In this document: in pieces, positions 1 to 64,000 of the stretch | How the letters are laid out: the number at the start of each line of letters is the position of its first letter | How positions within the stretch are numbered: the stretch's first letter is position 1 | NCBI GenBank assembly: GCA_014879745.1 | Contig: JACSRM010000245.1 | Coordinates: 1-64,000, forward strand | Direction: 5' to 3' | Source of the DNA: Burkholderiaceae bacterium | Lineage (GTDB): Bacteria; Pseudomonadota; Gammaproteobacteria; Burkholderiales; Burkholderiaceae_C | Length of the DNA: 64,000 nucleotides | Notes under the pieces: model-generated | The model's database searches: none | What the model was told of the DNA's origin: nothing | What the model saw: only the letters and a program-made list of their open reading frames with translations | Made by a program: the position numbers and the translations under genes

Positions 1-2
1 TC

Positions 3-605
3 CTCGAGGAAAGCGAGGGCGACGTCGCCGGCATCCGCAGCGCGTCGCTCAAGATCGAGGGCGAGTACGCCTTCGGCCTGCTGCGCACCGAGACCGGCGT
101 GCATCGCCTCGTTCGCAAGAGCCCGTTCGATTCGTCGGGCGGGCGCCACACGTCGTTCGCGAGCGTCTTCGTCTATCCCGAGATCGACGACTCGATCGAG
201 ATCGAGATCAACCCGGCCGACGTGCGCACCGACACCTACCGCGCGAGCGGCGCCGGCGGCCAGCACATCAACAAGACCGATTCGGCGGTGCGGCTGACGC
301 ACATCCCGACCGGCATCGTCGTGCAGTGCCAGAACGACCGCAGCCAGCACCGCAACCGCGACGAGGCGTGGCAGATGCTGCGCTCGCGCCTGTACGAGCA
401 CGAGTTGCGCAAGCAGCAGGAGCAGCAGCAGAAGCTCGAGGACAGCAAGACCGACGTCGGCTGGGGCCACCAGATCCGCTCCTACGTGCTCGACAACAGC
501 CGCATCAAGGACCTGCGCACCGGCTTCGAGGTCTCGGCGACGCAGAAGGTGCTCGACGGCGACCTCGACGGCTTCATCGAGGCCAGCCTCAAGCAAGGCG
601 TTTGA
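3..605 (+). CDS. prfB: Peptide chain release factor 2 (C-terminal part; 5' end outside window)
   Basis: Open frame from the window edge; [37 protein letters not shown] contains the class I RF GGQ motif. Confidence 0.97.
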
Positions 606-633
606 AGGAACATGACAGAGACGGATTTCGGAC

Positions 634-3315
634 ATGGATGAAGGCACGCCCCACCTGATCCGCCGCGACGCGTATCGCGCGCCGGCGTACTGGATCCGCG
701 AGGTCGAGCTGAGCTTCGACCTCGACCCGGCGAAGACGATCGTCGCGAGCCGCATGCGCGTCGAGCGCAACACCGCCCTTGCCGCCGAGCCGCTGCGCCT
801 GCACGGCGAGGAACTGAACCTGCTGCGCGTGCAGGCCGACGGCCAGAGCGTCTCGTTTCGCAACGAGGACGGCATGCTCGTCATCGACGCGCCGGCCGCC
901 GATGTGTTCACGCTCGAGATCCGCAATACCTGCGCGCCCGAGCGCAACAGCGCGCTCTCCGGCCTCTACACCTCCGGCGGCGGGCTCTTCACGCAGTGCG
1001 AAGCGCAGGGTTTCCGGCGCATCACGTACTTTCTGGACCGGCCCGACGTGATGTGCGTCTACACCGTCACGCTGCGCGCGAACCGCAGCGCCTACCCGGT
1101 GCTGCTGTGCAACGGCAACCTCGTCGCACAGGGCGAGCTCGACGACGGCCGCCATTTCGCGACCTGGCACGACCCGTTCCCGAAGCCGAGCTACCTGTTC
1201 GCCCTTGTCGCCGCCGACCTCGTCGCGCGCGAGCAGCCGATCCGCACCCGCGCCGGGCGCGACCACCTGCTGCAGATCTACGTCCGCCGCCGCGATCTCG
1301 ACAAGACCGAGCACGCGATGAATTCGCTCATCGCGAGCATCGTCTGGGACGAGGCGCGCTTCGGCCTCGCGCTCGATCTCGAGCGCTTCATGATCGTCGC
1401 CGTCGGCGACTTCAACATGGGCGCGATGGAGAACAAGGGCCTCAATATCTTCAACACCGACTGCGTGCTCGCGAGCCCGAGCGTGGCGACCGACGACGAC
1501 TACGCCGGCATCGAGAGCATCGTCGGCCACGAGTATTTCCACAACTGGTCGGGCAATCGCGTCACCTGCCGCGACTGGTTCCAGCTCAGCCTGAAGGAAG
1601 GCCTGACGGTCTTTCGCGATCAGGAATTCAGCATGGACATGGCGGGCAGCGCGAGCGCGAGCGCCGTCAAACGCATCACCGACGTGCGCCAGTTGCGCTA
1701 CGCGCAGTTCCCGGAGGACGCCGGCCCGATGGCGCACGCGGTGCGCCCCGACGCCTACGTCGAGATCAGCAACTTCTACACGCCGACGGTCTACGAAAAG
1801 GGCGCCGAGGTCGTTCGCATGATGCAGACCCTCGTCGGCCGCGACGGCTTCGCGCGCGGCATGACGCTCTATGTGCAGCGCCACGACGGCCAGGCCGTGA
1901 CCTGCGACGATTTTGCGCAGGCCATGGCCGACGCCAACCCCGGCAGCGCGCTGGCGGCGAATCTGGCCCAGTTCGAACGCTGGTATTCGCAGCCCGGAAC
2001 GCCGCGCGTGAATGCCCGCGGCCGCTACGACGCGCCAAGCCGCAGCTATACGCTGGCGCTCGATCAGCAGCTTCCCGCGACGAGCGGCACCGCCGCGCAG
2101 CCGCTCGTGATTCCGGTTCGCGTCGGGCTGCTGACGAGCGATGGCCGCCCGATCGCATTGCGGCTCGAAGGCGAGGCGGCGCCCGCCGAGCCGGTCTTCG
2201 AGCGCGTGCTGGTGCTCGACGCCGGGCGCAACTTCTTCACCTTCGTCGATATCGATGCCGAGCCCGTGCCGTCGCTGCTGCGCGGCTTCTCGGCGCCGGT
2301 GATCCTGTCCGACACGCTGGGCGACGCCGAGCTGCTGACGCTGCTGCAGCACGACAGCGACGCCTTCAATCGCTGGGAGGCCGGACAGCGCATGGCGCTT
2401 TCCCGGCTGCTCGGCGCGCTGCGCGAGGGCCGCGCGCCGCTGCTCGACGCCGCATTCGCGCAGGCCATGCGCGGCGTGCTGCGCGACCCGCAGCTCGACC
2501 CCGCGTTCAAGGCGCTGCTGCTCACGCTGCCGAGCGAGAGCTATATCGCCGAGCAGCTCGACGCGGTCGACCCGCCGGCGATCCATGCCGCGCGCCGCGC
2601 GCTGCAGCTCGAGCTTGCGCAGCACCTGCGCGACGATTGGCATCGGGCTTACGAGTCGCACCGCGTCAATGGCCCCTACTCGCCCGACGCCGCATCGGCC
2701 GGCCGCCGCTCGCTCGCCAGCCTCGCGCTCGCGATGGCCTGCCTCGACGCGCAGCAGCACGGCGACGCCGAATGGCCCGAGCGCGCGGCGAGGCTGGCGC
2801 GCGACGCGACCAACATGACCGATCGCCTCGGCGCCGTCGATGCGCTGATCTTCGCGCGCAGCCCGCTCGCCGACGCCGCGCTCGCGCACTTTTACGCCCT
2901 CTTTCGCAACGAGCCCGACGTCATCGACAAATGGTTCGCGCTGCAGGCGTGCATGCCCGAGCACGAAGGCAGCGTCCTTGCGCGCGTGCGCGAGCTGCTG
3001 CGCCACCCGGACTTTTCGCTGCGCAATCCGAACCGCGTGCGCAGCCTGATCGGCAGGTTCTGCAACGCCAACCGGGCCGCCTTCCACCGCACCGATGGCG
3101 CCGGCTATGCCTTCTGGGCCGATCGCGTGATCGAGCTCGACGCCGTCAACCCGCAGCTCGCGTCGCGCATCGCCCGCGCGATGGACCGCTGGCGCGTGCT
3201 CGTCGAGCCGTATCGCGCCGCGGCGCGCGAGGCGCTGGCGCGCGTTGCGGCCCGGCCCGACCTCTCCAACGACGTGCGCGAGATCGTCGAGCGCGCGCTC
3301 GCGGCGCCCGCCTGA
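634..3315 (+). CDS. pepN: Aminopeptidase N (M1 family)
   Basis: GAMENKGLNIFN and VGHEYFHNWSGNRVTCRDWFQLSLKEGLTVFRDQEFS (GAMEN and HEXXH-X18-E). Confidence 0.97.
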   Translation: MDEGTPHLIRRDAYRAPAYWIREVELSFDLDPAKTIVASRMRVERNTALAAEPLRLHGEELNLLRVQADGQSVSFRNEDGMLVIDAPAADVFTLEIRNTCAPERNSALSGLYTSGGGLFTQCEAQGFRRITYFLDRPDVMCVYTVTLRANRSAYPVLLCNGNLVAQGELDDGRHFATWHDPFPKPSYLFALVAADLVAREQPIRTRAGRDHLLQIYVRRRDLDKTEHAMNSLIASIVWDEARFGLALDLERFMIVAVGDFNMGAMENKGLNIFNTDCVLASPSVATDDDYAGIESIVGHEYFHNWSGNRVTCRDWFQLSLKEGLTVFRDQEFSMDMAGSASASAVKRITDVRQLRYAQFPEDAGPMAHAVRPDAYVEISNFYTPTVYEKGAEVVRMMQTLVGRDGFARGMTLYVQRHDGQAVTCDDFAQAMADANPGSALAANLAQFERWYSQPGTPRVNARGRYDAPSRSYTLALDQQLPATSGTAAQPLVIPVRVGLLTSDGRPIALRLEGEAAPAEPVFERVLVLDAGRNFFTFVDIDAEPVPSLLRGFSAPVILSDTLGDAELLTLLQHDSDAFNRWEAGQRMALSRLLGALREGRAPLLDAAFAQAMRGVLRDPQLDPAFKALLLTLPSESYIAEQLDAVDPPAIHAARRALQLELAQHLRDDWHRAYESHRVNGPYSPDAASAGRRSLASLALAMACLDAQQHGDAEWPERAARLARDATNMTDRLGAVDALIFARSPLADAALAHFYALFRNEPDVIDKWFALQACMPEHEGSVLARVRELLRHPDFSLRNPNRVRSLIGRFCNANRAAFHRTDGAGYAFWADRVIELDAVNPQLASRIARAMDRWRVLVEPYRAAAREALARVAARPDLSNDVREIVERALAAPA

Positions 3316-3353
3316 CGCAAACACCAACGCTGCCCGAACCGAGGACACCCGCC

Positions 3354-4613
3354 ATGCCACGCAAGAACGCCTTCTACGCCCAGTCCGGCGGCGTCACCGC
3401 CGTCATCAACGCCTCCGCCTGCGGCGTGATCGAGACCGCGCGCCAGCACAAGGACAAGATCGGCAAGGTCTTCGCCGGCCGCAACGGCATCATCGGCGCG
3501 CTGACCGAGGACCTGATCGACACCGGCAAGGAAAGCGCGGCGGCGATCCGCGGCCTGCGCAGCACGCCGGCCGGCGCGTTCGGCTCGTGCCGCTACAAGC
3601 TGAAGTCGCTCGACGCCAATCGGCCCGAGTACGAGCGGCTGATCGAGGTTTTTCGCGCCCACGATATCGGCTACTTCTTCTACAACGGCGGCGGCGATTC
3701 GGCCGACACCTGCTTCAAGGTGAGCCAGCTGTCGCAGACGATGGGCTATCCGGTCCAGGCGATCCACGTTCCGAAGACGGTCGACAACGACCTGCCGATC
3801 ACCGACTGCTGCCCCGGCTTCGGCTCGGTCGCGAAGTACGTCGCCGTCTCGGCGCTCGAGGCGTCGTTCGACGTGCGGTCGATGGCGCGCACCTCGACCA
3901 AGGTCTTCGTCCTCGAGGTCATGGGCCGCCACGCCGGCTGGATCGCCGCCGCCGGCGGGCTGATCGAGGACCACGGCATCCCGGTCGTCGTGCTGTTCCC
4001 CGAGATCGCATTCGACCGCGCGAAGTTCGTCGCCCGCGTCGACCAGCTCGTCAAGACCCACGGCTACTGCACCGTCGTCGTCTCCGAGGGCTGCCACACC
4101 GAGGACGGCAAGTTCCTCGCCGAACAGGGCACGCGCGACGCCTTCGGCCACGCCCAGCTCGGCGGCGCCGCGCCGGTCATCGCCGGCATCGTGAAGGACG
4201 CGCTCGGCCACAAGTTCCACTGGGCTGTCGCCGACTATCTGCAGCGCTCGGCGCGCCACATCGCGTCGGCGACCGACGTGAAGCAGGCCTACGAGGTCGG
4301 CGCCAGGGCGGTCGAGCTTGCGCTGGCCGGCCACAACGCGGTGATGCCGACGATCGAGCGCACGTCGGATGCGCCGTACCGCTACCGCATCGGCACCGCG
4401 GCGCTCGCGAAGGTCGCCAACGTCGAGAAGTTCATGCCGCGCGACTTCATCACGAAGGACGGCTTCGGCATCACCGACAAGTGCAAGCGCTACCTCGCGC
4501 CGCTGATCCGCGGCGAGGACTATCCCGTGTACGCCAGTGACGGCCTGCCGAAATATGTGACGCTGAAGAACGTCGCGGTGCCGAAGAAACTGCCCGGATT
4601 CGCGCTGAAGTAG
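3354..4613 (+). CDS. pfp: 6-phosphofructokinase, PPi-dependent type
   Basis: MPRKNAFYAQSGGVTAVINAS..., YNGGGDSADTCFKVSQ, PKTVDNDLPITDCCPGFGSVAKY; start at ATG 3354 inside the longer ORF. Confidence 0.9.
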   Translation: MPRKNAFYAQSGGVTAVINASACGVIETARQHKDKIGKVFAGRNGIIGALTEDLIDTGKESAAAIRGLRSTPAGAFGSCRYKLKSLDANRPEYERLIEVFRAHDIGYFFYNGGGDSADTCFKVSQLSQTMGYPVQAIHVPKTVDNDLPITDCCPGFGSVAKYVAVSALEASFDVRSMARTSTKVFVLEVMGRHAGWIAAAGGLIEDHGIPVVVLFPEIAFDRAKFVARVDQLVKTHGYCTVVVSEGCHTEDGKFLAEQGTRDAFGHAQLGGAAPVIAGIVKDALGHKFHWAVADYLQRSARHIASATDVKQAYEVGARAVELALAGHNAVMPTIERTSDAPYRYRIGTAALAKVANVEKFMPRDFITKDGFGITDKCKRYLAPLIRGEDYPVYASDGLPKYVTLKNVAVPKKLPGFALK

Positions 4614-4664
4614 CGCCGCCGCGACCGAAGCGGCGCAGGCGCTTTGATAGAATGCGCGGCTTTC

Positions 4665-4740
4665 GCCGGTGTAGCTCAGTTGGTAGAGCAGCGCATTCGT
4701 AATGCGAAGGTCGGGAGTTCGACTCTCTTCACCGGCACCA
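4665..4740 (+). tRNA. tRNA-Thr (anticodon CGT), CCA encoded
   Basis: Manual cloverleaf: acceptor GCCGGTG/CACCGGC, D-stem GCTC/GAGC, anticodon loop TTCGTAA, T-loop TTCGACT, terminal ACCA. Confidence 0.96.
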
Positions 4741-4751
4741 GTCAAGGAAAC

Positions 4752-4787
4752 CGCTACGCCCGGCAGACACCGGGCGTAGCGCGTTTT
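4752..4787 (+). terminator. Intrinsic terminator downstream of tRNA-Thr
   Basis: Perfect 12-bp stem CGCTACGCCCGG-cagaca-CCGGGCGTAGCG followed by CGTTTT. Confidence 0.85.
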
Positions 4788-5029
4788 CGAGGTCAGCGAT
4801 CAAAGACCCTGTGAGGGGTCGGCGGGGCGTGTCTGGGGCCTATCCGGTGACACAGTTCCCTTTGAAGGCGACCCTGACGGACGCAGCGATAGCTGCCCTG
4901 CTCCCTCGGGCCGCGGCCCATCGTCAAGGCCGACGACGCGCGCGATCCGTGCCTCACGGCGCTGCGGCGTCCTGCGCCGGGAGAATGTGACGCGCCGCGA
5001 GGCCAGCACGCATCTCGACAACGACCACG

Positions 5030-5190
5030 CCTGTGGATGACCGGGCAGCAAGGCACCAAGCCGCTCTTCTTGTTGCAGCCGTCGGCGAGAGCACCAGCGC
5101 GGGGCGACGGCCTGCCTGCTCGTGCCGCGCCTGCGGCGCGATGTCCAGCCAGACCACATCGCCACGGTCCGCGGCATGGGCCTCGCCACC
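5030..5190 (-). pseudogene. MazF/PemK-family toxin remnant (frameshifted)
   Basis: Minus-strand DRGDVVWLDIAPQARHEQAGRRPALVLSPTA, continued in another frame as CNKKSGLVPCCPVI; matches the MazF N-terminal pattern GD.VW.DF.P....EQAG.RPA.VLSP..YN.K.G. No start codon, C-terminus lost. Confidence 0.75.
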
Positions 5191-5372
5191 ACACCTCGGG
5201 CCCCACGGCCCGCCCTTCCAGGACCGGGCCCTTGCTGGTTCACCGGTGTCATCCCGGCCAGCAGGCTCTCGCGGCTTTCGCGCGCCGGTTCCATGACCCG
5301 TCGGCGCGAATCCGGCTCGCTGTCTCGCCGCCAGACTCGCTCCAGCCCGCCGCTGTGCAGCGGCAAGTCCCG

Positions 5373-6689
5373 CTACTTCACGAGCAGATTCGGCAGCCAC
5401 GTCCCGACCGACGGCGCGACGAGCAGCAGGGCGAGGACCAGCAGTTCGAGCCCGAGAAAAGGCGCCGCGGCGCGGTAGACCTCGCCGAGCGTGATCTGCG
5501 GCGGCGCGACGCCCTTCATGACGAACAGCAGCAGGCCGAACGGCGGCGTGAGGAAGCCGATCTCCATCGTCAGCAGGTACAGCACGCCGAGCCACAGCAG
5601 GTCGATGCCGGCGTGCTGCGCGAGCGGGATGAAGAGCGGGATCGTGATCATCAGCATGCTGACCTGATCGACGAAGCAGCCGAGGAAGAGCAGGATCAGC
5701 ACCATGCCGACGACGAGGCCGAAGGCCGACAGGCCGGAGTTGGCGACGAGGTCGACGAGGCCGTCGGTCGCGCCCGAGAAGGCGAGAATCTGCGAGAACG
5801 TGACCGACGCGGCGATGATGAAGAGCGTCATGACGCTCACGCGCGCCGTCTCGCGCAGCGAGATCGTCAGGTTCTTCCACGTCAGCGACCGGTAGCCGAT
5901 CGCCGCCAGCGCCGACGCGACGCAGCCGAGCGCGGCCGATTCGGTCGGTGTCGCGATGCCGCCGACGAGACTGCCGACGACGGCGATGAAGACGATCGAC
6001 AGCGGCAGCACGTCGCGCACGAAGGGCTTGTAGCGCGCCCAGCCCGCGACCTGAGGCGAGTCGTCGCGCGGCGAGCGTTCCGGATGGATCAGGCACGCGC
6101 CGAGGATGTAGCCGATGAAGAGCACCGCCATGATGAGCGCCGGCACGATGCCTGCGATCAACAGCTTCGAGATCGAGATGCCCGCGAGGCTGCCCAGCAG
6201 CACGGCGAGCGCCGACGGCGGGATCAGCATCGCGATTCCGCCGGTCGCCATGATCGGCCCCATCGCAAGCCGCGGGTCGTAGCCGCGCTTGAGCATCTCG
6301 GGCAGCAGCGCGCTGCCGAGCATCGCGGTGTTGGCGAGCGACGATCCCGACAGCGCGGCAAACACCGTGCCGCCGCAGACGCTGACGATAGGCAGCCGGC
6401 CCGGCACCTTCGCGATCAGCTTCTCGATCGCGTCGATCGCGCGAAACGCGACGCCGCTGTGCAGCAGGATCTCGCCCATCAGGATGAACAGCGGGATCGG
6501 CGCGAGCGAGTAGTTCGTCAGCGCCGTCACCGAGTTGCGCACCATCTGCGCGAGGCCCGCCTCGCCGCCGAGGAACACCATCGCGCCGATGATGTTGACG
6601 GCGAAGAACGTGAACGCCACCGGCAGCCCGAGCGCGAGGAAGCCGCACAGCGGCAGCAGCATCAGCAGCAGCGCGGTGTGCCACGCCAT
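5373..6689 (-). CDS. dctM: TRAP transporter large permease (DctM family)
   Basis: Multi-TM protein: GLPVAFTFFAVN, PLFILMGEIL, SGSSLANTAMLGSALLPEMLKRGYD. Confidence 0.95.
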   Translation of the reverse strand: MAWHTALLLMLLPLCGFLALGLPVAFTFFAVNIIGAMVFLGGEAGLAQMVRNSVTALTNYSLAPIPLFILMGEILLHSGVAFRAIDAIEKLIAKVPGRLPIVSVCGGTVFAALSGSSLANTAMLGSALLPEMLKRGYDPRLAMGPIMATGGIAMLIPPSALAVLLGSLAGISISKLLIAGIVPALIMAVLFIGYILGACLIHPERSPRDDSPQVAGWARYKPFVRDVLPLSIVFIAVVGSLVGGIATPTESAALGCVASALAAIGYRSLTWKNLTISLRETARVSVMTLFIIAASVTFSQILAFSGATDGLVDLVANSGLSAFGLVVGMVLILLFLGCFVDQVSMLMITIPLFIPLAQHAGIDLLWLGVLYLLTMEIGFLTPPFGLLLFVMKGVAPPQITLGEVYRAAAPFLGLELLVLALLLVAPSVGTWLPNLLVK

Positions 6690-6764
6690 CGCGTCAGCCC
6701 TCCCCCACCGCGGCGCAAGCTGTCCGCGACGCGCGCACGGCGAAGGTCGGCGCGCCGGCCGGCA

Positions 6765-7259
6765 TCACAGATCGGGCGCCGGGACGACGTCGTCCTCGCC
6801 GACGACGAGGCGGCGCGCGAACTCGGCTGCCAGCAGCGCCATCGAGACGACGATCACCGCGTAAAGCCACCACTCGGGGAAGACGACCGTCTTGAGCACC
6901 GTGTTGTGGCCCGCCCACGAGCGGTACGTGACGAGCACCGAGAAGGCCAGCAGCGTCAGGCACACCGCGAGGCCGACGGCGTCGGTCGCGCGGCGCAGCG
7001 GATGGCGCAGCGCCGACGGCATCGCGTTGACGAGGAAGTCGACCCGCACGTGGCCGTTTTGCCGCAGCAGCCACGGCGCGGCGAGGAAGGTCGCGGCAAA
7101 CAGCACGTACTCGACGATCTCGGCCAGTCCGTTGAGCGTGCCGCCGCCCAGGCTGCGAACGATCACGTCCCACGACGTGGCGACGGCGACGAGCCCGAAG
7201 GCGGCGCCGGCCGCCACGCCGAGGATGTCGAGCAGCCGCTCGTAGGCGCTGCCGCGCAT
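6765..7259 (-). CDS. dctQ: TRAP transporter small permease (DctQ family)
   Basis: Four-TM 164 aa protein between dctM and dctP; EIVEYVLFAATFLAAPWLLRQNGHVRVDFL. Confidence 0.92.
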   Translation of the reverse strand: MRGSAYERLLDILGVAAGAAFGLVAVATSWDVIVRSLGGGTLNGLAEIVEYVLFAATFLAAPWLLRQNGHVRVDFLVNAMPSALRHPLRRATDAVGLAVCLTLLAFSVLVTYRSWAGHNTVLKTVVFPEWWLYAVIVVSMALLAAEFARRLVVGEDDVVPAPDL

Positions 7260-7271
7260 CGTGGCGTCCGC

Positions 7272-8243
7272 TCAGCGCCCGGTCAGCGCCTTGCGCAGTT
7301 CGTCGACCTGCTGCGGCGCCACTTCCTTGATGTAGGCCCAGCCGGCGTCCCGCGCGGTGTCGAGCCAGACCTGGCGGTCCTTGCCCTCGAAGGCGATCGT
7401 CTTGATGCCGGCGTCGGCCTGGCGCTTGCGCTCCTCGGCGTTGATCTTCGCGTTGTCGGCCCCGTTGGCGGCCTCGATCTCGAGCGCGATGCGCTGCAGC
7501 AGCGCGCGCTGCTTGTCGTCGAGCTTCTTGTTCCAGGTGTCGAGGTTGACGAGGAAGTTCACGTCGACGTTGTAGAAGCCCGGATCGACGCGGTACTTCG
7601 TCTTCTCCTGCCAGCCGAGGTCGAAGATGCCCTGGATCGGCCAGCCGTAGCCGTCGATCACGCCGCGCTCGAGCGCGGTGTAGACCTCGCCGGGGGCGGT
7701 CTGCACGAGGTTCGCGCCGAGCGCGGCGAAGAACGCGCGATAGACCGGCGTCACGCGGATCGTCAGGCCGTGCAGGTCGGGCTTCGTGATCGGCTTGTTG
7801 ACGTAGAGGTGAAACGGCACGCCGTCGCCGGTGCGGGCGAGGTAGTAGGCGTTGAGCTTCTCGTTGTGCAGCTTGTTGATGTAGGCCCAGCCGCCGTTCT
7901 TGCGCTGCTCCTGGATGCTGATCTCGGAGAGCTTCAACGCGTCCGCCGCCGGCATCAGGTTGGTGTAGAACGCGCCGGTCGCGTTGCCGATGTCGACGAT
8001 GCCGTTCTTCACCGCGTTGCCGACCTCGAACGGCGGCATCGCCTTCGGGCCGCCGATGTAGTTGATCCGCACCAGCCCCTTGCCCTCCTCGTTGACCTTC
8101 TTGATGAAGGCCTCGAACGGCCGCGAAAACGACGTCCCCTCCTGAAAACCGCTCACCGCGCGCAGCGTCACCTGCTCGGCCGAAACCGGTTGCACTGCCA
8201 CCCACGCCATCACGACAGCGGCGCATGCAGACTTGAACATCAT
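7272..8243 (-). CDS. dctP: TRAP transporter substrate-binding protein (DctP family)
   Basis: Signal peptide MMFKSACAAVVMAWVAVQPVSA; GEVYTALERGVIDGYGWP; start trimmed from a longer ORF. Confidence 0.93.
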   Translation of the reverse strand: MMFKSACAAVVMAWVAVQPVSAEQVTLRAVSGFQEGTSFSRPFEAFIKKVNEEGKGLVRINYIGGPKAMPPFEVGNAVKNGIVDIGNATGAFYTNLMPAADALKLSEISIQEQRKNGGWAYINKLHNEKLNAYYLARTGDGVPFHLYVNKPITKPDLHGLTIRVTPVYRAFFAALGANLVQTAPGEVYTALERGVIDGYGWPIQGIFDLGWQEKTKYRVDPGFYNVDVNFLVNLDTWNKKLDDKQRALLQRIALEIEAANGADNAKINAEERKRQADAGIKTIAFEGKDRQVWLDTARDAGWAYIKEVAPQQVDELRKALTGR

Positions 8244-8437
8244 CGGAAGGTCTCCTTGCAGCTGAGGCCGCTGCCGGGTTGCAACGGTGCGCCGGATTCT
8301 AGTGTCCGCATCGGGGCCGAGAGACCGAGCCGCGAGCAAGCCCGCAATCGCTGCAGGACGAACGGCGCGAGTGCTGCGTCGACTGCCGGGCAGCAAGGCA
8401 CGACGATGCCGACCGACCGCCGCGCGCCGCAACGCGC

Positions 8438-9460
8438 TCAGCGCGCGCGCAGATGGGTGTCGAAGAACTCGACCACCGCCTTGTTCATCGAATCGTGAAA
8501 CTGTTCGCGGTCGAATCCGTCGGCGTCGGCACAGAGCGCGGCGGGCCGCAGGAGCCGGCACGGCGCCAGGAACGAGGTGTGCCCGGCGAGCGGCACCGCG
8601 TGGAACTCGGCGTTCGCGCCGAGTGCTTGCCGGATGAGCCCGGCATTCGTCTCGTCGGGCACGAGTCGGTCGCCCTCCCCGCTCCACAGTTGCACCGGCA
8701 CGCGCACACCGTCCAGGCCCCCGGTTCCGAATGCGAAGCCCAGACCGGGCGCGGCAACGACCGCCGCCTTGATTCGCGTGGACGCCTGCAGTGGCTCACC
8801 CGGCCACGCCTTATCGGCAGCCAGCAACGGCGATCCGACCTGTTGCAGAACCTCGCATACGAGCTCCGGGGCGGCCCGGCAATGGGGACCGATCAGCCGC
8901 ATGTCGGGCCGGGCGCCGGCTGCGGCGAGCACCGTGAAGCCGCCGGCCGACATGCCGAATGCGCCGATCCGCGCGGCGTCGATCCGCTGCGCCTCGGGCC
9001 AGCGATTCGACATGTAGTCGAGCGCGGTATCGAGGTCGCGCACCCGGCCGGCGAAGAGCGTCAGCGCCGCGGCACGCGAAGCGTCGGTGAAATTGTCGCC
9101 TCGGTGAAGCGGCGCGACGACGACATAGCCGGCACTCGCCAGCGCGAGCGCGAGGTCGGCGTGGCTTTGCGGCCCTCCGCCGTTGCCATGCGAGAAGACG
9201 ATCAGCGGCAGACGCTGCCCCTCTATCGGAGCATCCTTCGCGACATCCATCAGCACCGGCCCGATCAAAACGGTCGGCCAGGGCCGCGCGCGAGTGGGAT
9301 ACCAGATCGCCACCGCGAGCGGTGGCGCCCCTTCCTTCGACGCCTGCGCGAGTCGAAATCCCACCGGATGCGTCGATCGCAAGGCCGACCACCAGGCCGC
9401 ACCCGCAGCAGACAGCAGCAGCACCAGCACCGCGATCGAAAGTCCGACGAGCCACTTCAT
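8438..9460 (-). CDS. Alpha/beta hydrolase, dienelactone-hydrolase-like, membrane-anchored or secreted
   Basis: N-terminal hydrophobic segment; LPLIVFSHGNGG, IGAFGMSAGGFT nucleophile elbow. Confidence 0.85.
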   Translation of the reverse strand: MKWLVGLSIAVLVLLLSAAGAAWWSALRSTHPVGFRLAQASKEGAPPLAVAIWYPTRARPWPTVLIGPVLMDVAKDAPIEGQRLPLIVFSHGNGGGPQSHADLALALASAGYVVVAPLHRGDNFTDASRAAALTLFAGRVRDLDTALDYMSNRWPEAQRIDAARIGAFGMSAGGFTVLAAAGARPDMRLIGPHCRAAPELVCEVLQQVGSPLLAADKAWPGEPLQASTRIKAAVVAAPGLGFAFGTGGLDGVRVPVQLWSGEGDRLVPDETNAGLIRQALGANAEFHAVPLAGHTSFLAPCRLLRPAALCADADGFDREQFHDSMNKAVVEFFDTHLRAR

Positions 9461-9538
9461 ATCGTCACACCGGCAAGACCGGCACGCACTCGTCGAAGGC
9501 GCCGCCCATGGTGGGCGGACTGTACAGCCGCCGCGGCT

Positions 9539-9769
9539 TCATCGCCGATCGTCGACGAGCAGCGCAACCGCCCGGCGCGCGAGCGGCGCAACGAGCAACA
9601 CGACCGGGAACGCCACCAGCCATGCGGTGAGCCAGGCGCCGGTCCACAGCGCGACATAGCCATCGACCAGACCGGTGGCGCGATACGTCGCGATGCCCGA
9701 GACAAGCAGCGACATCAGGCCCGACAGGATCAGCCCGAACAGCGCGGGCGCGAATTTTCTTGGAAGCAT
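9539..9769 (-). CDS. DUF2798-like small membrane protein
   Basis: MLPRKFAPALFGLILSGLMSLLVSGIATYRATG... two TM segments. Confidence 0.7.
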   Translation of the reverse strand: MLPRKFAPALFGLILSGLMSLLVSGIATYRATGLVDGYVALWTGAWLTAWLVAFPVVLLVAPLARRAVALLVDDRR

Positions 9770-9795
9770 CAATCCACTCCTCGCAAAAGCTTCGA

Positions 9796-10365
9796 TCAAG
9801 CCGGAATCAGCAAGCGGTTCAGGCGCTGCGCGAAATGCCGGCCGAACATGCGCGCCGTCTTGATGTCGCCCGGCACGAAAGCGTCGGCCGCTGCGCCGTG
9901 CCCGGCCTGCGCCATCAGCCCCGACCACGAACCGAGGCGATTCGCGGCCTCGCGGCAAGGCACGCCGAGGTGCTGCTCGGGCAGGATTGGGTTGCCGACC
10001 CACAGCATGCCGTGCTGCATGGCGAAGATGAACATCGACAACAAGGTGGACTGCTTGTCGCCCGCGGGCAGCGACGATACGGTGAAGCCGGCGGCGAGCT
10101 TGCCCTCGAGTCGCTGGGCGCGCCAGAGCGGGCCGGTCGAGTCCATGAAGCTCTTGAAGGGGCCGCTGACACCGCCCAGATAGGTCGGCGAGCCGAGGAT
10201 GAAGCCGTCGTACGAAACGAGTACGTCGGGCGTACCGGTGACTGCCTGCGCCTCGACGAGATCGAGATCGATGCCGTCGACCTCCGATGCCCCGGCGCCG
10301 ACCAGCCGCGCGATAAATTCGGTATGCCCGTGGGCGCTGTGATAGACGATCGCGATTCTGTTCAT
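9796..10365 (-). CDS. Flavodoxin family / WrbA-like NAD(P)H oxidoreductase
   Basis: MNRIAIVYHSAHGHTEFIARLV...; GFILGSPTYLGGVSGPFKSFMDST. Confidence 0.9.
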   Translation of the reverse strand: MNRIAIVYHSAHGHTEFIARLVGAGASEVDGIDLDLVEAQAVTGTPDVLVSYDGFILGSPTYLGGVSGPFKSFMDSTGPLWRAQRLEGKLAAGFTVSSLPAGDKQSTLLSMFIFAMQHGMLWVGNPILPEQHLGVPCREAANRLGSWSGLMAQAGHGAAADAFVPGDIKTARMFGRHFAQRLNRLLIPA

Positions 10366-10447
10366 GAGATGTGCTCCGGACGAGTTGCGGGATTTCGGCA
10401 AGCGGCTGTCGTTCGTCGAGAAATCGCGATCGATGAAGGTGCAGTTG

Positions 10448-10471
10448 GATGACGGGATGACGGGATGACGC
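10448..10471. repeat. 8-bp tandem repeat, three units (gatgacgg, gatgacgg, gatgacgc)
   Basis: Direct reading, intergenic between the DUF2938-like and flavodoxin genes. Confidence 0.8.
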
Positions 10472-10483
10472 GACGCGCGCGGC

Positions 10484-10975
10484 TCAGGCGGCACCGGCCA
10501 GCGCCACCGCCGCCAGGTAGAGCCCGAGGCCGAATACCGTGTGATTGGCGAGGTTGCGCAGGCAGTTCCCGAGCGGCGCCGCCGTCTTCGAGGCGAGGAA
10601 GCCCGAGCCCATGGCCGGCTGCATCAGGAACCACGGCACGACCACAGTGGCGGCACCGATGGCGATCGCCGGCAGCGCAGTCGGCCGCCCGAGCCAGGCC
10701 GGGCCCTGCACCGCGACCAGCAACGCCGCAAAGACGACGCCGACGACATAGTGCGTCAACCAGCCGAGGCCGAGTTCGTTGCGTACCGGCGCCGCTTTCG
10801 CAATGGCGTCGTGCGCGAACCGGCCGCGCGGCATGTGCCCGACCCAGCGGCCGACGAGCGCGAAGCCGGTGGTCGGCACCCCCAGGCGCGACAGCAGCAG
10901 GAGCCAGCCGTCCATCACCGCGGTGGCGCCGATGCCGATCAGGACGGTCTGTCCGATGACGTGGTGAGATTGCAT
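10484..10975 (-). CDS. DUF2938-like integral membrane protein
   Basis: MQSHHVIGQTVLIGIGATAVMDGWLLLLSRLGVPTTGFALVGRWVGHMPRGRF... Confidence 0.75.
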   Translation of the reverse strand: MQSHHVIGQTVLIGIGATAVMDGWLLLLSRLGVPTTGFALVGRWVGHMPRGRFAHDAIAKAAPVRNELGLGWLTHYVVGVVFAALLVAVQGPAWLGRPTALPAIAIGAATVVVPWFLMQPAMGSGFLASKTAAPLGNCLRNLANHTVFGLGLYLAAVALAGAA

Positions 10976-11018
10976 GCAAGACTCCTCGAGCGGGTTGAAG
11001 TTGTGAGCTGTCGACAGT

Positions 11019-11049
11019 AGGATAGAAGTTGAAGTCAACTTCATGTCAA
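11019..11049 (-). promoter_or_regulatory. MerR-type promoter/operator: -35 TTGACA, 19-bp spacer, -10 TATCCT
   Basis: Minus strand TTGACA-TGAAGTTGACTTCAACTTC-TATCCT; spacer contains the perfect palindrome GAAGTTGA-CT-TCAACTTC (11025-11042). Confidence 0.85.
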
Positions 11050-11059
11050 GCGGTTTTTG

Positions 11060-11488
11060 ATGGATATCTCGGAAGTCGCGAAGAAGTCGGGCGTCGCCGC
11101 GTCGGCGCTGCGCTACTACGAACGCAAGGGCCTGATCCGTTCGCTCGAATCGCAAGGCGCGCGGCGCAAGTTTTCGCCGGCCGTGCTGGACCAGCTCGCG
11201 CTGATCGCACTCGGGCAGGCGGCAGGGTTCTCGCTGGACGAGATCCGGGCCATGTTCACGCCGGGCGGCGAGCCGAATATCGACCGCGCCATGCTGACGG
11301 CGAAGGCCGACGAGCTCGAGCGGATGGTCAAGCGCCTCAGAGCCATGATCGAGGGCCTGCGCCACGCGGCGGTCTGCCCGGCGCCGAGCCACGCCGCCTG
11401 CCCATCGTTTCAGCGGCTGCTGAAGGCGGCCGCTGCCGGAGCGCTCGAGACCCGCCAGCGGCGCCTCGCCCCCCGCAAACGCGGATGA
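11060..11488 (+). CDS. MerR-family transcriptional regulator
   Basis: DISEVAKKSGVAASALRYYERKGLIRSLESQGARRKFSPAVLDQLALI; C-terminal CPAPSHAAC. Confidence 0.95.
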   Translation: MDISEVAKKSGVAASALRYYERKGLIRSLESQGARRKFSPAVLDQLALIALGQAAGFSLDEIRAMFTPGGEPNIDRAMLTAKADELERMVKRLRAMIEGLRHAAVCPAPSHAACPSFQRLLKAAAAGALETRQRRLAPRKRG

Positions 11489-11539
11489 GCCGGGACGATT
11501 CCCTGCAGGGTGCGCAGCGCCGGGCCGCCGTGACCCGCT

Positions 11540-13654
11540 CTACCCGGCCGCGCCTCGCCGCGCCCCCGGCCGCGTGGCGATCAGTGCCGCGGCGGCGGTG
11601 TCATGAATGCGGTGCGCGTCGTGCGCCAGCAGCGCGAGACGGCGCAGCAGCCAGGGGGTGAAATCCTCGGTCGGATGCGCCGACGGCAGGCGCGACAGCG
11701 CTTCCAGATCGACCGCCGGGGCGGGCCCGGTACCCTCCAGGGTCAGGCAGCGCGCGAGCGTGGCCTGCGTCTGCGCCAGCGCAGCGATCGCGGCCTGATC
11801 GAGCTCGGCGCGGCGCGTGGCGAGCGTCATGCGCACCATCGACAGATGCGCCATCAGATGCTGGCCGTGGTCGATCAATGCCGCCACGTCCTTCAGCGGC
11901 AGGCGCACGGCGCGCGGTTCGGCGCTGCTGCGCTGCAGTGCGCCGGCGAGCAGCGCGAACGCATCGTAGGCGCGCCGGCGCGACAGGCGCTGCGCGACCT
12001 GGTCGCCGGGTTGCAGGCGCAGGGAATGGCTGGCGTAGTCGTCCAGCTCCTTCAGCGCGCGCGTGATCGCATCCGGCAGCCTGCGCCGCTCCCATGAGGG
12101 CAGCACGTAGCTGAAGGCCCAGGCCAGCGCCGCGCCGAGCACGGTATCCGCGACGCGTTCGGGAATCGCGAAGCCCTCCGCCGGCAGCATCATGTGGGTC
12201 TGTAGCAGCGCCATCACGCTCGCCGCGCAGGCCGTGAGCCAGTAGCGTTGCAGCACGAAGGCGTGCGCGATGCCGACCGCGGCGACGAATACCAGCGACA
12301 GCGCGGCGCTGCTGTGGACCGGCGACAGCGCGAGCACCACGCCGCAGCCGAGCACGGTGCCGCCGATCCGCGCATTGCGCCGCGCCAGCGTCTGCTCCAG
12401 GCTGCCGCGCAGCACCACCGCGACGCTCAGCACCAGCCATTGGGGGTGCGACGCCCACGGCAGCACCTGGGCGATGTAGTACGCGCTGCACAGCGCGAGC
12501 CCCGCGCGCACCGCATGGCGCAGCACCGGCGAGCTGCCGCTCCAATGCGTGCGCAGCGCGGCCAGCGGCCAGCCCTCGGGGGCGACGAATTTCTGCAGCT
12601 CGCTGCGGCTCAGCGGCGAAGCCGCGCCTTCGCCGCGCTGCAGCGCGCGGATGCGGCGCACCTCGGCGTCGAGCCGGCGCAGGCGATTCTCCAGCGCCGG
12701 CAGCAGACGCCGGCGGTCATCATCGGTGGCCAGCGGCGAGCCGGCGAACAGGGCCTGGAGGTCGAGCGCAGGCAAGGCGTCGGGAACGTCGCCGCGGCGC
12801 ACCGCCTGCGCCGCGGCATCCAGCCCCTTTGCAATGCCGAGCAGCGCGCTGGACATCCGGCCGAGAATCCAGCGGCCGCCGTCGTCCTGCGCCAGAGCGT
12901 CGAGATCGAGCCGGCTCGCCAGCAGCACGTCGCGCAGCTCGATCGTGAGCAGCACGATGCCGATCTCGCGCTGCGCGTTCGCGCCGTCGGGCTGGGCGAA
13001 GACAAGGTCGCGCGCGCTCTGCAGCCGATCGGCGAGCCCGACTTCGCCCTGGATCCAGGCCTGCATGCTGCGCGTATCGTCCGCGCCCGCCGCGGGCGAA
13101 GCGAGCAGCCCGGCGCGCGAGCGCAGCAGGCCGGCCGCGGCGGCGAGCACCTCGCCGAGCGCCAGCGCACGGTAGCGCCGCTGCAGCAGCGCGCCACTGA
13201 CGAGCGACCAGACCAGGTAGACGGCGGCACCGACCGCATTCCACAGCACCAGCTCGGGCAGCGACGTGCTCCCCGGCGGCACCGCCATCGTGAAGATCAG
13301 CGCGAGGATGGGCGCGAACGCCGCCGCGCCGGCACGTGCGCCCCAGGCCATCGCCATCATCGCGCCAAAGGCAATCAGCGCGACGGCGGCGCCCATCCAC
13401 AGCGGCGTCGGCATCAACCACAGCGTGACGGCCGACGATACGACGCTCAGCACCGCCGCCGTGCAAACCCTGATCCAGGTCCGCGCCACCGTATTCGGCA
13501 CGTCGGCCAGGCTCGCGCAGACCGCGCCACCGAGCGCCAGCGCGGCCGCGTGCGGACCCTCCAGCGTGTGGACGACGAGCTGGATGATCGCGATGCCGCA
13601 CGCGACGGTAAAGCCGTTCAGCGCGTACGCGGGAAGGTCGAGCAGGCGCTTCAT
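11540..13654 (-). CDS. FUSC-family (YccS/aromatic-acid-exporter-like) membrane protein
   Basis: [28 protein letters not shown]...; two TM blocks, [67 protein letters not shown]. Confidence 0.9.
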
Positions 13655-13696
13655 CGATGCGCGCGATTCTGGGCCATGCGGCTGCGCTTGTCCGCT

Positions 13697-13829
13697 CGCC
13701 CGAAGCCACTGGCGCTCCCCTCGCGGGACGCGAACGAAGTGAGCTTGGGGCCGCAAGTCAGTGGCGCCCGGCCGCCCGAAGCCACTGACGCTCCCCTCGG
13801 GGGACGCGAACGAAGTGAGCTTGGGGCCG
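13697..13829. repeat. Two direct copies of a 57-bp REP-like element
   Basis: 13697-13753 and 13773-13829: cgcccgaagccactgRcgctcccctcgSgggacgcgaacgaagtgagcttggggccg (2 mismatches); inverted GTCAGTGGC between the copies. Confidence 0.9.
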
Positions 13830-13912
13830 TTCAACCCGAGGCTTGTGCCCCTCCGGCGCGCGAAACAGGGTGCGGGTGTATGGTGAATGCCGCCGCAAAG
13901 GAGATTCGAGCG

Positions 13913-15784
13913 ATGCCAGCCGATCCAAAGCCCAACCCGAGCCCGACGCCGGATTCGCGCTTCGGCCAGTGGAACCACTGGAACGTCGGCTACTGGCTGC
14001 TCGCGATGCTTGCGCTCTTGAGCGTGCAGACGCTGTGGCAGGGTACGCGCGGCGTCGAGGTCGTGCCGTACAGCGAGTTCCAGAAGGCGCTCGCCGACAA
14101 CAAGATCAGCGAAGTCGTGATCGGCGATACGACCTTCACTGCGAAGCTGAAGAGTCCCGAAAACGGCAAGAGCGTGATCGTCACCAATCGCGTCGATCCG
14201 GCGGTCGTCGCCGAACTGTCGAAGTACGACATACCGTACCGCCGCGTCGTCGAGAGCACCTTCCTGCGCGACCTGACGTCGTGGGTCGCACCGGCGCTGA
14301 TCTTCTTCGGGCTGTGGTTCTTCCTGATCCGCCGCTTCGCCAACCAGCAGGGTCTGGGCGGACTGATGGGCGTCGGCAAGAGCCGCGCGAGAACTTACGT
14401 CGAGACCGACACCGGCGTGAGCTTTGCCGATGTCGCCGGCGTTGAGGAGGCAAAGGCCGAGCTGCAGGAGATCGTCGCCTTCCTGAGGGACCCGCAGGGC
14501 CACAGCCGGCTCGGCGCGCGCATGCCTAAGGGGGTGCTCTTGATCGGCCCGCCCGGCACAGGCAAGACGCTGCTCGCGCGCGCCGTCGCGGGCGAGGCGG
14601 GGGTGCCGTTCTTCAGCATCTCGGGCAGCGAGTTCGTCGAGATGTTCGTCGGCGTCGGCGCGGCGCGCGTGCGCGACCTCTTCGAGCAGGCGCGCGCGCA
14701 GGCGCCGGCCATCATCTTCATCGACGAGCTGGACGCCCTCGGCCGTGCGCGCGGCGCCGGCGGCATGATCGGCGGCCACGACGAGCGCGAGCAGACCTTG
14801 AACCAGCTGCTCGTCGAGTTGGACGGCTTCGACAGTTCGGGCGGCCTCGTGCTGCTGGCGGCGACGAACCGGCCCGAGATCCTCGACCCGGCCTTGCTGC
14901 GCGCCGGCCGCTTCGACCGTCAGGTGCTCGTCGACCGGCCCGACAAGAAGGGCCGCCTCGAGATCCTGCAGGTCCACGCGCGCAAGCTGCGGCTCGCAAG
15001 CGGCGTCGAGCTCGAGCAGGTCGCGGCGCTGACGACCGGCTTCTCGGGCGCCGACCTCGCCAACCTGTGCAACGAGGCGGCGCTCGCCGCAACGCGGCGC
15101 GACGCCGCCGAGGTGACGCTGGCCGACTTCACGCTTGCGATCGAGCGCATCGTCGCCGGCCTCGAGAAGAAGAGCCGCGTGCTGAACCCGCGCGAGCGCG
15201 AGATCACCGCCTACCACGAGATGGGCCACGCGCTCGTCGCGATCGCGCTGCCGGGCACCGACCGCGTGCACAAGATCTCGATCATCCCGCGCGGCATCGG
15301 CGCGCTCGGCTATACGATCCAGCGCCCGACCGAGGACCGCTTCCTGATGACGCGCGACGAGCTCGAGCACAAGATCATGGTGCTGCTCGGCGGGCGCGCC
15401 GCGGAGCACGTCGTCTACGGCCACCTCTCGACCGGCGCCGCCGACGACCTCGCGAAGGCGACCGACATCGCGCGCGACATGGCGACGCGCTACGGCATGG
15501 TCGAGGAGCTCGGCTACCTCGCCTACGACGAACGCGCGCCGACGCTGCTCGATCCGACCGGCCTTGGTCAGCCGCAGCACGGCCTCGTCGCGAGCCCCGA
15601 GACGCAGCAACGCATTGACGAGGCGGTGCGCGCGATCGTGATGGACGCCTTCGCGCGCGCCCGCGCGATCCTCGTCGAGCGCCGCGACCTGCTCGAACGC
15701 TGCGCGCGCGAGCTGCTCGCGAAGGAGACGCTCGACGAGGCGCAACTGCGCGCCCTGCTCGACGCGGCGCCGGCTGCGGCCTGA
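13913..15784 (+). CDS. ftsH: ATP-dependent zinc metalloprotease FtsH (likely paralog)
   Basis: Walker [12 protein letters not shown] region, HEMGH zinc site; RBS aaggag upstream of ATG 13913. Confidence 0.95.
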
Positions 15785-15959
15785 GAGCAGCCGCAGGCAC
15801 TCGCACCCGGTTCGCGCCTGCGCAATGGCCTGCGCAATGACCCTCGTTGACGAAGCGCCACGCCTCGCCTACCGTTGCGCCGGCCGATGCTTGACGCATC
15901 CTCGAGCAAACCCATCCACCGCGGCCGCGCGCCGACTCACCACTGCGAAGGAAGCCCCC

Positions 15960-16970
15960 ATGTCAGCGATCGATCGTCGTGCGTTCCTGAACCTTGCCGG
16001 CGCCGCCGGGCTCGCGGGGGTGTGGCCCACCGCGCGCGCTGCCGACGCGCAGGCCAAGGCCGAGGGGCAGGCAGTGTTCTACGCCAACATCACGGCCGTC
16101 AAGCCGATCATGGACGCGTTCGAGGCGGCGACCGGCGTGAAGGGCGTCTACACCCGGATCTCGAGCTCGAAGTTCGTCTCGACCGTGACGACCGAGGCCG
16201 ACGCCGGCAAGCTCCTCGCCGACGTCGTGCAGGCGCCGCTGCCGGTGCTCGAGCTGCTGAAGGCGAAGGGCATCCTTGCGCCGTACAAGTCGCCGGCCGC
16301 AGCCGGCTACCCGGACTGGTCGCGGCCCGACGACAGCATCCAGCTGTTCGGCATCGAGTACGTCTCGTATCTCTTCAACAAGACCATCGTCAAGCCGGCC
16401 GATGCGCCGGCGCGCTACGAGGATCTGGCCGATCCGAAGTGGAAGAACAGAATAGTGATGGCCAACCCTGCGAACCACTCGTCGACGATCTCGTGGCTTG
16501 TCGGCCTGAAGGAGAAGGTCTTCAAGTCCGAAGGCGACTGGACGAATTTCGTCAAGGCGCTCGCCGCGAACAAGCCGATGTTCGTCGCCTCGTTCGGGCC
16601 GACGCCGGCGCCGATCGAAAGCGGCGAGAAGCCGATCGGCATCTCGATGCCGAAGTACATCGTCACGAAGGCGCCCGCTCCGCTCGACTGGGCGCCGCGC
16701 AGCGGCGAGCCGCTCTTGGGCACGCCGCGCGCGATCGCGATCACGGCCAAGGCGCCGCACCCGGCGGCGGCGCGCGCGTTCATGGACTTCTGGCTTTCGA
16801 AGCCAGCGATGGCGCTGCTCGCCAAGGACGTCGGCGAGTACGTCCTCGCGCCCGGCGTGTTCCCGCCGATAGCCGGTATCGACGCGGCGAAGGTCGTCGC
16901 GATCCGCGACCTGCCGAACGACGAGATCGAGAAGTGGGGCGCCGAGTTCAAGCGCATCTTCGCCGCCTGA
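15960..16970 (+). CDS. ABC transporter substrate-binding protein, Fe(III)/FbpA type, Tat-like signal
   Basis: MSAIDRRAFLNLAGAAGLAGVWPTARAADA; type II periplasmic binding protein features; followed by ATPase and permease genes. Confidence 0.88.
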   Translation: MSAIDRRAFLNLAGAAGLAGVWPTARAADAQAKAEGQAVFYANITAVKPIMDAFEAATGVKGVYTRISSSKFVSTVTTEADAGKLLADVVQAPLPVLELLKAKGILAPYKSPAAAGYPDWSRPDDSIQLFGIEYVSYLFNKTIVKPADAPARYEDLADPKWKNRIVMANPANHSSTISWLVGLKEKVFKSEGDWTNFVKALAANKPMFVASFGPTPAPIESGEKPIGISMPKYIVTKAPAPLDWAPRSGEPLLGTPRAIAITAKAPHPAAARAFMDFWLSKPAMALLAKDVGEYVLAPGVFPPIAGIDAAKVVAIRDLPNDEIEKWGAEFKRIFAA

Positions 16971-16977
16971 GCGGGCG

Positions 16978-18066
16978 ATGGAGATCCGCATCGACGGCGT
17001 CGGCAAGAGCTACGTCGCCGAAGGCAAGGAAGTCCGCGCGCTCGACCGCGTCGACCTGACGATCCCGGCGAACCGCATCTTCACGCTGCTCGGCCCGAGC
17101 GGCTGCGGCAAGACGACGCTGCTGCGCTGCATCGTCGGCCTCGAGACGCCCGACAGCGGCGAGATCAGGATCGGCGGCGAGATCGTCTGGTCCGCGGCGC
17201 GCGGCATCAACGTCCCGCCCGAGAAGCGCGGCCTCGGCATGGTATTCCAGACGTATGCGATCTGGCCGCACATGAGCGTGTTCGACAACGTCGCCTACCC
17301 GCTGCAGATCCGCGGCCTGGCGCGGCGCGAGATCGACGCCAAGGTGGCCGCCGCGCTGCGCTTCGTCCAGCTCGAAGGGCTCGACAAGCGTTCCGCGACG
17401 CGGCTTTCGGGCGGCCAGCAGCAGCGCGTCGCGCTCGCCCGTGCGCTCGTCGCCGAGCCGAAGGTGATCCTGTTCGACGAGCCGCTCTCCAACCTCGACG
17501 CCAAGCTGCGCGAGGAGACGCGCAAGGAGTTGAAGACCTTCCTCGGCCAGCTCGGCATCACGGCGGTGTATGTGACGCACGACCGCGTCGAGGCGCTCGC
17601 GCTGTCGGACGCGATCGCCGTGATGCGGGCCGGCGCGATCGTCGAGATCGGCACGCCGCAGAAGATCTACTTCCAGGCCGACCACCGCTTCGTCGCCGAC
17701 TTCATCGGCCGCGCGAACCTGATCGACGCCAAGGTGCGCGGCGTCGAAGGCGGGCACACCGTCGTCGACACCGCGCTCGGCGCATTCGCCTGCCAGCAGC
17801 GCGATCTGGCTGCCGGCAGCGAGGCGACGCTTTGCATCCGCCCCGAGTTCATGCGCGTCGATGCGGGCTCGGCGGCGGCGGGCGTCAACAACACGGTCGA
17901 CGGCGTCGTCGAATCGATCGCCTTCGTCGGCGAGGTCTACGAAGTCGAGATCCGCGCTGCCGGGCTGCTGCTGCTCGCGCGCGTCGAACCCGATGCCGAG
18001 ATCCACGCCGGCGACACGGTGCGCTTCGGCGTCGATCCGGCGCACTGCCTGCTCGTCTCGCGCTAG
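16978..18066 (+). CDS. ABC transporter ATP-binding protein (FbpC/PotA type)
   Basis: [31 protein letters not shown]-like C-terminus. Confidence 0.95.
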
Positions 18067-18081
18067 CCGCGTGCGGACCGC

Positions 18082-19770
18082 ATGAACCCGTCGCGCCCGG
18101 CGCTGACCTACACGCTGATCGCGATCGTCGGCCTGTTGACGGTCGCGCCGGTCGCGATGCTCGCGTTCGGCAGCTTCTCGCAGGGGCTCAATGCATTCGG
18201 CCAGTTCACGACGCAGAAGTACGTCGCCGCGTACACCGACCCGGCGCTGCTCGGCGTCATCATCAACACGGTCGTCTTCGTGATCGGCTCGACCATCGTC
18301 GCGACCGGCCTCGCCCTCGTCTTCGCGTACCTGAACACGCGCACCGATATCCCGTTCAAGTTCCTGTTCGGCGTGCTCGCGATCGTCCCGATGATGATCC
18401 CGCACCTGCTGTTCTCGGTCGCCTGGGGGTTGCTGCTGAACCCTTCCAACGGCCTCGTCAACGTCGCGCTGATGGACGCGCTCAGCCTGCCCGACGCGCC
18501 GTTCGACATCTACTCGCTGCACGGCATGATCCTCGTCGAGGGGGTCTTGAACATGCCGATCGCGTATCTCATCATCGCCCCCGCGATGGCGTCGTTCGAC
18601 GTCTCGCTCGAGGAATCGTCGCGCGTCTTCGGCGCCGGCACCTGGCGCACGCTGCTGCGCGTGACGCTGCCGGTGCTGCGTCCTGCCATCCTCGCCGCCT
18701 TCGTGCTCGGCATCGTGCGCAGCCTGGCGTCGTACGCGGTGCCGCGCGTGCTGGGCACGCCGGGGCGCGTCGAGGTGCTCGCGACCTACCTCTACGAAAT
18801 GATCGCGACCGGCTACTCGCCCGACTACGGCAAGGCCGCCGCGCTCGGCATGAGCGCGCTCGCGACCTCGGTCGCCCTGATCTGGGCCTACCGCGCGCTG
18901 ACCGCCGAGAGCGGCAGGTTCGTCACGATCTCGAGCCGCGGCTGGCGGCCGACGGTGATCGCGCTCGGCCGGGCGCGGCTGCCGCTCTTCGCCGCCGTCG
19001 CGGCACTCTCGTTCATCGTCGTCGTGCTGCCCGTCGCGGTGCTGCTCTACACCTCGTTCGTACCGTACTCGATGGTGCCAACTGCGCAGGCCTTCGCGCA
19101 GATGAGCTGGCGCCACTGGATCGAGGTGATCGAGGACCCGACCTCGCTGCTCGCGCTGCGCAACAGCGTCTTTCTGGCCGTCGTCGGGGCGACGCTCGGC
19201 GTGCTGCTGTCGCTCTTCGTCGCCTACGTCATCGTCAAGCTGCGCACCCGCGCCGCCGGCGTGCTGGAGTCGCTGACCTATCTTTCGTTCTCGTTTCCGG
19301 GCATCGTCATCGGCGTCGGCTTCATGTGGTTCTTCGTCCAGACGCCGCTTTATGCGACGCTCACCGCGCTGCTCGTCGGCTACATCGCGACCTACCTGCC
19401 GTACGGCGTGCGCCCGCTCGCGAGCGCCTTCGTGCAGGTCCACGCCCACCTCGAGGAGTCCTCGCTCGTCTGCGGCGCAAGCCCGATGACGACGGCACGC
19501 CGCATCATCGTGCCGCTGCTGATCCCGGGCGTCGTCTCGGCGTGGATCCTGATGGCGGCGATGTTCGTTCGCGAGCTGACGCTGTCGGTCGTCCTCTCTC
19601 GCCCCGGCAGCGAGGTGCTCGCGGTGCAGATCCTCGCCTTCGCCGACGACGGCCTGTGGGGCAAGCTGTCGGCGCTCGGCATCATCATGATCGGCATCTC
19701 GACCGCGCTCGTGCTCGCCGCGAGCTTCGTCGGCGCGCGGTTCAAGGCGACGCAGGGGGCGGCGGGGTAG
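18082..19770 (+). CDS. ABC transporter permease (FbpB-type, duplicated BPD domain)
   Basis: Two binding-protein-dependent transport permease repeats; EESSRVFGAGTWRTLLRVTLPVLRP and EESSLVCGASPMTTARRIIVPLLIPG. Confidence 0.95.
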   Translation: MNPSRPALTYTLIAIVGLLTVAPVAMLAFGSFSQGLNAFGQFTTQKYVAAYTDPALLGVIINTVVFVIGSTIVATGLALVFAYLNTRTDIPFKFLFGVLAIVPMMIPHLLFSVAWGLLLNPSNGLVNVALMDALSLPDAPFDIYSLHGMILVEGVLNMPIAYLIIAPAMASFDVSLEESSRVFGAGTWRTLLRVTLPVLRPAILAAFVLGIVRSLASYAVPRVLGTPGRVEVLATYLYEMIATGYSPDYGKAAALGMSALATSVALIWAYRALTAESGRFVTISSRGWRPTVIALGRARLPLFAAVAALSFIVVVLPVAVLLYTSFVPYSMVPTAQAFAQMSWRHWIEVIEDPTSLLALRNSVFLAVVGATLGVLLSLFVAYVIVKLRTRAAGVLESLTYLSFSFPGIVIGVGFMWFFVQTPLYATLTALLVGYIATYLPYGVRPLASAFVQVHAHLEESSLVCGASPMTTARRIIVPLLIPGVVSAWILMAAMFVRELTLSVVLSRPGSEVLAVQILAFADDGLWGKLSALGIIMIGISTALVLAASFVGARFKATQGAAG

Positions 19771-19866
19771 CAAGGCGCGGCATCGGCGGCCAAGCGTCGC
19801 CATCGTTCGATGGCCGCGCGATGCGGTCGCCGACAATCGGCGCTGACCCTGCACTGCCCAGCCCCG

Positions 19867-20775
19867 ATGACCGACCGCAAACACCACCTCGACACCGTCG
19901 CCGTCTCGCTGCTCGTCGCGTGCTGCGCGTTCTGGGGCTTTCAGCAGATCCTCATCAAGACGACGGTGGCGGAGGTACCGCCGCTGTGGCAGGCCGCGAT
20001 CCGCATGGCCGGCGCGACGGCGATGCTCTGGCTGTGGTGCGCCGCTCGCGGCATCAGGCTCTTCGAGCGCGACGGCACGCTCGGCGGCGGGCTGCTCGCG
20101 GGGGTGCTCTTCGCCGGCGAGTTCGCCTGCATCTACCTCGGCATGCAGTACACGACGGCCTCGAGGCTGACCGTCTTCCTCTACACGTCGCCGTTCGTCG
20201 TCGCGCTGCTGCTGCCGCGCTTCGTCCCGTCCGAGCGGCTGCGCGGCGTGCAGTGGGCCGGACTTGCGCTCGCCTTCGCCGGCGTTGTCGTCGCCTTCGG
20301 CGAGAGCTTCGGCCACCTCGACGCAACGCGCCTGCACGGCGACGCCCTCGCCCTTGCCGCCGGCGTGCTGTGGGGCCTGACGACGCTGACGATCCGCGCA
20401 ACGCGCCTCGGCCACGCGAGCGCCGAGAAGACGCTTTTCTACCAGCTCGGCATCACGTCGCTCGTCATGCCGATGCTCTCGCTGCTGCTCGGCGAACGCT
20501 GGAGCCTGCACTACTCGGCCTACGCCTGGACCTCGATCGCGCTGCAGACGGCGATCGGCGCGTTTGCGAGCTACCTCGCGTGGATGTGGCTGCTGCGCTA
20601 CTACCCGGCAACGCGCATCTCGTCGTTTACGTTCCTCACGCCACTCTTCGCGCTGATCTTCGGCGTCGCGCTGCTCGGCGAGCCGCTGACCGCGCAACTG
20701 CTGTTCGCGCTCGCCGGCGTCGGGCTCGGCATCCTGCTCGTCAATCGCCGGCCGGTCGCCGCGGCCGCGGCCTGA
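19867..20775 (+). CDS. EamA/DMT-superfamily transporter
   Basis: Ten-TM pattern; FLTPLFALIFGVALLGEPLTAQLLFALAGVGLGILLVNRR. Confidence 0.93.
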   Translation: MTDRKHHLDTVAVSLLVACCAFWGFQQILIKTTVAEVPPLWQAAIRMAGATAMLWLWCAARGIRLFERDGTLGGGLLAGVLFAGEFACIYLGMQYTTASRLTVFLYTSPFVVALLLPRFVPSERLRGVQWAGLALAFAGVVVAFGESFGHLDATRLHGDALALAAGVLWGLTTLTIRATRLGHASAEKTLFYQLGITSLVMPMLSLLLGERWSLHYSAYAWTSIALQTAIGAFASYLAWMWLLRYYPATRISSFTFLTPLFALIFGVALLGEPLTAQLLFALAGVGLGILLVNRRPVAAAAA

Positions 20776-20790
20776 GATCGCGACACTCGA

Positions 20791-21558
20791 TCAGCTCGCG
20801 AGGTCGATCACGAACGCCGGGTCGAAGTGCGCGTTCTCGACGACACCACCCCGCGCATAGCCGCGCGGGTTGGCGACGACGCGGGTGCGGCCGACGGTGT
20901 AGTCGAAGCTGTCGTGCACGTGGCCGTGCAGCCAGAGTTCGGGCTGCCAGCGCTGGATGCGGTCCTCGAGGTCGCTGACGAAGCACGCATTCAGCGGCGA
21001 GCCGGCGAAGCGCGGATGGATGCTGCCGCGCGCCGGCGCGAAGTGGGTGACGACGACGGTCGGCCCGTCGTGCTGCTCGGCGAACCGCGCGTCGAGCCAC
21101 GCGACCGACTGGTCGAACAGGCGCTGCGACACGGCGGGCGTGAAGAGTTCGCTGCGCCCCGGCGCGACGGTGATGCGAGAGAAGTCGCGCACCATCGTCA
21201 TTGCCTGCTGCAGGCCGGCTTCGCGCTGTGCGGCGTCGGTGAACAGCCGGTAGTCCGACCACAGCGTGCAGCCGAGGAAGCGCACGCCGCCGAAGCGCCA
21301 TTCGTCGCACTCGAGAACGCGGACCTGCGTTCCCTTCGCGTGCTCGCGCAGTTGCGCCACCGTCGTCTCGAGGTCCGAGCCGTAGAACTCGTGATTGCCG
21401 GCGACGAAGAGCGTCGGCTGCCCGACCTGCGCGGCCCACGCGATCGAGCCCTGCGGCCGGGCGAGGTCGCCGGCGATGACGACGACGTCGGCATCGGTAC
21501 GCGGCACGGGCATCGCATGCACCGACAGGTGCAGATCGGACATCAGCTGAATCTTCAT
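20791..21558 (-). CDS. Metallophosphoesterase
   Basis: MKIQLMSDLHLS, VIAGDLA, GNHEFYG, LHGHVHDSFDY. Confidence 0.93.
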   Translation of the reverse strand: MKIQLMSDLHLSVHAMPVPRTDADVVVIAGDLARPQGSIAWAAQVGQPTLFVAGNHEFYGSDLETTVAQLREHAKGTQVRVLECDEWRFGGVRFLGCTLWSDYRLFTDAAQREAGLQQAMTMVRDFSRITVAPGRSELFTPAVSQRLFDQSVAWLDARFAEQHDGPTVVVTHFAPARGSIHPRFAGSPLNACFVSDLEDRIQRWQPELWLHGHVHDSFDYTVGRTRVVANPRGYARGGVVENAHFDPAFVIDLAS

Positions 21559-21562
21559 CGTC

Positions 21563-22012
21563 CTACCTCGCAGCGGACGGCGCCGCCGCCTTCTCGCGTT
21601 CGACGCGCGCCGTCGCGTCGCGCGCGATGGCGACCGACCCGAGCACGCTGCCCGCAGCATCACACACGAGCGAAAAGCTCATCTCGACGTAGAGCTTGTC
21701 GCCCGACTTGTGCAGACCGCGCGTCAAGGTCGGCTGGCCGCTCAGGCGCAGCCTGCCGGTCTGCATCGCGGCGTCGAAGCCGCGCCAGTGCGCGGCGCGC
21801 AGCCGCTCGGGGATGATCAGGTCGAGGCTCGCGCCGATCGCCTCGGCCGCGCTGAAACCGAACATCGCCGCGGCGGCGGCGTTCCAGCGCTCGATCACGC
21901 CTTCGCGGTTCGCATAGACGATCGCCTCGGCGGCCTGTTCGATGATCCGATCGGCGAGCGCGGCCGGCGCGTCATCCGTCTGCGCGGCCGCCGGCGTCGA
22001 GCCCGAATTCAT
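21563..22012 (-). CDS. Single-domain PAS protein
   Basis: IIEQAAEAIVYANREGVIERWNAAAAAMFGFSAAEAIGASLDLIIPERLR. Confidence 0.92.
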   Translation of the reverse strand: MNSGSTPAAAQTDDAPAALADRIIEQAAEAIVYANREGVIERWNAAAAAMFGFSAAEAIGASLDLIIPERLRAAHWRGFDAAMQTGRLRLSGQPTLTRGLHKSGDKLYVEMSFSLVCDAAGSVLGSVAIARDATARVEREKAAAPSAAR

Positions 22013-22138
22013 CGATCGATCTCCCTTCGCGTCGAATCGCGTGCGTTGTCACTCGATGGTTTCGATTGTCGGCCACGTCCCGAAGCCCTGTTTGCGGCAC
22101 CCTCATTGCATGCCTTGCCGCGATGCGGCACGCGGCGA

Positions 22139-23962
22139 TCATGCACGCCAGGCGGCCGATGCCGGGCGCTCGCCCTGCCGCGCCGATGACCTCGCCCGGT
22201 CGGCCGGCAGCGACAGCAGCCGAGCCGTATTGACGAGCGCCATGTGGCTCAGCGCCTGCGGAAAATTGCCGAGCATCCTGCGCGTGCCCGGCTCGTACTC
22301 CTCGGCGAACAAGCCGACGTCGTTGGCGATCGCGAGCAGACGATCGAACAGCGCACCCGCATCGTCGCGCCGGCCGATCAGCGCAAGATTGTCGGCAAAC
22401 CAGAACGAGCACGGCAGAAAGACGCCCTCGCCCGGCGGCAAGCCATCCAGGCCGTGCTGCGTCGCATAGCGGCGCACGAGACCGTCGACGACGAGCTCGC
22501 GCTCGATCGCCTCGACCGTTCCTCGCACCCGCGGATCGTCGGGCGGCAGGAAGCCGACGAGCGCGATCAGCAGCAGGCTTGCATCGAGCGCCTCGGCCCC
22601 GTAGGACTGGACGAAGGTGTTGCGCGCGGCATCGAAGCCCGCGTCGCAGACCTGCGCGTGTATGGCGTCGCGCAGCTCGCGCCAGCGCTCGACCGGTCCT
22701 TGCAGGCCGAAGCGTTCGACCGACTTCACGGCGCGATCGAACGCGACCCAGGCCATGACCTTCGAATGCGTGAAGTGGCGCCGCGGCCCGCGGATCTCCC
22801 AGATGCCCTCGTCGGGCTGCTGCCAGTTCGATTCGAGGAATCCGAGCAGCGCATGCTGGATGCGCCAGGCATGCGCCTCGGGATGGAGTCCCGCGCAACG
22901 CGCCAAATGCAGCGAATCCATCAGCTCGCCATAGACGTCCAGCTGCAGCTGCCCGCAAGCCGCATTGCCGATGCGCACCGGCGCGGCGCCGGCGTAGCCC
23001 GGCAGCCAGCCGATCTCGCGCTCGTCGAGGCGGCGCACACCGGTGATGCCGTAGAGGATCTGCAGATCTTGCGGACTGCCGGCCGCGGCTCGCAGCAGCC
23101 ATTCGCGCCACGCGATCGCCTCGTCGTGATAGCCGGTGGCGAGCAGCGCATTGAGCGTGAAGGTCGCATCGCGCAGCCAGCAATAGCGATAGTCCCAGTT
23201 GCGCACGCCACCCGCCTGCTCGGGCAGCGAGGTCGTCGGTGCCGCGACGATGCCGCCGGTCGGCGCGTAGGTGAGTGCCTTGAGCGTGAGCAGCGATCGC
23301 ATCACCGCGTCGCGCCAGCCGCCCTCGTAGGTGCACCGGGCGGACCATTCGCGCCAGCCGCGCTCGGTCGCCTCGAGCGCCTTCATCGCATCGAGCGCCG
23401 GCAGTGCGCCTTCGTGCGACGCCCGGTAGGCGAGGACGAACGTGGTGCGCGCGCCGGCTTTCGACTCGAACTCGGCGACCGTCGTCATATTCCTGCCTTG
23501 CGTCGGTACGTCGCAGCGCAGTTCCAGCGCATCCGGCCCCGCCGTCGCCAGCGTCGCGCCACCGACGCGGCGCACCCACGGCACGATGCTGCCGTAGTCG
23601 GTGCGGATCACGAGCTCCATCTGCATCGCCACGGCCCCGCGCAGGCCCTCGACGATGCGCACGATGTCGCGCCGCAGGCCCGACAGCGGCATGAAATCGA
23701 TGACACGCACCGCGCCCGAATCGGTCTCGAACGTCGTCTCGAGGACGAGCGAATCCCCGCGATAGCGCCGCGTCGAGGCATGCGATCCGCCGGCGGGCGC
23801 GATCAGCCAGCGGCCGTGGCGCGGCTCGCCGAGCAATGCGGCAAAGCAGGCACCGGCGTCGAAACGCGGCAGACACGCCCAGTCGATCGATCCGTCGCGG
23901 CCGACGAGCGCCGCCGCATGGCAGTCGCCGATCAGCGCGTAGTCTTCGATCGCAAGCGGCAT
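22139..23962 (-). CDS. Glycoside hydrolase family 15 (glucoamylase/trehalase-like)
   Basis: MPLAIEDYALIGDCHAAALVGRDGSIDWACLPRFD; GVRNWDYRYCWLRDATFTL. Confidence 0.93.
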   Translation of the reverse strand: MPLAIEDYALIGDCHAAALVGRDGSIDWACLPRFDAGACFAALLGEPRHGRWLIAPAGGSHASTRRYRGDSLVLETTFETDSGAVRVIDFMPLSGLRRDIVRIVEGLRGAVAMQMELVIRTDYGSIVPWVRRVGGATLATAGPDALELRCDVPTQGRNMTTVAEFESKAGARTTFVLAYRASHEGALPALDAMKALEATERGWREWSARCTYEGGWRDAVMRSLLTLKALTYAPTGGIVAAPTTSLPEQAGGVRNWDYRYCWLRDATFTLNALLATGYHDEAIAWREWLLRAAAGSPQDLQILYGITGVRRLDEREIGWLPGYAGAAPVRIGNAACGQLQLDVYGELMDSLHLARCAGLHPEAHAWRIQHALLGFLESNWQQPDEGIWEIRGPRRHFTHSKVMAWVAFDRAVKSVERFGLQGPVERWRELRDAIHAQVCDAGFDAARNTFVQSYGAEALDASLLLIALVGFLPPDDPRVRGTVEAIERELVVDGLVRRYATQHGLDGLPPGEGVFLPCSFWFADNLALIGRRDDAGALFDRLLAIANDVGLFAEEYEPGTRRMLGNFPQALSHMALVNTARLLSLPADRARSSARQGERPASAAWRA

Positions 23963-23997
23963 TGCGCTATTCGCCGTTTCCGCGCGCCGCCAACGCG

Positions 23998-24654
23998 TCA
24001 GCCCTGCAGCAAGACCTTGGCACCGGCGAAGATCATCTGGACCGAGATCGCGGCCAGAATGATTCCCATGATGCGCGTGATCACGTTCATGCCGGCGGTG
24101 CCGAGCAGCCTGGACGCCGGCACGGCCAGCCGCATGCCGAGGTAGAGCAGCACCGCCATCACGACGATCGCCGCGACGAGCCCTGCCGTACCCTCGACGC
24201 CATGCGCACCGTGGGCGAAGATGATCGCCGTCGAGATCGCACCCGGTCCGGCGAGCAGCGGAATCGCAAGCGGATAGACCGCCGGATCGTTCTGCGGCGC
24301 GGCGTCGGCGGTTTCGTGGTGGATCCCGCTCGGCTTTGCGTTGAGCAGCGAAAAGGCGATCGACAGCACGATCAGCCCGCCGGCCGTGCGCAGCCCGGCG
24401 ATCGAGATGTCGAATGCGCCGAGCAAGGCCGCGCCGATCAGCACGCAGATCACGAGGATCGCCGTCACCGCGGCCGAGGTGACCCACGCGATGCGTGCAC
24501 GCTGCGCGCTCGTGCAGCCGTCGGTCACCGACAGGAAGATCGGAATATTGCCGATCGGGTTCATGATCGCGAACAGCGCGGCAAGGAACTTGACGATCTC
24601 TCCCCACTCCACGGACAGCGCTCCACCGGTGGTTGACGAATGGGTTCGAGCCAA
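23998..24654 (-). CDS. MarC-family membrane protein
   Basis: FAIMNPIGNIPIFLSVT; PLAIPLLAGPGAISTAI; GMNVITRIMGIILAAISVQMI. Confidence 0.93.
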   Translation of the reverse strand: MARTHSSTTGGALSVEWGEIVKFLAALFAIMNPIGNIPIFLSVTDGCTSAQRARIAWVTSAAVTAILVICVLIGAALLGAFDISIAGLRTAGGLIVLSIAFSLLNAKPSGIHHETADAAPQNDPAVYPLAIPLLAGPGAISTAIIFAHGAHGVEGTAGLVAAIVVMAVLLYLGMRLAVPASRLLGTAGMNVITRIMGIILAAISVQMIFAGAKVLLQG

Positions 24655-24822
24655 AGTCTAGCGTCGCACGTACGGTGCGACGACTTGCGGGGGCATTGTC
24701 TGATGCGTGGGTACTGGCTGTGCCGCGCTGGGCGGACGCCGCGCGATGCACTGCGCGAGAATGCGGCCGTCGCTGCCCGCAAGCGGCGACCGCTGCATCG
24801 ATCATCCGCCGGAGGTTCCGCC

Positions 24823-25266
24823 ATGAACAGGCTCTCGCGCCGCCATTTCGGCCTGTACGCCACGCTCGCCGCCGCCGCTGCCGCACTGCCCGCGGCCGCA
24901 CAGTCGTCGGCCGCGGGCGGGAAAAGGAACAAGGTGATCTTTCAGGTCAGCGACGGCGACCCGGCGAAATGGGGGCTCGCGCTCAACAATGCGCACAACG
25001 TGCAGTCCGCACTCGGCGCGGATGCGGTCGACGTCGAGATCGTCGCCTACGGCCCGGGGATCGGGATGCTGCAGGCCGACTCGCCGGTCGCGCCGCGCAT
25101 CAAGGCCGCGCTCGCATCGGGCACCAAGATCGTCGCCTGCGAGAATACGATGAAGGGTCACAAGCTCGCCCCGTCCGACATGCTGCCCGATATCGGCTAT
25201 GTGCCGTCCGGCGTCGTCGAACTGATGCAAAGGGAGCAGCAGGGCTACGCCTATATCCGGCCTTGA
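24823..25266 (+). CDS. DsrE/DsrF-like protein with Tat-like signal
   Basis: MNRLSRRHFGLYATLAAAAAALPAAAQ; KVIFQVSDGDPAKWGLALNNAHNV; GTKIVACENTMKGHKL. Confidence 0.85.
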   Translation: MNRLSRRHFGLYATLAAAAAALPAAAQSSAAGGKRNKVIFQVSDGDPAKWGLALNNAHNVQSALGADAVDVEIVAYGPGIGMLQADSPVAPRIKAALASGTKIVACENTMKGHKLAPSDMLPDIGYVPSGVVELMQREQQGYAYIRP

Positions 25267-25382
25267 GAGCGTCGCCCGATCCCATCATTTCGCATTCGAG
25301 GCGGCGGCGCCGGGTCCGAATGCACGTCCCGCCGGCCGGCGATGGCCTCGCTCCGTTGCGCGAACCGGGGCCGTGAACGGCG

Positions 25383-26156
25383 ATGAACCGCCCGCTCGAA
25401 TCGCTCCAGCGCTGGATCGGCGATCGCCTGAGCCGCTACCTGTCGCAGCGCACGCGCGCCCGCAGCAGTTCGGCGCGCACCGATGTGACCTTGCTGATGG
25501 CCTGCCTGCGGCCGGGCGACGTGCTGCTCGTCGAAGGCCGCACGCGCATCAGCGCACCGATCAAATACCTGACGCAATCGATCTGGTCGCACGCGGCGAT
25601 CTACGTCGGCGACATGCCCGGCCGGGCACGGGCCTTCATCGAGGTCGATCTGCGCGAAGGCGTGCGCGCCGTCGGCGTCGACGCCTATGCGGGACTGCAC
25701 TGCCGCATCTGCCGGCCGGTGGGCATGACGGCGGTCGAGACCGAGGCGGTCGTCTCGTTCGTCACGCAGCGCATCGGCTACCGCTACGACCTGAAGAACG
25801 TGTTCGACCTCGCCCGCTACCTGCTGCCCTTCGCGCCCGTGCCCCCGCACCTGCGCCGCCGCATGATCGCGCTCGGCAGCGGCGACCCGACGCGTGCGAT
25901 CTGCTCGACCCTGATCGCGCAGGCCTTCGAGTCGGTGCGCTACCCGATCCTGCCGATCATCGAGCGCGTGCCGTCGGGCGATCCGCTGCATCCCGATTGC
26001 ATCGAGGAGATCCTGCACGTGCGCAGCTATACGCTTTACGTGCCGCGCGATTTCGACGTCTCGCCGTACTTCGCGATTGTCAAGCCGACGCTCGCATCCG
26101 GCTTCGACTTCCGGCGCCTCGCGTGGGATGACACCCTGACACTGCCCGGCGCGTGA
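25383..26156 (+). CDS. YiiX/YebB-like NlpC/P60-superfamily cysteine hydrolase
   Basis: GDVLLVEGRTRISAPIKYLTQSIWSHAAIYVGD; downstream ICSTLIAQAF; permuted papain-like arrangement. Confidence 0.85.
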   Translation: MNRPLESLQRWIGDRLSRYLSQRTRARSSSARTDVTLLMACLRPGDVLLVEGRTRISAPIKYLTQSIWSHAAIYVGDMPGRARAFIEVDLREGVRAVGVDAYAGLHCRICRPVGMTAVETEAVVSFVTQRIGYRYDLKNVFDLARYLLPFAPVPPHLRRRMIALGSGDPTRAICSTLIAQAFESVRYPILPIIERVPSGDPLHPDCIEEILHVRSYTLYVPRDFDVSPYFAIVKPTLASGFDFRRLAWDDTLTLPGA

Positions 26157-26312
26157 TGCGGCCGCGCGCCGCAAAGACCGCATCGCGCGGGCGCTTTCGT
26201 TTGCGCCGGCCGCGCACCATGGCGTAGAGTGTCGCGATGCAACCACCTCGGGTTCGCGGCGTGCGCCCGGCACGACGCAGCGACAGTGGGCTTGCGGCAA
26301 CGGGGCGCTGAG

Positions 26313-27497
26313 ATGCCGAGCGCCGATCGAGCCGCCCTCACCAGGCGCTTTGCGGCGGTGCGGGATGCGTCCGTCAGGCTTGTCGCGTCGCTGTCCGCGG
26401 AAGACCAGTGCGTGCAATCGATGCCGGACGCAAGCCCGACGAAATGGCATCTCGCGCACACGAGCTGGTTCTTCGAAGCGGTCGTGCTGCAGCCACACGC
26501 ACGCGCCTGGCGCTGCTTCGATGCGCGCTTCGCGCGGCTCTTCAATTCGTACTACGAGAGCCTTGGCCCGCGCCACCCGCGGCCACAGCGCGGCATGCTG
26601 ACGCGGCCCGCGCTCGCCGAGATCCACGCCTATCGCAAGGCGGTCGACGCCGCGGTCGCGGATTTCATCCACGAAAGCCCGGCGCAGGATTTCGCGCGTG
26701 CCGCGCCGCTCGTCGAACTCGGCCTGCATCACGAGCAGCAGCACCAGGAACTGATGCTGACCGATATCCTGCACCTGCTGTCGCTCAACCCGCTGCGCCC
26801 TGCGGCGCTCGATGTGCCGGCGCTGCGCCGCCCCGCGGCCGATGCGGGCTGGATCGAGCATCCGGGCGGCGAGGTCGGGATCGGTCATGCCGGCGCGGCA
26901 TTCGCTTTCGACAACGAGACCCCGCGCCATGCGGTGCGTCTGCAGCCGTTCGCGCTCGCCAACCGGCTCGTCACGAACGGCGAGTACCAGCGCTTCATCG
27001 ACGACGGCGGCTACACGCAGCCCGGCCTGTGGCTGTCGGACGGCCTGGCCGCGGTGCAGACCGCGGGCTGGCGCGCGCCGCTGTACTGGCTGGACGATGG
27101 GACCGAGTTCACGCTGAACGGCGTCGTGCCCCGCGACGCCGATGCGCCGGTGCGTCACCTGAGCTTCTACGAAGCGGCGGCCTACGCCGAATGGACCGGC
27201 GCCCGGCTGCCGACCGAGTTCGAGTGGGAGGCGGCGGTCAGCGGGCCGACGCCGCCGGCCCAGGCTTTCGGCGACGTGTGGCAATGGACGCGCTCGTCCT
27301 ACGACCCCTACCCGCGCTTTCGGCCCGCGGCCGGTGCGATCGGCGAATACAACGGCAAATTCATGGTCGGCCAGATCGTGCTGCGCGGCAGCAGCCTCGC
27401 CACACCCGAGGGCCATGCCCGGGCCACGTATCGCAACTTCTTCCCGCCGGCGGCGCGCTGGCAGTTCAGCGGGCTGCGGCTCGCGCAGGACCTGTGA
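26313..27497 (+). CDS. egtB: Ergothioneine biosynthesis protein EgtB
   Basis: DinB-like HLAHTSWFFE and LHHEQQHQELMLTDI; FGE-sulfatase domain GGYTQPGLWLSDG. Confidence 0.94.
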   Translation: MPSADRAALTRRFAAVRDASVRLVASLSAEDQCVQSMPDASPTKWHLAHTSWFFEAVVLQPHARAWRCFDARFARLFNSYYESLGPRHPRPQRGMLTRPALAEIHAYRKAVDAAVADFIHESPAQDFARAAPLVELGLHHEQQHQELMLTDILHLLSLNPLRPAALDVPALRRPAADAGWIEHPGGEVGIGHAGAAFAFDNETPRHAVRLQPFALANRLVTNGEYQRFIDDGGYTQPGLWLSDGLAAVQTAGWRAPLYWLDDGTEFTLNGVVPRDADAPVRHLSFYEAAAYAEWTGARLPTEFEWEAAVSGPTPPAQAFGDVWQWTRSSYDPYPRFRPAAGAIGEYNGKFMVGQIVLRGSSLATPEGHARATYRNFFPPAARWQFSGLRLAQDL

Positions 27498-28426
27498 CCG
27501 AATTCGAACAGGCGCTCGTCACCGGCTTGTCGGCCCGGCCGCGCAGCATCGCGCCGAAGTGGTTCTATGACGCCGAAGGCTCGAGACTGTTCGAGCGCAT
27601 CTGCGAACTGCCCGAGTACTACCCGACGCGGACCGAACTCGCCCTGCTCGATCGCCACGCGCCCGAGATCGCGAGCCGCATCGGCCCGCGCTGCGAGATC
27701 GTCGAATTCGGCGCCGGCGCGATCCGCAAGCTGCGGGTTCTGCTCGGCGCGCTCGACCGCCCGGCGCGGTTCGTGCCGATCGACATCTCGGGCGAGCATC
27801 TGCTCGAAGCGGCGACCTTGTTGCGGCGCGCTCACCCTGCGCTCGAGGTGCGGCCGCTGGTCGCCGACTTCACCCGCGCCCTCGCGCTGCCGCCGGCGGC
27901 CGGGCCGCGCATCGGCTTCTTTCCGGGAAGCTCGATCGGCAACTTCGATCCGCCGGCCGCGGTGGAACTGCTGCGTCACTTCGCCTCGCTGCTGGGCGGC
28001 GGCGGCTTGCTGATCGGTGTCGATCGGATCAAGGATCCGGCCGCCCTGCACGCCGCATACAACGACAGCGCGGGCGTCACCGCGGCGTTCAACCTGAATC
28101 TCTGGGCGCGCGCGAACCGCGAAGCCGGGGCCGGCTTCGACCTCGCGCAATGGATGCACTCGGCGTTCTACAACGCGCCGCTGCAGCGCATCGAGATGCA
28201 CCTCGTAAGCCGGCGCGCGCAGCGCGTGACGATCGCGGGCACCCCGTTCGACTTCGCCGAAGGCGCGAGCGTGCACACCGAGAACTCGTACAAGTACACC
28301 GTCGCCGGCTTTCAGGCGCTCGCGCGCGACGCGGGGTTGACGCCCGCCGCCTGCTGGAGCGACGGCGCGCAGCGCTTCGCGCTGCACTGGCTGACGCCGG
28401 AGCCGGCCGCGGCGCCGCAGCGCTGA
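27494..28426 (+). CDS. egtD: L-histidine N(alpha)-methyltransferase EgtD
   Basis: PKWFYDAEGSRLFERICELPEYYPTRTE; EFGAGAIRKLRVLL; GTG start overlapping the egtB stop. Confidence 0.95.
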   Translation: MTEFEQALVTGLSARPRSIAPKWFYDAEGSRLFERICELPEYYPTRTELALLDRHAPEIASRIGPRCEIVEFGAGAIRKLRVLLGALDRPARFVPIDISGEHLLEAATLLRRAHPALEVRPLVADFTRALALPPAAGPRIGFFPGSSIGNFDPPAAVELLRHFASLLGGGGLLIGVDRIKDPAALHAAYNDSAGVTAAFNLNLWARANREAGAGFDLAQWMHSAFYNAPLQRIEMHLVSRRAQRVTIAGTPFDFAEGASVHTENSYKYTVAGFQALARDAGLTPAACWSDGAQRFALHWLTPEPAAAPQR

Positions 28427-28437
28427 GGCCCGCTTCG

Positions 28438-29457
28438 CTACGTGGAGACGCGCAACGGCTGCACGCGCAATTGCGACGGCCCGGCGGCGAGGGTCTCGGC
28501 GAGCAGCTTGACGAGCGCATAGACGGCATCGATATGCGGCGTCGGCGTACCGGTCAGGCGGCCGAGCTCGGCGACCGAGCCGACGAGGGCGTCGATCTCC
28601 GGCGCGCGGCCGGCTTCGACATCCTGCAGCATCGAGGTCTTGTGCTCGCCGACCTTCTCGGCCCCGGCGATGCGGCGTTCGAGCGTGACGCGAAAGGCTA
28701 TGCCGAGCTTGGCCGCAACGGCCTGCGCCTCGCGCATCATGTCGGCCGCCAGCTCGCGCGTGAGTGGAAAGCGGCAGATGCCGGCGAGCGTCGCGTGCGA
28801 GAGCGCGCTGATCGGATTGAAGGTCAGGTTGCCCCACAGCTTGAGCCAGATCTCGGCGCGGATATCGTCGAGCACCGGCGACTTGAAGCCGGCCGCCTCG
28901 AAGCACTGCGAAACGCGCTTCACCCGCTCGCTCGCCGAGCCGTCGAGTTCGCCGACCGGGAAGCGGTCGCCCTCGACGTGACGCACGACGCCCGGCGCGA
29001 GCAGTTCGCACGCCGGGTAGACGACGCTGCCGATGATCCGGTCCGCCGGCACGCTGCGCAACAGCACGCCGCCCGGATCGACGCTTTCGACGCTGCTGCC
29101 GGCAAGCTTCCCGCCGTGGCCGTGGAAGTACCAGAACGGGATGCCGTTTTGCATCGTCACGATCACCGTCTGCGGTCCGATCAGCGCGGGCAGATCGCCG
29201 ACCAGCGCCGCCACCTGGTGCGCCTTGACGGCGATGACGACGATATCCTGCGGCCCGGCCTGCGCATAGTCGTTCGTCGCCAGCACGTTGCGGGCAACGT
29301 GCTCGGCTCCGTCGTGCATCACGAGCTTCATGCCGGCGCGGCGTATCGTCTCGAGGTTCGCGCCGCGCACCATAAAGGTCACGTCTTCGCCCGCGAGGGC
29401 GAGCTTGACGCCGACATAGCCGCCGATCGCGCCGGCACCGATGATTGCGATTTTCAT
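28438..29457 (-). CDS. 2-dehydropantoate 2-reductase family protein
   Basis: MKIAIIGAGAIGGYVGVKLALAGEDVTFMVRG; VIVTMQNGIP; KLWGNLTFNPISAL. Confidence 0.93.
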   Translation of the reverse strand: MKIAIIGAGAIGGYVGVKLALAGEDVTFMVRGANLETIRRAGMKLVMHDGAEHVARNVLATNDYAQAGPQDIVVIAVKAHQVAALVGDLPALIGPQTVIVTMQNGIPFWYFHGHGGKLAGSSVESVDPGGVLLRSVPADRIIGSVVYPACELLAPGVVRHVEGDRFPVGELDGSASERVKRVSQCFEAAGFKSPVLDDIRAEIWLKLWGNLTFNPISALSHATLAGICRFPLTRELAADMMREAQAVAAKLGIAFRVTLERRIAGAEKVGEHKTSMLQDVEAGRAPEIDALVGSVAELGRLTGTPTPHIDAVYALVKLLAETLAAGPSQLRVQPLRVST

Positions 29458-29604
29458 GATCCCCGCTGTGTCCTCGCTTGCTGCCGTCGATCGATTGTTC
29501 CGTTGCACAAATCCTAATCGATCTCGCGGCGACGGCGCCGCCGGGCCGACAATCGAACGGTCCGCGAAAGCTACTGTCCACTTCGACTGCCTGGAGACTT
29601 CAGC

Positions 29605-30399
29605 ATGGATGCACAACATCGACTCTGGGTGCGCTTTCGCGCACCCGACGGCAGCGTCGGCTTCGGCACGCTGCAGGATGGGCAGATCGCCGAGCATCGC
29701 GGCGACATGTTCGCCGCGCCGCAGCCGACGGGGCGCTTCGTCGCGCTCGACGGCGTGAAGCTGCTGCGGCCGATGCAGCCGGGCAAGGTGCTCGCGCTGT
29801 GGAACAACTTCAAGGCGCTCGGCGACAAGCTCGGCCTTTCGGCTCCGCCCGAGCCGCTGTACTTCCTGAAGGCGCCGAATTCGTTCGCCGACCCGGGCGA
29901 CGCGATCGTGCAGCCGCGCGACAAGGGCAAGGTGATCTACGAAGGCGAACTCGCGATCGTGATCGGCCAGCGGGCCAGCGGCGTCGCCGAGGCGGACGCG
30001 ATGGCGCATGTCTTCGGCTACACCTGCGTCAACGACGTGACCGCGGTCGAGCTTCTGAACCGCGACCCGACGTTTGCGCAGTGGACGCGCGCCAAGGGCA
30101 TGGACGGCTTCTGCCCGCTCGGGCCGGCGATCGCGACCGGCCTCGATGCCGCCAGGCTCGTCGTGCGCACGACCTTGAACGGCGAGCTGCGCCAGGAGTT
30201 TCCGATCAGCGATATGCGCTTCTCGGTCGCTCAGCTCGTGAGCCTGATCTCGCACGATATGACGCTCGATGCGGGCGACGCGATCCTGTGCGGCACCTCG
30301 CTCGGCGTCGGTTCGATGAAGCCCGGCAGCGAGGTCTCGATCGAGATCGACGGCATCGGCTCGCTCGCCAATCGCTACGTCGCGCGCGACCTCACTTGA
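29605..30399 (+). CDS. Fumarylacetoacetate hydrolase family protein
   Basis: YEGELAIVIGQRASGV; VFGYTCVNDVTA; LCGTSLGVG. Confidence 0.93.
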   Translation: MDAQHRLWVRFRAPDGSVGFGTLQDGQIAEHRGDMFAAPQPTGRFVALDGVKLLRPMQPGKVLALWNNFKALGDKLGLSAPPEPLYFLKAPNSFADPGDAIVQPRDKGKVIYEGELAIVIGQRASGVAEADAMAHVFGYTCVNDVTAVELLNRDPTFAQWTRAKGMDGFCPLGPAIATGLDAARLVVRTTLNGELRQEFPISDMRFSVAQLVSLISHDMTLDAGDAILCGTSLGVGSMKPGSEVSIEIDGIGSLANRYVARDLT

Positions 30400-31588
30400 C
30401 GAGCATGACCGGCACCGTCGCCTGCGCGACGGTCGATTGCGCGACCGATCCGATCAATGCCGCAGTGTGCGTGCCGAGACCGCGGGTGCCCATCACGATC
30501 AGGTCCGCCCCGATCCGCTCGGCCAGTTCGGCGATCACCGTACCCGGATCGCCGACCCGCCGGTGCACCTGATGCGCGAAGCCGGCTTCGTCGAGCCTTG
30601 CCCGCACCGGTGACAACGCCTCTTCGCTGCGCTCCTGGTAGTACTCGTCGATCGTCTTGCCGGCGATGAAGGTCGATACGTCGCGCGGCAGCGGGCGCTG
30701 CACGTTGACGACGTGCAGCTCGACGCCATCCGGCTCGCGCAGGTCGCGCCGCAGTTCGATCACATGGGCCGTCGCGCGCCGGCAAGACTCCGAGCCGTCC
30801 GCCGCCAGCAGCAGGCGCCGCAGGCCGACGGGGGCACGCGCCGCCGCGACGCCCGGGACCGGCACGGCCCTGGCCCTGCGCCGTGTCGAGACCCACTTGC
30901 CGATCGCCAGCACGAGCAGCGCACCCGCCGCGCCCGCGCCGTAGCGCAGCGCGTCGGTGACGACGAGTTTCGGCATCGCCGATATCACATCCGGGCGCGC
31001 GACGGCCGGGTCGGTCACGACCATCGTCCCGGCGATCCAGCCGAGCAGCATGCCGCCGAGCGTGACGACGATCGGAAAGCGGTCCATCAGCTTGATCACC
31101 ATCTGACTGCCCCAGACGATGATCGGAATGCTGACGAGTACGCCGAAGATCACGAGCACCATGCCGTGGCCGTGCCCCGACGCCTCGGCGGCGCCGGCAA
31201 TCGCGATCACGTTGTCGATGCTCATCACGAGGTCGGCGACGATGACGGTCTTGACCGCGCCCCACAGCCTCTCGCTGCCCTCGATATTGCCGTGCGCGTC
31301 GTCGTGCTCGGGCAGCAGCAGCTTGACGCCGATCCAGACCAGCAGCAGCGCGCCGACGATCTTGAGAAACGGAATCGCGAGCAGCTGCAGCGCGAAGAAG
31401 ATGAGGACGATGCGCAGCACGATCGCACCCGCCGTTCCCCACAGGATGCCGCGCAGGCGCTGCTTGGGCGGCAGCTTGCGGCAGGCGAGCGCGATGACGA
31501 CCGCGTTGTCGCCGCCGAGCAGGATGTCGATCATGATGATCTGGCCGACCGCGATCCAGAACTCGGGTGTCGAAAGCATGTGGGCCAT
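30392..31588 (-). CDS. TerC-family (YjbE-type) membrane protein fused to C-terminal UspA domain
   Basis: Single ORF: DILLGGDNAVVIALACRKLP, VADLVMSIDNVIAIAGAAE; then LLLAADGSESCRRA...GADLIVMGTRGLGTHTAALIGSVAQ. Confidence 0.93.
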   Translation of the reverse strand: MAHMLSTPEFWIAVGQIIMIDILLGGDNAVVIALACRKLPPKQRLRGILWGTAGAIVLRIVLIFFALQLLAIPFLKIVGALLLVWIGVKLLLPEHDDAHGNIEGSERLWGAVKTVIVADLVMSIDNVIAIAGAAEASGHGHGMVLVIFGVLVSIPIIVWGSQMVIKLMDRFPIVVTLGGMLLGWIAGTMVVTDPAVARPDVISAMPKLVVTDALRYGAGAAGALLVLAIGKWVSTRRRARAVPVPGVAAARAPVGLRRLLLAADGSESCRRATAHVIELRRDLREPDGVELHVVNVQRPLPRDVSTFIAGKTIDEYYQERSEEALSPVRARLDEAGFAHQVHRRVGDPGTVIAELAERIGADLIVMGTRGLGTHTAALIGSVAQSTVAQATVPVMLVK

Positions 31589-31706
31589 GGGTCTTTGCTC
31601 GTGCTCGGCGCTGCGCAGAAGGTTGGGAAAGGGTACGGCGAAAGAGCGTTCGCGGTTCGGGCCGTGGGATTGCGTGCTGCGTCCGCCGCCGGCGCGATGC
31701 CTGCCG

Positions 31707-34550
31707 TCAGCTCAGCAACTGCCCGCCGCCGAAGCTCCCCTGGGTCGGTGCGGCCCCGCCGCGTTCGATGCGTACCGCGCAGTACTTCAGCTCGGGGATC
31801 TTCGCGAACGGGTCGAGGGCCGGATTGGTCAGCTTGTTGATCGCCGCCTCGTAGTAGCAAAACGGCACGAAGACGGCACCGCGCGGCGTGCCCGGCTCGG
31901 CGCGCGCGTAAAGGCTCACCCTGCCGCGGCGCGATTCGATGGTCACCACCTCACCCGGCCGGGCACCGAACGCCTCCAGGTCGAGCGGGTGGACGAGCAC
32001 CGTCGGGTCGGGCTCGATCGCATCGAGCACGCTCGCCCGCCGCGTCATGCTGCCGGTGTGCCAGTGCTCGAGCTGGCGGCCGGTGATGAGCACCATCGGA
32101 AACTCGGCATCGGGGCGCTCGGCGGCGGGAACGATATCGACCGGGACGAAGCGCGCCTTGCCCCCTTCACGCGGAAAGTCATCGACGAAGACGACCGGCT
32201 CGCCCGGATCGCCCTCCTTCGTGCAGGGATAGGTCACCGCATGCTCGCGCTCGAGGCGATCCCAGGTGATGCCGGCGATGCTCGGCATCGTATGGCGCAT
32301 CTCGTCGAATACCTCGCTCGCATCGCGATAGTTCCACGCCAGCCCGAGGCGGCGGCCGATCTGCTGGATGATCCACAGGTCCTGGCGCGCATCGCCGGGC
32401 GGCGTGATCGCCTGGCGCGCCATCTGCACCATGCGGTCGGTATTCGTGAAGGTCCCGGTCTTCTCGGGAAAGGCGCTCGCCGGCAGGATGACGTCGGCCA
32501 GATACGCCGTCTCGGTCAGGAAGATGTCCTGCACGACGAGGTGCTCCAGCATCGCCAGCGCCTCGCGGGCGTGGTTCGCATCGGGATCGGACATCGCCGG
32601 GTTCTCGCCCTGCACGAACATGCCGCGAATCTCGCCGCGCTTGGCGGCGTGCATGACCTCGACGACGGTCAGCCCGACCCGGTCGTCGAGCGTGCCGGCG
32701 GCGAGCCCCCAGGCGTGCTCGAAATGCGCGCGCACCTCGGGCCGGCTCACGTGCTGATAGTCGGGCAGCATCATCGGAATCAGCCCGGCATCCGACGCAC
32801 CCTGGACGTTGTTCTGCCCGCGCAGCGGATGCAGGCCCGTCCCCGGCCGCCCGATCTGGCCCGTCATCAGCGCCAGCGCGATCAGGCAACGCGCGTTGTC
32901 GGTGCCATGCACATGCTGGCTCACGCCCATGCCCCACAGGATCATCGAGGCTTTCGACGTGGCGTACAGCCGCGCGACGTAGCGCAGCGTCTCGGCGTCG
33001 ATGCCGCAGATCGGCGCCATCGCCTCCGGCGCATAGCGCTCGACGTTGCGCCGCAATTCGTCGAAGCCGATCGTGCGGCTCGCGATGAAGCCTTCGTCGG
33101 CGAGGCCCTCGGTGACGATGACATGCATCATCGCGTTGAGCATCGCGACATCGGTGGATGGCTTGAACTGCAGGAAGCGATGCGCATGGCGCGCCAGGTC
33201 CGGGCGCCGCGGATCGCAGACGATCAGCTTGGTTCCCGCCTTCACCGCATTCTTCAGGAAGGTCGCCGCGACCGGATGGTTCACCGTCGGGTTCGAGCCG
33301 ATCACGATCACGACCTCGGCCTTCGTCACGTCCATCACCGGGTTGCTCACCGCACCCGAGCCGATACCTTCGAGCAGCGCGACGACCGACGATGCATGGC
33401 ACAGCCGCGTGCAGTGATCGACGTTGTTGCTGCCAAAGCCGGTGCGCACGAGCTTCTGGAACAGATACGCCTCCTCGTTGCTGCCCTTGGCCGAGCCGAA
33501 CCCGGCGAGCGACCGCGGGCCATGCCGGTCGCGGATGGCCGCGAGCCGGCCGCCGGCAAGGTCGAGGGCCTCGTCCCACGTCGCCTCGCGAAAGATATCC
33601 AGCACGCGATTCGGGTCGATCGTGAAATCGCCGCGCTTGGGCGGCGCATCGCTGCGCCGGATGAGCGGCTTCGTCAGGCGCTGCGGATGGTGTGCATAGT
33701 CGAAGCCGTAGCGTCCCTTGACGCACAACCGCCCCTGGTTGGCCGGGCCCATGCGGCCCTCGGCGAAGACGATGCGGTTGTCCTTGACGTGATAGGTAAG
33801 CTGGCAGCCGACGCCGCAATACGGGCACACCGAAGGAACCTGCCTGTCCGGCACCTCGAGCGAGACGCCGCGCGCGGTCATCGAGGCATCGGTCCAGACC
33901 CTGTTCGCCAAGGCGCCGGTCGGACACGCCTGGACGCATTCGCCGCAGCCGACGCAGCTCGATGCGCCCATCGCATCGTCCATGTCGAACATGATCCGCA
34001 TCTCGGCGCCGCGCGCAGCGAGGCCGATGACGTCGTTGACCTGCTCGTCGCGGCAGGCTCGCAGGCAGCGCGTGCACTGGATGCAGGCCTCCAGATGCAC
34101 CGCCATCGCCGGGTGCGACAGGTCGGGCGGCGGCTGCACGCGCGGCGCGAAGCGCGGCTTGCCGACACCAAGCCGGGCAGCCCAGGTGTCGAGCTCGTTG
34201 TCGCGCGCGTAGGCCTGCGCCGGCATATCGGCGAGCAGCAATTCGAGCACGAGCCGCTGCGACTTGCGCGCGCGTTCGCTGCCGGTCGTGACCGTCATGC
34301 CATGGCCTGCCGTGCGGCAGCACGCCGGCGCGAGCACGCGTTCGCCTGCGATCTCGACGACGCAGGCGCGGCAGTTGCCGGCTTGCGCCAGCCCCGGCTT
34401 GTAGCAAAGGCGCGGTATCTCGACCCCCTCGCGGTCGGCAACGTCGATCAGCCGTTCGCCGCTTCGCGCCTGCACCTCGCGGCCGTCGAGCATGAAGCTG
34501 ATCGCCGGCGCATCGGGCGCCGCCGCCTGCCAGGGCACGCGCGCATTCAT
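31707..34550 (-). CDS. fdsA: NAD-dependent formate dehydrogenase alpha subunit (Mo/W-bisMGD)
   Basis: N-terminal 2Fe-2S and 4Fe-4S clusters, CPYCGVGCQLTYHV, VDHCTRLCHASSVVALL (Cys ligand). Confidence 0.95.
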   Translation of the reverse strand: MNARVPWQAAAPDAPAISFMLDGREVQARSGERLIDVADREGVEIPRLCYKPGLAQAGNCRACVVEIAGERVLAPACCRTAGHGMTVTTGSERARKSQRLVLELLLADMPAQAYARDNELDTWAARLGVGKPRFAPRVQPPPDLSHPAMAVHLEACIQCTRCLRACRDEQVNDVIGLAARGAEMRIMFDMDDAMGASSCVGCGECVQACPTGALANRVWTDASMTARGVSLEVPDRQVPSVCPYCGVGCQLTYHVKDNRIVFAEGRMGPANQGRLCVKGRYGFDYAHHPQRLTKPLIRRSDAPPKRGDFTIDPNRVLDIFREATWDEALDLAGGRLAAIRDRHGPRSLAGFGSAKGSNEEAYLFQKLVRTGFGSNNVDHCTRLCHASSVVALLEGIGSGAVSNPVMDVTKAEVVIVIGSNPTVNHPVAATFLKNAVKAGTKLIVCDPRRPDLARHAHRFLQFKPSTDVAMLNAMMHVIVTEGLADEGFIASRTIGFDELRRNVERYAPEAMAPICGIDAETLRYVARLYATSKASMILWGMGVSQHVHGTDNARCLIALALMTGQIGRPGTGLHPLRGQNNVQGASDAGLIPMMLPDYQHVSRPEVRAHFEHAWGLAAGTLDDRVGLTVVEVMHAAKRGEIRGMFVQGENPAMSDPDANHAREALAMLEHLVVQDIFLTETAYLADVILPASAFPEKTGTFTNTDRMVQMARQAITPPGDARQDLWIIQQIGRRLGLAWNYRDASEVFDEMRHTMPSIAGITWDRLEREHAVTYPCTKEGDPGEPVVFVDDFPREGGKARFVPVDIVPAAERPDAEFPMVLITGRQLEHWHTGSMTRRASVLDAIEPDPTVLVHPLDLEAFGARPGEVVTIESRRGRVSLYARAEPGTPRGAVFVPFCYYEAAINKLTNPALDPFAKIPELKYCAVRIERGGAAPTQGSFGGGQLLS

Positions 34551-36316
34551 TGGCCTTTCTCCAATTCGAGTTCATGTCCGAAATACCGGACGACGCAGTC
34601 GACCGGATTGGGCGCCGCCTGCCCAAGACCGCAGATCGAGGCGTCGCGCATCACCTGCGACAGATCGGCGAGCAACGGCAGATCCCAGCGCGGCCCGGCG
34701 ATCAGCGCCGACGCCTTGGCGGTGCCGTTGCGGCACGGCGTGCACTGGCCGCACGATTCGTGAGCGAAGAAATGCATCATGTTGCGCGCCGCGTCCATCG
34801 CGCGGTCGCGGTCGGAAAGGATGATCACGCCGGCCGAGCCGATGAAGCAGCCGTAGGGCTGCAGCGTATCGAAGTCGAGCGGCACGTCGCCCATCGCCGC
34901 CGGCAGGATGCCGCCCGACGCCCCGCCCGGCAGGTAGGCATAGAACGCGTGTCCGTCCTGCATGCCGCCGCAATACTCGGCGATCAGCTCGCGCACCGTG
35001 ATACCGGCCGGTGCGAGCTTCACGCCCGGATACTTCACCCGCCCCGAGACCGAGAACGACCGCAAGCCCTTGCGGCCGTGCCGGCCGTGCGAGGCGAACC
35101 ATGCGGCGCCCTTCTCGACGATCTCGCGCACCCAGTACAGCGTCTCGAGGTTGTGCTCGAGCGTCGGCCGGCCGAAGAGGCCGACCTGCGCGACATACGG
35201 CGGCCGCAGGCGCGGCATGCCGCGCTTGCCCTCGATCGATTCGATCATCGCCGACTCTTCGCCGCAGATATAGGCCCCCGCGCCGCGCCGCAGGAAGATC
35301 TCCGGCATCGCGGGGTGCGGCGGCTTCGCGCGAAGCGACGCCAGTTCGCGCTCGAGCATCGCGCGGCAGGCGTGGTACTCGTCGCGCAGATAGATGTAGA
35401 CCGCCGCCGCGTCGACCGCCCAGGCGGCGATCAGCATGCCTTCGAGGAAGCGGTGCGGATCGCCCTCGAGATAGCGCCGGTCCTTGAAGGTGCCGGGCTC
35501 GCCTTCGTCGATATTGATCGCCACCAGGCGCGGCGCGGGTTCGGCCCGCACGATGCTCCATTTGCGGCCGGCCGAGAAGCCCGCACCGCCCAGCCCGCGC
35601 AGGCCCGAGCCGGACAGCACCTCGATGATGTCTTCGACCCTGTGCACGCCGGCGGCGCACGCTGCGAGAAGCACGTAGCCGCCACCCGCTTCATATGCCT
35701 CGCGGTCGACATAGGCCTCGGGAGAGGCCGTCGTGCAGCCGGCGGCGACGGCGGCCTGCACGCGCTCGAGGGTCGCATTCGGAATCGGATGCTGGCCGAC
35801 GACGGCCGCCGGCGCCTGCTCGCAGCGGCCGATGCACGGCGCGGCGATGACGCGCACGTCGGCGCCGAGAACCGCCGGCAGTCGCGCAAGCAGATCCTGC
35901 GCACCCTGCATCGCACACGACAGGCTCTCGCAGACGCGCACCGTGAGCATCGGCGGCGCGGCGTCGCCCTCGCGAACGACATCGAAATGGTGATAGAAGG
36001 TCGCGACCTCGTAGACCTCGCTCTGCGCGAGACGCAGTTCGTGCGCGAGCGCCGCCAGATGGTCGGCCGACAAGTGGCCGAAGCGGTCCTGCAGCCGGTG
36101 CAGGTATTCGATCAGCAGATCGCGCCGGCGCGGTGCCGCGCCGAGCAATTCACGCACCGTGGCAAGCGCCTCGACGCTTGCGCGGCGTCCCCGCAGCGCT
36201 TCGCGCTTGCGCTCGCGCGTCAGCGCCGCACCATTCTGGCGCCCCGTCGATGGGCGGCCGGTGCTTCGATCCGGTACCTTGGCGGGCGCAGCGATCGTCG
36301 TCTCCTTCGTCGTCAT
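34547..36316 (-). CDS. fdsB: NAD-dependent formate dehydrogenase, NuoE-NuoF fusion (FdsG+FdsB)
   Basis: NuoE-like EVYEVATFYHHF...; NuoF-like SGLRGLGGAGFSAGRKW, INIDEGEPGTFKDR, ESCGQCTPCRNGT. Confidence 0.93.
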   Translation of the reverse strand: MTTKETTIAAPAKVPDRSTGRPSTGRQNGAALTRERKREALRGRRASVEALATVRELLGAAPRRRDLLIEYLHRLQDRFGHLSADHLAALAHELRLAQSEVYEVATFYHHFDVVREGDAAPPMLTVRVCESLSCAMQGAQDLLARLPAVLGADVRVIAAPCIGRCEQAPAAVVGQHPIPNATLERVQAAVAAGCTTASPEAYVDREAYEAGGGYVLLAACAAGVHRVEDIIEVLSGSGLRGLGGAGFSAGRKWSIVRAEPAPRLVAINIDEGEPGTFKDRRYLEGDPHRFLEGMLIAAWAVDAAAVYIYLRDEYHACRAMLERELASLRAKPPHPAMPEIFLRRGAGAYICGEESAMIESIEGKRGMPRLRPPYVAQVGLFGRPTLEHNLETLYWVREIVEKGAAWFASHGRHGRKGLRSFSVSGRVKYPGVKLAPAGITVRELIAEYCGGMQDGHAFYAYLPGGASGGILPAAMGDVPLDFDTLQPYGCFIGSAGVIILSDRDRAMDAARNMMHFFAHESCGQCTPCRNGTAKASALIAGPRWDLPLLADLSQVMRDASICGLGQAAPNPVDCVVRYFGHELELEKGQ

Positions 36317-36358
36317 GCCGGATCTTCGAATCCAGTTCGCGCGCGAACGCCTTGCGGC

Positions 36359-37606
36359 TCAGATCACCCTCGCGGCGCGCAGCGCGCCGATCTCGGCGGC
36401 CGAATAGCCGAGCTGTGCCATCACTTCGTCGGTGTGCTCGCCCAGCAGCGGCGAGCGCTTGACCTCGGTCGCGCTGTCGGAGAGCTTGATCGGGTTGCCG
36501 ACGGAGAGGTAGGTGCCGCGCGTCGGATGATCGACCTCGACGATCGTGCCGGTCGCGCGCAGGCCCTCGTCTTCGGCGATCTCCTTCATCGACAGGATCG
36601 GGCCGCACGGAATGTCGAATTCGTTCAAGATCGCCATCGCCTCGAACTTCGTCTTCGTCATCGTCCACTCCTCGATGCGGGCGAAGATCGACTTCAGGTG
36701 CTTCAGGCGCGCCGCAGGCTTGGCGTACTCGGGGTCGGTGATCCAGCCCTCCTCGCCGATGACCTTGCAGATCGCCGGCCAGACGGCCGCCTGCGTGATG
36801 AAGTAGATGTAGGCGTTCGGGTCGGTCTCGAAGCCCTTGCACTTCAGAATCCAGCCCGGCTGGCCGCCGCCCGAAGCATTGCCGGCACGCGGCACGCTAT
36901 CGCCGAAGTGGCCGTACGGATACTGCGGATACTCGTGCAGCGTCCCGGTGCGGGCGAGGCGCTGCTGGTCGCGCAGCTTCACGCGGCACAGGTTCAACAC
37001 CGAATCCTGCATCGGCGCGAGCACCTTCTGGCCGCGGCCTGTCGTGTTGCGCTGGTAGAGCGCGGCGACGATGCCGAGCGCGAGGTGCAGCCCGGTGCCC
37101 GAGTCGCCGATCTGGGCGCCGGTGACGAGCGGCGGGCCGTCGTCGAAGCCGGTCGTCGACGCCGCCCCGCCGGCGCACTGGGCGACGTTCTCGTAGACCT
37201 TGCAGTCGGCGTACTTACCGGGGCCGAAGCCCTTGACCGACGCGACGATCATGCGCGGGTTGAGGGCATGGATGTGCTCCCACGTGAAGCCCATGCGGTC
37301 GAGCGCGCCGGGGGCGAAATTCTCGACGAGCACGTCGCAGGTCTTGATGAGGCGATCGACGACCTCCTTGCCCTTCGGATCCTTCGTGTTGACGGTGATC
37401 GAGCGCTTGTTGTGGTTGAGCATCGTGAAGTAGAGGCTGTCGACGTCCGGGATGTCGCGCAGCTGGCCGCGCGTCGCGTCGCCCTCGCCCGCCTTCTCGA
37501 CCTTGATCACGTCGGCCCCGAACCACGCCAGCAACTGGGTGCAGGTCGGGCCGGACTGCACGTGCGTGAAGTCCAGGATGCGCACGCCATCGAGTGCCTT
37601 GCTCAC
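36359..37606 (-). CDS. frc: Formyl-CoA:oxalate CoA-transferase
   Basis: [33 protein letters not shown]...; [19 protein letters not shown]; close to the remembered Oxalobacter Frc pattern. Confidence 0.93.
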
Positions 37607-37791
37607 TTCGTCTCTCCTTGGTTGATCGATTTCTCGTTGCCACCGGCTCGCGCTTCAGCGGCGCGCCACTTCCGCGCGGCGGAAGGCTTCGATTATGTTG
37701 TGATTCACACGGCGAGCGCGCCGCCCGCGGCTTGACCGCGGTGCAAGAGCGAGATACCGCGCGGCCCGCGGCGGCGTGCCTTTGGCTCGCG

Positions 37792-38607
37792 TCAACGGTC
37801 GCGCTGGTTCATCGCGCGCAGGCGGTTGTCGATCCCCGTCACGCCGACAACGGCGGCGGCGACGCGCTCGGCCTCGGCGCGCTCGCTCGCATCGAGGACG
37901 ATGCCGCTCAAGCGCACGAGGCCACGCGCGGCTTCGATCGTCACGTTGACGCCGGCCGTCGCCGGGTTGTCGCGCAGCGCGGCGCGGACGTGGGCGCTGA
38001 GCGCGAGGCCGAGCAGCCGGGTGCGCGACGCCTCGGTCTCGGCGAACTCGGGCCGCCCGAGCAGGCCGATGATCTGCTGCACGCAGGTCTCCACCGTCAG
38101 GCGGTCGGTGTTGAGCACCATGTCGAAGAGCACCGGCTCCTTCCACTTGACGCCGAACTGCTCGTGCATCCGCGTCGCGTTGGCCTGGTCGCTGCGCTCG
38201 ATCTCCTTCTCGGCGGCGTCCCGGTCGTCGGTGTCGAGTTGCTGCATCAGCCACTGCACGCGCTTGTCGAACGGTCGCATGATGCGGATGCACGGCACAT
38301 GCTGTACCGGATGCAGCAGCAAGGTTGCGCCCCAGCCGCGGATGACGACATTGCCCTTCGCGGCAGCGTCGAGCACTTCGCGCGCGGTGTAGACGGCCAT
38401 CGCCTGGCGATCGGCGCGCAGCCGCTCGATCGGCCCGGCCTTGCCGCTGCGCAGCCGGTTGATGAGGCTCTTCGAGACGTGCATCTTCTCGGCGACCTGC
38501 TGCGCCACCTCGTGCTGCAGCGTGTCGATGCCGAGTTCGCGCGCGAGTTGCAAGGCGATATCCTCGGCGAGCGACCCCATCCCCTGGGTCAGTGCGATGA
38601 CGGGCAT
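37792..38607 (-). CDS. Cytidylate-kinase-like protein with C-terminal BON domain
   Basis: N-terminal P-loop-kinase-like VIALTQGMGSLAEDIALQLARELG; C-terminal BON-like NVTIEAARGLVRLSGIVLDASERAEAERVAAAVVGVTGIDNRL. Confidence 0.83.
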   Translation of the reverse strand: MPVIALTQGMGSLAEDIALQLARELGIDTLQHEVAQQVAEKMHVSKSLINRLRSGKAGPIERLRADRQAMAVYTAREVLDAAAKGNVVIRGWGATLLLHPVQHVPCIRIMRPFDKRVQWLMQQLDTDDRDAAEKEIERSDQANATRMHEQFGVKWKEPVLFDMVLNTDRLTVETCVQQIIGLLGRPEFAETEASRTRLLGLALSAHVRAALRDNPATAGVNVTIEAARGLVRLSGIVLDASERAEAERVAAAVVGVTGIDNRLRAMNQRDR

Positions 38608-38624
38608 GTCGGCCTCCTTGCGTT

Positions 38625-40154
38625 TCAGTCGATCGGCCGCTGGGCGGCAAGCTCATCGACCTTGGGCTGGCGCACGATCGCGATCGCCTTCGCGATCAGC
38701 GGCCACAGCAGCATGACGAGGGCGAGCGTCGTGATCGAGCCGACGAGCCAGTTCGACCACATGATCGACAAGTCGCCCTGCGACATCAACATCGACTGGC
38801 GGAACGAATCCTCCGCCTTGTCGCCCAGCACGAGGGCGAGGACGAGCGGCGCGAGCGGATAGTCGAGCTTCTTGAAGACGTAGCCGACGATGCCGAAGCC
38901 GAGCATGAACCAGACGTCGAGCATCGCATTGGCGACGGTGTAGGCACCGATCGCGCAGATCACGATGATGACCGGCGCGATGATCGAGAACGGGATGCGC
39001 AGGATCGATGCGAACAGCGGCACCGTCGAGAGGACGACGACGAGGCCGACGACGTTGCCGAGATACATGCTCGCGATCAGGCCCCAGACGAAATCCTTCT
39101 GCTCGACGAAGAGGAGCGGCCCCGGCTGCAGGCCCCAGATCAGCAGTCCGCCGAGCAGGACGGCCGCCGTCGGCGAGCCCGGAATGCCGAGGGCGAGCAT
39201 CGGCAGCAGCGCGCTCGTCCCGGCGGCGTGGGCCGCCGTCTCGGGGGCGATCACGCCCTCGATCTCGCCGGTGCCGAATTTCGAGCCATTGCGCGACATC
39301 TTCTTCGCGAGGCCGTAGCTCATGAACGAGGCCGGCGTCGCGCCGCCCGGCGTGATGCCCATCCAGATGCCGACGAGCGCGCTGCGCAGCGACGTGATCC
39401 AGAACTGCGGCAGCGTCTTCCACGTCTCCCAGACGACCTTCGGATTGATGCGCGCCGTCTTGCCGGAAAACTTCAGCCCCTCCTCCATCGACAGCAGGAT
39501 CTCGCCGATGCCAAAGAGGCCGATCACCGCGATCAGGAAATCGAAGCCGCGCATCAGGTTGTGAAAGCCGAAGGTCAGGCGCAGCTTGCCGGTGACGGTG
39601 TCGAGCCCGACCGACGCGAGGGCGAAGCCGAGTGCCATCGAGATCAGGATCTTGAACGGCGAGCCCTTGCCCATGCCGACGAAGCTGCAGAACGTCAGCA
39701 GGTAAACCGAGAAGAACTCGGGCGATCCGAACCGGAGCGCGAAATTCGCGACCAGCGGCGCGAGGAAGGTGATCATCAGCACGGCGATGAAGGCGCCGAC
39801 GAACGACGACGTGAAGGCTGCCGTCAGCGCCTGCCCGGCCTGCGCGCGCTGCGCCATCGGATAGCCGTCGAAGGTCGTCGCGACCGACCACGGCTCGCCC
39901 GGGATATTGAAGAGGATCGACGTGATCGCGCCGCCGAAGAGCGCCCCCCAGTAAATGCACGACAGCATCACGATCGCCGACGTCGGCGGCATCGAGAATG
40001 TCAGCGGCAGCAGGATCGCGACGCCGTTGGCGCCGCCGAGCCCGGGCAGGACGCCGATCAGCACCCCGAGGACGATGCCGACGAACATCAGCCCGAGATT
40101 GGCCGGCGTCAGGATGACGGCGAAGCCCGACAGCAGTGAACCGAGCGCTTCCAT
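38625..40154 (-). CDS. tctA: Tripartite tricarboxylate transporter permease TctA family
   Basis: GVLIGVLPGLGGANGVAILLPLTF; IPGEPWSVATTFDGYPMA; GITPGGATPASFMSYG. Confidence 0.95.
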   Translation of the reverse strand: MEALGSLLSGFAVILTPANLGLMFVGIVLGVLIGVLPGLGGANGVAILLPLTFSMPPTSAIVMLSCIYWGALFGGAITSILFNIPGEPWSVATTFDGYPMAQRAQAGQALTAAFTSSFVGAFIAVLMITFLAPLVANFALRFGSPEFFSVYLLTFCSFVGMGKGSPFKILISMALGFALASVGLDTVTGKLRLTFGFHNLMRGFDFLIAVIGLFGIGEILLSMEEGLKFSGKTARINPKVVWETWKTLPQFWITSLRSALVGIWMGITPGGATPASFMSYGLAKKMSRNGSKFGTGEIEGVIAPETAAHAAGTSALLPMLALGIPGSPTAAVLLGGLLIWGLQPGPLLFVEQKDFVWGLIASMYLGNVVGLVVVLSTVPLFASILRIPFSIIAPVIIVICAIGAYTVANAMLDVWFMLGFGIVGYVFKKLDYPLAPLVLALVLGDKAEDSFRQSMLMSQGDLSIMWSNWLVGSITTLALVMLLWPLIAKAIAIVRQPKVDELAAQRPID

Positions 40155-40184
40155 CGGCCGGGTATCGTGGGCTTTGGCCGGCGC

Positions 40185-40724
40185 TCAGTAGCCGAGGAAG
40201 CCAAGCGGGTCCAGTCGGCCCTTGTAGAGCGGCACCTTGAACCAGACCTCGAACATGAGGAAGAAGAAGGCGCTCACCGCCAGGCCGAGGAAGACGGCCT
40301 TGGCAGGAGGATACTTGCCGAGCACGATCATGAAGGCCGCGATATAGATCGCCGATGCGACGTACACGCCGATGAAGGCGATCGCAAAGACGAAGGCAAA
40401 TGCCGGCAGCAGGACCGAGGCGACGCGGCCGAGCTGCTCGCGGTCGACGAAGACGCCGCTATCGCGCCGCTTCGAGAACATCGCCTGGTAGAAGACGCCA
40501 AGCGACGCGAAGCAGATGACGAGCCCGATATAGAACGGAAAGTAGCCCGACCCGGGGCCATCGTCGGTCCAGCCCGCGCCGAGCCGGCGCGCCTCGACGA
40601 TCACGACCGCGCCGACGGCGAACAAGACGGCCGCGACGATCGCGTCCATCGTATTGTTGCGCACGACGGCGGGCGACTCCTGCGCGTCATTCGAGTGCGG
40701 ATCCGACATGCCTGCTTCCTGCAA
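40185..40724 (-). CDS. tctB: Tripartite tricarboxylate transporter TctB family
   Basis: Four-TM protein next to tctA; GPGSGYFPFYIGLVI. Confidence 0.92.
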   Translation of the reverse strand: MQEAGMSDPHSNDAQESPAVVRNNTMDAIVAAVLFAVGAVVIVEARRLGAGWTDDGPGSGYFPFYIGLVICFASLGVFYQAMFSKRRDSGVFVDREQLGRVASVLLPAFAFVFAIAFIGVYVASAIYIAAFMIVLGKYPPAKAVFLGLAVSAFFFLMFEVWFKVPLYKGRLDPLGFLGY

Positions 40725-40804
40725 GATTTGCGGCCTGCCCGCGCCGGCCCGTCAGGGCGCGGGCGCGGCGTTGCCGCGGGCGAGACGCGCTTCGCCCGGT
40801 GTCA

Positions 40805-41830
40805 TCACTTGGCGAGGAAGCCGGCTTCCGTCATCAACTGCTTGTGCGTCGCTTCCGCCGCCGTCAGCCACTTGACGAACTCGGGGCCCGAGAGCGCCGT
40901 GGCATTGAAGGCGCCCTTTTCCATGAAGTCCTTCCACTCCGGCGTCTCGCGCACCTTCTTCAGCAGGTCCGAATAGAACGCGACCTCGTCGGGCGTCACG
41001 CCCGGCGCCATGAAGATGCCGCGCAGCATGACGTAGTCGGTCGGGATGCCGGCCTCCTTGCACGTCGGGATGTCGCCCCACGCCATCGTGTCGGTCACCT
41101 TCGCCTTGTACGGCATGCGCTCGGAGTCGAACACGCACAGCGGGCGCAGCTTGCCGGCGCGCCACTGGGCAACGGCCTCGACCGGGTTGTTGACGCTCGA
41201 GTCGATGTGGCCGCCGACGAGCTGGACCGCGACGTCGCCGCCGCCCTTGAACGGCACGTAGATGAACTTGACGCCGGCCGCCTTCTCGATGCCGACGGTG
41301 ATGATCTGGTCTTCCTGCTTCGAGCCGGTGCCGCCCATCTTCATCTTGCTCGGGCCGGCCGCCTTCACGGCGTCGATATAGTCCTTCGCCGTCTTGTACG
41401 GCGTGTCGGCGTTGACCCACAGCACGAACTGGTCGAGCGCCATCATCGTCACCGGCGTCAAATCCTTCCAGTTGAACGGCACGCCGGTCGCCATCGGCGT
41501 CGTGAAGAGGTTGGACAGCGTGATGATGATCTTGTTCGGGTTGCCCTTGGCCTCCTTCACGTCGAGGAAGCCCTCGGCGCCCGCGCCGCCGGACTTGTTC
41601 ACGACGATCATCGACTCCTTCATCAGCTTGTGCTTGACGACGATGCCCTGGATCAGGCGCGCCATCTGGTCGGCGCCGCCGCCGGTGCCGGCCGGGACGA
41701 TGAACTCGACCGGCTTGGTCGGCTCCCAAGCCAGCGCCGGGCCGCCAAGGCAGCCGGCGGCGAGCACGGTGATGCAGGCAAGTCCGCGCGCGAGCGCCGC
41801 GCGGCGGGACGAAGGGGCGAGTTTGTTCAT
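40805..41830 (-). CDS. tctC: Tripartite tricarboxylate transporter substrate-binding protein TctC
   Basis: Signal peptide; VEFIVPAGTGGGADQMARLI; YVPFKGGGDVAVQLVGGHID. Confidence 0.95.
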   Translation of the reverse strand: MNKLAPSSRRAALARGLACITVLAAGCLGGPALAWEPTKPVEFIVPAGTGGGADQMARLIQGIVVKHKLMKESMIVVNKSGGAGAEGFLDVKEAKGNPNKIIITLSNLFTTPMATGVPFNWKDLTPVTMMALDQFVLWVNADTPYKTAKDYIDAVKAAGPSKMKMGGTGSKQEDQIITVGIEKAAGVKFIYVPFKGGGDVAVQLVGGHIDSSVNNPVEAVAQWRAGKLRPLCVFDSERMPYKAKVTDTMAWGDIPTCKEAGIPTDYVMLRGIFMAPGVTPDEVAFYSDLLKKVRETPEWKDFMEKGAFNATALSGPEFVKWLTAAEATHKQLMTEAGFLAK

Positions 41831-41952
41831 GACTTCTCCTGTGATTGAGCCGGGTCCGATTCTCGATCCGTCAGGCCCGCATGTTCGCACGCGAATTCCA
41901 CATCGCAGCGTCAACGTCCTCGCGAAAAACCCTGATGATCGCTGTCAACCTG

Positions 41953-41980
41953 CGAAAAATGCGGCCCGCGACCGCGGGCA
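41953..41980 (-). terminator. Intrinsic terminator downstream of patatin gene
   Basis: Minus strand GCCCGCGGTCGCGGGC followed by CGCATTTTTC. Confidence 0.7.
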
Positions 41981-42000
41981 GACCGTGATGCGCACGGGTC

Positions 42001-42933
42001 TCAATGCGTCAACGCGGCAATCCGCGCCTTCAACGCGGGCATTGCGGCCAGCGCCGCCTCGCGTCCAGCCTCTATCGATTGCGCGCGGGCCGCGAAATCG
42101 ACGCTCGTCACGCCGCGCAGCCGCGGACGCAGCGCGATATCGGCATCGCGCATCTCGAAGTGGTTGATGCTGCGGCCCATGATCGTGAAGGTCTGCAGCA
42201 GCAGGCTCAGCATATCGCCCGTATCGGCGCCGTCGGGCCGCTCGGTGATATCGACCGCGATCACGAGTTCGGCGCCCATCTGGCGCGCGAAGCGCACCGG
42301 GACCGGCGAGACGAGGCCGCCATCGACATATTCGCGGCCGCCGATGCGAACCGGCCGGAAGACCGCCGGCACGGCGCTCGACGCGCGCACCGCGATGCCG
42401 GGATCGCCGCGCCGGAACAGGATCGGATTGCCGTTGTCGAGGTCGGTCGCGACGATGCCCAGCGGCAGGCGCATCTTCTCGATCGCAAGGCCGCCGGTCT
42501 GCTCTCGGACGAAGCGGCCGAGCGCCTCGCCGCGGATCAGCCCGCGGCCGGGAAACGACCAGTCGGTGATCGCCGCCTCGTCCATCGACGCGGCAAGCGC
42601 CGCGAGCTGGACGCCGCTCTTGCCCGACGCATAGAGCGCGGCAACGAGACTGCCGGCCGACGTGCCGACGACCAGATCGGGCCGGATGCCGGCCGCCTCC
42701 AGCACCTCGATGACACCGATATGCGCGAAGCCGCGCGCCGCGCCGCCGCCGAGCGCAAGGCCGATGCGCGGCGGACGCGGCGGCGGTGCGGGCGCCGGTT
42801 CGACGACGGCGGGTGGCGCCTGCGGCACCGGCTGCACAGGCGGCGCGACGGGCGGGCTCTGACATGCCGCCAAGCCGAGCGCCGCGGCGAGCGCGCCGGC
42901 GATATGGCGCAGCCGGGCGCGCAGCGCCATCAT
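42001..42933 (-). CDS. Patatin-like phospholipase (RssA-type), lipoprotein-like N-terminus
   Basis: LALGGGAARGFAHIGVIEVLEAAGI; VVGTSAGSLVAALYAS; VDGGLVSPVP. Confidence 0.92.
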   Translation of the reverse strand: MMALRARLRHIAGALAAALGLAACQSPPVAPPVQPVPQAPPAVVEPAPAPPPRPPRIGLALGGGAARGFAHIGVIEVLEAAGIRPDLVVGTSAGSLVAALYASGKSGVQLAALAASMDEAAITDWSFPGRGLIRGEALGRFVREQTGGLAIEKMRLPLGIVATDLDNGNPILFRRGDPGIAVRASSAVPAVFRPVRIGGREYVDGGLVSPVPVRFARQMGAELVIAVDITERPDGADTGDMLSLLLQTFTIMGRSINHFEMRDADIALRPRLRGVTSVDFAARAQSIEAGREAALAAMPALKARIAALTH

Positions 42934-44216
42934 GCGCGCAACCCCGGCGCCGCCGCAGGCGCCTCGAGCAACGCCGCGATCCGCTCGGCCATGCGGCGAG
43001 CGGCGCCGCGATGACTCGCGGCGAAGACGAGGCAGCGTTCGATCGCCTCGCGCTGCGCAGCCGCATCGAGCGGCTCGCAGGCAAGCGCAACCGCCGCGCG
43101 CAGGCCCGCGACGCGGCGCGCCGCACCGGCCGCTTCGGCCATCTCCGCCGCCTCCGCGAAATTGAAGGTATGCGGGCCCATCAGGACCGGGCAGCCGCAC
43201 GCGGCAGCCTCGATCAGGTTCTGGCCGCCGAGCGGCGCGAAACTGCCGCCGAGCAGCGCGACCTGCGCGCTGGCGTAGTACAGCGGCAGTTCGCCCATCG
43301 AGTCGCCGAGCCAGACGTCGGCGGCCAGCGCCTCGGGCGGCGGTGCGCCATCCCACGTGCTGCGCCGCGCGAGCCGCAGCCCCGTCGCCTGGACGAGCGC
43401 GGCGACCGCATCGAAGCGCTGCGGATGGCGCGGCACGATCAGGAGCAGCGGGCGCACGCCGCCTTGCGCGCACCAGGCGTCGAGCAGTTCGGCCTCCTCG
43501 CCGTCGCGCGTGCTCGAGGCGAGGACGACGCGCCGCGCAATCGCATCGCGCCACGCCCGGCCCCTGGCGAGCAGTTCGGCCGATGGCGTCATGTCGAATT
43601 TCAGGTTGCCGCACGTTTCGACCCGGGTCGCGCCCGCGCTGCGCAGGCGCGCCGCGTCGGCGTCGGTCTGGGCCAGCGCGAGGGCGAGGCTGGCGAAGGC
43701 GGGCCGCATCAGGCGCGGCGCACGCGCTCCGCGCCGCAGGCTGCGCTCGCCCAGTCGCGCATTGGCAAGCACCATCGGCACGCCGGATGCGGCGGCCGCG
43801 TGGAGCAGGTTGGGCCAGATCTCGGTCTCCATCAGGATGCCGATGCGCGGCCGATGATGGGCGAAGAAGCGCCGCGTCGCGCCCGGGCTGTCCCACGGCT
43901 GCCAGAGCTGGCGATCGCCTTCGCGCAGCAGGGCGGCGCCGGCCTCGCGGCCGGTTGCCGTTCCGCTCGTCAACAGCAGCCGCAGCGTGGGGTCGCGCGC
44001 GCGCAAGGCATCGATCAGCGATGCCGCGGCGCGCGTCTCGCCGAGCGAGACGGCGTGGACCCAGACCCAGCCTTGCGAGGGCTGCCCGCGGTAGCGCCCG
44101 AAGCGTTCGCCGATTGCGGCGCCGTACAGCGGTTCGCGTCGCGCGCGCCGGTGCAGGCGCAGCCGGACAAGCGGCGTGAGCAGCGCGGTGATCCAGCCAT
44201 AGAGCCGGCGCAGCAT
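42930..44216 (-). CDS. waaA: 3-deoxy-D-manno-octulosonic acid (Kdo) transferase
   Basis: WVHAVSLGETRAA; ETEIWPNLLHAA; GGSFAPLGGQNLIEAAACGCPVLMGPHTFNF. Confidence 0.95.
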   Translation of the reverse strand: MLRRLYGWITALLTPLVRLRLHRRARREPLYGAAIGERFGRYRGQPSQGWVWVHAVSLGETRAAASLIDALRARDPTLRLLLTSGTATGREAGAALLREGDRQLWQPWDSPGATRRFFAHHRPRIGILMETEIWPNLLHAAAASGVPMVLANARLGERSLRRGARAPRLMRPAFASLALALAQTDADAARLRSAGATRVETCGNLKFDMTPSAELLARGRAWRDAIARRVVLASSTRDGEEAELLDAWCAQGGVRPLLLIVPRHPQRFDAVAALVQATGLRLARRSTWDGAPPPEALAADVWLGDSMGELPLYYASAQVALLGGSFAPLGGQNLIEAAACGCPVLMGPHTFNFAEAAEMAEAAGAARRVAGLRAAVALACEPLDAAAQREAIERCLVFAASHRGAARRMAERIAALLEAPAAAPGLRA

Positions 44217-44218
44217 CG

Positions 44219-45250
44219 TCAAGGCCCGCCCGGCGGCCGCGCCGCCCACGCCTGCTGCCACGCGGCCCAGACCGCTTCGGCGGACGGCGCCGCGTCGCCG
44301 CCGACCGCGATCTGATGCGCCCGCCCGACCGGCCCGGCACGCCAGACGCGCGGCTGGCTGAAGATCTGGACGTGACACAGGTCGAGCGCAACGGCGAGAT
44401 GACTCAGCCCCGAATCGACGCCGATCACGCCGCTGCATGTGGCGAGCCGGCGCGCGAGGTCGTCGAGCGCCATCGTCGGCAGGACTTCGACGTTCGCGTT
44501 GCCCTGCGCGCCGTAGTCGCCCGCAACGGCCGATGCGATGCGCCGCACGCGCTGCGACTCGACGGGCCCGGAGCGCGGCAGGACGACGCGAAAACCCGCC
44601 GCGACGAGGCGCTGGCCGATATCGGCCCAGCACGGCTCGGGCCATTCGTTGTCGCTGCGCGTCGTGCCGTGCGCCAGAAGCACGTCGCGCGTCGGCACGG
44701 CAGGTGCGAAACGCCAGTCGACGTGCGGCGTCGTTTCGCGCGCCGCCTCGCCGCGGCCATCGTCGATCGAATAGCCGAGCGCGCGCGCGGCGAGCAGCCG
44801 GTAGCGGCGCACCGCATGGACGCGCCGCTCCATCGCGATCGGGCGGTCGACGAGATAGCGCACCGGCCATTCGTAGCCGCAGAGCTCGCTGCCGTTCGCA
44901 TACGTGTAGCGGTGACCGGCCGGCGTGAGCCGCGCGCGGCGCGCGACGAGCGCGGACTTGATGAGGCCCTGGAAGTCGATCACGGCGTCGTACGCCTCGC
45001 GCTGCAAGTCGGCCTCGAAGGCGCGCCGCTCGCGGCGCGTCGCGGCGGCGAAGCGCTGGCGGCGCCAGCGGCGGCCGGCGTACGGCACGACGCGATCGAT
45101 GCCGAGGACGACGCCGAGCAGCGGCGCAAAGGCTTCCTCGACGACCCAGTCGATCGCGGCCGGGCGGGCGTGCGTGAGCAGGTCGTGAACGACCGGCAGG
45201 GTCTGGATCACGTCACCGAGTGACGAGAGCTTGACGATCAGGACGCGCAA
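44219..45250 (-). CDS. waaC: Lipopolysaccharide heptosyltransferase I
   Basis: MRVLIVKLSSLGDVIQTLPVVHDL; VIGVDSGLSHLAVALD. Confidence 0.95.
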   Translation of the reverse strand: MRVLIVKLSSLGDVIQTLPVVHDLLTHARPAAIDWVVEEAFAPLLGVVLGIDRVVPYAGRRWRRQRFAAATRRERRAFEADLQREAYDAVIDFQGLIKSALVARRARLTPAGHRYTYANGSELCGYEWPVRYLVDRPIAMERRVHAVRRYRLLAARALGYSIDDGRGEAARETTPHVDWRFAPAVPTRDVLLAHGTTRSDNEWPEPCWADIGQRLVAAGFRVVLPRSGPVESQRVRRIASAVAGDYGAQGNANVEVLPTMALDDLARRLATCSGVIGVDSGLSHLAVALDLCHVQIFSQPRVWRAGPVGRAHQIAVGGDAAPSAEAVWAAWQQAWAARPPGGP

Positions 45251-45278
45251 GGTGGCGTCTTTCGGTCGCCGGCTCTGG

Positions 45279-46670
45279 TCAGTGTGCCGCTGCGCCGATA
45301 CGGGCGTCGGGTTTCACGGCACGCAGCGCGGCGAGGAACTCGTGTTCGATGCGCTCGAGCGCCTCGCGCGAATGGCCCTCGAAGCGCAAGACGAGAACGG
45401 GCGTCGTATTCGACGCCCGCACGAGCCCGAAGCCGTCGTCGTACTCGGCGCGCACGCCGTCGATCGTGATGACTTCGCGCGCGGCCGGAAATTTCGCCGT
45501 CGCAAGGAGCTTTTCGATGACGCGCTGCGGCTCGCCTTCGGCGCACGGCACGTTCAACTCGGGCGTCGAGAAGCTCGTCGGCAGGGCGTCGAGGACGGCG
45601 CTCGGGTCGCTGCTTCGCGAAAGGATCTCGAGGAGGCGCGCGGCCGTATACGTCCCGTCGTCGAAGCCGTACCAGCGTTCGGCAAAGAAGATGTGGCCGC
45701 TCATCTCGCCGGCCAGCGCGGCGCCCGTCTCGCGCAGCTTGGCCTTGATGAGCGAATGGCCGGTCTTCCACATCAGCGGCGCGCCGCCCGCGGCGCGGAT
45801 ATCGGGCGCAAGGCGCTGCGTGCACTTGACGTCGAAGATGATCGACGCGCCGGCATTGCGCGCGAGGACGTCGCGCGCGAAGAGCATCAGCTGGCGGTCG
45901 GGATAGATGATATTGCCGCCCTTCGTGACGACGCCGAGGCGGTCGCCGTCGCCGTCGAAAGCGAGCCCGATCTCGGCGTCGCCGCCTTTCACGGCGGCGA
46001 TCAGGTCGGCAAGGTTCTCGGGCTTGGACGGATCGGGATGATGGTTCGGGAAGTCGCCGTCGACCTCGGAGTAAAGCTCGGTCACGGTGCAGCCGAGGGC
46101 GCGCAGGATGGCGGGGGCCGACGCGCCCGGGATGCCGTTGCCGGAATCGACGACGACGTGCATGGGCCGGGCGAGCTTGCAGTCGCCCGCGATGCGGTCG
46201 CGGTATTCGGCGAAGATGTCGAGCGCCGAGGCGCGGCCGGCGCCGTGCGCATAGTCCTCGGCCTCGATGCGCCGGCGCAGGCCCTGGATCGCGTCGCCGT
46301 GGATCGCCTTGCCGGCGAGGACCATCTTGAAGCCGTTGTAGTCCTTCGGGTTGTGGCTGCCCGTGACCTGGATGCCGCTCGTGCAGCCCTGGCCGCCGCG
46401 CGTCGCCGTGACGTAGTAGAGCATCGGCGTCGTGACGGCGCCGATATCGATGACGTCGATCCCGGTCGCGAGCAAGCCGCGCGTCAGGGCGGCGACGAGG
46501 GCGGGGCCCGAGAGCCGGCCATCGCGGCCGACGGCGACGGCCCGCTCGCCGAGAAGGAGCGCCTCGGTGCCGAAGGCGCGGCCGAGGTGCTCGGCGAGCG
46601 CCTCGGTCAATGTCGTGCCGACGACGCCGCGGATGTCGTACGCCTTGAAGATCGTTGCATTCGCGTCCAC
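45279..46670 (-). CDS. Phosphomannomutase/phosphoglucomutase
   Basis: FKAYDIRGVVG; TGSHNPKDYNGFKMV; AFDGDGDRLGVV; likely GTG start. Confidence 0.94.
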   Translation of the reverse strand: MDANATIFKAYDIRGVVGTTLTEALAEHLGRAFGTEALLLGERAVAVGRDGRLSGPALVAALTRGLLATGIDVIDIGAVTTPMLYYVTATRGGQGCTSGIQVTGSHNPKDYNGFKMVLAGKAIHGDAIQGLRRRIEAEDYAHGAGRASALDIFAEYRDRIAGDCKLARPMHVVVDSGNGIPGASAPAILRALGCTVTELYSEVDGDFPNHHPDPSKPENLADLIAAVKGGDAEIGLAFDGDGDRLGVVTKGGNIIYPDRQLMLFARDVLARNAGASIIFDVKCTQRLAPDIRAAGGAPLMWKTGHSLIKAKLRETGAALAGEMSGHIFFAERWYGFDDGTYTAARLLEILSRSSDPSAVLDALPTSFSTPELNVPCAEGEPQRVIEKLLATAKFPAAREVITIDGVRAEYDDGFGLVRASNTTPVLVLRFEGHSREALERIEHEFLAALRAVKPDARIGAAAH

Positions 46671-46815
46671 GCCTTCGTCTCCGTTCCGATTCGATGGGCG
46701 ATTGTAGGGAGCGCACCTGCGCCCCCGCCCCCGGCCTTTCCAACGCGCGATCGGCGCCGGCCCGCACGAACGACATGTCCGAAAACGGCGAGTGAGATTC
46801 GCCGTGGCGACCATA

Positions 46816-48420
46816 ATGAAGGTCATGGATCAAGCGCTTCGCACCGCGCTCGACGGCGACGCCGCCTACCGCGGCCTCGTCGCCCGCGACGCCCGGCTCG
46901 ACGGCCGGCTCTTCGTCGGCGTCACATCGACCGGCGTCTACTGCCGCCCCGTCTGCCGCGTCCGCACGCCGCGGCGCGAGAACTGCTGCTTCTTCGAAAC
47001 GCCCGCGCAGGCCGAGGCCGCAGCGTTTCGCCCCTGCCTGAAGTGCCGGCCCGAGATCGCTCCGGGGGCCGGACTCGCCTGGTCGGTCATGGACGCCTCG
47101 CGCACCCTCGCCCGGCAGGCCGCCCTTCTGCTCTCCGGCAATCCCCCTGCCGGCGGGCCCGATGCGGCGGCGGACGAGCCGCTCGCGGCCGTCGCCGCCG
47201 TCGCCGGACGGCTCGGCGTGAGCGACCGGCATCTGCGCCGGATCTTCGCCGCCGAGCACGGCGTCACGCCGCTGCAGTATCTGCAGACGCGCCGCCTGCT
47301 CCTGGCCAAGCAACTGCTGACCGATTCGGACCTGCCCGTCGCCCAGGTCGCGCTTGCAAGTGGGTTTCGCAGCGTGCGCCGCTTCAACGCCGCCTTCGCC
47401 GGCAGCTACCGGCTGAGCCCGAGCGGACTGCGGCGCGAGGCGGCGCGCGGTGCCGCGCCCCCGGCGAGCGAAGGGATGCGCGCGACGCTCGCCTTTCGCG
47501 AGCCGTACGACCGTGCCGCGCTGCTGCGCTTTCTGAGCCAGCGCGCGATCCCCGGCGTCGAGCACGTCGAAGCGACGCGCGTGCGGCGCAGCGTTCGCGC
47601 CGGCTTGTTCGGCGAGAGCGCCGGCTGGGTCGAGGTCGAGTTCGCGCCGGTGCGGCGCCGATCGCGGGCCGCAGTGCGGCCGTCCACGGCATCCGATACG
47701 CGACCGCTCGTGACGCTGCGCTGCTCGCCGTCGCTCGTTCTCGGCGCCGGCGGGCTCATCGCGGCCGTGCGCCGCTGGTTCGATCTCGACGCCGATCCGC
47801 TCGCGATCGACGCCGCGCTCGCCGAGCTGCCGGGCAGCGCCGGATTGCGCCTGCCGGGCGGGCTCGATGCGTTCGAGCTCGTCGTGCGCGCCATCCTCGG
47901 CCAGCAGGTCACGGTCGCCGCCGCGCGAACGCTCGCCGCCCGGCTCGTCGCGCGTTACGGCGAAGCGGTCGCGACGCCGTGGGCCGAGGTGCAACGCGCC
48001 TTTCCGGCGCCGGCGGTGCTGGCCGGCGGCGCTGCGGGAGCGAACGTCGATGCCGATCCGGTCGTCGCCGAACTCGGCGCGCAGGGGATCATCCGCAGCC
48101 GCGGCGCGGCGATCGTCGGCGTCGCCCGCGCCTGGCCCGAGATCGCGCCGCTCGCAACGCCGCAGGCGTCGCCGCACGCGCTCGTCGAGAGGCTGCGCGC
48201 CGTCCCGGGCATCGGGCCGTGGACGGCGGCCTACGTCGCGATGCGCGTTCTCGGCTGGGCCGATGCCTTCCCGCCCGGCGACGTCGCCGTCTTGAACGCG
48301 CTCGGCCTTGCGCGCGGGGCGCGCGCCGAGCGCATCGCCGACGACCGATCGCAGGCATGGCGCCCATGGCGCGCCTATGCCGTCCTCAAACTCTGGAACA
48401 GCCTGGAGCCAACACCATGA
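46816..48420 (+). CDS. Ada-type zinc/AraC regulatory domain fused to AlkA DNA glycosylase
   Basis: GVYCRPVCRVRTPRRENCCFF...FRPCLKCRPE; AraC HTH; AlkA HhH LRAVPGIGPWTAAYVAMRVLGWADAFPPGDVAVLNAL. Confidence 0.94.
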   Translation: MKVMDQALRTALDGDAAYRGLVARDARLDGRLFVGVTSTGVYCRPVCRVRTPRRENCCFFETPAQAEAAAFRPCLKCRPEIAPGAGLAWSVMDASRTLARQAALLLSGNPPAGGPDAAADEPLAAVAAVAGRLGVSDRHLRRIFAAEHGVTPLQYLQTRRLLLAKQLLTDSDLPVAQVALASGFRSVRRFNAAFAGSYRLSPSGLRREAARGAAPPASEGMRATLAFREPYDRAALLRFLSQRAIPGVEHVEATRVRRSVRAGLFGESAGWVEVEFAPVRRRSRAAVRPSTASDTRPLVTLRCSPSLVLGAGGLIAAVRRWFDLDADPLAIDAALAELPGSAGLRLPGGLDAFELVVRAILGQQVTVAAARTLAARLVARYGEAVATPWAEVQRAFPAPAVLAGGAAGANVDADPVVAELGAQGIIRSRGAAIVGVARAWPEIAPLATPQASPHALVERLRAVPGIGPWTAAYVAMRVLGWADAFPPGDVAVLNALGLARGARAERIADDRSQAWRPWRAYAVLKLWNSLEPTP

Positions 48421-49013
48421 ACCTGAAGCAGCTTCCCGCCGCCTGCACGGCCCAACTGCAGATCGCCACGCCGCTCGGACCGATGCTCCTCGCACGCACC
48501 GCCAAGGGCCTCGCCGGCGCGTGGTTCGCCGGTCAGAAGGACTATCCGGTGCGGATCGATGCCCCGGTCGCGCCGAACGATCCGCTGCTGCGCAAGACGG
48601 CGGCCGAGCTCGGCGACTATTTCGCCGGCCGGCGCAAGACATTCGACATCCCGCTCGATCTGTACGGAACGCCCTTCCAGCGCAGCGTGTGGCAGGCTCT
48701 GCTCGCGATCGACTGCGGTCAGACCTCGAGCTACGGCGCCGTCGCGCGCACGATCGGCAAGCCGAGCGCGGTGCGCGCCGTCGGCGCCGCCGTCGGCGCC
48801 AACCCGGTCGCGGTCATCGTGCCCTGCCACCGCGTGATGGGCAGCGACGGCTCGCTCACCGGCTATGCCGGCGGACTGCCGCGCAAGATCGCGCTTCTCG
48901 AGATCGAAGGCATCGCGGCGCTGCAGCCGATGCGGCAGGACGTCGGGGCGGCGGCGAAACCACGCCCGATGTCCCGCGTGGTGGCGGCCGCCTCGATCGA
49001 CCGCGGACCATAG
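48417..49013 (+). CDS. ogt: Methylated-DNA--[protein]-cysteine S-methyltransferase
   Basis: VIVPCHRVMGSDGSLTGYAGGLPRKIALLEIEG; ATG overlaps the upstream stop. Confidence 0.95.
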   Translation: MNLKQLPAACTAQLQIATPLGPMLLARTAKGLAGAWFAGQKDYPVRIDAPVAPNDPLLRKTAAELGDYFAGRRKTFDIPLDLYGTPFQRSVWQALLAIDCGQTSSYGAVARTIGKPSAVRAVGAAVGANPVAVIVPCHRVMGSDGSLTGYAGGLPRKIALLEIEGIAALQPMRQDVGAAAKPRPMSRVVAAASIDRGP

Positions 49014-49085
49014 GCGCCCACATCGGCCGGACTGGCCCGGTCAGCCGGCGAGTGGCCGTGGATGGCCCGCGCTGCTGCGGCCAAC

Positions 49086-49122
49086 GATCGCCGGGCGCCT
49101 TCGGGCGCCGGCTGCGGCGATC
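49086..49122. terminator. UUCG-tetraloop hairpin between convergent genes (possible terminator)
   Basis: GATCGCC-GG-GCGCC-TTCG-GGCGC-CGGCTGC-GGCGATC; no clear T-tract. Confidence 0.45.
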
Positions 49123-49252
49123 CCGGCCCGCGTCATCGAGGCGACGGGTGACGCCGTGATCGCGGCCGCGGCGGCGCGTCGGATCGCCACCCGTCGCGCC
49201 GTCGCGCCGCCGACGCGGCACGTTCGGCTGCATCACCCGCAATGCGGCACCT

Positions 49253-50308
49253 TCACGGTGCGGGCGACGATCCCGGGTTGGACGCCACCGGCCAGACATG
49301 GCGCTTTGCCAGGGCCAGGATGTTGCGGTAGTTCGCGCGCAGGAAGGCCCCCGGATCGCCGTCGCGATGCGACGCGGCGAGCCGTCCGCGCAGTGCCGCA
49401 ACGCTGTCGTCGCCATGCCGCGCCATCCAGTCGCGCAAGCCCTGCACCAACGCGCCGACATGTCCGGGTCCGTAGCGCAACAGGGCCGAGGTGCTCATCA
49501 CGGCGTCGGCGCCGGCCAGCAGGTAGCGAACCACATCCTCGCCGCTCCAGACGCCCGAGGTGGCGGCCAGCGATGCGCCGCCCATGTGTCCGTGCAGCAG
49601 CGAAATCCAGGCCAGCCCGAGGCGGGTATCGGCCGGCGTGCTCAGGTCGAAGTCGAGTTGCGGCTCGAGCGTTGCGAGGTCGATGCCTGGTTCGTAGAAG
49701 CGGTTGAACAGCGCCAGACCGTCGGCGCCAGCCTCCATCAACTGCAGCGCGAAATGTCCGGTGCTGCTGTGATAGGGCGCGAGCTTGACCGAAACCGGGA
49801 TGCGCACGCAAGCCTTGACCGCACGCAGCGTGTCCACGCATTCGCGGTCGACCTGCGCACCGTCCTCGGACAGGTTGGCGGGAATGCGGAATACATTGAG
49901 CTCGATCGCCGCGGCGCCCGCCTGTTCGAGCTGGCGGGCGAAACCGGTCCAGCCCGCCGGCGAGACGCCGTTGAGGCTGGCGATGACCGGAATGCCGCAG
50001 CGCTGCGCAGCGCGGTGCAGCGTCTCCAGGCGTTCGTCGAGCACGCTGCGGTCGGAGAGTGCCGCCGGAAAGTAGCCCGTGTTGGCCTCCGGATGCGCGC
50101 CGCCGTCGGCTTCGCGCAGCGCGAGTTCGGCCAGTTCGGCGGCGACGATCTGTTCCTCATGGATCGAGGCCATGACGACGGCCGCCGCACCGGCATCCGC
50201 CAGTCGGCAGATGCCCTCCACGCTGCCGGTCAGCGGCGAGGCCGAAGCCATCACCGGATGCGGCAGTTCCAGCCCGAGATAACGGGTCTTCAGGTCGATG
50301 TCGTTCAT
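49253..50308 (-). CDS. Dihydroorotate-dehydrogenase-like flavoprotein
   Basis: DLKTRYLGLELPHPVMASASPLTGSVEGICRLADAGAAAVVMASI; IPVSVKLAPYHSS; next to PFOR. Confidence 0.9.
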   Translation of the reverse strand: MNDIDLKTRYLGLELPHPVMASASPLTGSVEGICRLADAGAAAVVMASIHEEQIVAAELAELALREADGGAHPEANTGYFPAALSDRSVLDERLETLHRAAQRCGIPVIASLNGVSPAGWTGFARQLEQAGAAAIELNVFRIPANLSEDGAQVDRECVDTLRAVKACVRIPVSVKLAPYHSSTGHFALQLMEAGADGLALFNRFYEPGIDLATLEPQLDFDLSTPADTRLGLAWISLLHGHMGGASLAATSGVWSGEDVVRYLLAGADAVMSTSALLRYGPGHVGALVQGLRDWMARHGDDSVAALRGRLAASHRDGDPGAFLRANYRNILALAKRHVWPVASNPGSSPAP

Positions 50309-53300
50309 GCTCGTGCGTCCTCCCAGTGCGGCAGGAACCGGGCGCCGTCGCGGGCCGCCAGGTCCTCGTAGAGGCGGTAGCGCTCATCGACCGAGGCCTG
50401 GGCCTGGGCCAGCATCTCGGCCGCCGATTCCGGGTTGTCGCGCTTCAGGCTGCTGTAGCGCAGTTCACGGTAGGCGTATTCCTCGAGCGTGATGCGCGGC
50501 CGCGTCGAATCCAGGCGGAAGGGGTTGAGCCCGGCCTGGCGCATGCGCGGGTCGAAGCGGAACAGCGGCCAGTAGCCGCTGGCCACGGCGCGCGCGGCCT
50601 GCTTCATGCCAAGACGCATGTCGATGCCGTGCGCGATGCATTGCGAGTAGGCGAGGATCAGCGACGGCCCCGGATACGACTCGGCCTCGCGCATGGCGAT
50701 CAGCGTCTGCTCGGCGTTCGCGCCGAGCGCGACCTGGGCGACGTAGACGTTGCCGTAGGTGATCGCCTGCATGCCGAAGTCCTTGCGCGGCACCCGCTTG
50801 CCGGCTGCCGCGAACTTGGCCGATGCGCCGAGCGGCGTCGCCTTCGAGGCCTGGCCACCGGTGTTCGAGTAGACCTCGGTGTCGAGCACCAGCACGTTGA
50901 CGTCGCGCCCCTGCGCGAGCACGTGGTCCAGACCGCCATAGCCGATGTCGTAGGCCCAGCCGTCGCCGCCGATGATCCAGACACTGCGGCGCAGCAGAAA
51001 GTCGGCCAGCGTTTCCAGCCTGCGCGCTTCGGGGCGAGCCATGCCGGCCAGCCGCTGGCGCAGCAGCGCGACGCGCTCGCGCTGCCGCGCCAGGTCCGAT
51101 TCGGCCCGTTGCGGGGCAGCCAGCAAGGCGGTGGCCAGATCGCCGCCGATGGCGTCGGCCAGTTCCTTCACCAATGCGCGCGCCGCCTCGGTCTGCTGGT
51201 CGATCGCCAGCCGGAAACCCAGCCCGAACTCGGCGTTGTCCTCGAACAGCGAATTGGCCCAGGCGACGCCGCGGCCGTCGCTGTTCGCGCGCCAGGCGTG
51301 GGCCGGCGTGTTGGCGGCGTAGATGGCCGAGCAGCCGGTCGCGTTGGCCACCTGCATGCGGTCGCCGAAGAGTTGCGAGACCAACTTCAGGTAGGGCGTC
51401 TCGCCGCAGCCGGCGCAGGCGCCGCTGAACTCGAACAGCGGCTGCAGGAACTGCACGCCGCGCACGTTGGCCATGTTGACGTGGGCGCGGTCGACCTGCG
51501 GCAAGGTCTCGAAGAAAGCGATGTGGGCGCGTTCGCGCTCCAGGATCGGCAGCTTCTCGCCCATGTTGATGGCGCGGTGCTTCGGGTCGGTGGGGCTGGT
51601 GGCCGGGCAGTTCTCGACGCACACGCCGCAGCCGGTGCAGTCCTCGACATAGAACTGCAGCGTGAAGCGCGCGTCGGGATAGCCGCGGGCGTTGGCCGGC
51701 GCCGACGGGAAACCGGCCGGCGCACCGGCCAGCGCCTTGGCGTCGTAGGAGGCCGAGCGAATCACCGCATGCGGGCAGACGATGCTGCACTGGCCGCACT
51801 GGAAGCACAGCTGCGCATCCCAGACCGGCACTTCGAACGCGATGTTGCGCTTCTCGTAGCGCGTGGTGCCGACCGGAAAGGTGCCGTCCACCGGCATGTG
51901 GCTGACGGGAATCGCATTGCCGCGGCCGGCGATGATCTCGCCGGTGACGCGGCGCACGAAGATCGGTGCTTCGGCCGGCACGATCGGACGCAGCGCCTCG
52001 GTCACCGTCACGCGCTCGGGCACCTTCACCTCGTGCAGCCCGGCCACCGCGGCATCGACGGCGGCGAAGTTCAGCCGTACCAGCGCCTGGCCCTTGCCGC
52101 CGTAGGACTTCTCGATGCCGTGCTTGATCTCGGCGATCGCTTCGTCCGGCGGCAGCACCTTGGCCAGATGGAAGAAGCAGGTCTGCAGGATGGTGTTGAT
52201 GCGCTGGCCCAGGCCCAGCCGCATCGCCACTTCCGAGGCGTCGACCACCCAGAACTTCAGCTTGCGCTCGATCAGCGTTTGCTGCACCTCGCGCGGCAGC
52301 CGCTCCCACACTTCGTCGGGGCCATAAGGGCTGTTGAGCAGGAAGGTGCCGCCCGGTCGCGCCTTGCCGACCACGTCGATGCGGCGCAGGAAGTCGAACT
52401 TGTGGCAGGCCACGAAGTCGGCCTGGCTGATCAGGTAGGGCGCCGAGATCGGCTGCTCGCCGAAGCGCAGGTGCGAGGCGGTTTCGCCGCCGGACTTGTG
52501 CGAGTCGTAGTCGAAATACGCCTGCGCGTAGCGCCCCGGCTTGTCGCTCAAGATCTTCACGCTGTTCTTGTTGGCGCCCACCGTGCCGTCGGCGCCCAGG
52601 CCGTAGAACAGGCAGCGCACCGTGCCCTCGGGTTCGATATCCAGGCCGGCGTCGTAGGCCAGGCTGGTGTGGCCGACGTCGTCGACGATGCCCAGCGTGA
52701 AGCCGTCGCGTGGCTGCTCGCGCTTCAACTCGTCGAACACCGCCTTGGCCATGCCCGGGGTGAAGTCCTTCGACGACAGGCCGTAGCGCCCGCCGATGAC
52801 GCGCGGCATGCTCGCGCGGCGCGCGGTGGCCACCGCCTGGGCGAGCACGCCCACCACGTCGGCGTGCAGCGGCTCCATCGGCGCGCCCGGCTCCTTGGTG
52901 CGGTCGAGCACCGCCACCGCGCGCACGCTGGCCGGCAGCGCGGCGAGGAAGGCTTCGACCGGGAACGGGCGATAGAGCAGGATCTGCAGCGCGCCCACTT
53001 TCTCGGCCGGATCCTGCGCGTTCAGCCAGGCGGCGGTTTCGCGCACCACCTCGGCACCCGAGCCCATGGCGACCACCACGCGCGTGGCATCAACCGGCCC
53101 GGCATAGCGCACCAGGGCGTAGCGGCGCCCGGTCAGCGCGGCGAAGCGGTCCATCGTCTGCTGCACGATGGCCGGCATGCGCGCGTAGTACGGGTTGCCG
53201 GCCTCGCGCGCCTGGAAGTAGGTGTCCGGGTTCTGCCAGGTGCCGCGGATCACCGGGTGCTCGGGGCTGAGCGCGCGCAGCCGGTGTTCGCGGACATGGG

Positions 53301-53910
53301 CTTCGTCGATCATGGCGCGGATCTGCACGTCCGGCACGATCTCGACGCGGTTGTATTCGTGCGAGGTACGAAAGCCGTCGGTGTAGTGGATGACCGGCAC
53401 CCGCCCGGCGAGCGTCGCGGCCTGCGCGATCAGCGCCAGATCGTGGCCTTCCTGCACCGAAGCCGCGCCCAGGATCGCGAAGCCGGTGCCGCGCGCAGCC
53501 ATGATGTCCTGATGGTCGCCGAAGATCGACGAGGCCGCCGAGGCCAGCGCGCGCGCTGCGACATGGAAGACCGTGGGCGTGAGCTCGCCCGCGATCTTGT
53601 ACATGTTGGGCAGCATCAGCATCAGCCCTTGCGACGCCGTGAACGTCGTCGTCAGCGCGCCGGATTGCAGCGCACCGTGCACGCAGCCGGCGGCGCCACC
53701 TTCGGCCTGCATCTCCTGCACCACCGGGATCTGGCCCCAGACGTTGCGCTGGCCGCGCGCCGCCCAGGCATCGGCCAGTTCGGCCATCACCGACGACGGT
53801 GTGATCGGATAGATCGCGCAGACTTCGTTGACGCGGTAGGCGATCCAGGCGACGGCGGTGTTGCCGTCCATTGTCTCTACCTGCGCTGCGGTCGGGGCCG
53901 GGGCGGTCAT
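50305..53910 (-). CDS. nifJ: Pyruvate:ferredoxin (flavodoxin) oxidoreductase
   Basis: YPITPSSVMAELAD; GVWDAQLCFQCGQCSIVCPHAVIR; CTGCGVCVENCP; GDGWAYDIGYGGLDHVL; RBS before ATG 53910. Confidence 0.96.
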   Translation of the reverse strand: MTAPAPTAAQVETMDGNTAVAWIAYRVNEVCAIYPITPSSVMAELADAWAARGQRNVWGQIPVVQEMQAEGGAAGCVHGALQSGALTTTFTASQGLMLMLPNMYKIAGELTPTVFHVAARALASAASSIFGDHQDIMAARGTGFAILGAASVQEGHDLALIAQAATLAGRVPVIHYTDGFRTSHEYNRVEIVPDVQIRAMIDEAHVREHRLRALSPEHPVIRGTWQNPDTYFQAREAGNPYYARMPAIVQQTMDRFAALTGRRYALVRYAGPVDATRVVVAMGSGAEVVRETAAWLNAQDPAEKVGALQILLYRPFPVEAFLAALPASVRAVAVLDRTKEPGAPMEPLHADVVGVLAQAVATARRASMPRVIGGRYGLSSKDFTPGMAKAVFDELKREQPRDGFTLGIVDDVGHTSLAYDAGLDIEPEGTVRCLFYGLGADGTVGANKNSVKILSDKPGRYAQAYFDYDSHKSGGETASHLRFGEQPISAPYLISQADFVACHKFDFLRRIDVVGKARPGGTFLLNSPYGPDEVWERLPREVQQTLIERKLKFWVVDASEVAMRLGLGQRINTILQTCFFHLAKVLPPDEAIAEIKHGIEKSYGGKGQALVRLNFAAVDAAVAGLHEVKVPERVTVTEALRPIVPAEAPIFVRRVTGEIIAGRGNAIPVSHMPVDGTFPVGTTRYEKRNIAFEVPVWDAQLCFQCGQCSIVCPHAVIRSASYDAKALAGAPAGFPSAPANARGYPDARFTLQFYVEDCTGCGVCVENCPATSPTDPKHRAINMGEKLPILERERAHIAFFETLPQVDRAHVNMANVRGVQFLQPLFEFSGACAGCGETPYLKLVSQLFGDRMQVANATGCSAIYAANTPAHAWRANSDGRGVAWANSLFEDNAEFGLGFRLAIDQQTEAARALVKELADAIGGDLATALLAAPQRAESDLARQRERVALLRQRLAGMARPEARRLETLADFLLRRSVWIIGGDGWAYDIGYGGLDHVLAQGRDVNVLVLDTEVYSNTGGQASKATPLGASAKFAAAGKRVPRKDFGMQAITYGNVYVAQVALGANAEQTLIAMREAESYPGPSLILAYSQCIAHGIDMRLGMKQAARAVASGYWPLFRFDPRMRQAGLNPFRLDSTRPRITLEEYAYRELRYSSLKRDNPESAAEMLAQAQASVDERYRLYEDLAARDGARFLPHWEDARA

Positions 53911-53945
53911 CGTCGCATCCTCCGTGTTCGCTGCGGACCCGCGCG

Positions 53946-55634
53946 TCATGGCCGCACCATGAAGCGCACGGGCGCGAGCGGCTCGCCCAGGCTTCCCAGG
54001 CGCGTGGCGGTTTCGTTGTCCGGCACCATTTCGATCGCGTGGCACGGGCACTGCTCGAAGCAGACGGCGCAGCCGGTGCACAGCTCGGCATCGACCGCGT
54101 AGCCCTGGCCCCGGCCCAGGCGCCGTATCGCCGTCTCGGGGCAGGCGGCATAGCAGTTGTCGCACTCGAAGCAGTTGCCGCAGGACAGGCAGCGCGCGGC
54201 CTCGAAATGCGCCTGCCGAGGCGACAGGCCGGCGACGACCTCGCCGAAGCCGGCACGCGCCTGCAGCGGCAGTTCGGGCTGCCGGCTGCGCGGCGCCTCG
54301 AGATAGCCGGGCAGGTGCAGATCGTCGTACTCGACGATCCGGTTCGATGTGCGATGCACATAGCGCTCGCCGCGCAGCCAGGCGTCGATAGTGCGCGCCG
54401 CCGCCTTGCCGTGGCCCACCGCGGCGGTCATCGTGCGCGCACCGCCGATGCAATCCCCGCCGGCGAACACGCCGGCCTCGCCGGTCATCATGTCCGCCCC
54501 GACCTCGACCACGCCCTGCACGATGGCTGCGCCCGGCGTCGCCGACAACAGCGACAGATCGGCGTGCTCGCCCACCGCCAGCAGCACCGAATCCGCGGCC
54601 AGCCGCTCGGTCTCGCCGGTCGGCGTCACCGAGCCGTCCGCACCGAGCGCCATTTTCTCGATCACCACTCCGCCGGCGCCAAACTGCTGGACCGTGCTCA
54701 CCCACTTGATCTTCACGCCCTCGGCAAAGGCCTCCGCGGCCTCCTGGGGATGCGCGCCCAGATGGGCGGCATCGCGGCGATAGACGAGCACGGCCTCGTC
54801 GGCGCCGAGCCGCCGTGCGGTGCGGGCCGCGTCCATCGCCACGTTGCCGCCGCCGACCACGACGACCACCCGGCCCAACGCAGGATGTTCGTCGCGGCGC
54901 ACCTGTTCGAGCACGCTGACCGCGTCGACGAAGTGACGCCCGTCGACGGCCGGAATGTCGAAGTGATTGCCCAGTTGCGCACCGACCGCGACGAAGGCCG
55001 CATCGAAGCCGCCATCGCGGCGCGCCTGCGCCACGTCGGCGACGCGCTCGCCGCAGCGCAGCGTGACACCGGTCAGCGCCGTGATGCGGGCGATCTCCTG
55101 CGCCAGGCCGGCGCGCGGCAGGCGGTATTCCGGGATGCCGTAGGCCATCATTCCGCCCGGGTTCGGGTTCTGATCGCGGATCTCGACCGCATGACCCCAG
55201 CGCGCCAGGTGCCACGCGCACGACAGCCCGGCCGGACCGGCGCCGACGACGAGCACGCGCTTGCCGGAAGCTGCGACCACCGGCACCGTCCAGCCCTCGG
55301 CGCTGGCCAGGTCGCCGAGCCAGCGCTCGACCGCGTGGATCGCGATCGGCGCATCGAGCGCGGCCCGGTTGCAGCTCGATTCACACGGGTGGTAGCAGGC
55401 GCGCCCGTGGGTGGCCGGCAGCGGATTGTTCTCGACCAGCTTGCGCCAGGCGTCCTCGTCGCGGCCGGCCTGCGCCAGCGCGAGCCAGGCCTGGATGTCC
55501 TCGCCCGCCGGGCAGGCATGGTTGCACGGCGGCAGGAAGTCGATCCACGCCGGCTTCTGCCAGCGCACGCTGCCCACGCCCTTGCGGGTGGTCAGGGCCA
55601 GCATCTGGGTCATCTCGTCGGGCTTCATCGGCAT
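53946..55634 (-). CDS. GltD/PreT-like NAD(P) Fe-S oxidoreductase with C-terminal ferredoxin domain
   Basis: PPCNHACPAGEDIQAWL; VLVVGAGPAGLSCAWHLARWGH; C-terminal CLSCGNCFECDNCYAACPE and CTGCAVCFEQCPCHAIEM. Confidence 0.93.
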   Translation of the reverse strand: MPMKPDEMTQMLALTTRKGVGSVRWQKPAWIDFLPPCNHACPAGEDIQAWLALAQAGRDEDAWRKLVENNPLPATHGRACYHPCESSCNRAALDAPIAIHAVERWLGDLASAEGWTVPVVAASGKRVLVVGAGPAGLSCAWHLARWGHAVEIRDQNPNPGGMMAYGIPEYRLPRAGLAQEIARITALTGVTLRCGERVADVAQARRDGGFDAAFVAVGAQLGNHFDIPAVDGRHFVDAVSVLEQVRRDEHPALGRVVVVVGGGNVAMDAARTARRLGADEAVLVYRRDAAHLGAHPQEAAEAFAEGVKIKWVSTVQQFGAGGVVIEKMALGADGSVTPTGETERLAADSVLLAVGEHADLSLLSATPGAAIVQGVVEVGADMMTGEAGVFAGGDCIGGARTMTAAVGHGKAAARTIDAWLRGERYVHRTSNRIVEYDDLHLPGYLEAPRSRQPELPLQARAGFGEVVAGLSPRQAHFEAARCLSCGNCFECDNCYAACPETAIRRLGRGQGYAVDAELCTGCAVCFEQCPCHAIEMVPDNETATRLGSLGEPLAPVRFMVRP

Positions 55635-55699
55635 CGCAGTCTCCGTGGCGCGGCGCGCGGCGCGCCCACCGGGGGCGCGCCGGGCCGCGGGTTCGCCGG

Positions 55700-57295
55700 T
55701 CAGCCCGGCACGTCCGTTCCGGCGCCGATCATCACCTGCACCAGCACGATCTTCAGGATCGTGCCGACGCCCGGGAAGATCATCGCGTAGCCCATGTCCG
55801 GGCGGCCGGTAGGGCACAGCTGGTTGCCATAGGCGAGGATGGCCGGGTTGCCGGTGGCGCCGGAGGCGATGCCCAGCAAGTCGTCGTACTTCATGCGCAG
55901 CACGAAGTAGCCGCCGAGGATCACGATCAGCACCACCACCGCAACCTGGATCACGCCGGCCAGCAGCAGCGGCAGACCGTCCTTCGCAATGTTGGTCACG
56001 AAAGGTTCGCCGGAGGACATGCCCACGCCGGCCAGGAACAGGGTCAGGCCGAAATTGCGCAGGACCACGTTGGTCGCCTGCGGCAGGCCCCAATTGAACG
56101 GCCCCAGCCGGCGCAGATAGCCGAACACCAGCGCCATGACGATGACGCCGCCGGCCGCGCCCAGGCTCACCGTGCCGATGCCGGGGATCGGGATCGGCAC
56201 CAGTCCGAGCAGACCGCCGGCGGCCAGGCCCAGGCCGAAGGACATGAAGGAGAACTGTGCTTCGGCATTGACCGAATCGCCGAACAGCTTGCCGAACTTG
56301 TCCAGGTGCTCCGGCGGTGCCACCACGCCGATCTGGTCGCCGTACTCGATCTCCAGGGCCGCCGTCGGCACCAGGTCGACGTCGCCGCGGCGAACCGTCA
56401 CGATCCGGTACGGAATGTCCTTCGGCAGTGGCAAGCGATCGAGCCGCTGCCCGACCAGCGCCTCGCGCGAGACGTGCGCGAGCACCAAGTCGAGGTCGTG
56501 GCGGTCGCTGCGGATATCGCCGTGATCGGGGGACAGCTTCAGGTTGCCGATGACGGCCGGCTGCCCGGAGACGAGCAGCAAGTCGCCGGCCCGCAGCACC
56601 GTGCCACGCTCCACGAACTGGTTGTTGCCGCCCCTGCGCAGCACGGTGATCTCGGTACCCGCCGGCAGCCTCTGGCGCACATCGCCGATCGTGCTGCCCG
56701 CCACCCCGGCCTCGTCGACGCTGACCTCCACCGACCGCATGTGCTGATCGCCGACCGCCTCGACCTTCGGGCGCAGCAGCTTGTTGGTGAGGAAAAACAG
56801 CAGGATCGGGCCGAATACGCCGAACGGATAGGCAATCGCGTAGGCCACCGACGGCAGGCTGCTGCCCGAGACGGCGAGCGCGGTCTGCAGGCTGGCGGTA
56901 CTCGTCAGCGAACCGGCGAACATGCCGGCCGCGCTGGCGACGTCGAAGCCCAGCCAGCGCGCGCACAGCAACGCGGCGGCGCTGCCGGCCACCACGGCCA
57001 CCGCCGCCAGCAGGTTGGCGCGCAGGCCGAAGCTGCTGACGAGGCCCTTGAAGAAGGTGCGGCCGTACTGGATGCCGGTGCAGTACAGGAACAGGATCAG
57101 GCCGATACTGCCCAGCAGCCCGGGTGGCGCGGACTTGGGTGCGATCGCCCCCACCGCGAGGCCGACGAACAGCACCGCGCCGATGCCCAGCGAGAAGCCG
57201 GCCACCTGCACGCGGCCCAGCGCATAACCCAGGCCGACGACGACGAACAGCGCGATGAAGGGTTGCGCTTCGAGAAAGGCGCCGACTGCGTCCAT
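55700..57295 (-). CDS. AspT/YidE-type transporter with TrkA-C domains
   Basis: FLYCTGIQYGRTFFKGLVSSFGLR; two RCK_C-like segments; GATGNPAILAYGNQL. Confidence 0.9.
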   Translation of the reverse strand: MDAVGAFLEAQPFIALFVVVGLGYALGRVQVAGFSLGIGAVLFVGLAVGAIAPKSAPPGLLGSIGLILFLYCTGIQYGRTFFKGLVSSFGLRANLLAAVAVVAGSAAALLCARWLGFDVASAAGMFAGSLTSTASLQTALAVSGSSLPSVAYAIAYPFGVFGPILLFFLTNKLLRPKVEAVGDQHMRSVEVSVDEAGVAGSTIGDVRQRLPAGTEITVLRRGGNNQFVERGTVLRAGDLLLVSGQPAVIGNLKLSPDHGDIRSDRHDLDLVLAHVSREALVGQRLDRLPLPKDIPYRIVTVRRGDVDLVPTAALEIEYGDQIGVVAPPEHLDKFGKLFGDSVNAEAQFSFMSFGLGLAAGGLLGLVPIPIPGIGTVSLGAAGGVIVMALVFGYLRRLGPFNWGLPQATNVVLRNFGLTLFLAGVGMSSGEPFVTNIAKDGLPLLLAGVIQVAVVVLIVILGGYFVLRMKYDDLLGIASGATGNPAILAYGNQLCPTGRPDMGYAMIFPGVGTILKIVLVQVMIGAGTDVPG

Positions 57296-57319
57296 CTGGT
57301 CACTCCCCGGTTGGCCGTT

Positions 57320-58399
57320 TCAGTCGATGACCAGTTCTTCGCTCAGGCGCTCGCCGCGCGCGAACTGGCCGATGCTGTCGATCGTCGTGCGGCTGATGGT
57401 CGTCATCGCCTCGTGTGTGAAGAAGGCCTGGTGTCCGGTGACGACCACGTTGTGGAACGACAGCAGCCGCTCGAACAGATCGTCGGGCACGATCCTGCTG
57501 GACCAGTCGCGATAGAACAGGTCGGCCTCCTGCTCGTACACGTCGATGGCCACGCCGCCCAGCCTTTCGGATTTCAGCGCCTCGATCACCGCCGCAGTGT
57601 CGACCAGGCCCCCACGACTGGTGTTGAGAAGTATCAATCCGGGCTTGCAGGTGGCGAGGCGCCGCGCATCGATCAGATACTGCGTCTGTGGTGTGAGGGG
57701 GCAGTGCAGCGAGACGACATCCGCCTGCGCCAGCAATTCGTCCAGACCGCCATAGCGGCCCCCGAGCGCCTCGAACTCGGGGTTCTCGCTGCTGTCATGT
57801 CCCAGCAGCTCGCAACCGAAGCCGCGCATGATGCGGGCGAACGCAATGCCGATGCGTCCCGTGCCGACGACCGCCACGGTGCGTCCGTGGAGGTCGAAAC
57901 CGAGCAGTCCGTCGAGCGTGAAATTGCCGTCGCGGGTGCGGTACCAGGCCCGCGGGATGCGCCGCACCAGCGACAGCAGCAGCGCCGCCGTGTGCTCGGC
58001 GACCGAGTACGGCGAATAGGTGCTGACGCGCACCACGCGCACGCCATGGGCGCGTGCGGCGGCGAGGGCGACGTTGTTGAACCCAGTGCAGCGCAACGCC
58101 AGCAGGCGCGTGCCGCCGGCCGCCAACGATCGCAGGACGCCAGCATCGGCGCGATCGTTGACGAAGATGCAAGCGACCTCGTGACCGGCCGCGAGACCGA
58201 CCGTGTCGGCATCGAGCGCAGAGTCGAAATAGCGCAGCCTGCAGATGCCCTTCGCGTTGGCTGCATCGAGGAACGGGCGGTCGTAGCTCTGGGCCGAGAA
58301 GACGGCCACCTTGGGCACGCCCGGCGGTTGCACCGGCAGATGCCGGTCCGGCAGGTCGCTTGCTGGCGTCGCGGGCGTCATGGCAGCAATCTTCGGCAT
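57320..58399 (-). CDS. ldhA: D-lactate dehydrogenase-type 2-hydroxyacid dehydrogenase
   Basis: VAVFSAQSYDRPFLDAAN; RCTGFNNVALAAA; VAVVGTGRIGIAFARIMRGFGCELLGHD; NVVVTGHQAFFTHEAM. Confidence 0.93.
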   Translation of the reverse strand: MPKIAAMTPATPASDLPDRHLPVQPPGVPKVAVFSAQSYDRPFLDAANAKGICRLRYFDSALDADTVGLAAGHEVACIFVNDRADAGVLRSLAAGGTRLLALRCTGFNNVALAAARAHGVRVVRVSTYSPYSVAEHTAALLLSLVRRIPRAWYRTRDGNFTLDGLLGFDLHGRTVAVVGTGRIGIAFARIMRGFGCELLGHDSSENPEFEALGGRYGGLDELLAQADVVSLHCPLTPQTQYLIDARRLATCKPGLILLNTSRGGLVDTAAVIEALKSERLGGVAIDVYEQEADLFYRDWSSRIVPDDLFERLLSFHNVVVTGHQAFFTHEAMTTISRTTIDSIGQFARGERLSEELVID

Positions 58400-58632
58400 C
58401 CTCACGCGGACCCCGTGACCGGGGGGCCGAATCTTCGGCTCGCACGCCGAAGGCTGTCAATATGCAAGCCGCCCACATGCAGGCCGACGATCGCGAATGG
58501 GGTATATCGCCTTGTCGCTGCGTGCCACCGGCCGCCGCATGCGTCGCGATCCTCGGCCCGTTGCCGGCATGCGGGAGGGCGAGGTCGAGGCTTCGGCTTG
58601 GCAGCGCGCGGCGGGCGTCGCATACTCGCCGC

Positions 58633-59355
58633 ATGAGGTGGCAGGGCCGTCTGTGGATCTGGGGGCTGGTGCTGGCATTGGCCGCCGGCTTCGGCTTCGC
58701 GATCTGGCGCGCCCCTGACGCGCGTGAACCGCCGGCCGCAGACCGACCCGCCGCAGCCACGGCACGGATGGCAGCGCCAAAGCAGGCCGCGAACGAGAAC
58801 GAACCGGCCCCGCATGTGCTGGCGCACCCGACGCCAGCCTTGATTCCGCCCGGGATCAGCGCCGACCAATGGGCGGCGCTGCGAAGCGAGTTCGCCGACC
58901 GCCCGGCCGAGTTGCAGCGCCTGGCCGACCATTTCACATTCGCCGACCGGCTCGATCGCTTCCGCTCCGGCCGCAGCGGCGGCCGCAGCGCCGACCAGAT
59001 CGAGTTGGCGCGTGCACTCGACGCCGGCCTCGACGAACGGCTGCGCGAGCGCGAGGTCAGCGCGGCCGAGGCGCGGCTGATCAAGATCGCGGTCCTCGAA
59101 GTGCTGCTCGACGGCGAGGATCAGCGGCGCGATGCGCTCGACCGCTGGGAAGCGTCGCTCGGACCGCCCGCGGCCGATCCGCAGCGCAGCGCCGCCGTGG
59201 CCGACTTCCAGCGCCGCCAGGCGACGATCGTCGCCGCCTGGCGGGCGCTGCCGCCTGAACGGCGCGACCCCCGTGCGCTCGAGAGCGAACTGCAAGCGCT
59301 GCGCGAGAGCAGCTTCGACCCGCCGCAATCCCGAACCGAAGGAGCCCAGCGATGA
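58633..59355 (+). CDS. Uncharacterised membrane-anchored, helix-rich protein coupled to downstream esterase
   Basis: MRWQGRLWIWGLVLALAAGFGFAIW anchor, Pro/Ala linker, charged helical domain; stop overlaps the next ATG. Confidence 0.75.
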   Translation: MRWQGRLWIWGLVLALAAGFGFAIWRAPDAREPPAADRPAAATARMAAPKQAANENEPAPHVLAHPTPALIPPGISADQWAALRSEFADRPAELQRLADHFTFADRLDRFRSGRSGGRSADQIELARALDAGLDERLREREVSAAEARLIKIAVLEVLLDGEDQRRDALDRWEASLGPPAADPQRSAAVADFQRRQATIVAAWRALPPERRDPRALESELQALRESSFDPPQSRTEGAQR

Positions 59356-60623
59356 TCAAGACCTTGCGCCGTATCCGCAGCCGCTGCATCGGGCTCGTGC
59401 TCGCCCTGGCGACGCCGTGGGCTGCGGCGGGCTTCTTCCAGTGGGACATGGTCGAGCTGCCGGCGGCCAGCGGCGCCGCCTGCGGCGACGGCTCGCCGTA
59501 CCGGTTCTTCGTCAACCGCACGCCGCTGTCGAAGAGCTTGGTCGCGGTCTTCGAAGGCGGCGGGGCGTGCTGGGACCAGAACGCCTGTCTCGGCATTGGC
59601 CCGTTGTCGGCCGCCAACCCGAACGGCATCCCGCCCGACTATATGCAGCACCTGAACAATATGGCGGCCAGGGGCCTCGTGACACCATTCAGCGCGCGCA
59701 CCGATCCGTTCCAGAAGGTGCAGACGCAGTCGTGGAATATCGTCTATCTGCCGTACTGCACCGGCGACGTGCACAGCGGTAGCAAGGTCACGGTCTACGA
59801 CGACGCCAACCCCGCCAACCCGCGCACCCAGTACCACCGCGGCCAGGCCAATATCCGCGCCGCCGCGCAATGGCTGCGCGACAACCTCGGCCGGCCGCAG
59901 GACATGTTGCTGACCGGATTCTCGGCCGGCAGTGTCGGCTCCACCGTCACCTACGGCATCGTTCGCGATGCGTTGCAGCCGCGCGGCCGCGCATCGCTGA
60001 TCGCCGACTCCGGACTGCTGATGCAGGCACCGCGCAGCGGCACGCCGGCGCAGTTCCCGTCGCTGCCGCTGCACGAGAAAATCCGCGTCGCCTGGGGCCT
60101 CGACGAGCCGGGCGGGCTGATCACCCACTACGTCGGCTCGCTGCCCGGATTCGACCCCGACAACCTCGGTTCGGTGAACGGCGCGCTCGCCAACCGCTAT
60201 CCGCAGGACCGCTTCACCTTCCTCGCCTTCCAGGCCGATATGAATTTCTCGTCGTTCAGCTACGCGAAGTTCTACGACGATATCGCGAACGCGCCGAACG
60301 ACTTCGTGCGCCGGCAGAATACGCTTGCACGCTGGCAGCCCGACCTCGCGATGCACGCCGCCGACCTCGGTCCGTACAACAACGTCTCGTTCCACCAGGC
60401 GTTCTTTCGCAACTTCAACGAGTCGCACTGCCTGACGATCATCGATTTCTCGGCGACCGGAATCGAAGAGCTCGGCATCCCGAGCATCGCGCCTGTCGTC
60501 GATGCAACGCTCGACCGCGGCGCCGTGACGAAGAACGTCGAGCAGGACCACGTCAGCGACTTTTTCCGGCCGGTGAGCGACGTGATCCGGCTGTTCAAGC
60601 TGCTGACGCGATTGCTCGGCTGA
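59352..60623 (+). CDS. Pectinacetylesterase/Notum-family secreted esterase
   Basis: Signal peptide; VAVFEGGGACWDQNACLGIG; IVYLPYCTGDVHSGS; LLTGFSAGSVGS. Confidence 0.88.
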   Translation: MIKTLRRIRSRCIGLVLALATPWAAAGFFQWDMVELPAASGAACGDGSPYRFFVNRTPLSKSLVAVFEGGGACWDQNACLGIGPLSAANPNGIPPDYMQHLNNMAARGLVTPFSARTDPFQKVQTQSWNIVYLPYCTGDVHSGSKVTVYDDANPANPRTQYHRGQANIRAAAQWLRDNLGRPQDMLLTGFSAGSVGSTVTYGIVRDALQPRGRASLIADSGLLMQAPRSGTPAQFPSLPLHEKIRVAWGLDEPGGLITHYVGSLPGFDPDNLGSVNGALANRYPQDRFTFLAFQADMNFSSFSYAKFYDDIANAPNDFVRRQNTLARWQPDLAMHAADLGPYNNVSFHQAFFRNFNESHCLTIIDFSATGIEELGIPSIAPVVDATLDRGAVTKNVEQDHVSDFFRPVSDVIRLFKLLTRLLG

Positions 60624-60674
60624 GCGGCGTCGGCGGCTGCGTCGCCGCGCCCTTCGCGCTGCAAAGACGATCGG

Positions 60675-60697
60675 CGCGCCGGAGTCCGTCCGGCGCG
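60675..60697. terminator. Hairpin between convergent genes (possible bidirectional terminator)
   Basis: Perfect 9-bp stem CGCGCCGGA-gtccg-TCCGGCGCG; no T-tract. Confidence 0.5.
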
Positions 60698-60702
60698 GTG
60701 GC

Positions 60703-61383
60703 TCAGGGCTTGGCCGTCTGCGAAATCGGCTGCGCGGGGCTCGTCTTGGTCGTCACGACGGTGGCGGACTTGCCGCCGCTGCCGGTCACCGTCGACGTCG
60801 ACCCGGAGTCGGTTCGCTGCGATTCACGCGTCACGACCTGGCCGTTGGACAGCGTCGTCGTGCCGCTGCCCTGCCCGGTGCGTTCGGACTGTCGCGTTTG
60901 CGTCTCGCCGCTTGCGTTCGTCTTCGTGACCGTGGTCTGACCGTCGCCGCGCTCGACCTCGCGCGTCGTCGTCTTGCCGCCGGCGCCGGTGATCGTGGTC
61001 GTCGCCGTGCCGTCGGCGCGGGTCGTTGTCACGTTGGCCGTCCTGCCGCCTTCGCCGGTGATGGTGGTATTGGACGTGCCGCCGCCGCGCGTCGTCTCGG
61101 CCGTCGCGGTTCTGCCGTTCGCCCCTTGGAGGGTCGACGTCGAGCCGGTATCGGTGCGCTGTGTCTCGCGCGTGCGGGTCTTGCCGTTGTCGCGGGTGCG
61201 GGTGACCTCGGTCGTGTCCTTGTTGCGATTCACATCGCGGGTGTGGGTGCGGCCTTCCGACCCGGTCACGGTTCTGTGACGCTCGCCGGCGTGGGCCTGG
61301 CCCGCCGCGAGCATCGTCAGCGCGGCGACGGCCAGGGGGGCGGCCCGCAAAGATCGAACGGTGCTGCGTTGCGAAATCTTCAT
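60703..61383 (-). CDS. Secreted Thr/Arg/Gly-rich tandem-repeat protein
   Basis: Signal peptide ending AGQAHA; repeats such as GRTANVTTTRADGTATTTITGAG and GKTTTREVERGDGQTTVTKTNAS. Confidence 0.8.
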   Translation of the reverse strand: MKISQRSTVRSLRAAPLAVAALTMLAAGQAHAGERHRTVTGSEGRTHTRDVNRNKDTTEVTRTRDNGKTRTRETQRTDTGSTSTLQGANGRTATAETTRGGGTSNTTITGEGGRTANVTTTRADGTATTTITGAGGKTTTREVERGDGQTTVTKTNASGETQTRQSERTGQGSGTTTLSNGQVVTRESQRTDSGSTSTVTGSGGKSATVVTTKTSPAQPISQTAKP

Positions 61384-61500
61384 CGAAGTGCTCCTGTCAA
61401 AGGTGTACGCCTACAACGCGGCCGTGGCGACCGCGTTGACAGCGTACGGTGACGAAAGGTATCGAACCGCCTTCGACGGCCCACCTCCCGGTACTTCGCA

Positions 61501-63081
61501 TCACGGCCGATTGACGGCATTCCAGGCCGCGCCAACCGCGATCGACTCCGGCGAACCCGCGCCATACAGGTCGTCGGCCGCCTGGATCGTTGCCGATCGC
61601 GCGCTCGCGTAGTTCGACGACGAAGTCATGTAGACCGTCAGCGCGCGATACCAGATGTGCTGCGCCTTGTCGCGGCCGATGCCGACCAGTGTGCCGGTGC
61701 CGGTGGCGACCCGGGTATTCGAGGCGATGCAGGTCGGACTCGGATTGCCGCCCGTCGTGCCCTCGGCGAGCAGGTAGTAGAAGTGATTGGCGACACCCGA
61801 CGAATAGTGCACGTCGAGGTTGCCGACACCCGGATACCAGCAGTCGGCCGATGCGCCATCGGCGCTCGGCTTGATCATCGAGCGGATGAAGGAATTGCCG
61901 CTCGCGAACAACTTCTCGCCGATCAGGTAGTCGCCCGGATCGTTCGGATTGTTCGCATAGAACTCGACCATCGAGGCGAAGATATCGCTCGTCCCCTCGT
62001 TCAAACCGCCGGACTCGCCCGAATAGATCAGGCCCGCGGTGCGCGACGTCACACCATGCGACATCTCGTGCCCGGCAACGTCGAGCGAAACGAGCGGAAG
62101 GATGCTCGCATTGCCGTCGCCGTAGGTCATGCAGAAGCAGCCGTCGTCCCAGAACGCGTTGGCGTAGTTGCGCTTGTAGTGAACGCGGCTCTTGGCGCCG
62201 GCGCCATCGTTCGCGATCCCGTTGCGACCGAACACGTCGAGGTAGTAGTCCCAGGTCGTCGCGCCACCGTAGTGGGCGTCGACCGCGACCGTTTGACGGT
62301 TCGAGGTGCTGCCATCGCCCCAGGCATTGTCCGCATCCGTGAACGCCTTTCCCCGTCCGAAGCCGCGATTCATCATATCGACCGTCGACGAATTGCCGCG
62401 CGTACTGTCGGTCAATCTGAAACCCGTGCCGGTGGTGATGGAATTGACGCTGACCGTACCGTCGAACAGGCTCTGGCCACTGCCGACGGCCGGCGCGGTC
62501 TGAATCTCGTCCCAGGTATCGAGCACACTCCCCGCCCTGGCGTCGACGATCACGTGCAGCCTGCTCGGCGTGCCATCGTCCCGTTCGCCGGCGAGCGCGA
62601 CGTCCCAGGCCAGCCGCGCCGGTTCGACGCGCGCGTAGACGACGAGTTCGGGTTCCGCGGCGGCGAGATAGCCCGAATGCACCGCACTCGCGGTGGCGGT
62701 CGCGTCGCGCGGCGCGACGCTCGGCCGCAGGTCCACGCTCGGGGCGCGCGACAGCGTCTGCGATACGTTGACGAAGGCCCCGCTGCGACCGCTGTGCACG
62801 ACGAGGTCGCCGCCGACCACGCGCAGGCCCTGGTAGCGCCGCGCAAATCGCACGTGCTGCGCCCCGCCCGCATCGAATACCACGTCGCGCACCTCGAAAC
62901 TGAAGCCGGGTCCGGCCAGCGTTCGCTGCGAGAAGGCGTTGATCGCCTCGCGCGCGCGCGCCACGGCCTCGTCGCGCTCGGCGGCCAGGACCTGCGTTGC
63001 GCCAAGCGCGAAAAGCGCAGCTGCTGCGCCAACGGCAAGGGTGTGGCCGTTCCTGCCGCGGCCTGATCTCGAATCGTTCAC
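61501..63081 (-). CDS. M4 (thermolysin-like) metallopeptidase with propeptide
   Basis: DVAGHEMSHGVTSRTAGLIYSGESGGLNEGTSDIF; FTP-like propeptide; RBS AAGGAG before GTG 63081. Confidence 0.95.
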   Translation of the reverse strand: MNDSRSGRGRNGHTLAVGAAAALFALGATQVLAAERDEAVARAREAINAFSQRTLAGPGFSFEVRDVVFDAGGAQHVRFARRYQGLRVVGGDLVVHSGRSGAFVNVSQTLSRAPSVDLRPSVAPRDATATASAVHSGYLAAAEPELVVYARVEPARLAWDVALAGERDDGTPSRLHVIVDARAGSVLDTWDEIQTAPAVGSGQSLFDGTVSVNSITTGTGFRLTDSTRGNSSTVDMMNRGFGRGKAFTDADNAWGDGSTSNRQTVAVDAHYGGATTWDYYLDVFGRNGIANDGAGAKSRVHYKRNYANAFWDDGCFCMTYGDGNASILPLVSLDVAGHEMSHGVTSRTAGLIYSGESGGLNEGTSDIFASMVEFYANNPNDPGDYLIGEKLFASGNSFIRSMIKPSADGASADCWYPGVGNLDVHYSSGVANHFYYLLAEGTTGGNPSPTCIASNTRVATGTGTLVGIGRDKAQHIWYRALTVYMTSSSNYASARSATIQAADDLYGAGSPESIAVGAAWNAVNRP

Positions 63082-63391
63082 TTCAGTCTCCTTGGTGTGT
63101 AGTTGGTCGTCGTCGCAGCGATCCCCGAATCGGCCCGCAACCTCGTTCTCGGGCTCGGCCATCGCGCCATTCTTGCGGGTGCCGCGGCGCTGCAATGCTA
63201 CAAGCCAGCCACATTCCTTGCATCGCCGCCGGACCGGGAAACCGCCCCCCATCCGCAGCGCCGCCGGTGTGCCTGCCGGGACGCGCAACCGTCCCGATTC
63301 GCGCCGGTAACGTCGCAGTAACAAGGTCGTTTCTAGAGTGCAGTCTCAGCGCGGCATCTTGTCCACCGCGCATCACCCAAGGAGCACCGAA

Positions 63392-64000
63392 ATGGCCAGA
63401 GCCGGTCGCCGCCATACCCGTCGCGCGCAGTTTGCGCTGAAGTCCGTTCCCGCCGTCGTCGCGCTCGCCTGCGCCGGGATGCAGGCGCCGGCTCGGGCGA
63501 TCGAGGTCGCCGACATCGACTTCCTCGCGCCGGATGCCGCGCTGAACCGCATCGTCGCGCATCGCCGCGAGGCGGCGGCGAACGCGTTGCAGGCGCGTCT
63601 CTCGCTCGCGGCGGCACTCGCCGCATCGAAGCAGACGCCGTTTCGCGCATCGCTGCGTGGCTTCGGCGCAGGCCCGATCCCGGCCGCCGACGCGGTCGCG
63701 CTGACGTGGTTCGGCGGCACCGGCGACTGGATGGTGGGCGCGAACTGGACGCCGGCCGGCGGGCCGCCGGGGGCCGACGACACGGCGACGATCAACGCCG
63801 GCAATGCGCAGCTTGCGGTCGCGACGACGATCGCCGGACTGCAGATGAACGGCGGCCAGGTATCGGGCGCCGGCGCACTGACCGTCAGCGGCGCATCGCA
63901 GTGGACCGGCGGGGCGCATAGCGGCACGGGGACGAGCCAGTTCGACGGCAGCCTCTCGATCACCGGCGCTGCCGAGAAGAACATCACCGGCAACCGCGTG
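63392..64000 (+). CDS. Start of a secreted/surface repeat protein (runs off window)
   Basis: RBS caaggagcaccgaa-ATG; open frame to the end; signal-like N-terminus, then TWFGGTGDWMVGANWTPAGGPPGADDTATINAG. Absent from the ORF track because no stop is reached. Confidence 0.75.
   Translation, partial: MARAGRRHTRRAQFALKSVPAVVALACAGMQAPARAIEVADIDFLAPDAALNRIVAHRREAAANALQARLSLAAALAASKQTPFRASLRGFGAGPIPAADAVALTWFGGTGDWMVGANWTPAGGPPGADDTATINAGNAQLAVATTIAGLQMNGGQVSGAGALTVSGASQWTGGAHSGTGTSQFDGSLSITGAAEKNITGNRV

Follow-up and report, generated by a model that had tools for sequence, protein, structure and literature searches.

P0001, a membrane-anchored helical protein encoded directly upstream of an exported Notum/pectinacetylesterase (PAE)-family hydrolase, P0002, is placed by profile comparison among the relatives of PlcR, the helper of a Pseudomonas phospholipase. 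We consider it likely to be a PlcR-type protein, anchored in the membrane and dedicated to the neighboring esterase as its periplasmic chaperone or secretion factor; the esterase would itself be secreted by the type II pathway. Homology and linkage carry this reading, and from them we infer binding of the esterase, a folding or holding activity, the periplasmic location and the export route. The two genes lie toward the end of the window, a 64,000-nucleotide stretch of a Burkholderiaceae contig (JACSRM010000245.1), and their features are collected in Table 1.

Layout and expression signals of the gene pair

The preliminary description had placed two coding sequences with an overlapping stop and start at 58633-60623, and both ORFs are in place there on the forward strand, P0001 followed by P0002, with four nucleotides in common. 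As read from the nucleotide sequence, this ATGA overlap is one of translational coupling. The sigma-70-like promoter upstream of the pair was found once where shuffled sequences would yield 0.1 sites, and it is kept at the same spot just 5' of the start codon in approximately seven of ten homologues. Because the promoter ends so close to the partner ATG, the partner mRNA is probably leaderless, and this position supports both the annotated P0001 start and a single promoter for the two genes. The pair is single-copy in the source genome (4.5 Mb in 535 contigs). Two reverse-strand ORFs lie nearby, one (60703-61383) encoding an exported 226-aa protein built of repeats like TVTGSGGKSATVVTT and the other (61501-63324) resembling, as judged by eye, a secreted M4 (thermolysin-like) metalloprotease.

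Table 1. Positions of the P0001-P0002 gene pair and its features in the window.
Feature	Position	Strand	Basis
Sigma-70-like promoter TTGGCA-17-CATACT	58598..58626	+	second hexamer ends 6 nt 5' of partner ATG
PlcR-like membrane-anchored partner P0001, 240 aa	58633..59355	+	ORF; family by profile comparisons
N-terminal membrane helix of P0001, residues 4-25	58642..58707	+	hydrophobic stretch; AF2 helix 4-25
Pro/Ala-rich linker of P0001, residues 26-76, mostly disordered	58708..58860	+	pLDDT 50-69 over residues 21-70
All-helical domain of P0001, residues 77-228, seven helices	58861..59316	+	AF2; domain-only HMM matches
Shine-Dalgarno AAGGAG of esterase gene, inside partner gene	59339..59344	+	sequence
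ATGA stop/start overlap, 4 nt	59352..59355	+	P0001 TGA 59353-59355; P0002 ATG at 59352
Exported Notum/pectinacetylesterase-family hydrolase P0002, 423 aa	59352..60623	+	PF03283, NOTUM sequence matches, Notum fold
Sec-type signal peptide of P0002, residues ~1-26	59352..59429	+	sequence, no clear twin-arginine motif; low pLDDT over residues 1-30
Candidate nucleophile Ser191 in GFSAGS	59922..59924	+	invariant in 31 homologues; aligns with Notum SAGG serine

P0002 is an exported Notum/pectinacetylesterase-family enzyme

The assignment of P0002 to an exported Notum/PAE-family esterase, made earlier from the motifs GFSAGS (residues 189-194) and WDQNACLGIG (residues 74-83), holds at the level of both profile and fold. 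A profile search matched P0002 to PF03283 at E 3.4e-18 (66.3 bits against a cut-off of 26.6), NOTUM sequences were matched as well, and the AF2 model (pLDDT 87, pTM 0.87) aligned in Foldseek with Notum structures at E 1.5e-13 and probability 1.00, with a target-normalised TM of approximately 0.65. Among 31 homologues S191, D296 and H359 are invariant, as are Cys44, 73, 79 and 136, and by conservation and motif Asp296 and His359 are the candidates for the other triad positions. A weak match of P0002 to DsbB was dismissed as noise. The pectinacetylesterase/Notum family PF03283 corresponds to CE13 in CAZy.

P0001 has the architecture of a lipase-specific foldase and the homology of PlcR

The membrane anchor, Pro/Ala-rich linker and helical region reported for P0001 all reappear in its AF2 model (mean pLDDT 84), where the helices at residues 77-228 mostly exceed 90 and the linker (residues ~26-70) is of low confidence. 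The helical domain is the conserved, PlcR-like part of the protein, with E146 invariant, and the membrane anchor is retained with no obvious cleavage site. Comparison of the model with the PDB in Foldseek gave no fold match among the matches listed, and thus no structural template backs a chaperone role. A plasmid search with P0001 gave no match, and weak matches of P0001 alone to NF047902 and Crk proteins were set aside as noise.

An anchor, a linker and a helical domain encoded beside a secreted esterase recall the lipase-specific foldases (Lif), an analogy that the preliminary description had drawn while remarking that the Lif sequence motif was not recognised. The architectural part of the analogy stands, but sequence, profile and fold do not follow it. 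No PF03280 match was found in the 26 partner members at E up to 1; hhalign of the two partner groups against Lif returned probabilities of 0.5% and 0.3%; and no Lif appeared among the PDB fold matches listed for P0001 by Foldseek. Lif membership was rejected on these Pfam, hhalign and Foldseek results, and a true lipase-specific foldase (PF03280) is an extremely improbable identity for the partner, for all the similarity of its membrane anchor, Pro/Ala linker and extended helical domain.

A different family emerged from TIGR03398 (plc_access_R), which 20 of the 26 partner proteins match, always below the curated cut-off. Individual scores include 5.2e-18 for L052, over model positions 1-137 of 141, 1.9e-10 for L095 and 2.3e-5 for L030, and the best family member reaches 66 bits against an equivalog cut-off of 99.1 bits. 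P0001 alone gave no direct match to TIGR03398. It was sought with profiles built from relatives outside its clade, with 200 shuffles as controls. The profile of Aquabacterium downstream PAE partners recovered P0001 at E 1e-18 (best shuffle E 26), the profile combining every such relative at 1.7e-23 (best shuffle E 80) and that of partners of LIP lipases at 1.8e-6, the best shuffled controls for these three profiles standing at E 11 or worse; a gammaproteobacterial-only profile recovered it weakly, at E 0.015. The Burkholderiales and gammaproteobacterial partner groups align with each other in hhalign at a probability of 97.5% (E 6.4e-12). Searching the 26 members against Pfam gave nothing above noise. 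As no member reaches the 99.1-bit cut-off and P0001 lacks a direct match, P0001 is, on the profile evidence, a relative of PlcR and not an equivalog. When 399 genomes across the phylum were searched with TIGR03398, unprimed, four matches were returned. Three adjoin a PAE esterase; the fourth (G386) adjoins a LIP secretory lipase, and its genome has no PAE esterase.

The partner is linked to the esterase and diverges with it

The preliminary description had raised the matter of conserved linkage, and the partner does recur beside the esterase in other genomes. With a profile built from three proteins and the best 80 esterase loci as the sample, the partner was found to adjoin the esterase in 26 loci and in three arrangements: upstream (13), downstream on the same strand (11) and convergent (2). 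Two Burkholderia loci from outside the profile training (L209 and L210) likewise carry it 65-66 bp upstream of the esterase, and 8 of 14 upstream-type loci retain the ATGA overlap. The other 54 loci, mostly Aquabacterium paralogues, have no adjacent partner, and orphan copies exist. All 31 esterase genomes checked carry between one and six partner-family members. Across the class, 4 of 369 genomes match, of which the convincing ones are only the source genome and G903, both with the partner beside the esterase; the remaining matches (G922 and G967) were dropped, covering only the membrane helix and linker part. The match in L010 was also dropped, being a response-regulator ORF, and antisense-ORF matches in the HMM iteration (L047, L056, L058 and L069) were left out before the set A2 was built.

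The pairing exceeds chance, being conserved in many genomes with the ATGA overlap kept and the promoter conserved. A chance neighborhood of genes with unrelated functions would fit the many Aquabacterium esterases that have no adjacent partner, but is scarcely credible in the face of three gene arrangements, the independent Burkholderia cases and co-occurrence in 31 of 31 genomes. The divergence of the partner also follows that of the esterase, with a Mantel r of 0.88 over 34 pairs and 0.91 within Betaproteobacteria, values that are confounded by species relatedness. Tight pairing and co-divergence would look alike if the partner were instead an inhibitor, immunity- or zymogen-like, whose role is to hold the esterase inactive within the cell. 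We regard such a role as improbable, since the PlcR relatives of known function act in favor of secretion (PMC3601568, PMC2673038) and no data point specifically to inhibition.

PlcR-like genes adjoin several kinds of secreted enzyme

Other copies of the family were mapped in Aquabacterium-type genomes. Twenty (G386 included) have a LIP lipase (PF03583, E as low as 7e-56) as their immediate neighbor, and several adjoin divergent PAE enzymes. At L154 (3976-6580) a PlcR-like gene lies upstream of a PF04185 phosphoesterase, the sole such relative and the arrangement nearest to PlcH-PlcR in client type. At L153, L157, L159, L161, L163-L165, L167, L168 and L195-L204, the LIP (PF03583) lipase gene is followed directly by the PlcR-like gene. 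Many unlinked copies sit between genes named by eye as plsY-like and permease genes (L133-L148, L151, L152), and some of these occur as tandem pairs (L134-L136, L139). Small exported proteins of ~225-280 aa flank the PlcR-like genes of L155 (2890-3561 and 4720-5430), L160 and L172; one was searched and gave no Pfam match, and these neighbors are a possible further client type.

The LIP-linked copies group in a single clade (97*) when the helical domain is used to build a tree, on which the neighbor labels require 5 changes compared with 48 in shuffles; the tree is a quick one with long branches, and its deep joins are unsure. Since genes of the family adjoin secreted enzymes of no fewer than three unrelated kinds, which cut lipids or esters, the family probably represents dedicated enzyme chaperones as a general class. 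We lean toward a wider reading as well, in which PlcR would be one branch of a larger and unrecognised family of membrane-anchored periplasmic chaperones, a PlcR-type counterpart of Lif whose branch-specific clients belong to unrelated families (Notum/PAE, LIP and PLC-type) and whose unlinked copies would serve unlinked clients.

A proposed role in type II secretion of the esterase

The pair may be understood as an operon in which a secreted enzyme is encoded together with a helper dedicated to it. That helper, a PlcR-family (TIGR03398-related) protein, would be tethered through its N-terminal helix to the inner membrane, and its flexible linker would give the helical domain access to the esterase as the latter leaves Sec for the periplasm. 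P0001 would then make or keep the Sec-exported esterase competent for type II secretion. The T2SS secretin GspD is present in the source genome (595 bits), and pectinacetylesterase-family proteins are listed among the T2SS substrates in Burkholderia (PMC13391677, PMC4713064).

A secretion adaptor that recruits or escorts a self-folding esterase to the type II machinery, and possibly exits with it, would agree with the recovery of PlcR2 and PlcH as a secreted heterodimer (PMC3601568), with the secretin in the genome and with a single helper family serving different enzyme families. Co-secretion is disfavored by the membrane anchor, which is retained and lacks an obvious cleavage site, and the tracking of client enzymes by partner subfamilies suggests specific client binding; we consider the adaptor rather unlikely. 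The dedicated chaperone of the preliminary description is well supported as a membrane-anchored helper, for which linkage, co-occurrence, co-divergence and PlcR homology all argue. A steric role in the strict Lif sense is only one possibility, and targeting for secretion or holding would be equally compatible.

The production of many secreted bacterial lipases and esterases depends altogether on dedicated chaperones, and few of their families have been characterised. If the client-dedicated PlcR-type role is true for P0001, a helper so far tied to a single Pseudomonas phospholipase would become a broad family, many "hypothetical" genes beside secreted hydrolases would gain names and testable partners, and the failures that may occur when such enzymes are expressed without a partner would have an explanation.

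Comparison with known systems

P0002 shares with the Notum/PAE family (PF03283) its family model, NOTUM sequence matches and the Notum fold, with ~15-18% identity to animal Notum in structural alignments, and we know of no such partner for animal Notum. The partner shares with Lif/LipB/LimK (PF03280) an N-terminal anchor, a Pro/Ala linker, a helical periplasmic domain and a gene that overlaps or closely adjoins that of a secreted esterase, but no likeness in sequence or profile, nor in fold among the matches listed, joins the two families.

Another comparable class is that of the membrane-bound T2SS chaperones, which includes CpaB, described as having an SRPBCC-type domain, and which was defined by layout alone, without family or homology (PMC4713064). 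P0001 has in common with this class the N-terminal membrane helix and the operon with a secreted hydrolase. The 2016 list of putative members (PMC4713064 Table 1) contains the membrane-anchored BURPS668_1220 (TM 7-24), which lies 62 bp away from the gene of a B. pseudomallei pectinacetylesterase, and BURPS668_0360, whose distance to a nonhemolytic PLC is 46 bp; the Burkholderia pairs at L209 and L210, with their 65-66 bp spacing, are arranged like BURPS668_1220 and its neighbor. The preliminary description had believed a helper for a bacterial Notum-like hydrolase not to be established. Given this candidate list the idea is not wholly new, but the PlcR link and the LIP clients did not appear in the literature searched. 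Neither a PlcR-PAE or PlcR-LIP pair, nor the PlcR relationship, nor a conservation analysis was found in that literature, most subscription journals being outside its reach. What this analysis adds is the family identity, the breadth of clients and the conservation; the chaperone notion itself already exists as a candidate list.

The characterised system joined to the partner by homology is PlcR. PlcR2 is a 17-kDa chaperone of P. aeruginosa PlcH and is secreted with it as a heterodimer via Tat and Xcp (PMC3601568); secretion of PlcH needs PlcR, and PlcH was, according to the same paper, the only one of its own family with a known PlcR-like partner (PMC2673038). The partners described here share homology with PlcR over most of the 141-position model, and both are encoded beside a secreted lipolytic enzyme. 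In contrast to PlcR, the partner family keeps a membrane anchor and a long linker and is often encoded upstream, and the client of PlcR is a phospholipase C whereas the neighbor of P0001 is a Notum/PAE alpha/beta hydrolase. PlcH travels by Tat, whereas the P0002 signal is Sec-like, so the mechanism by which the two helpers serve their clients may differ.
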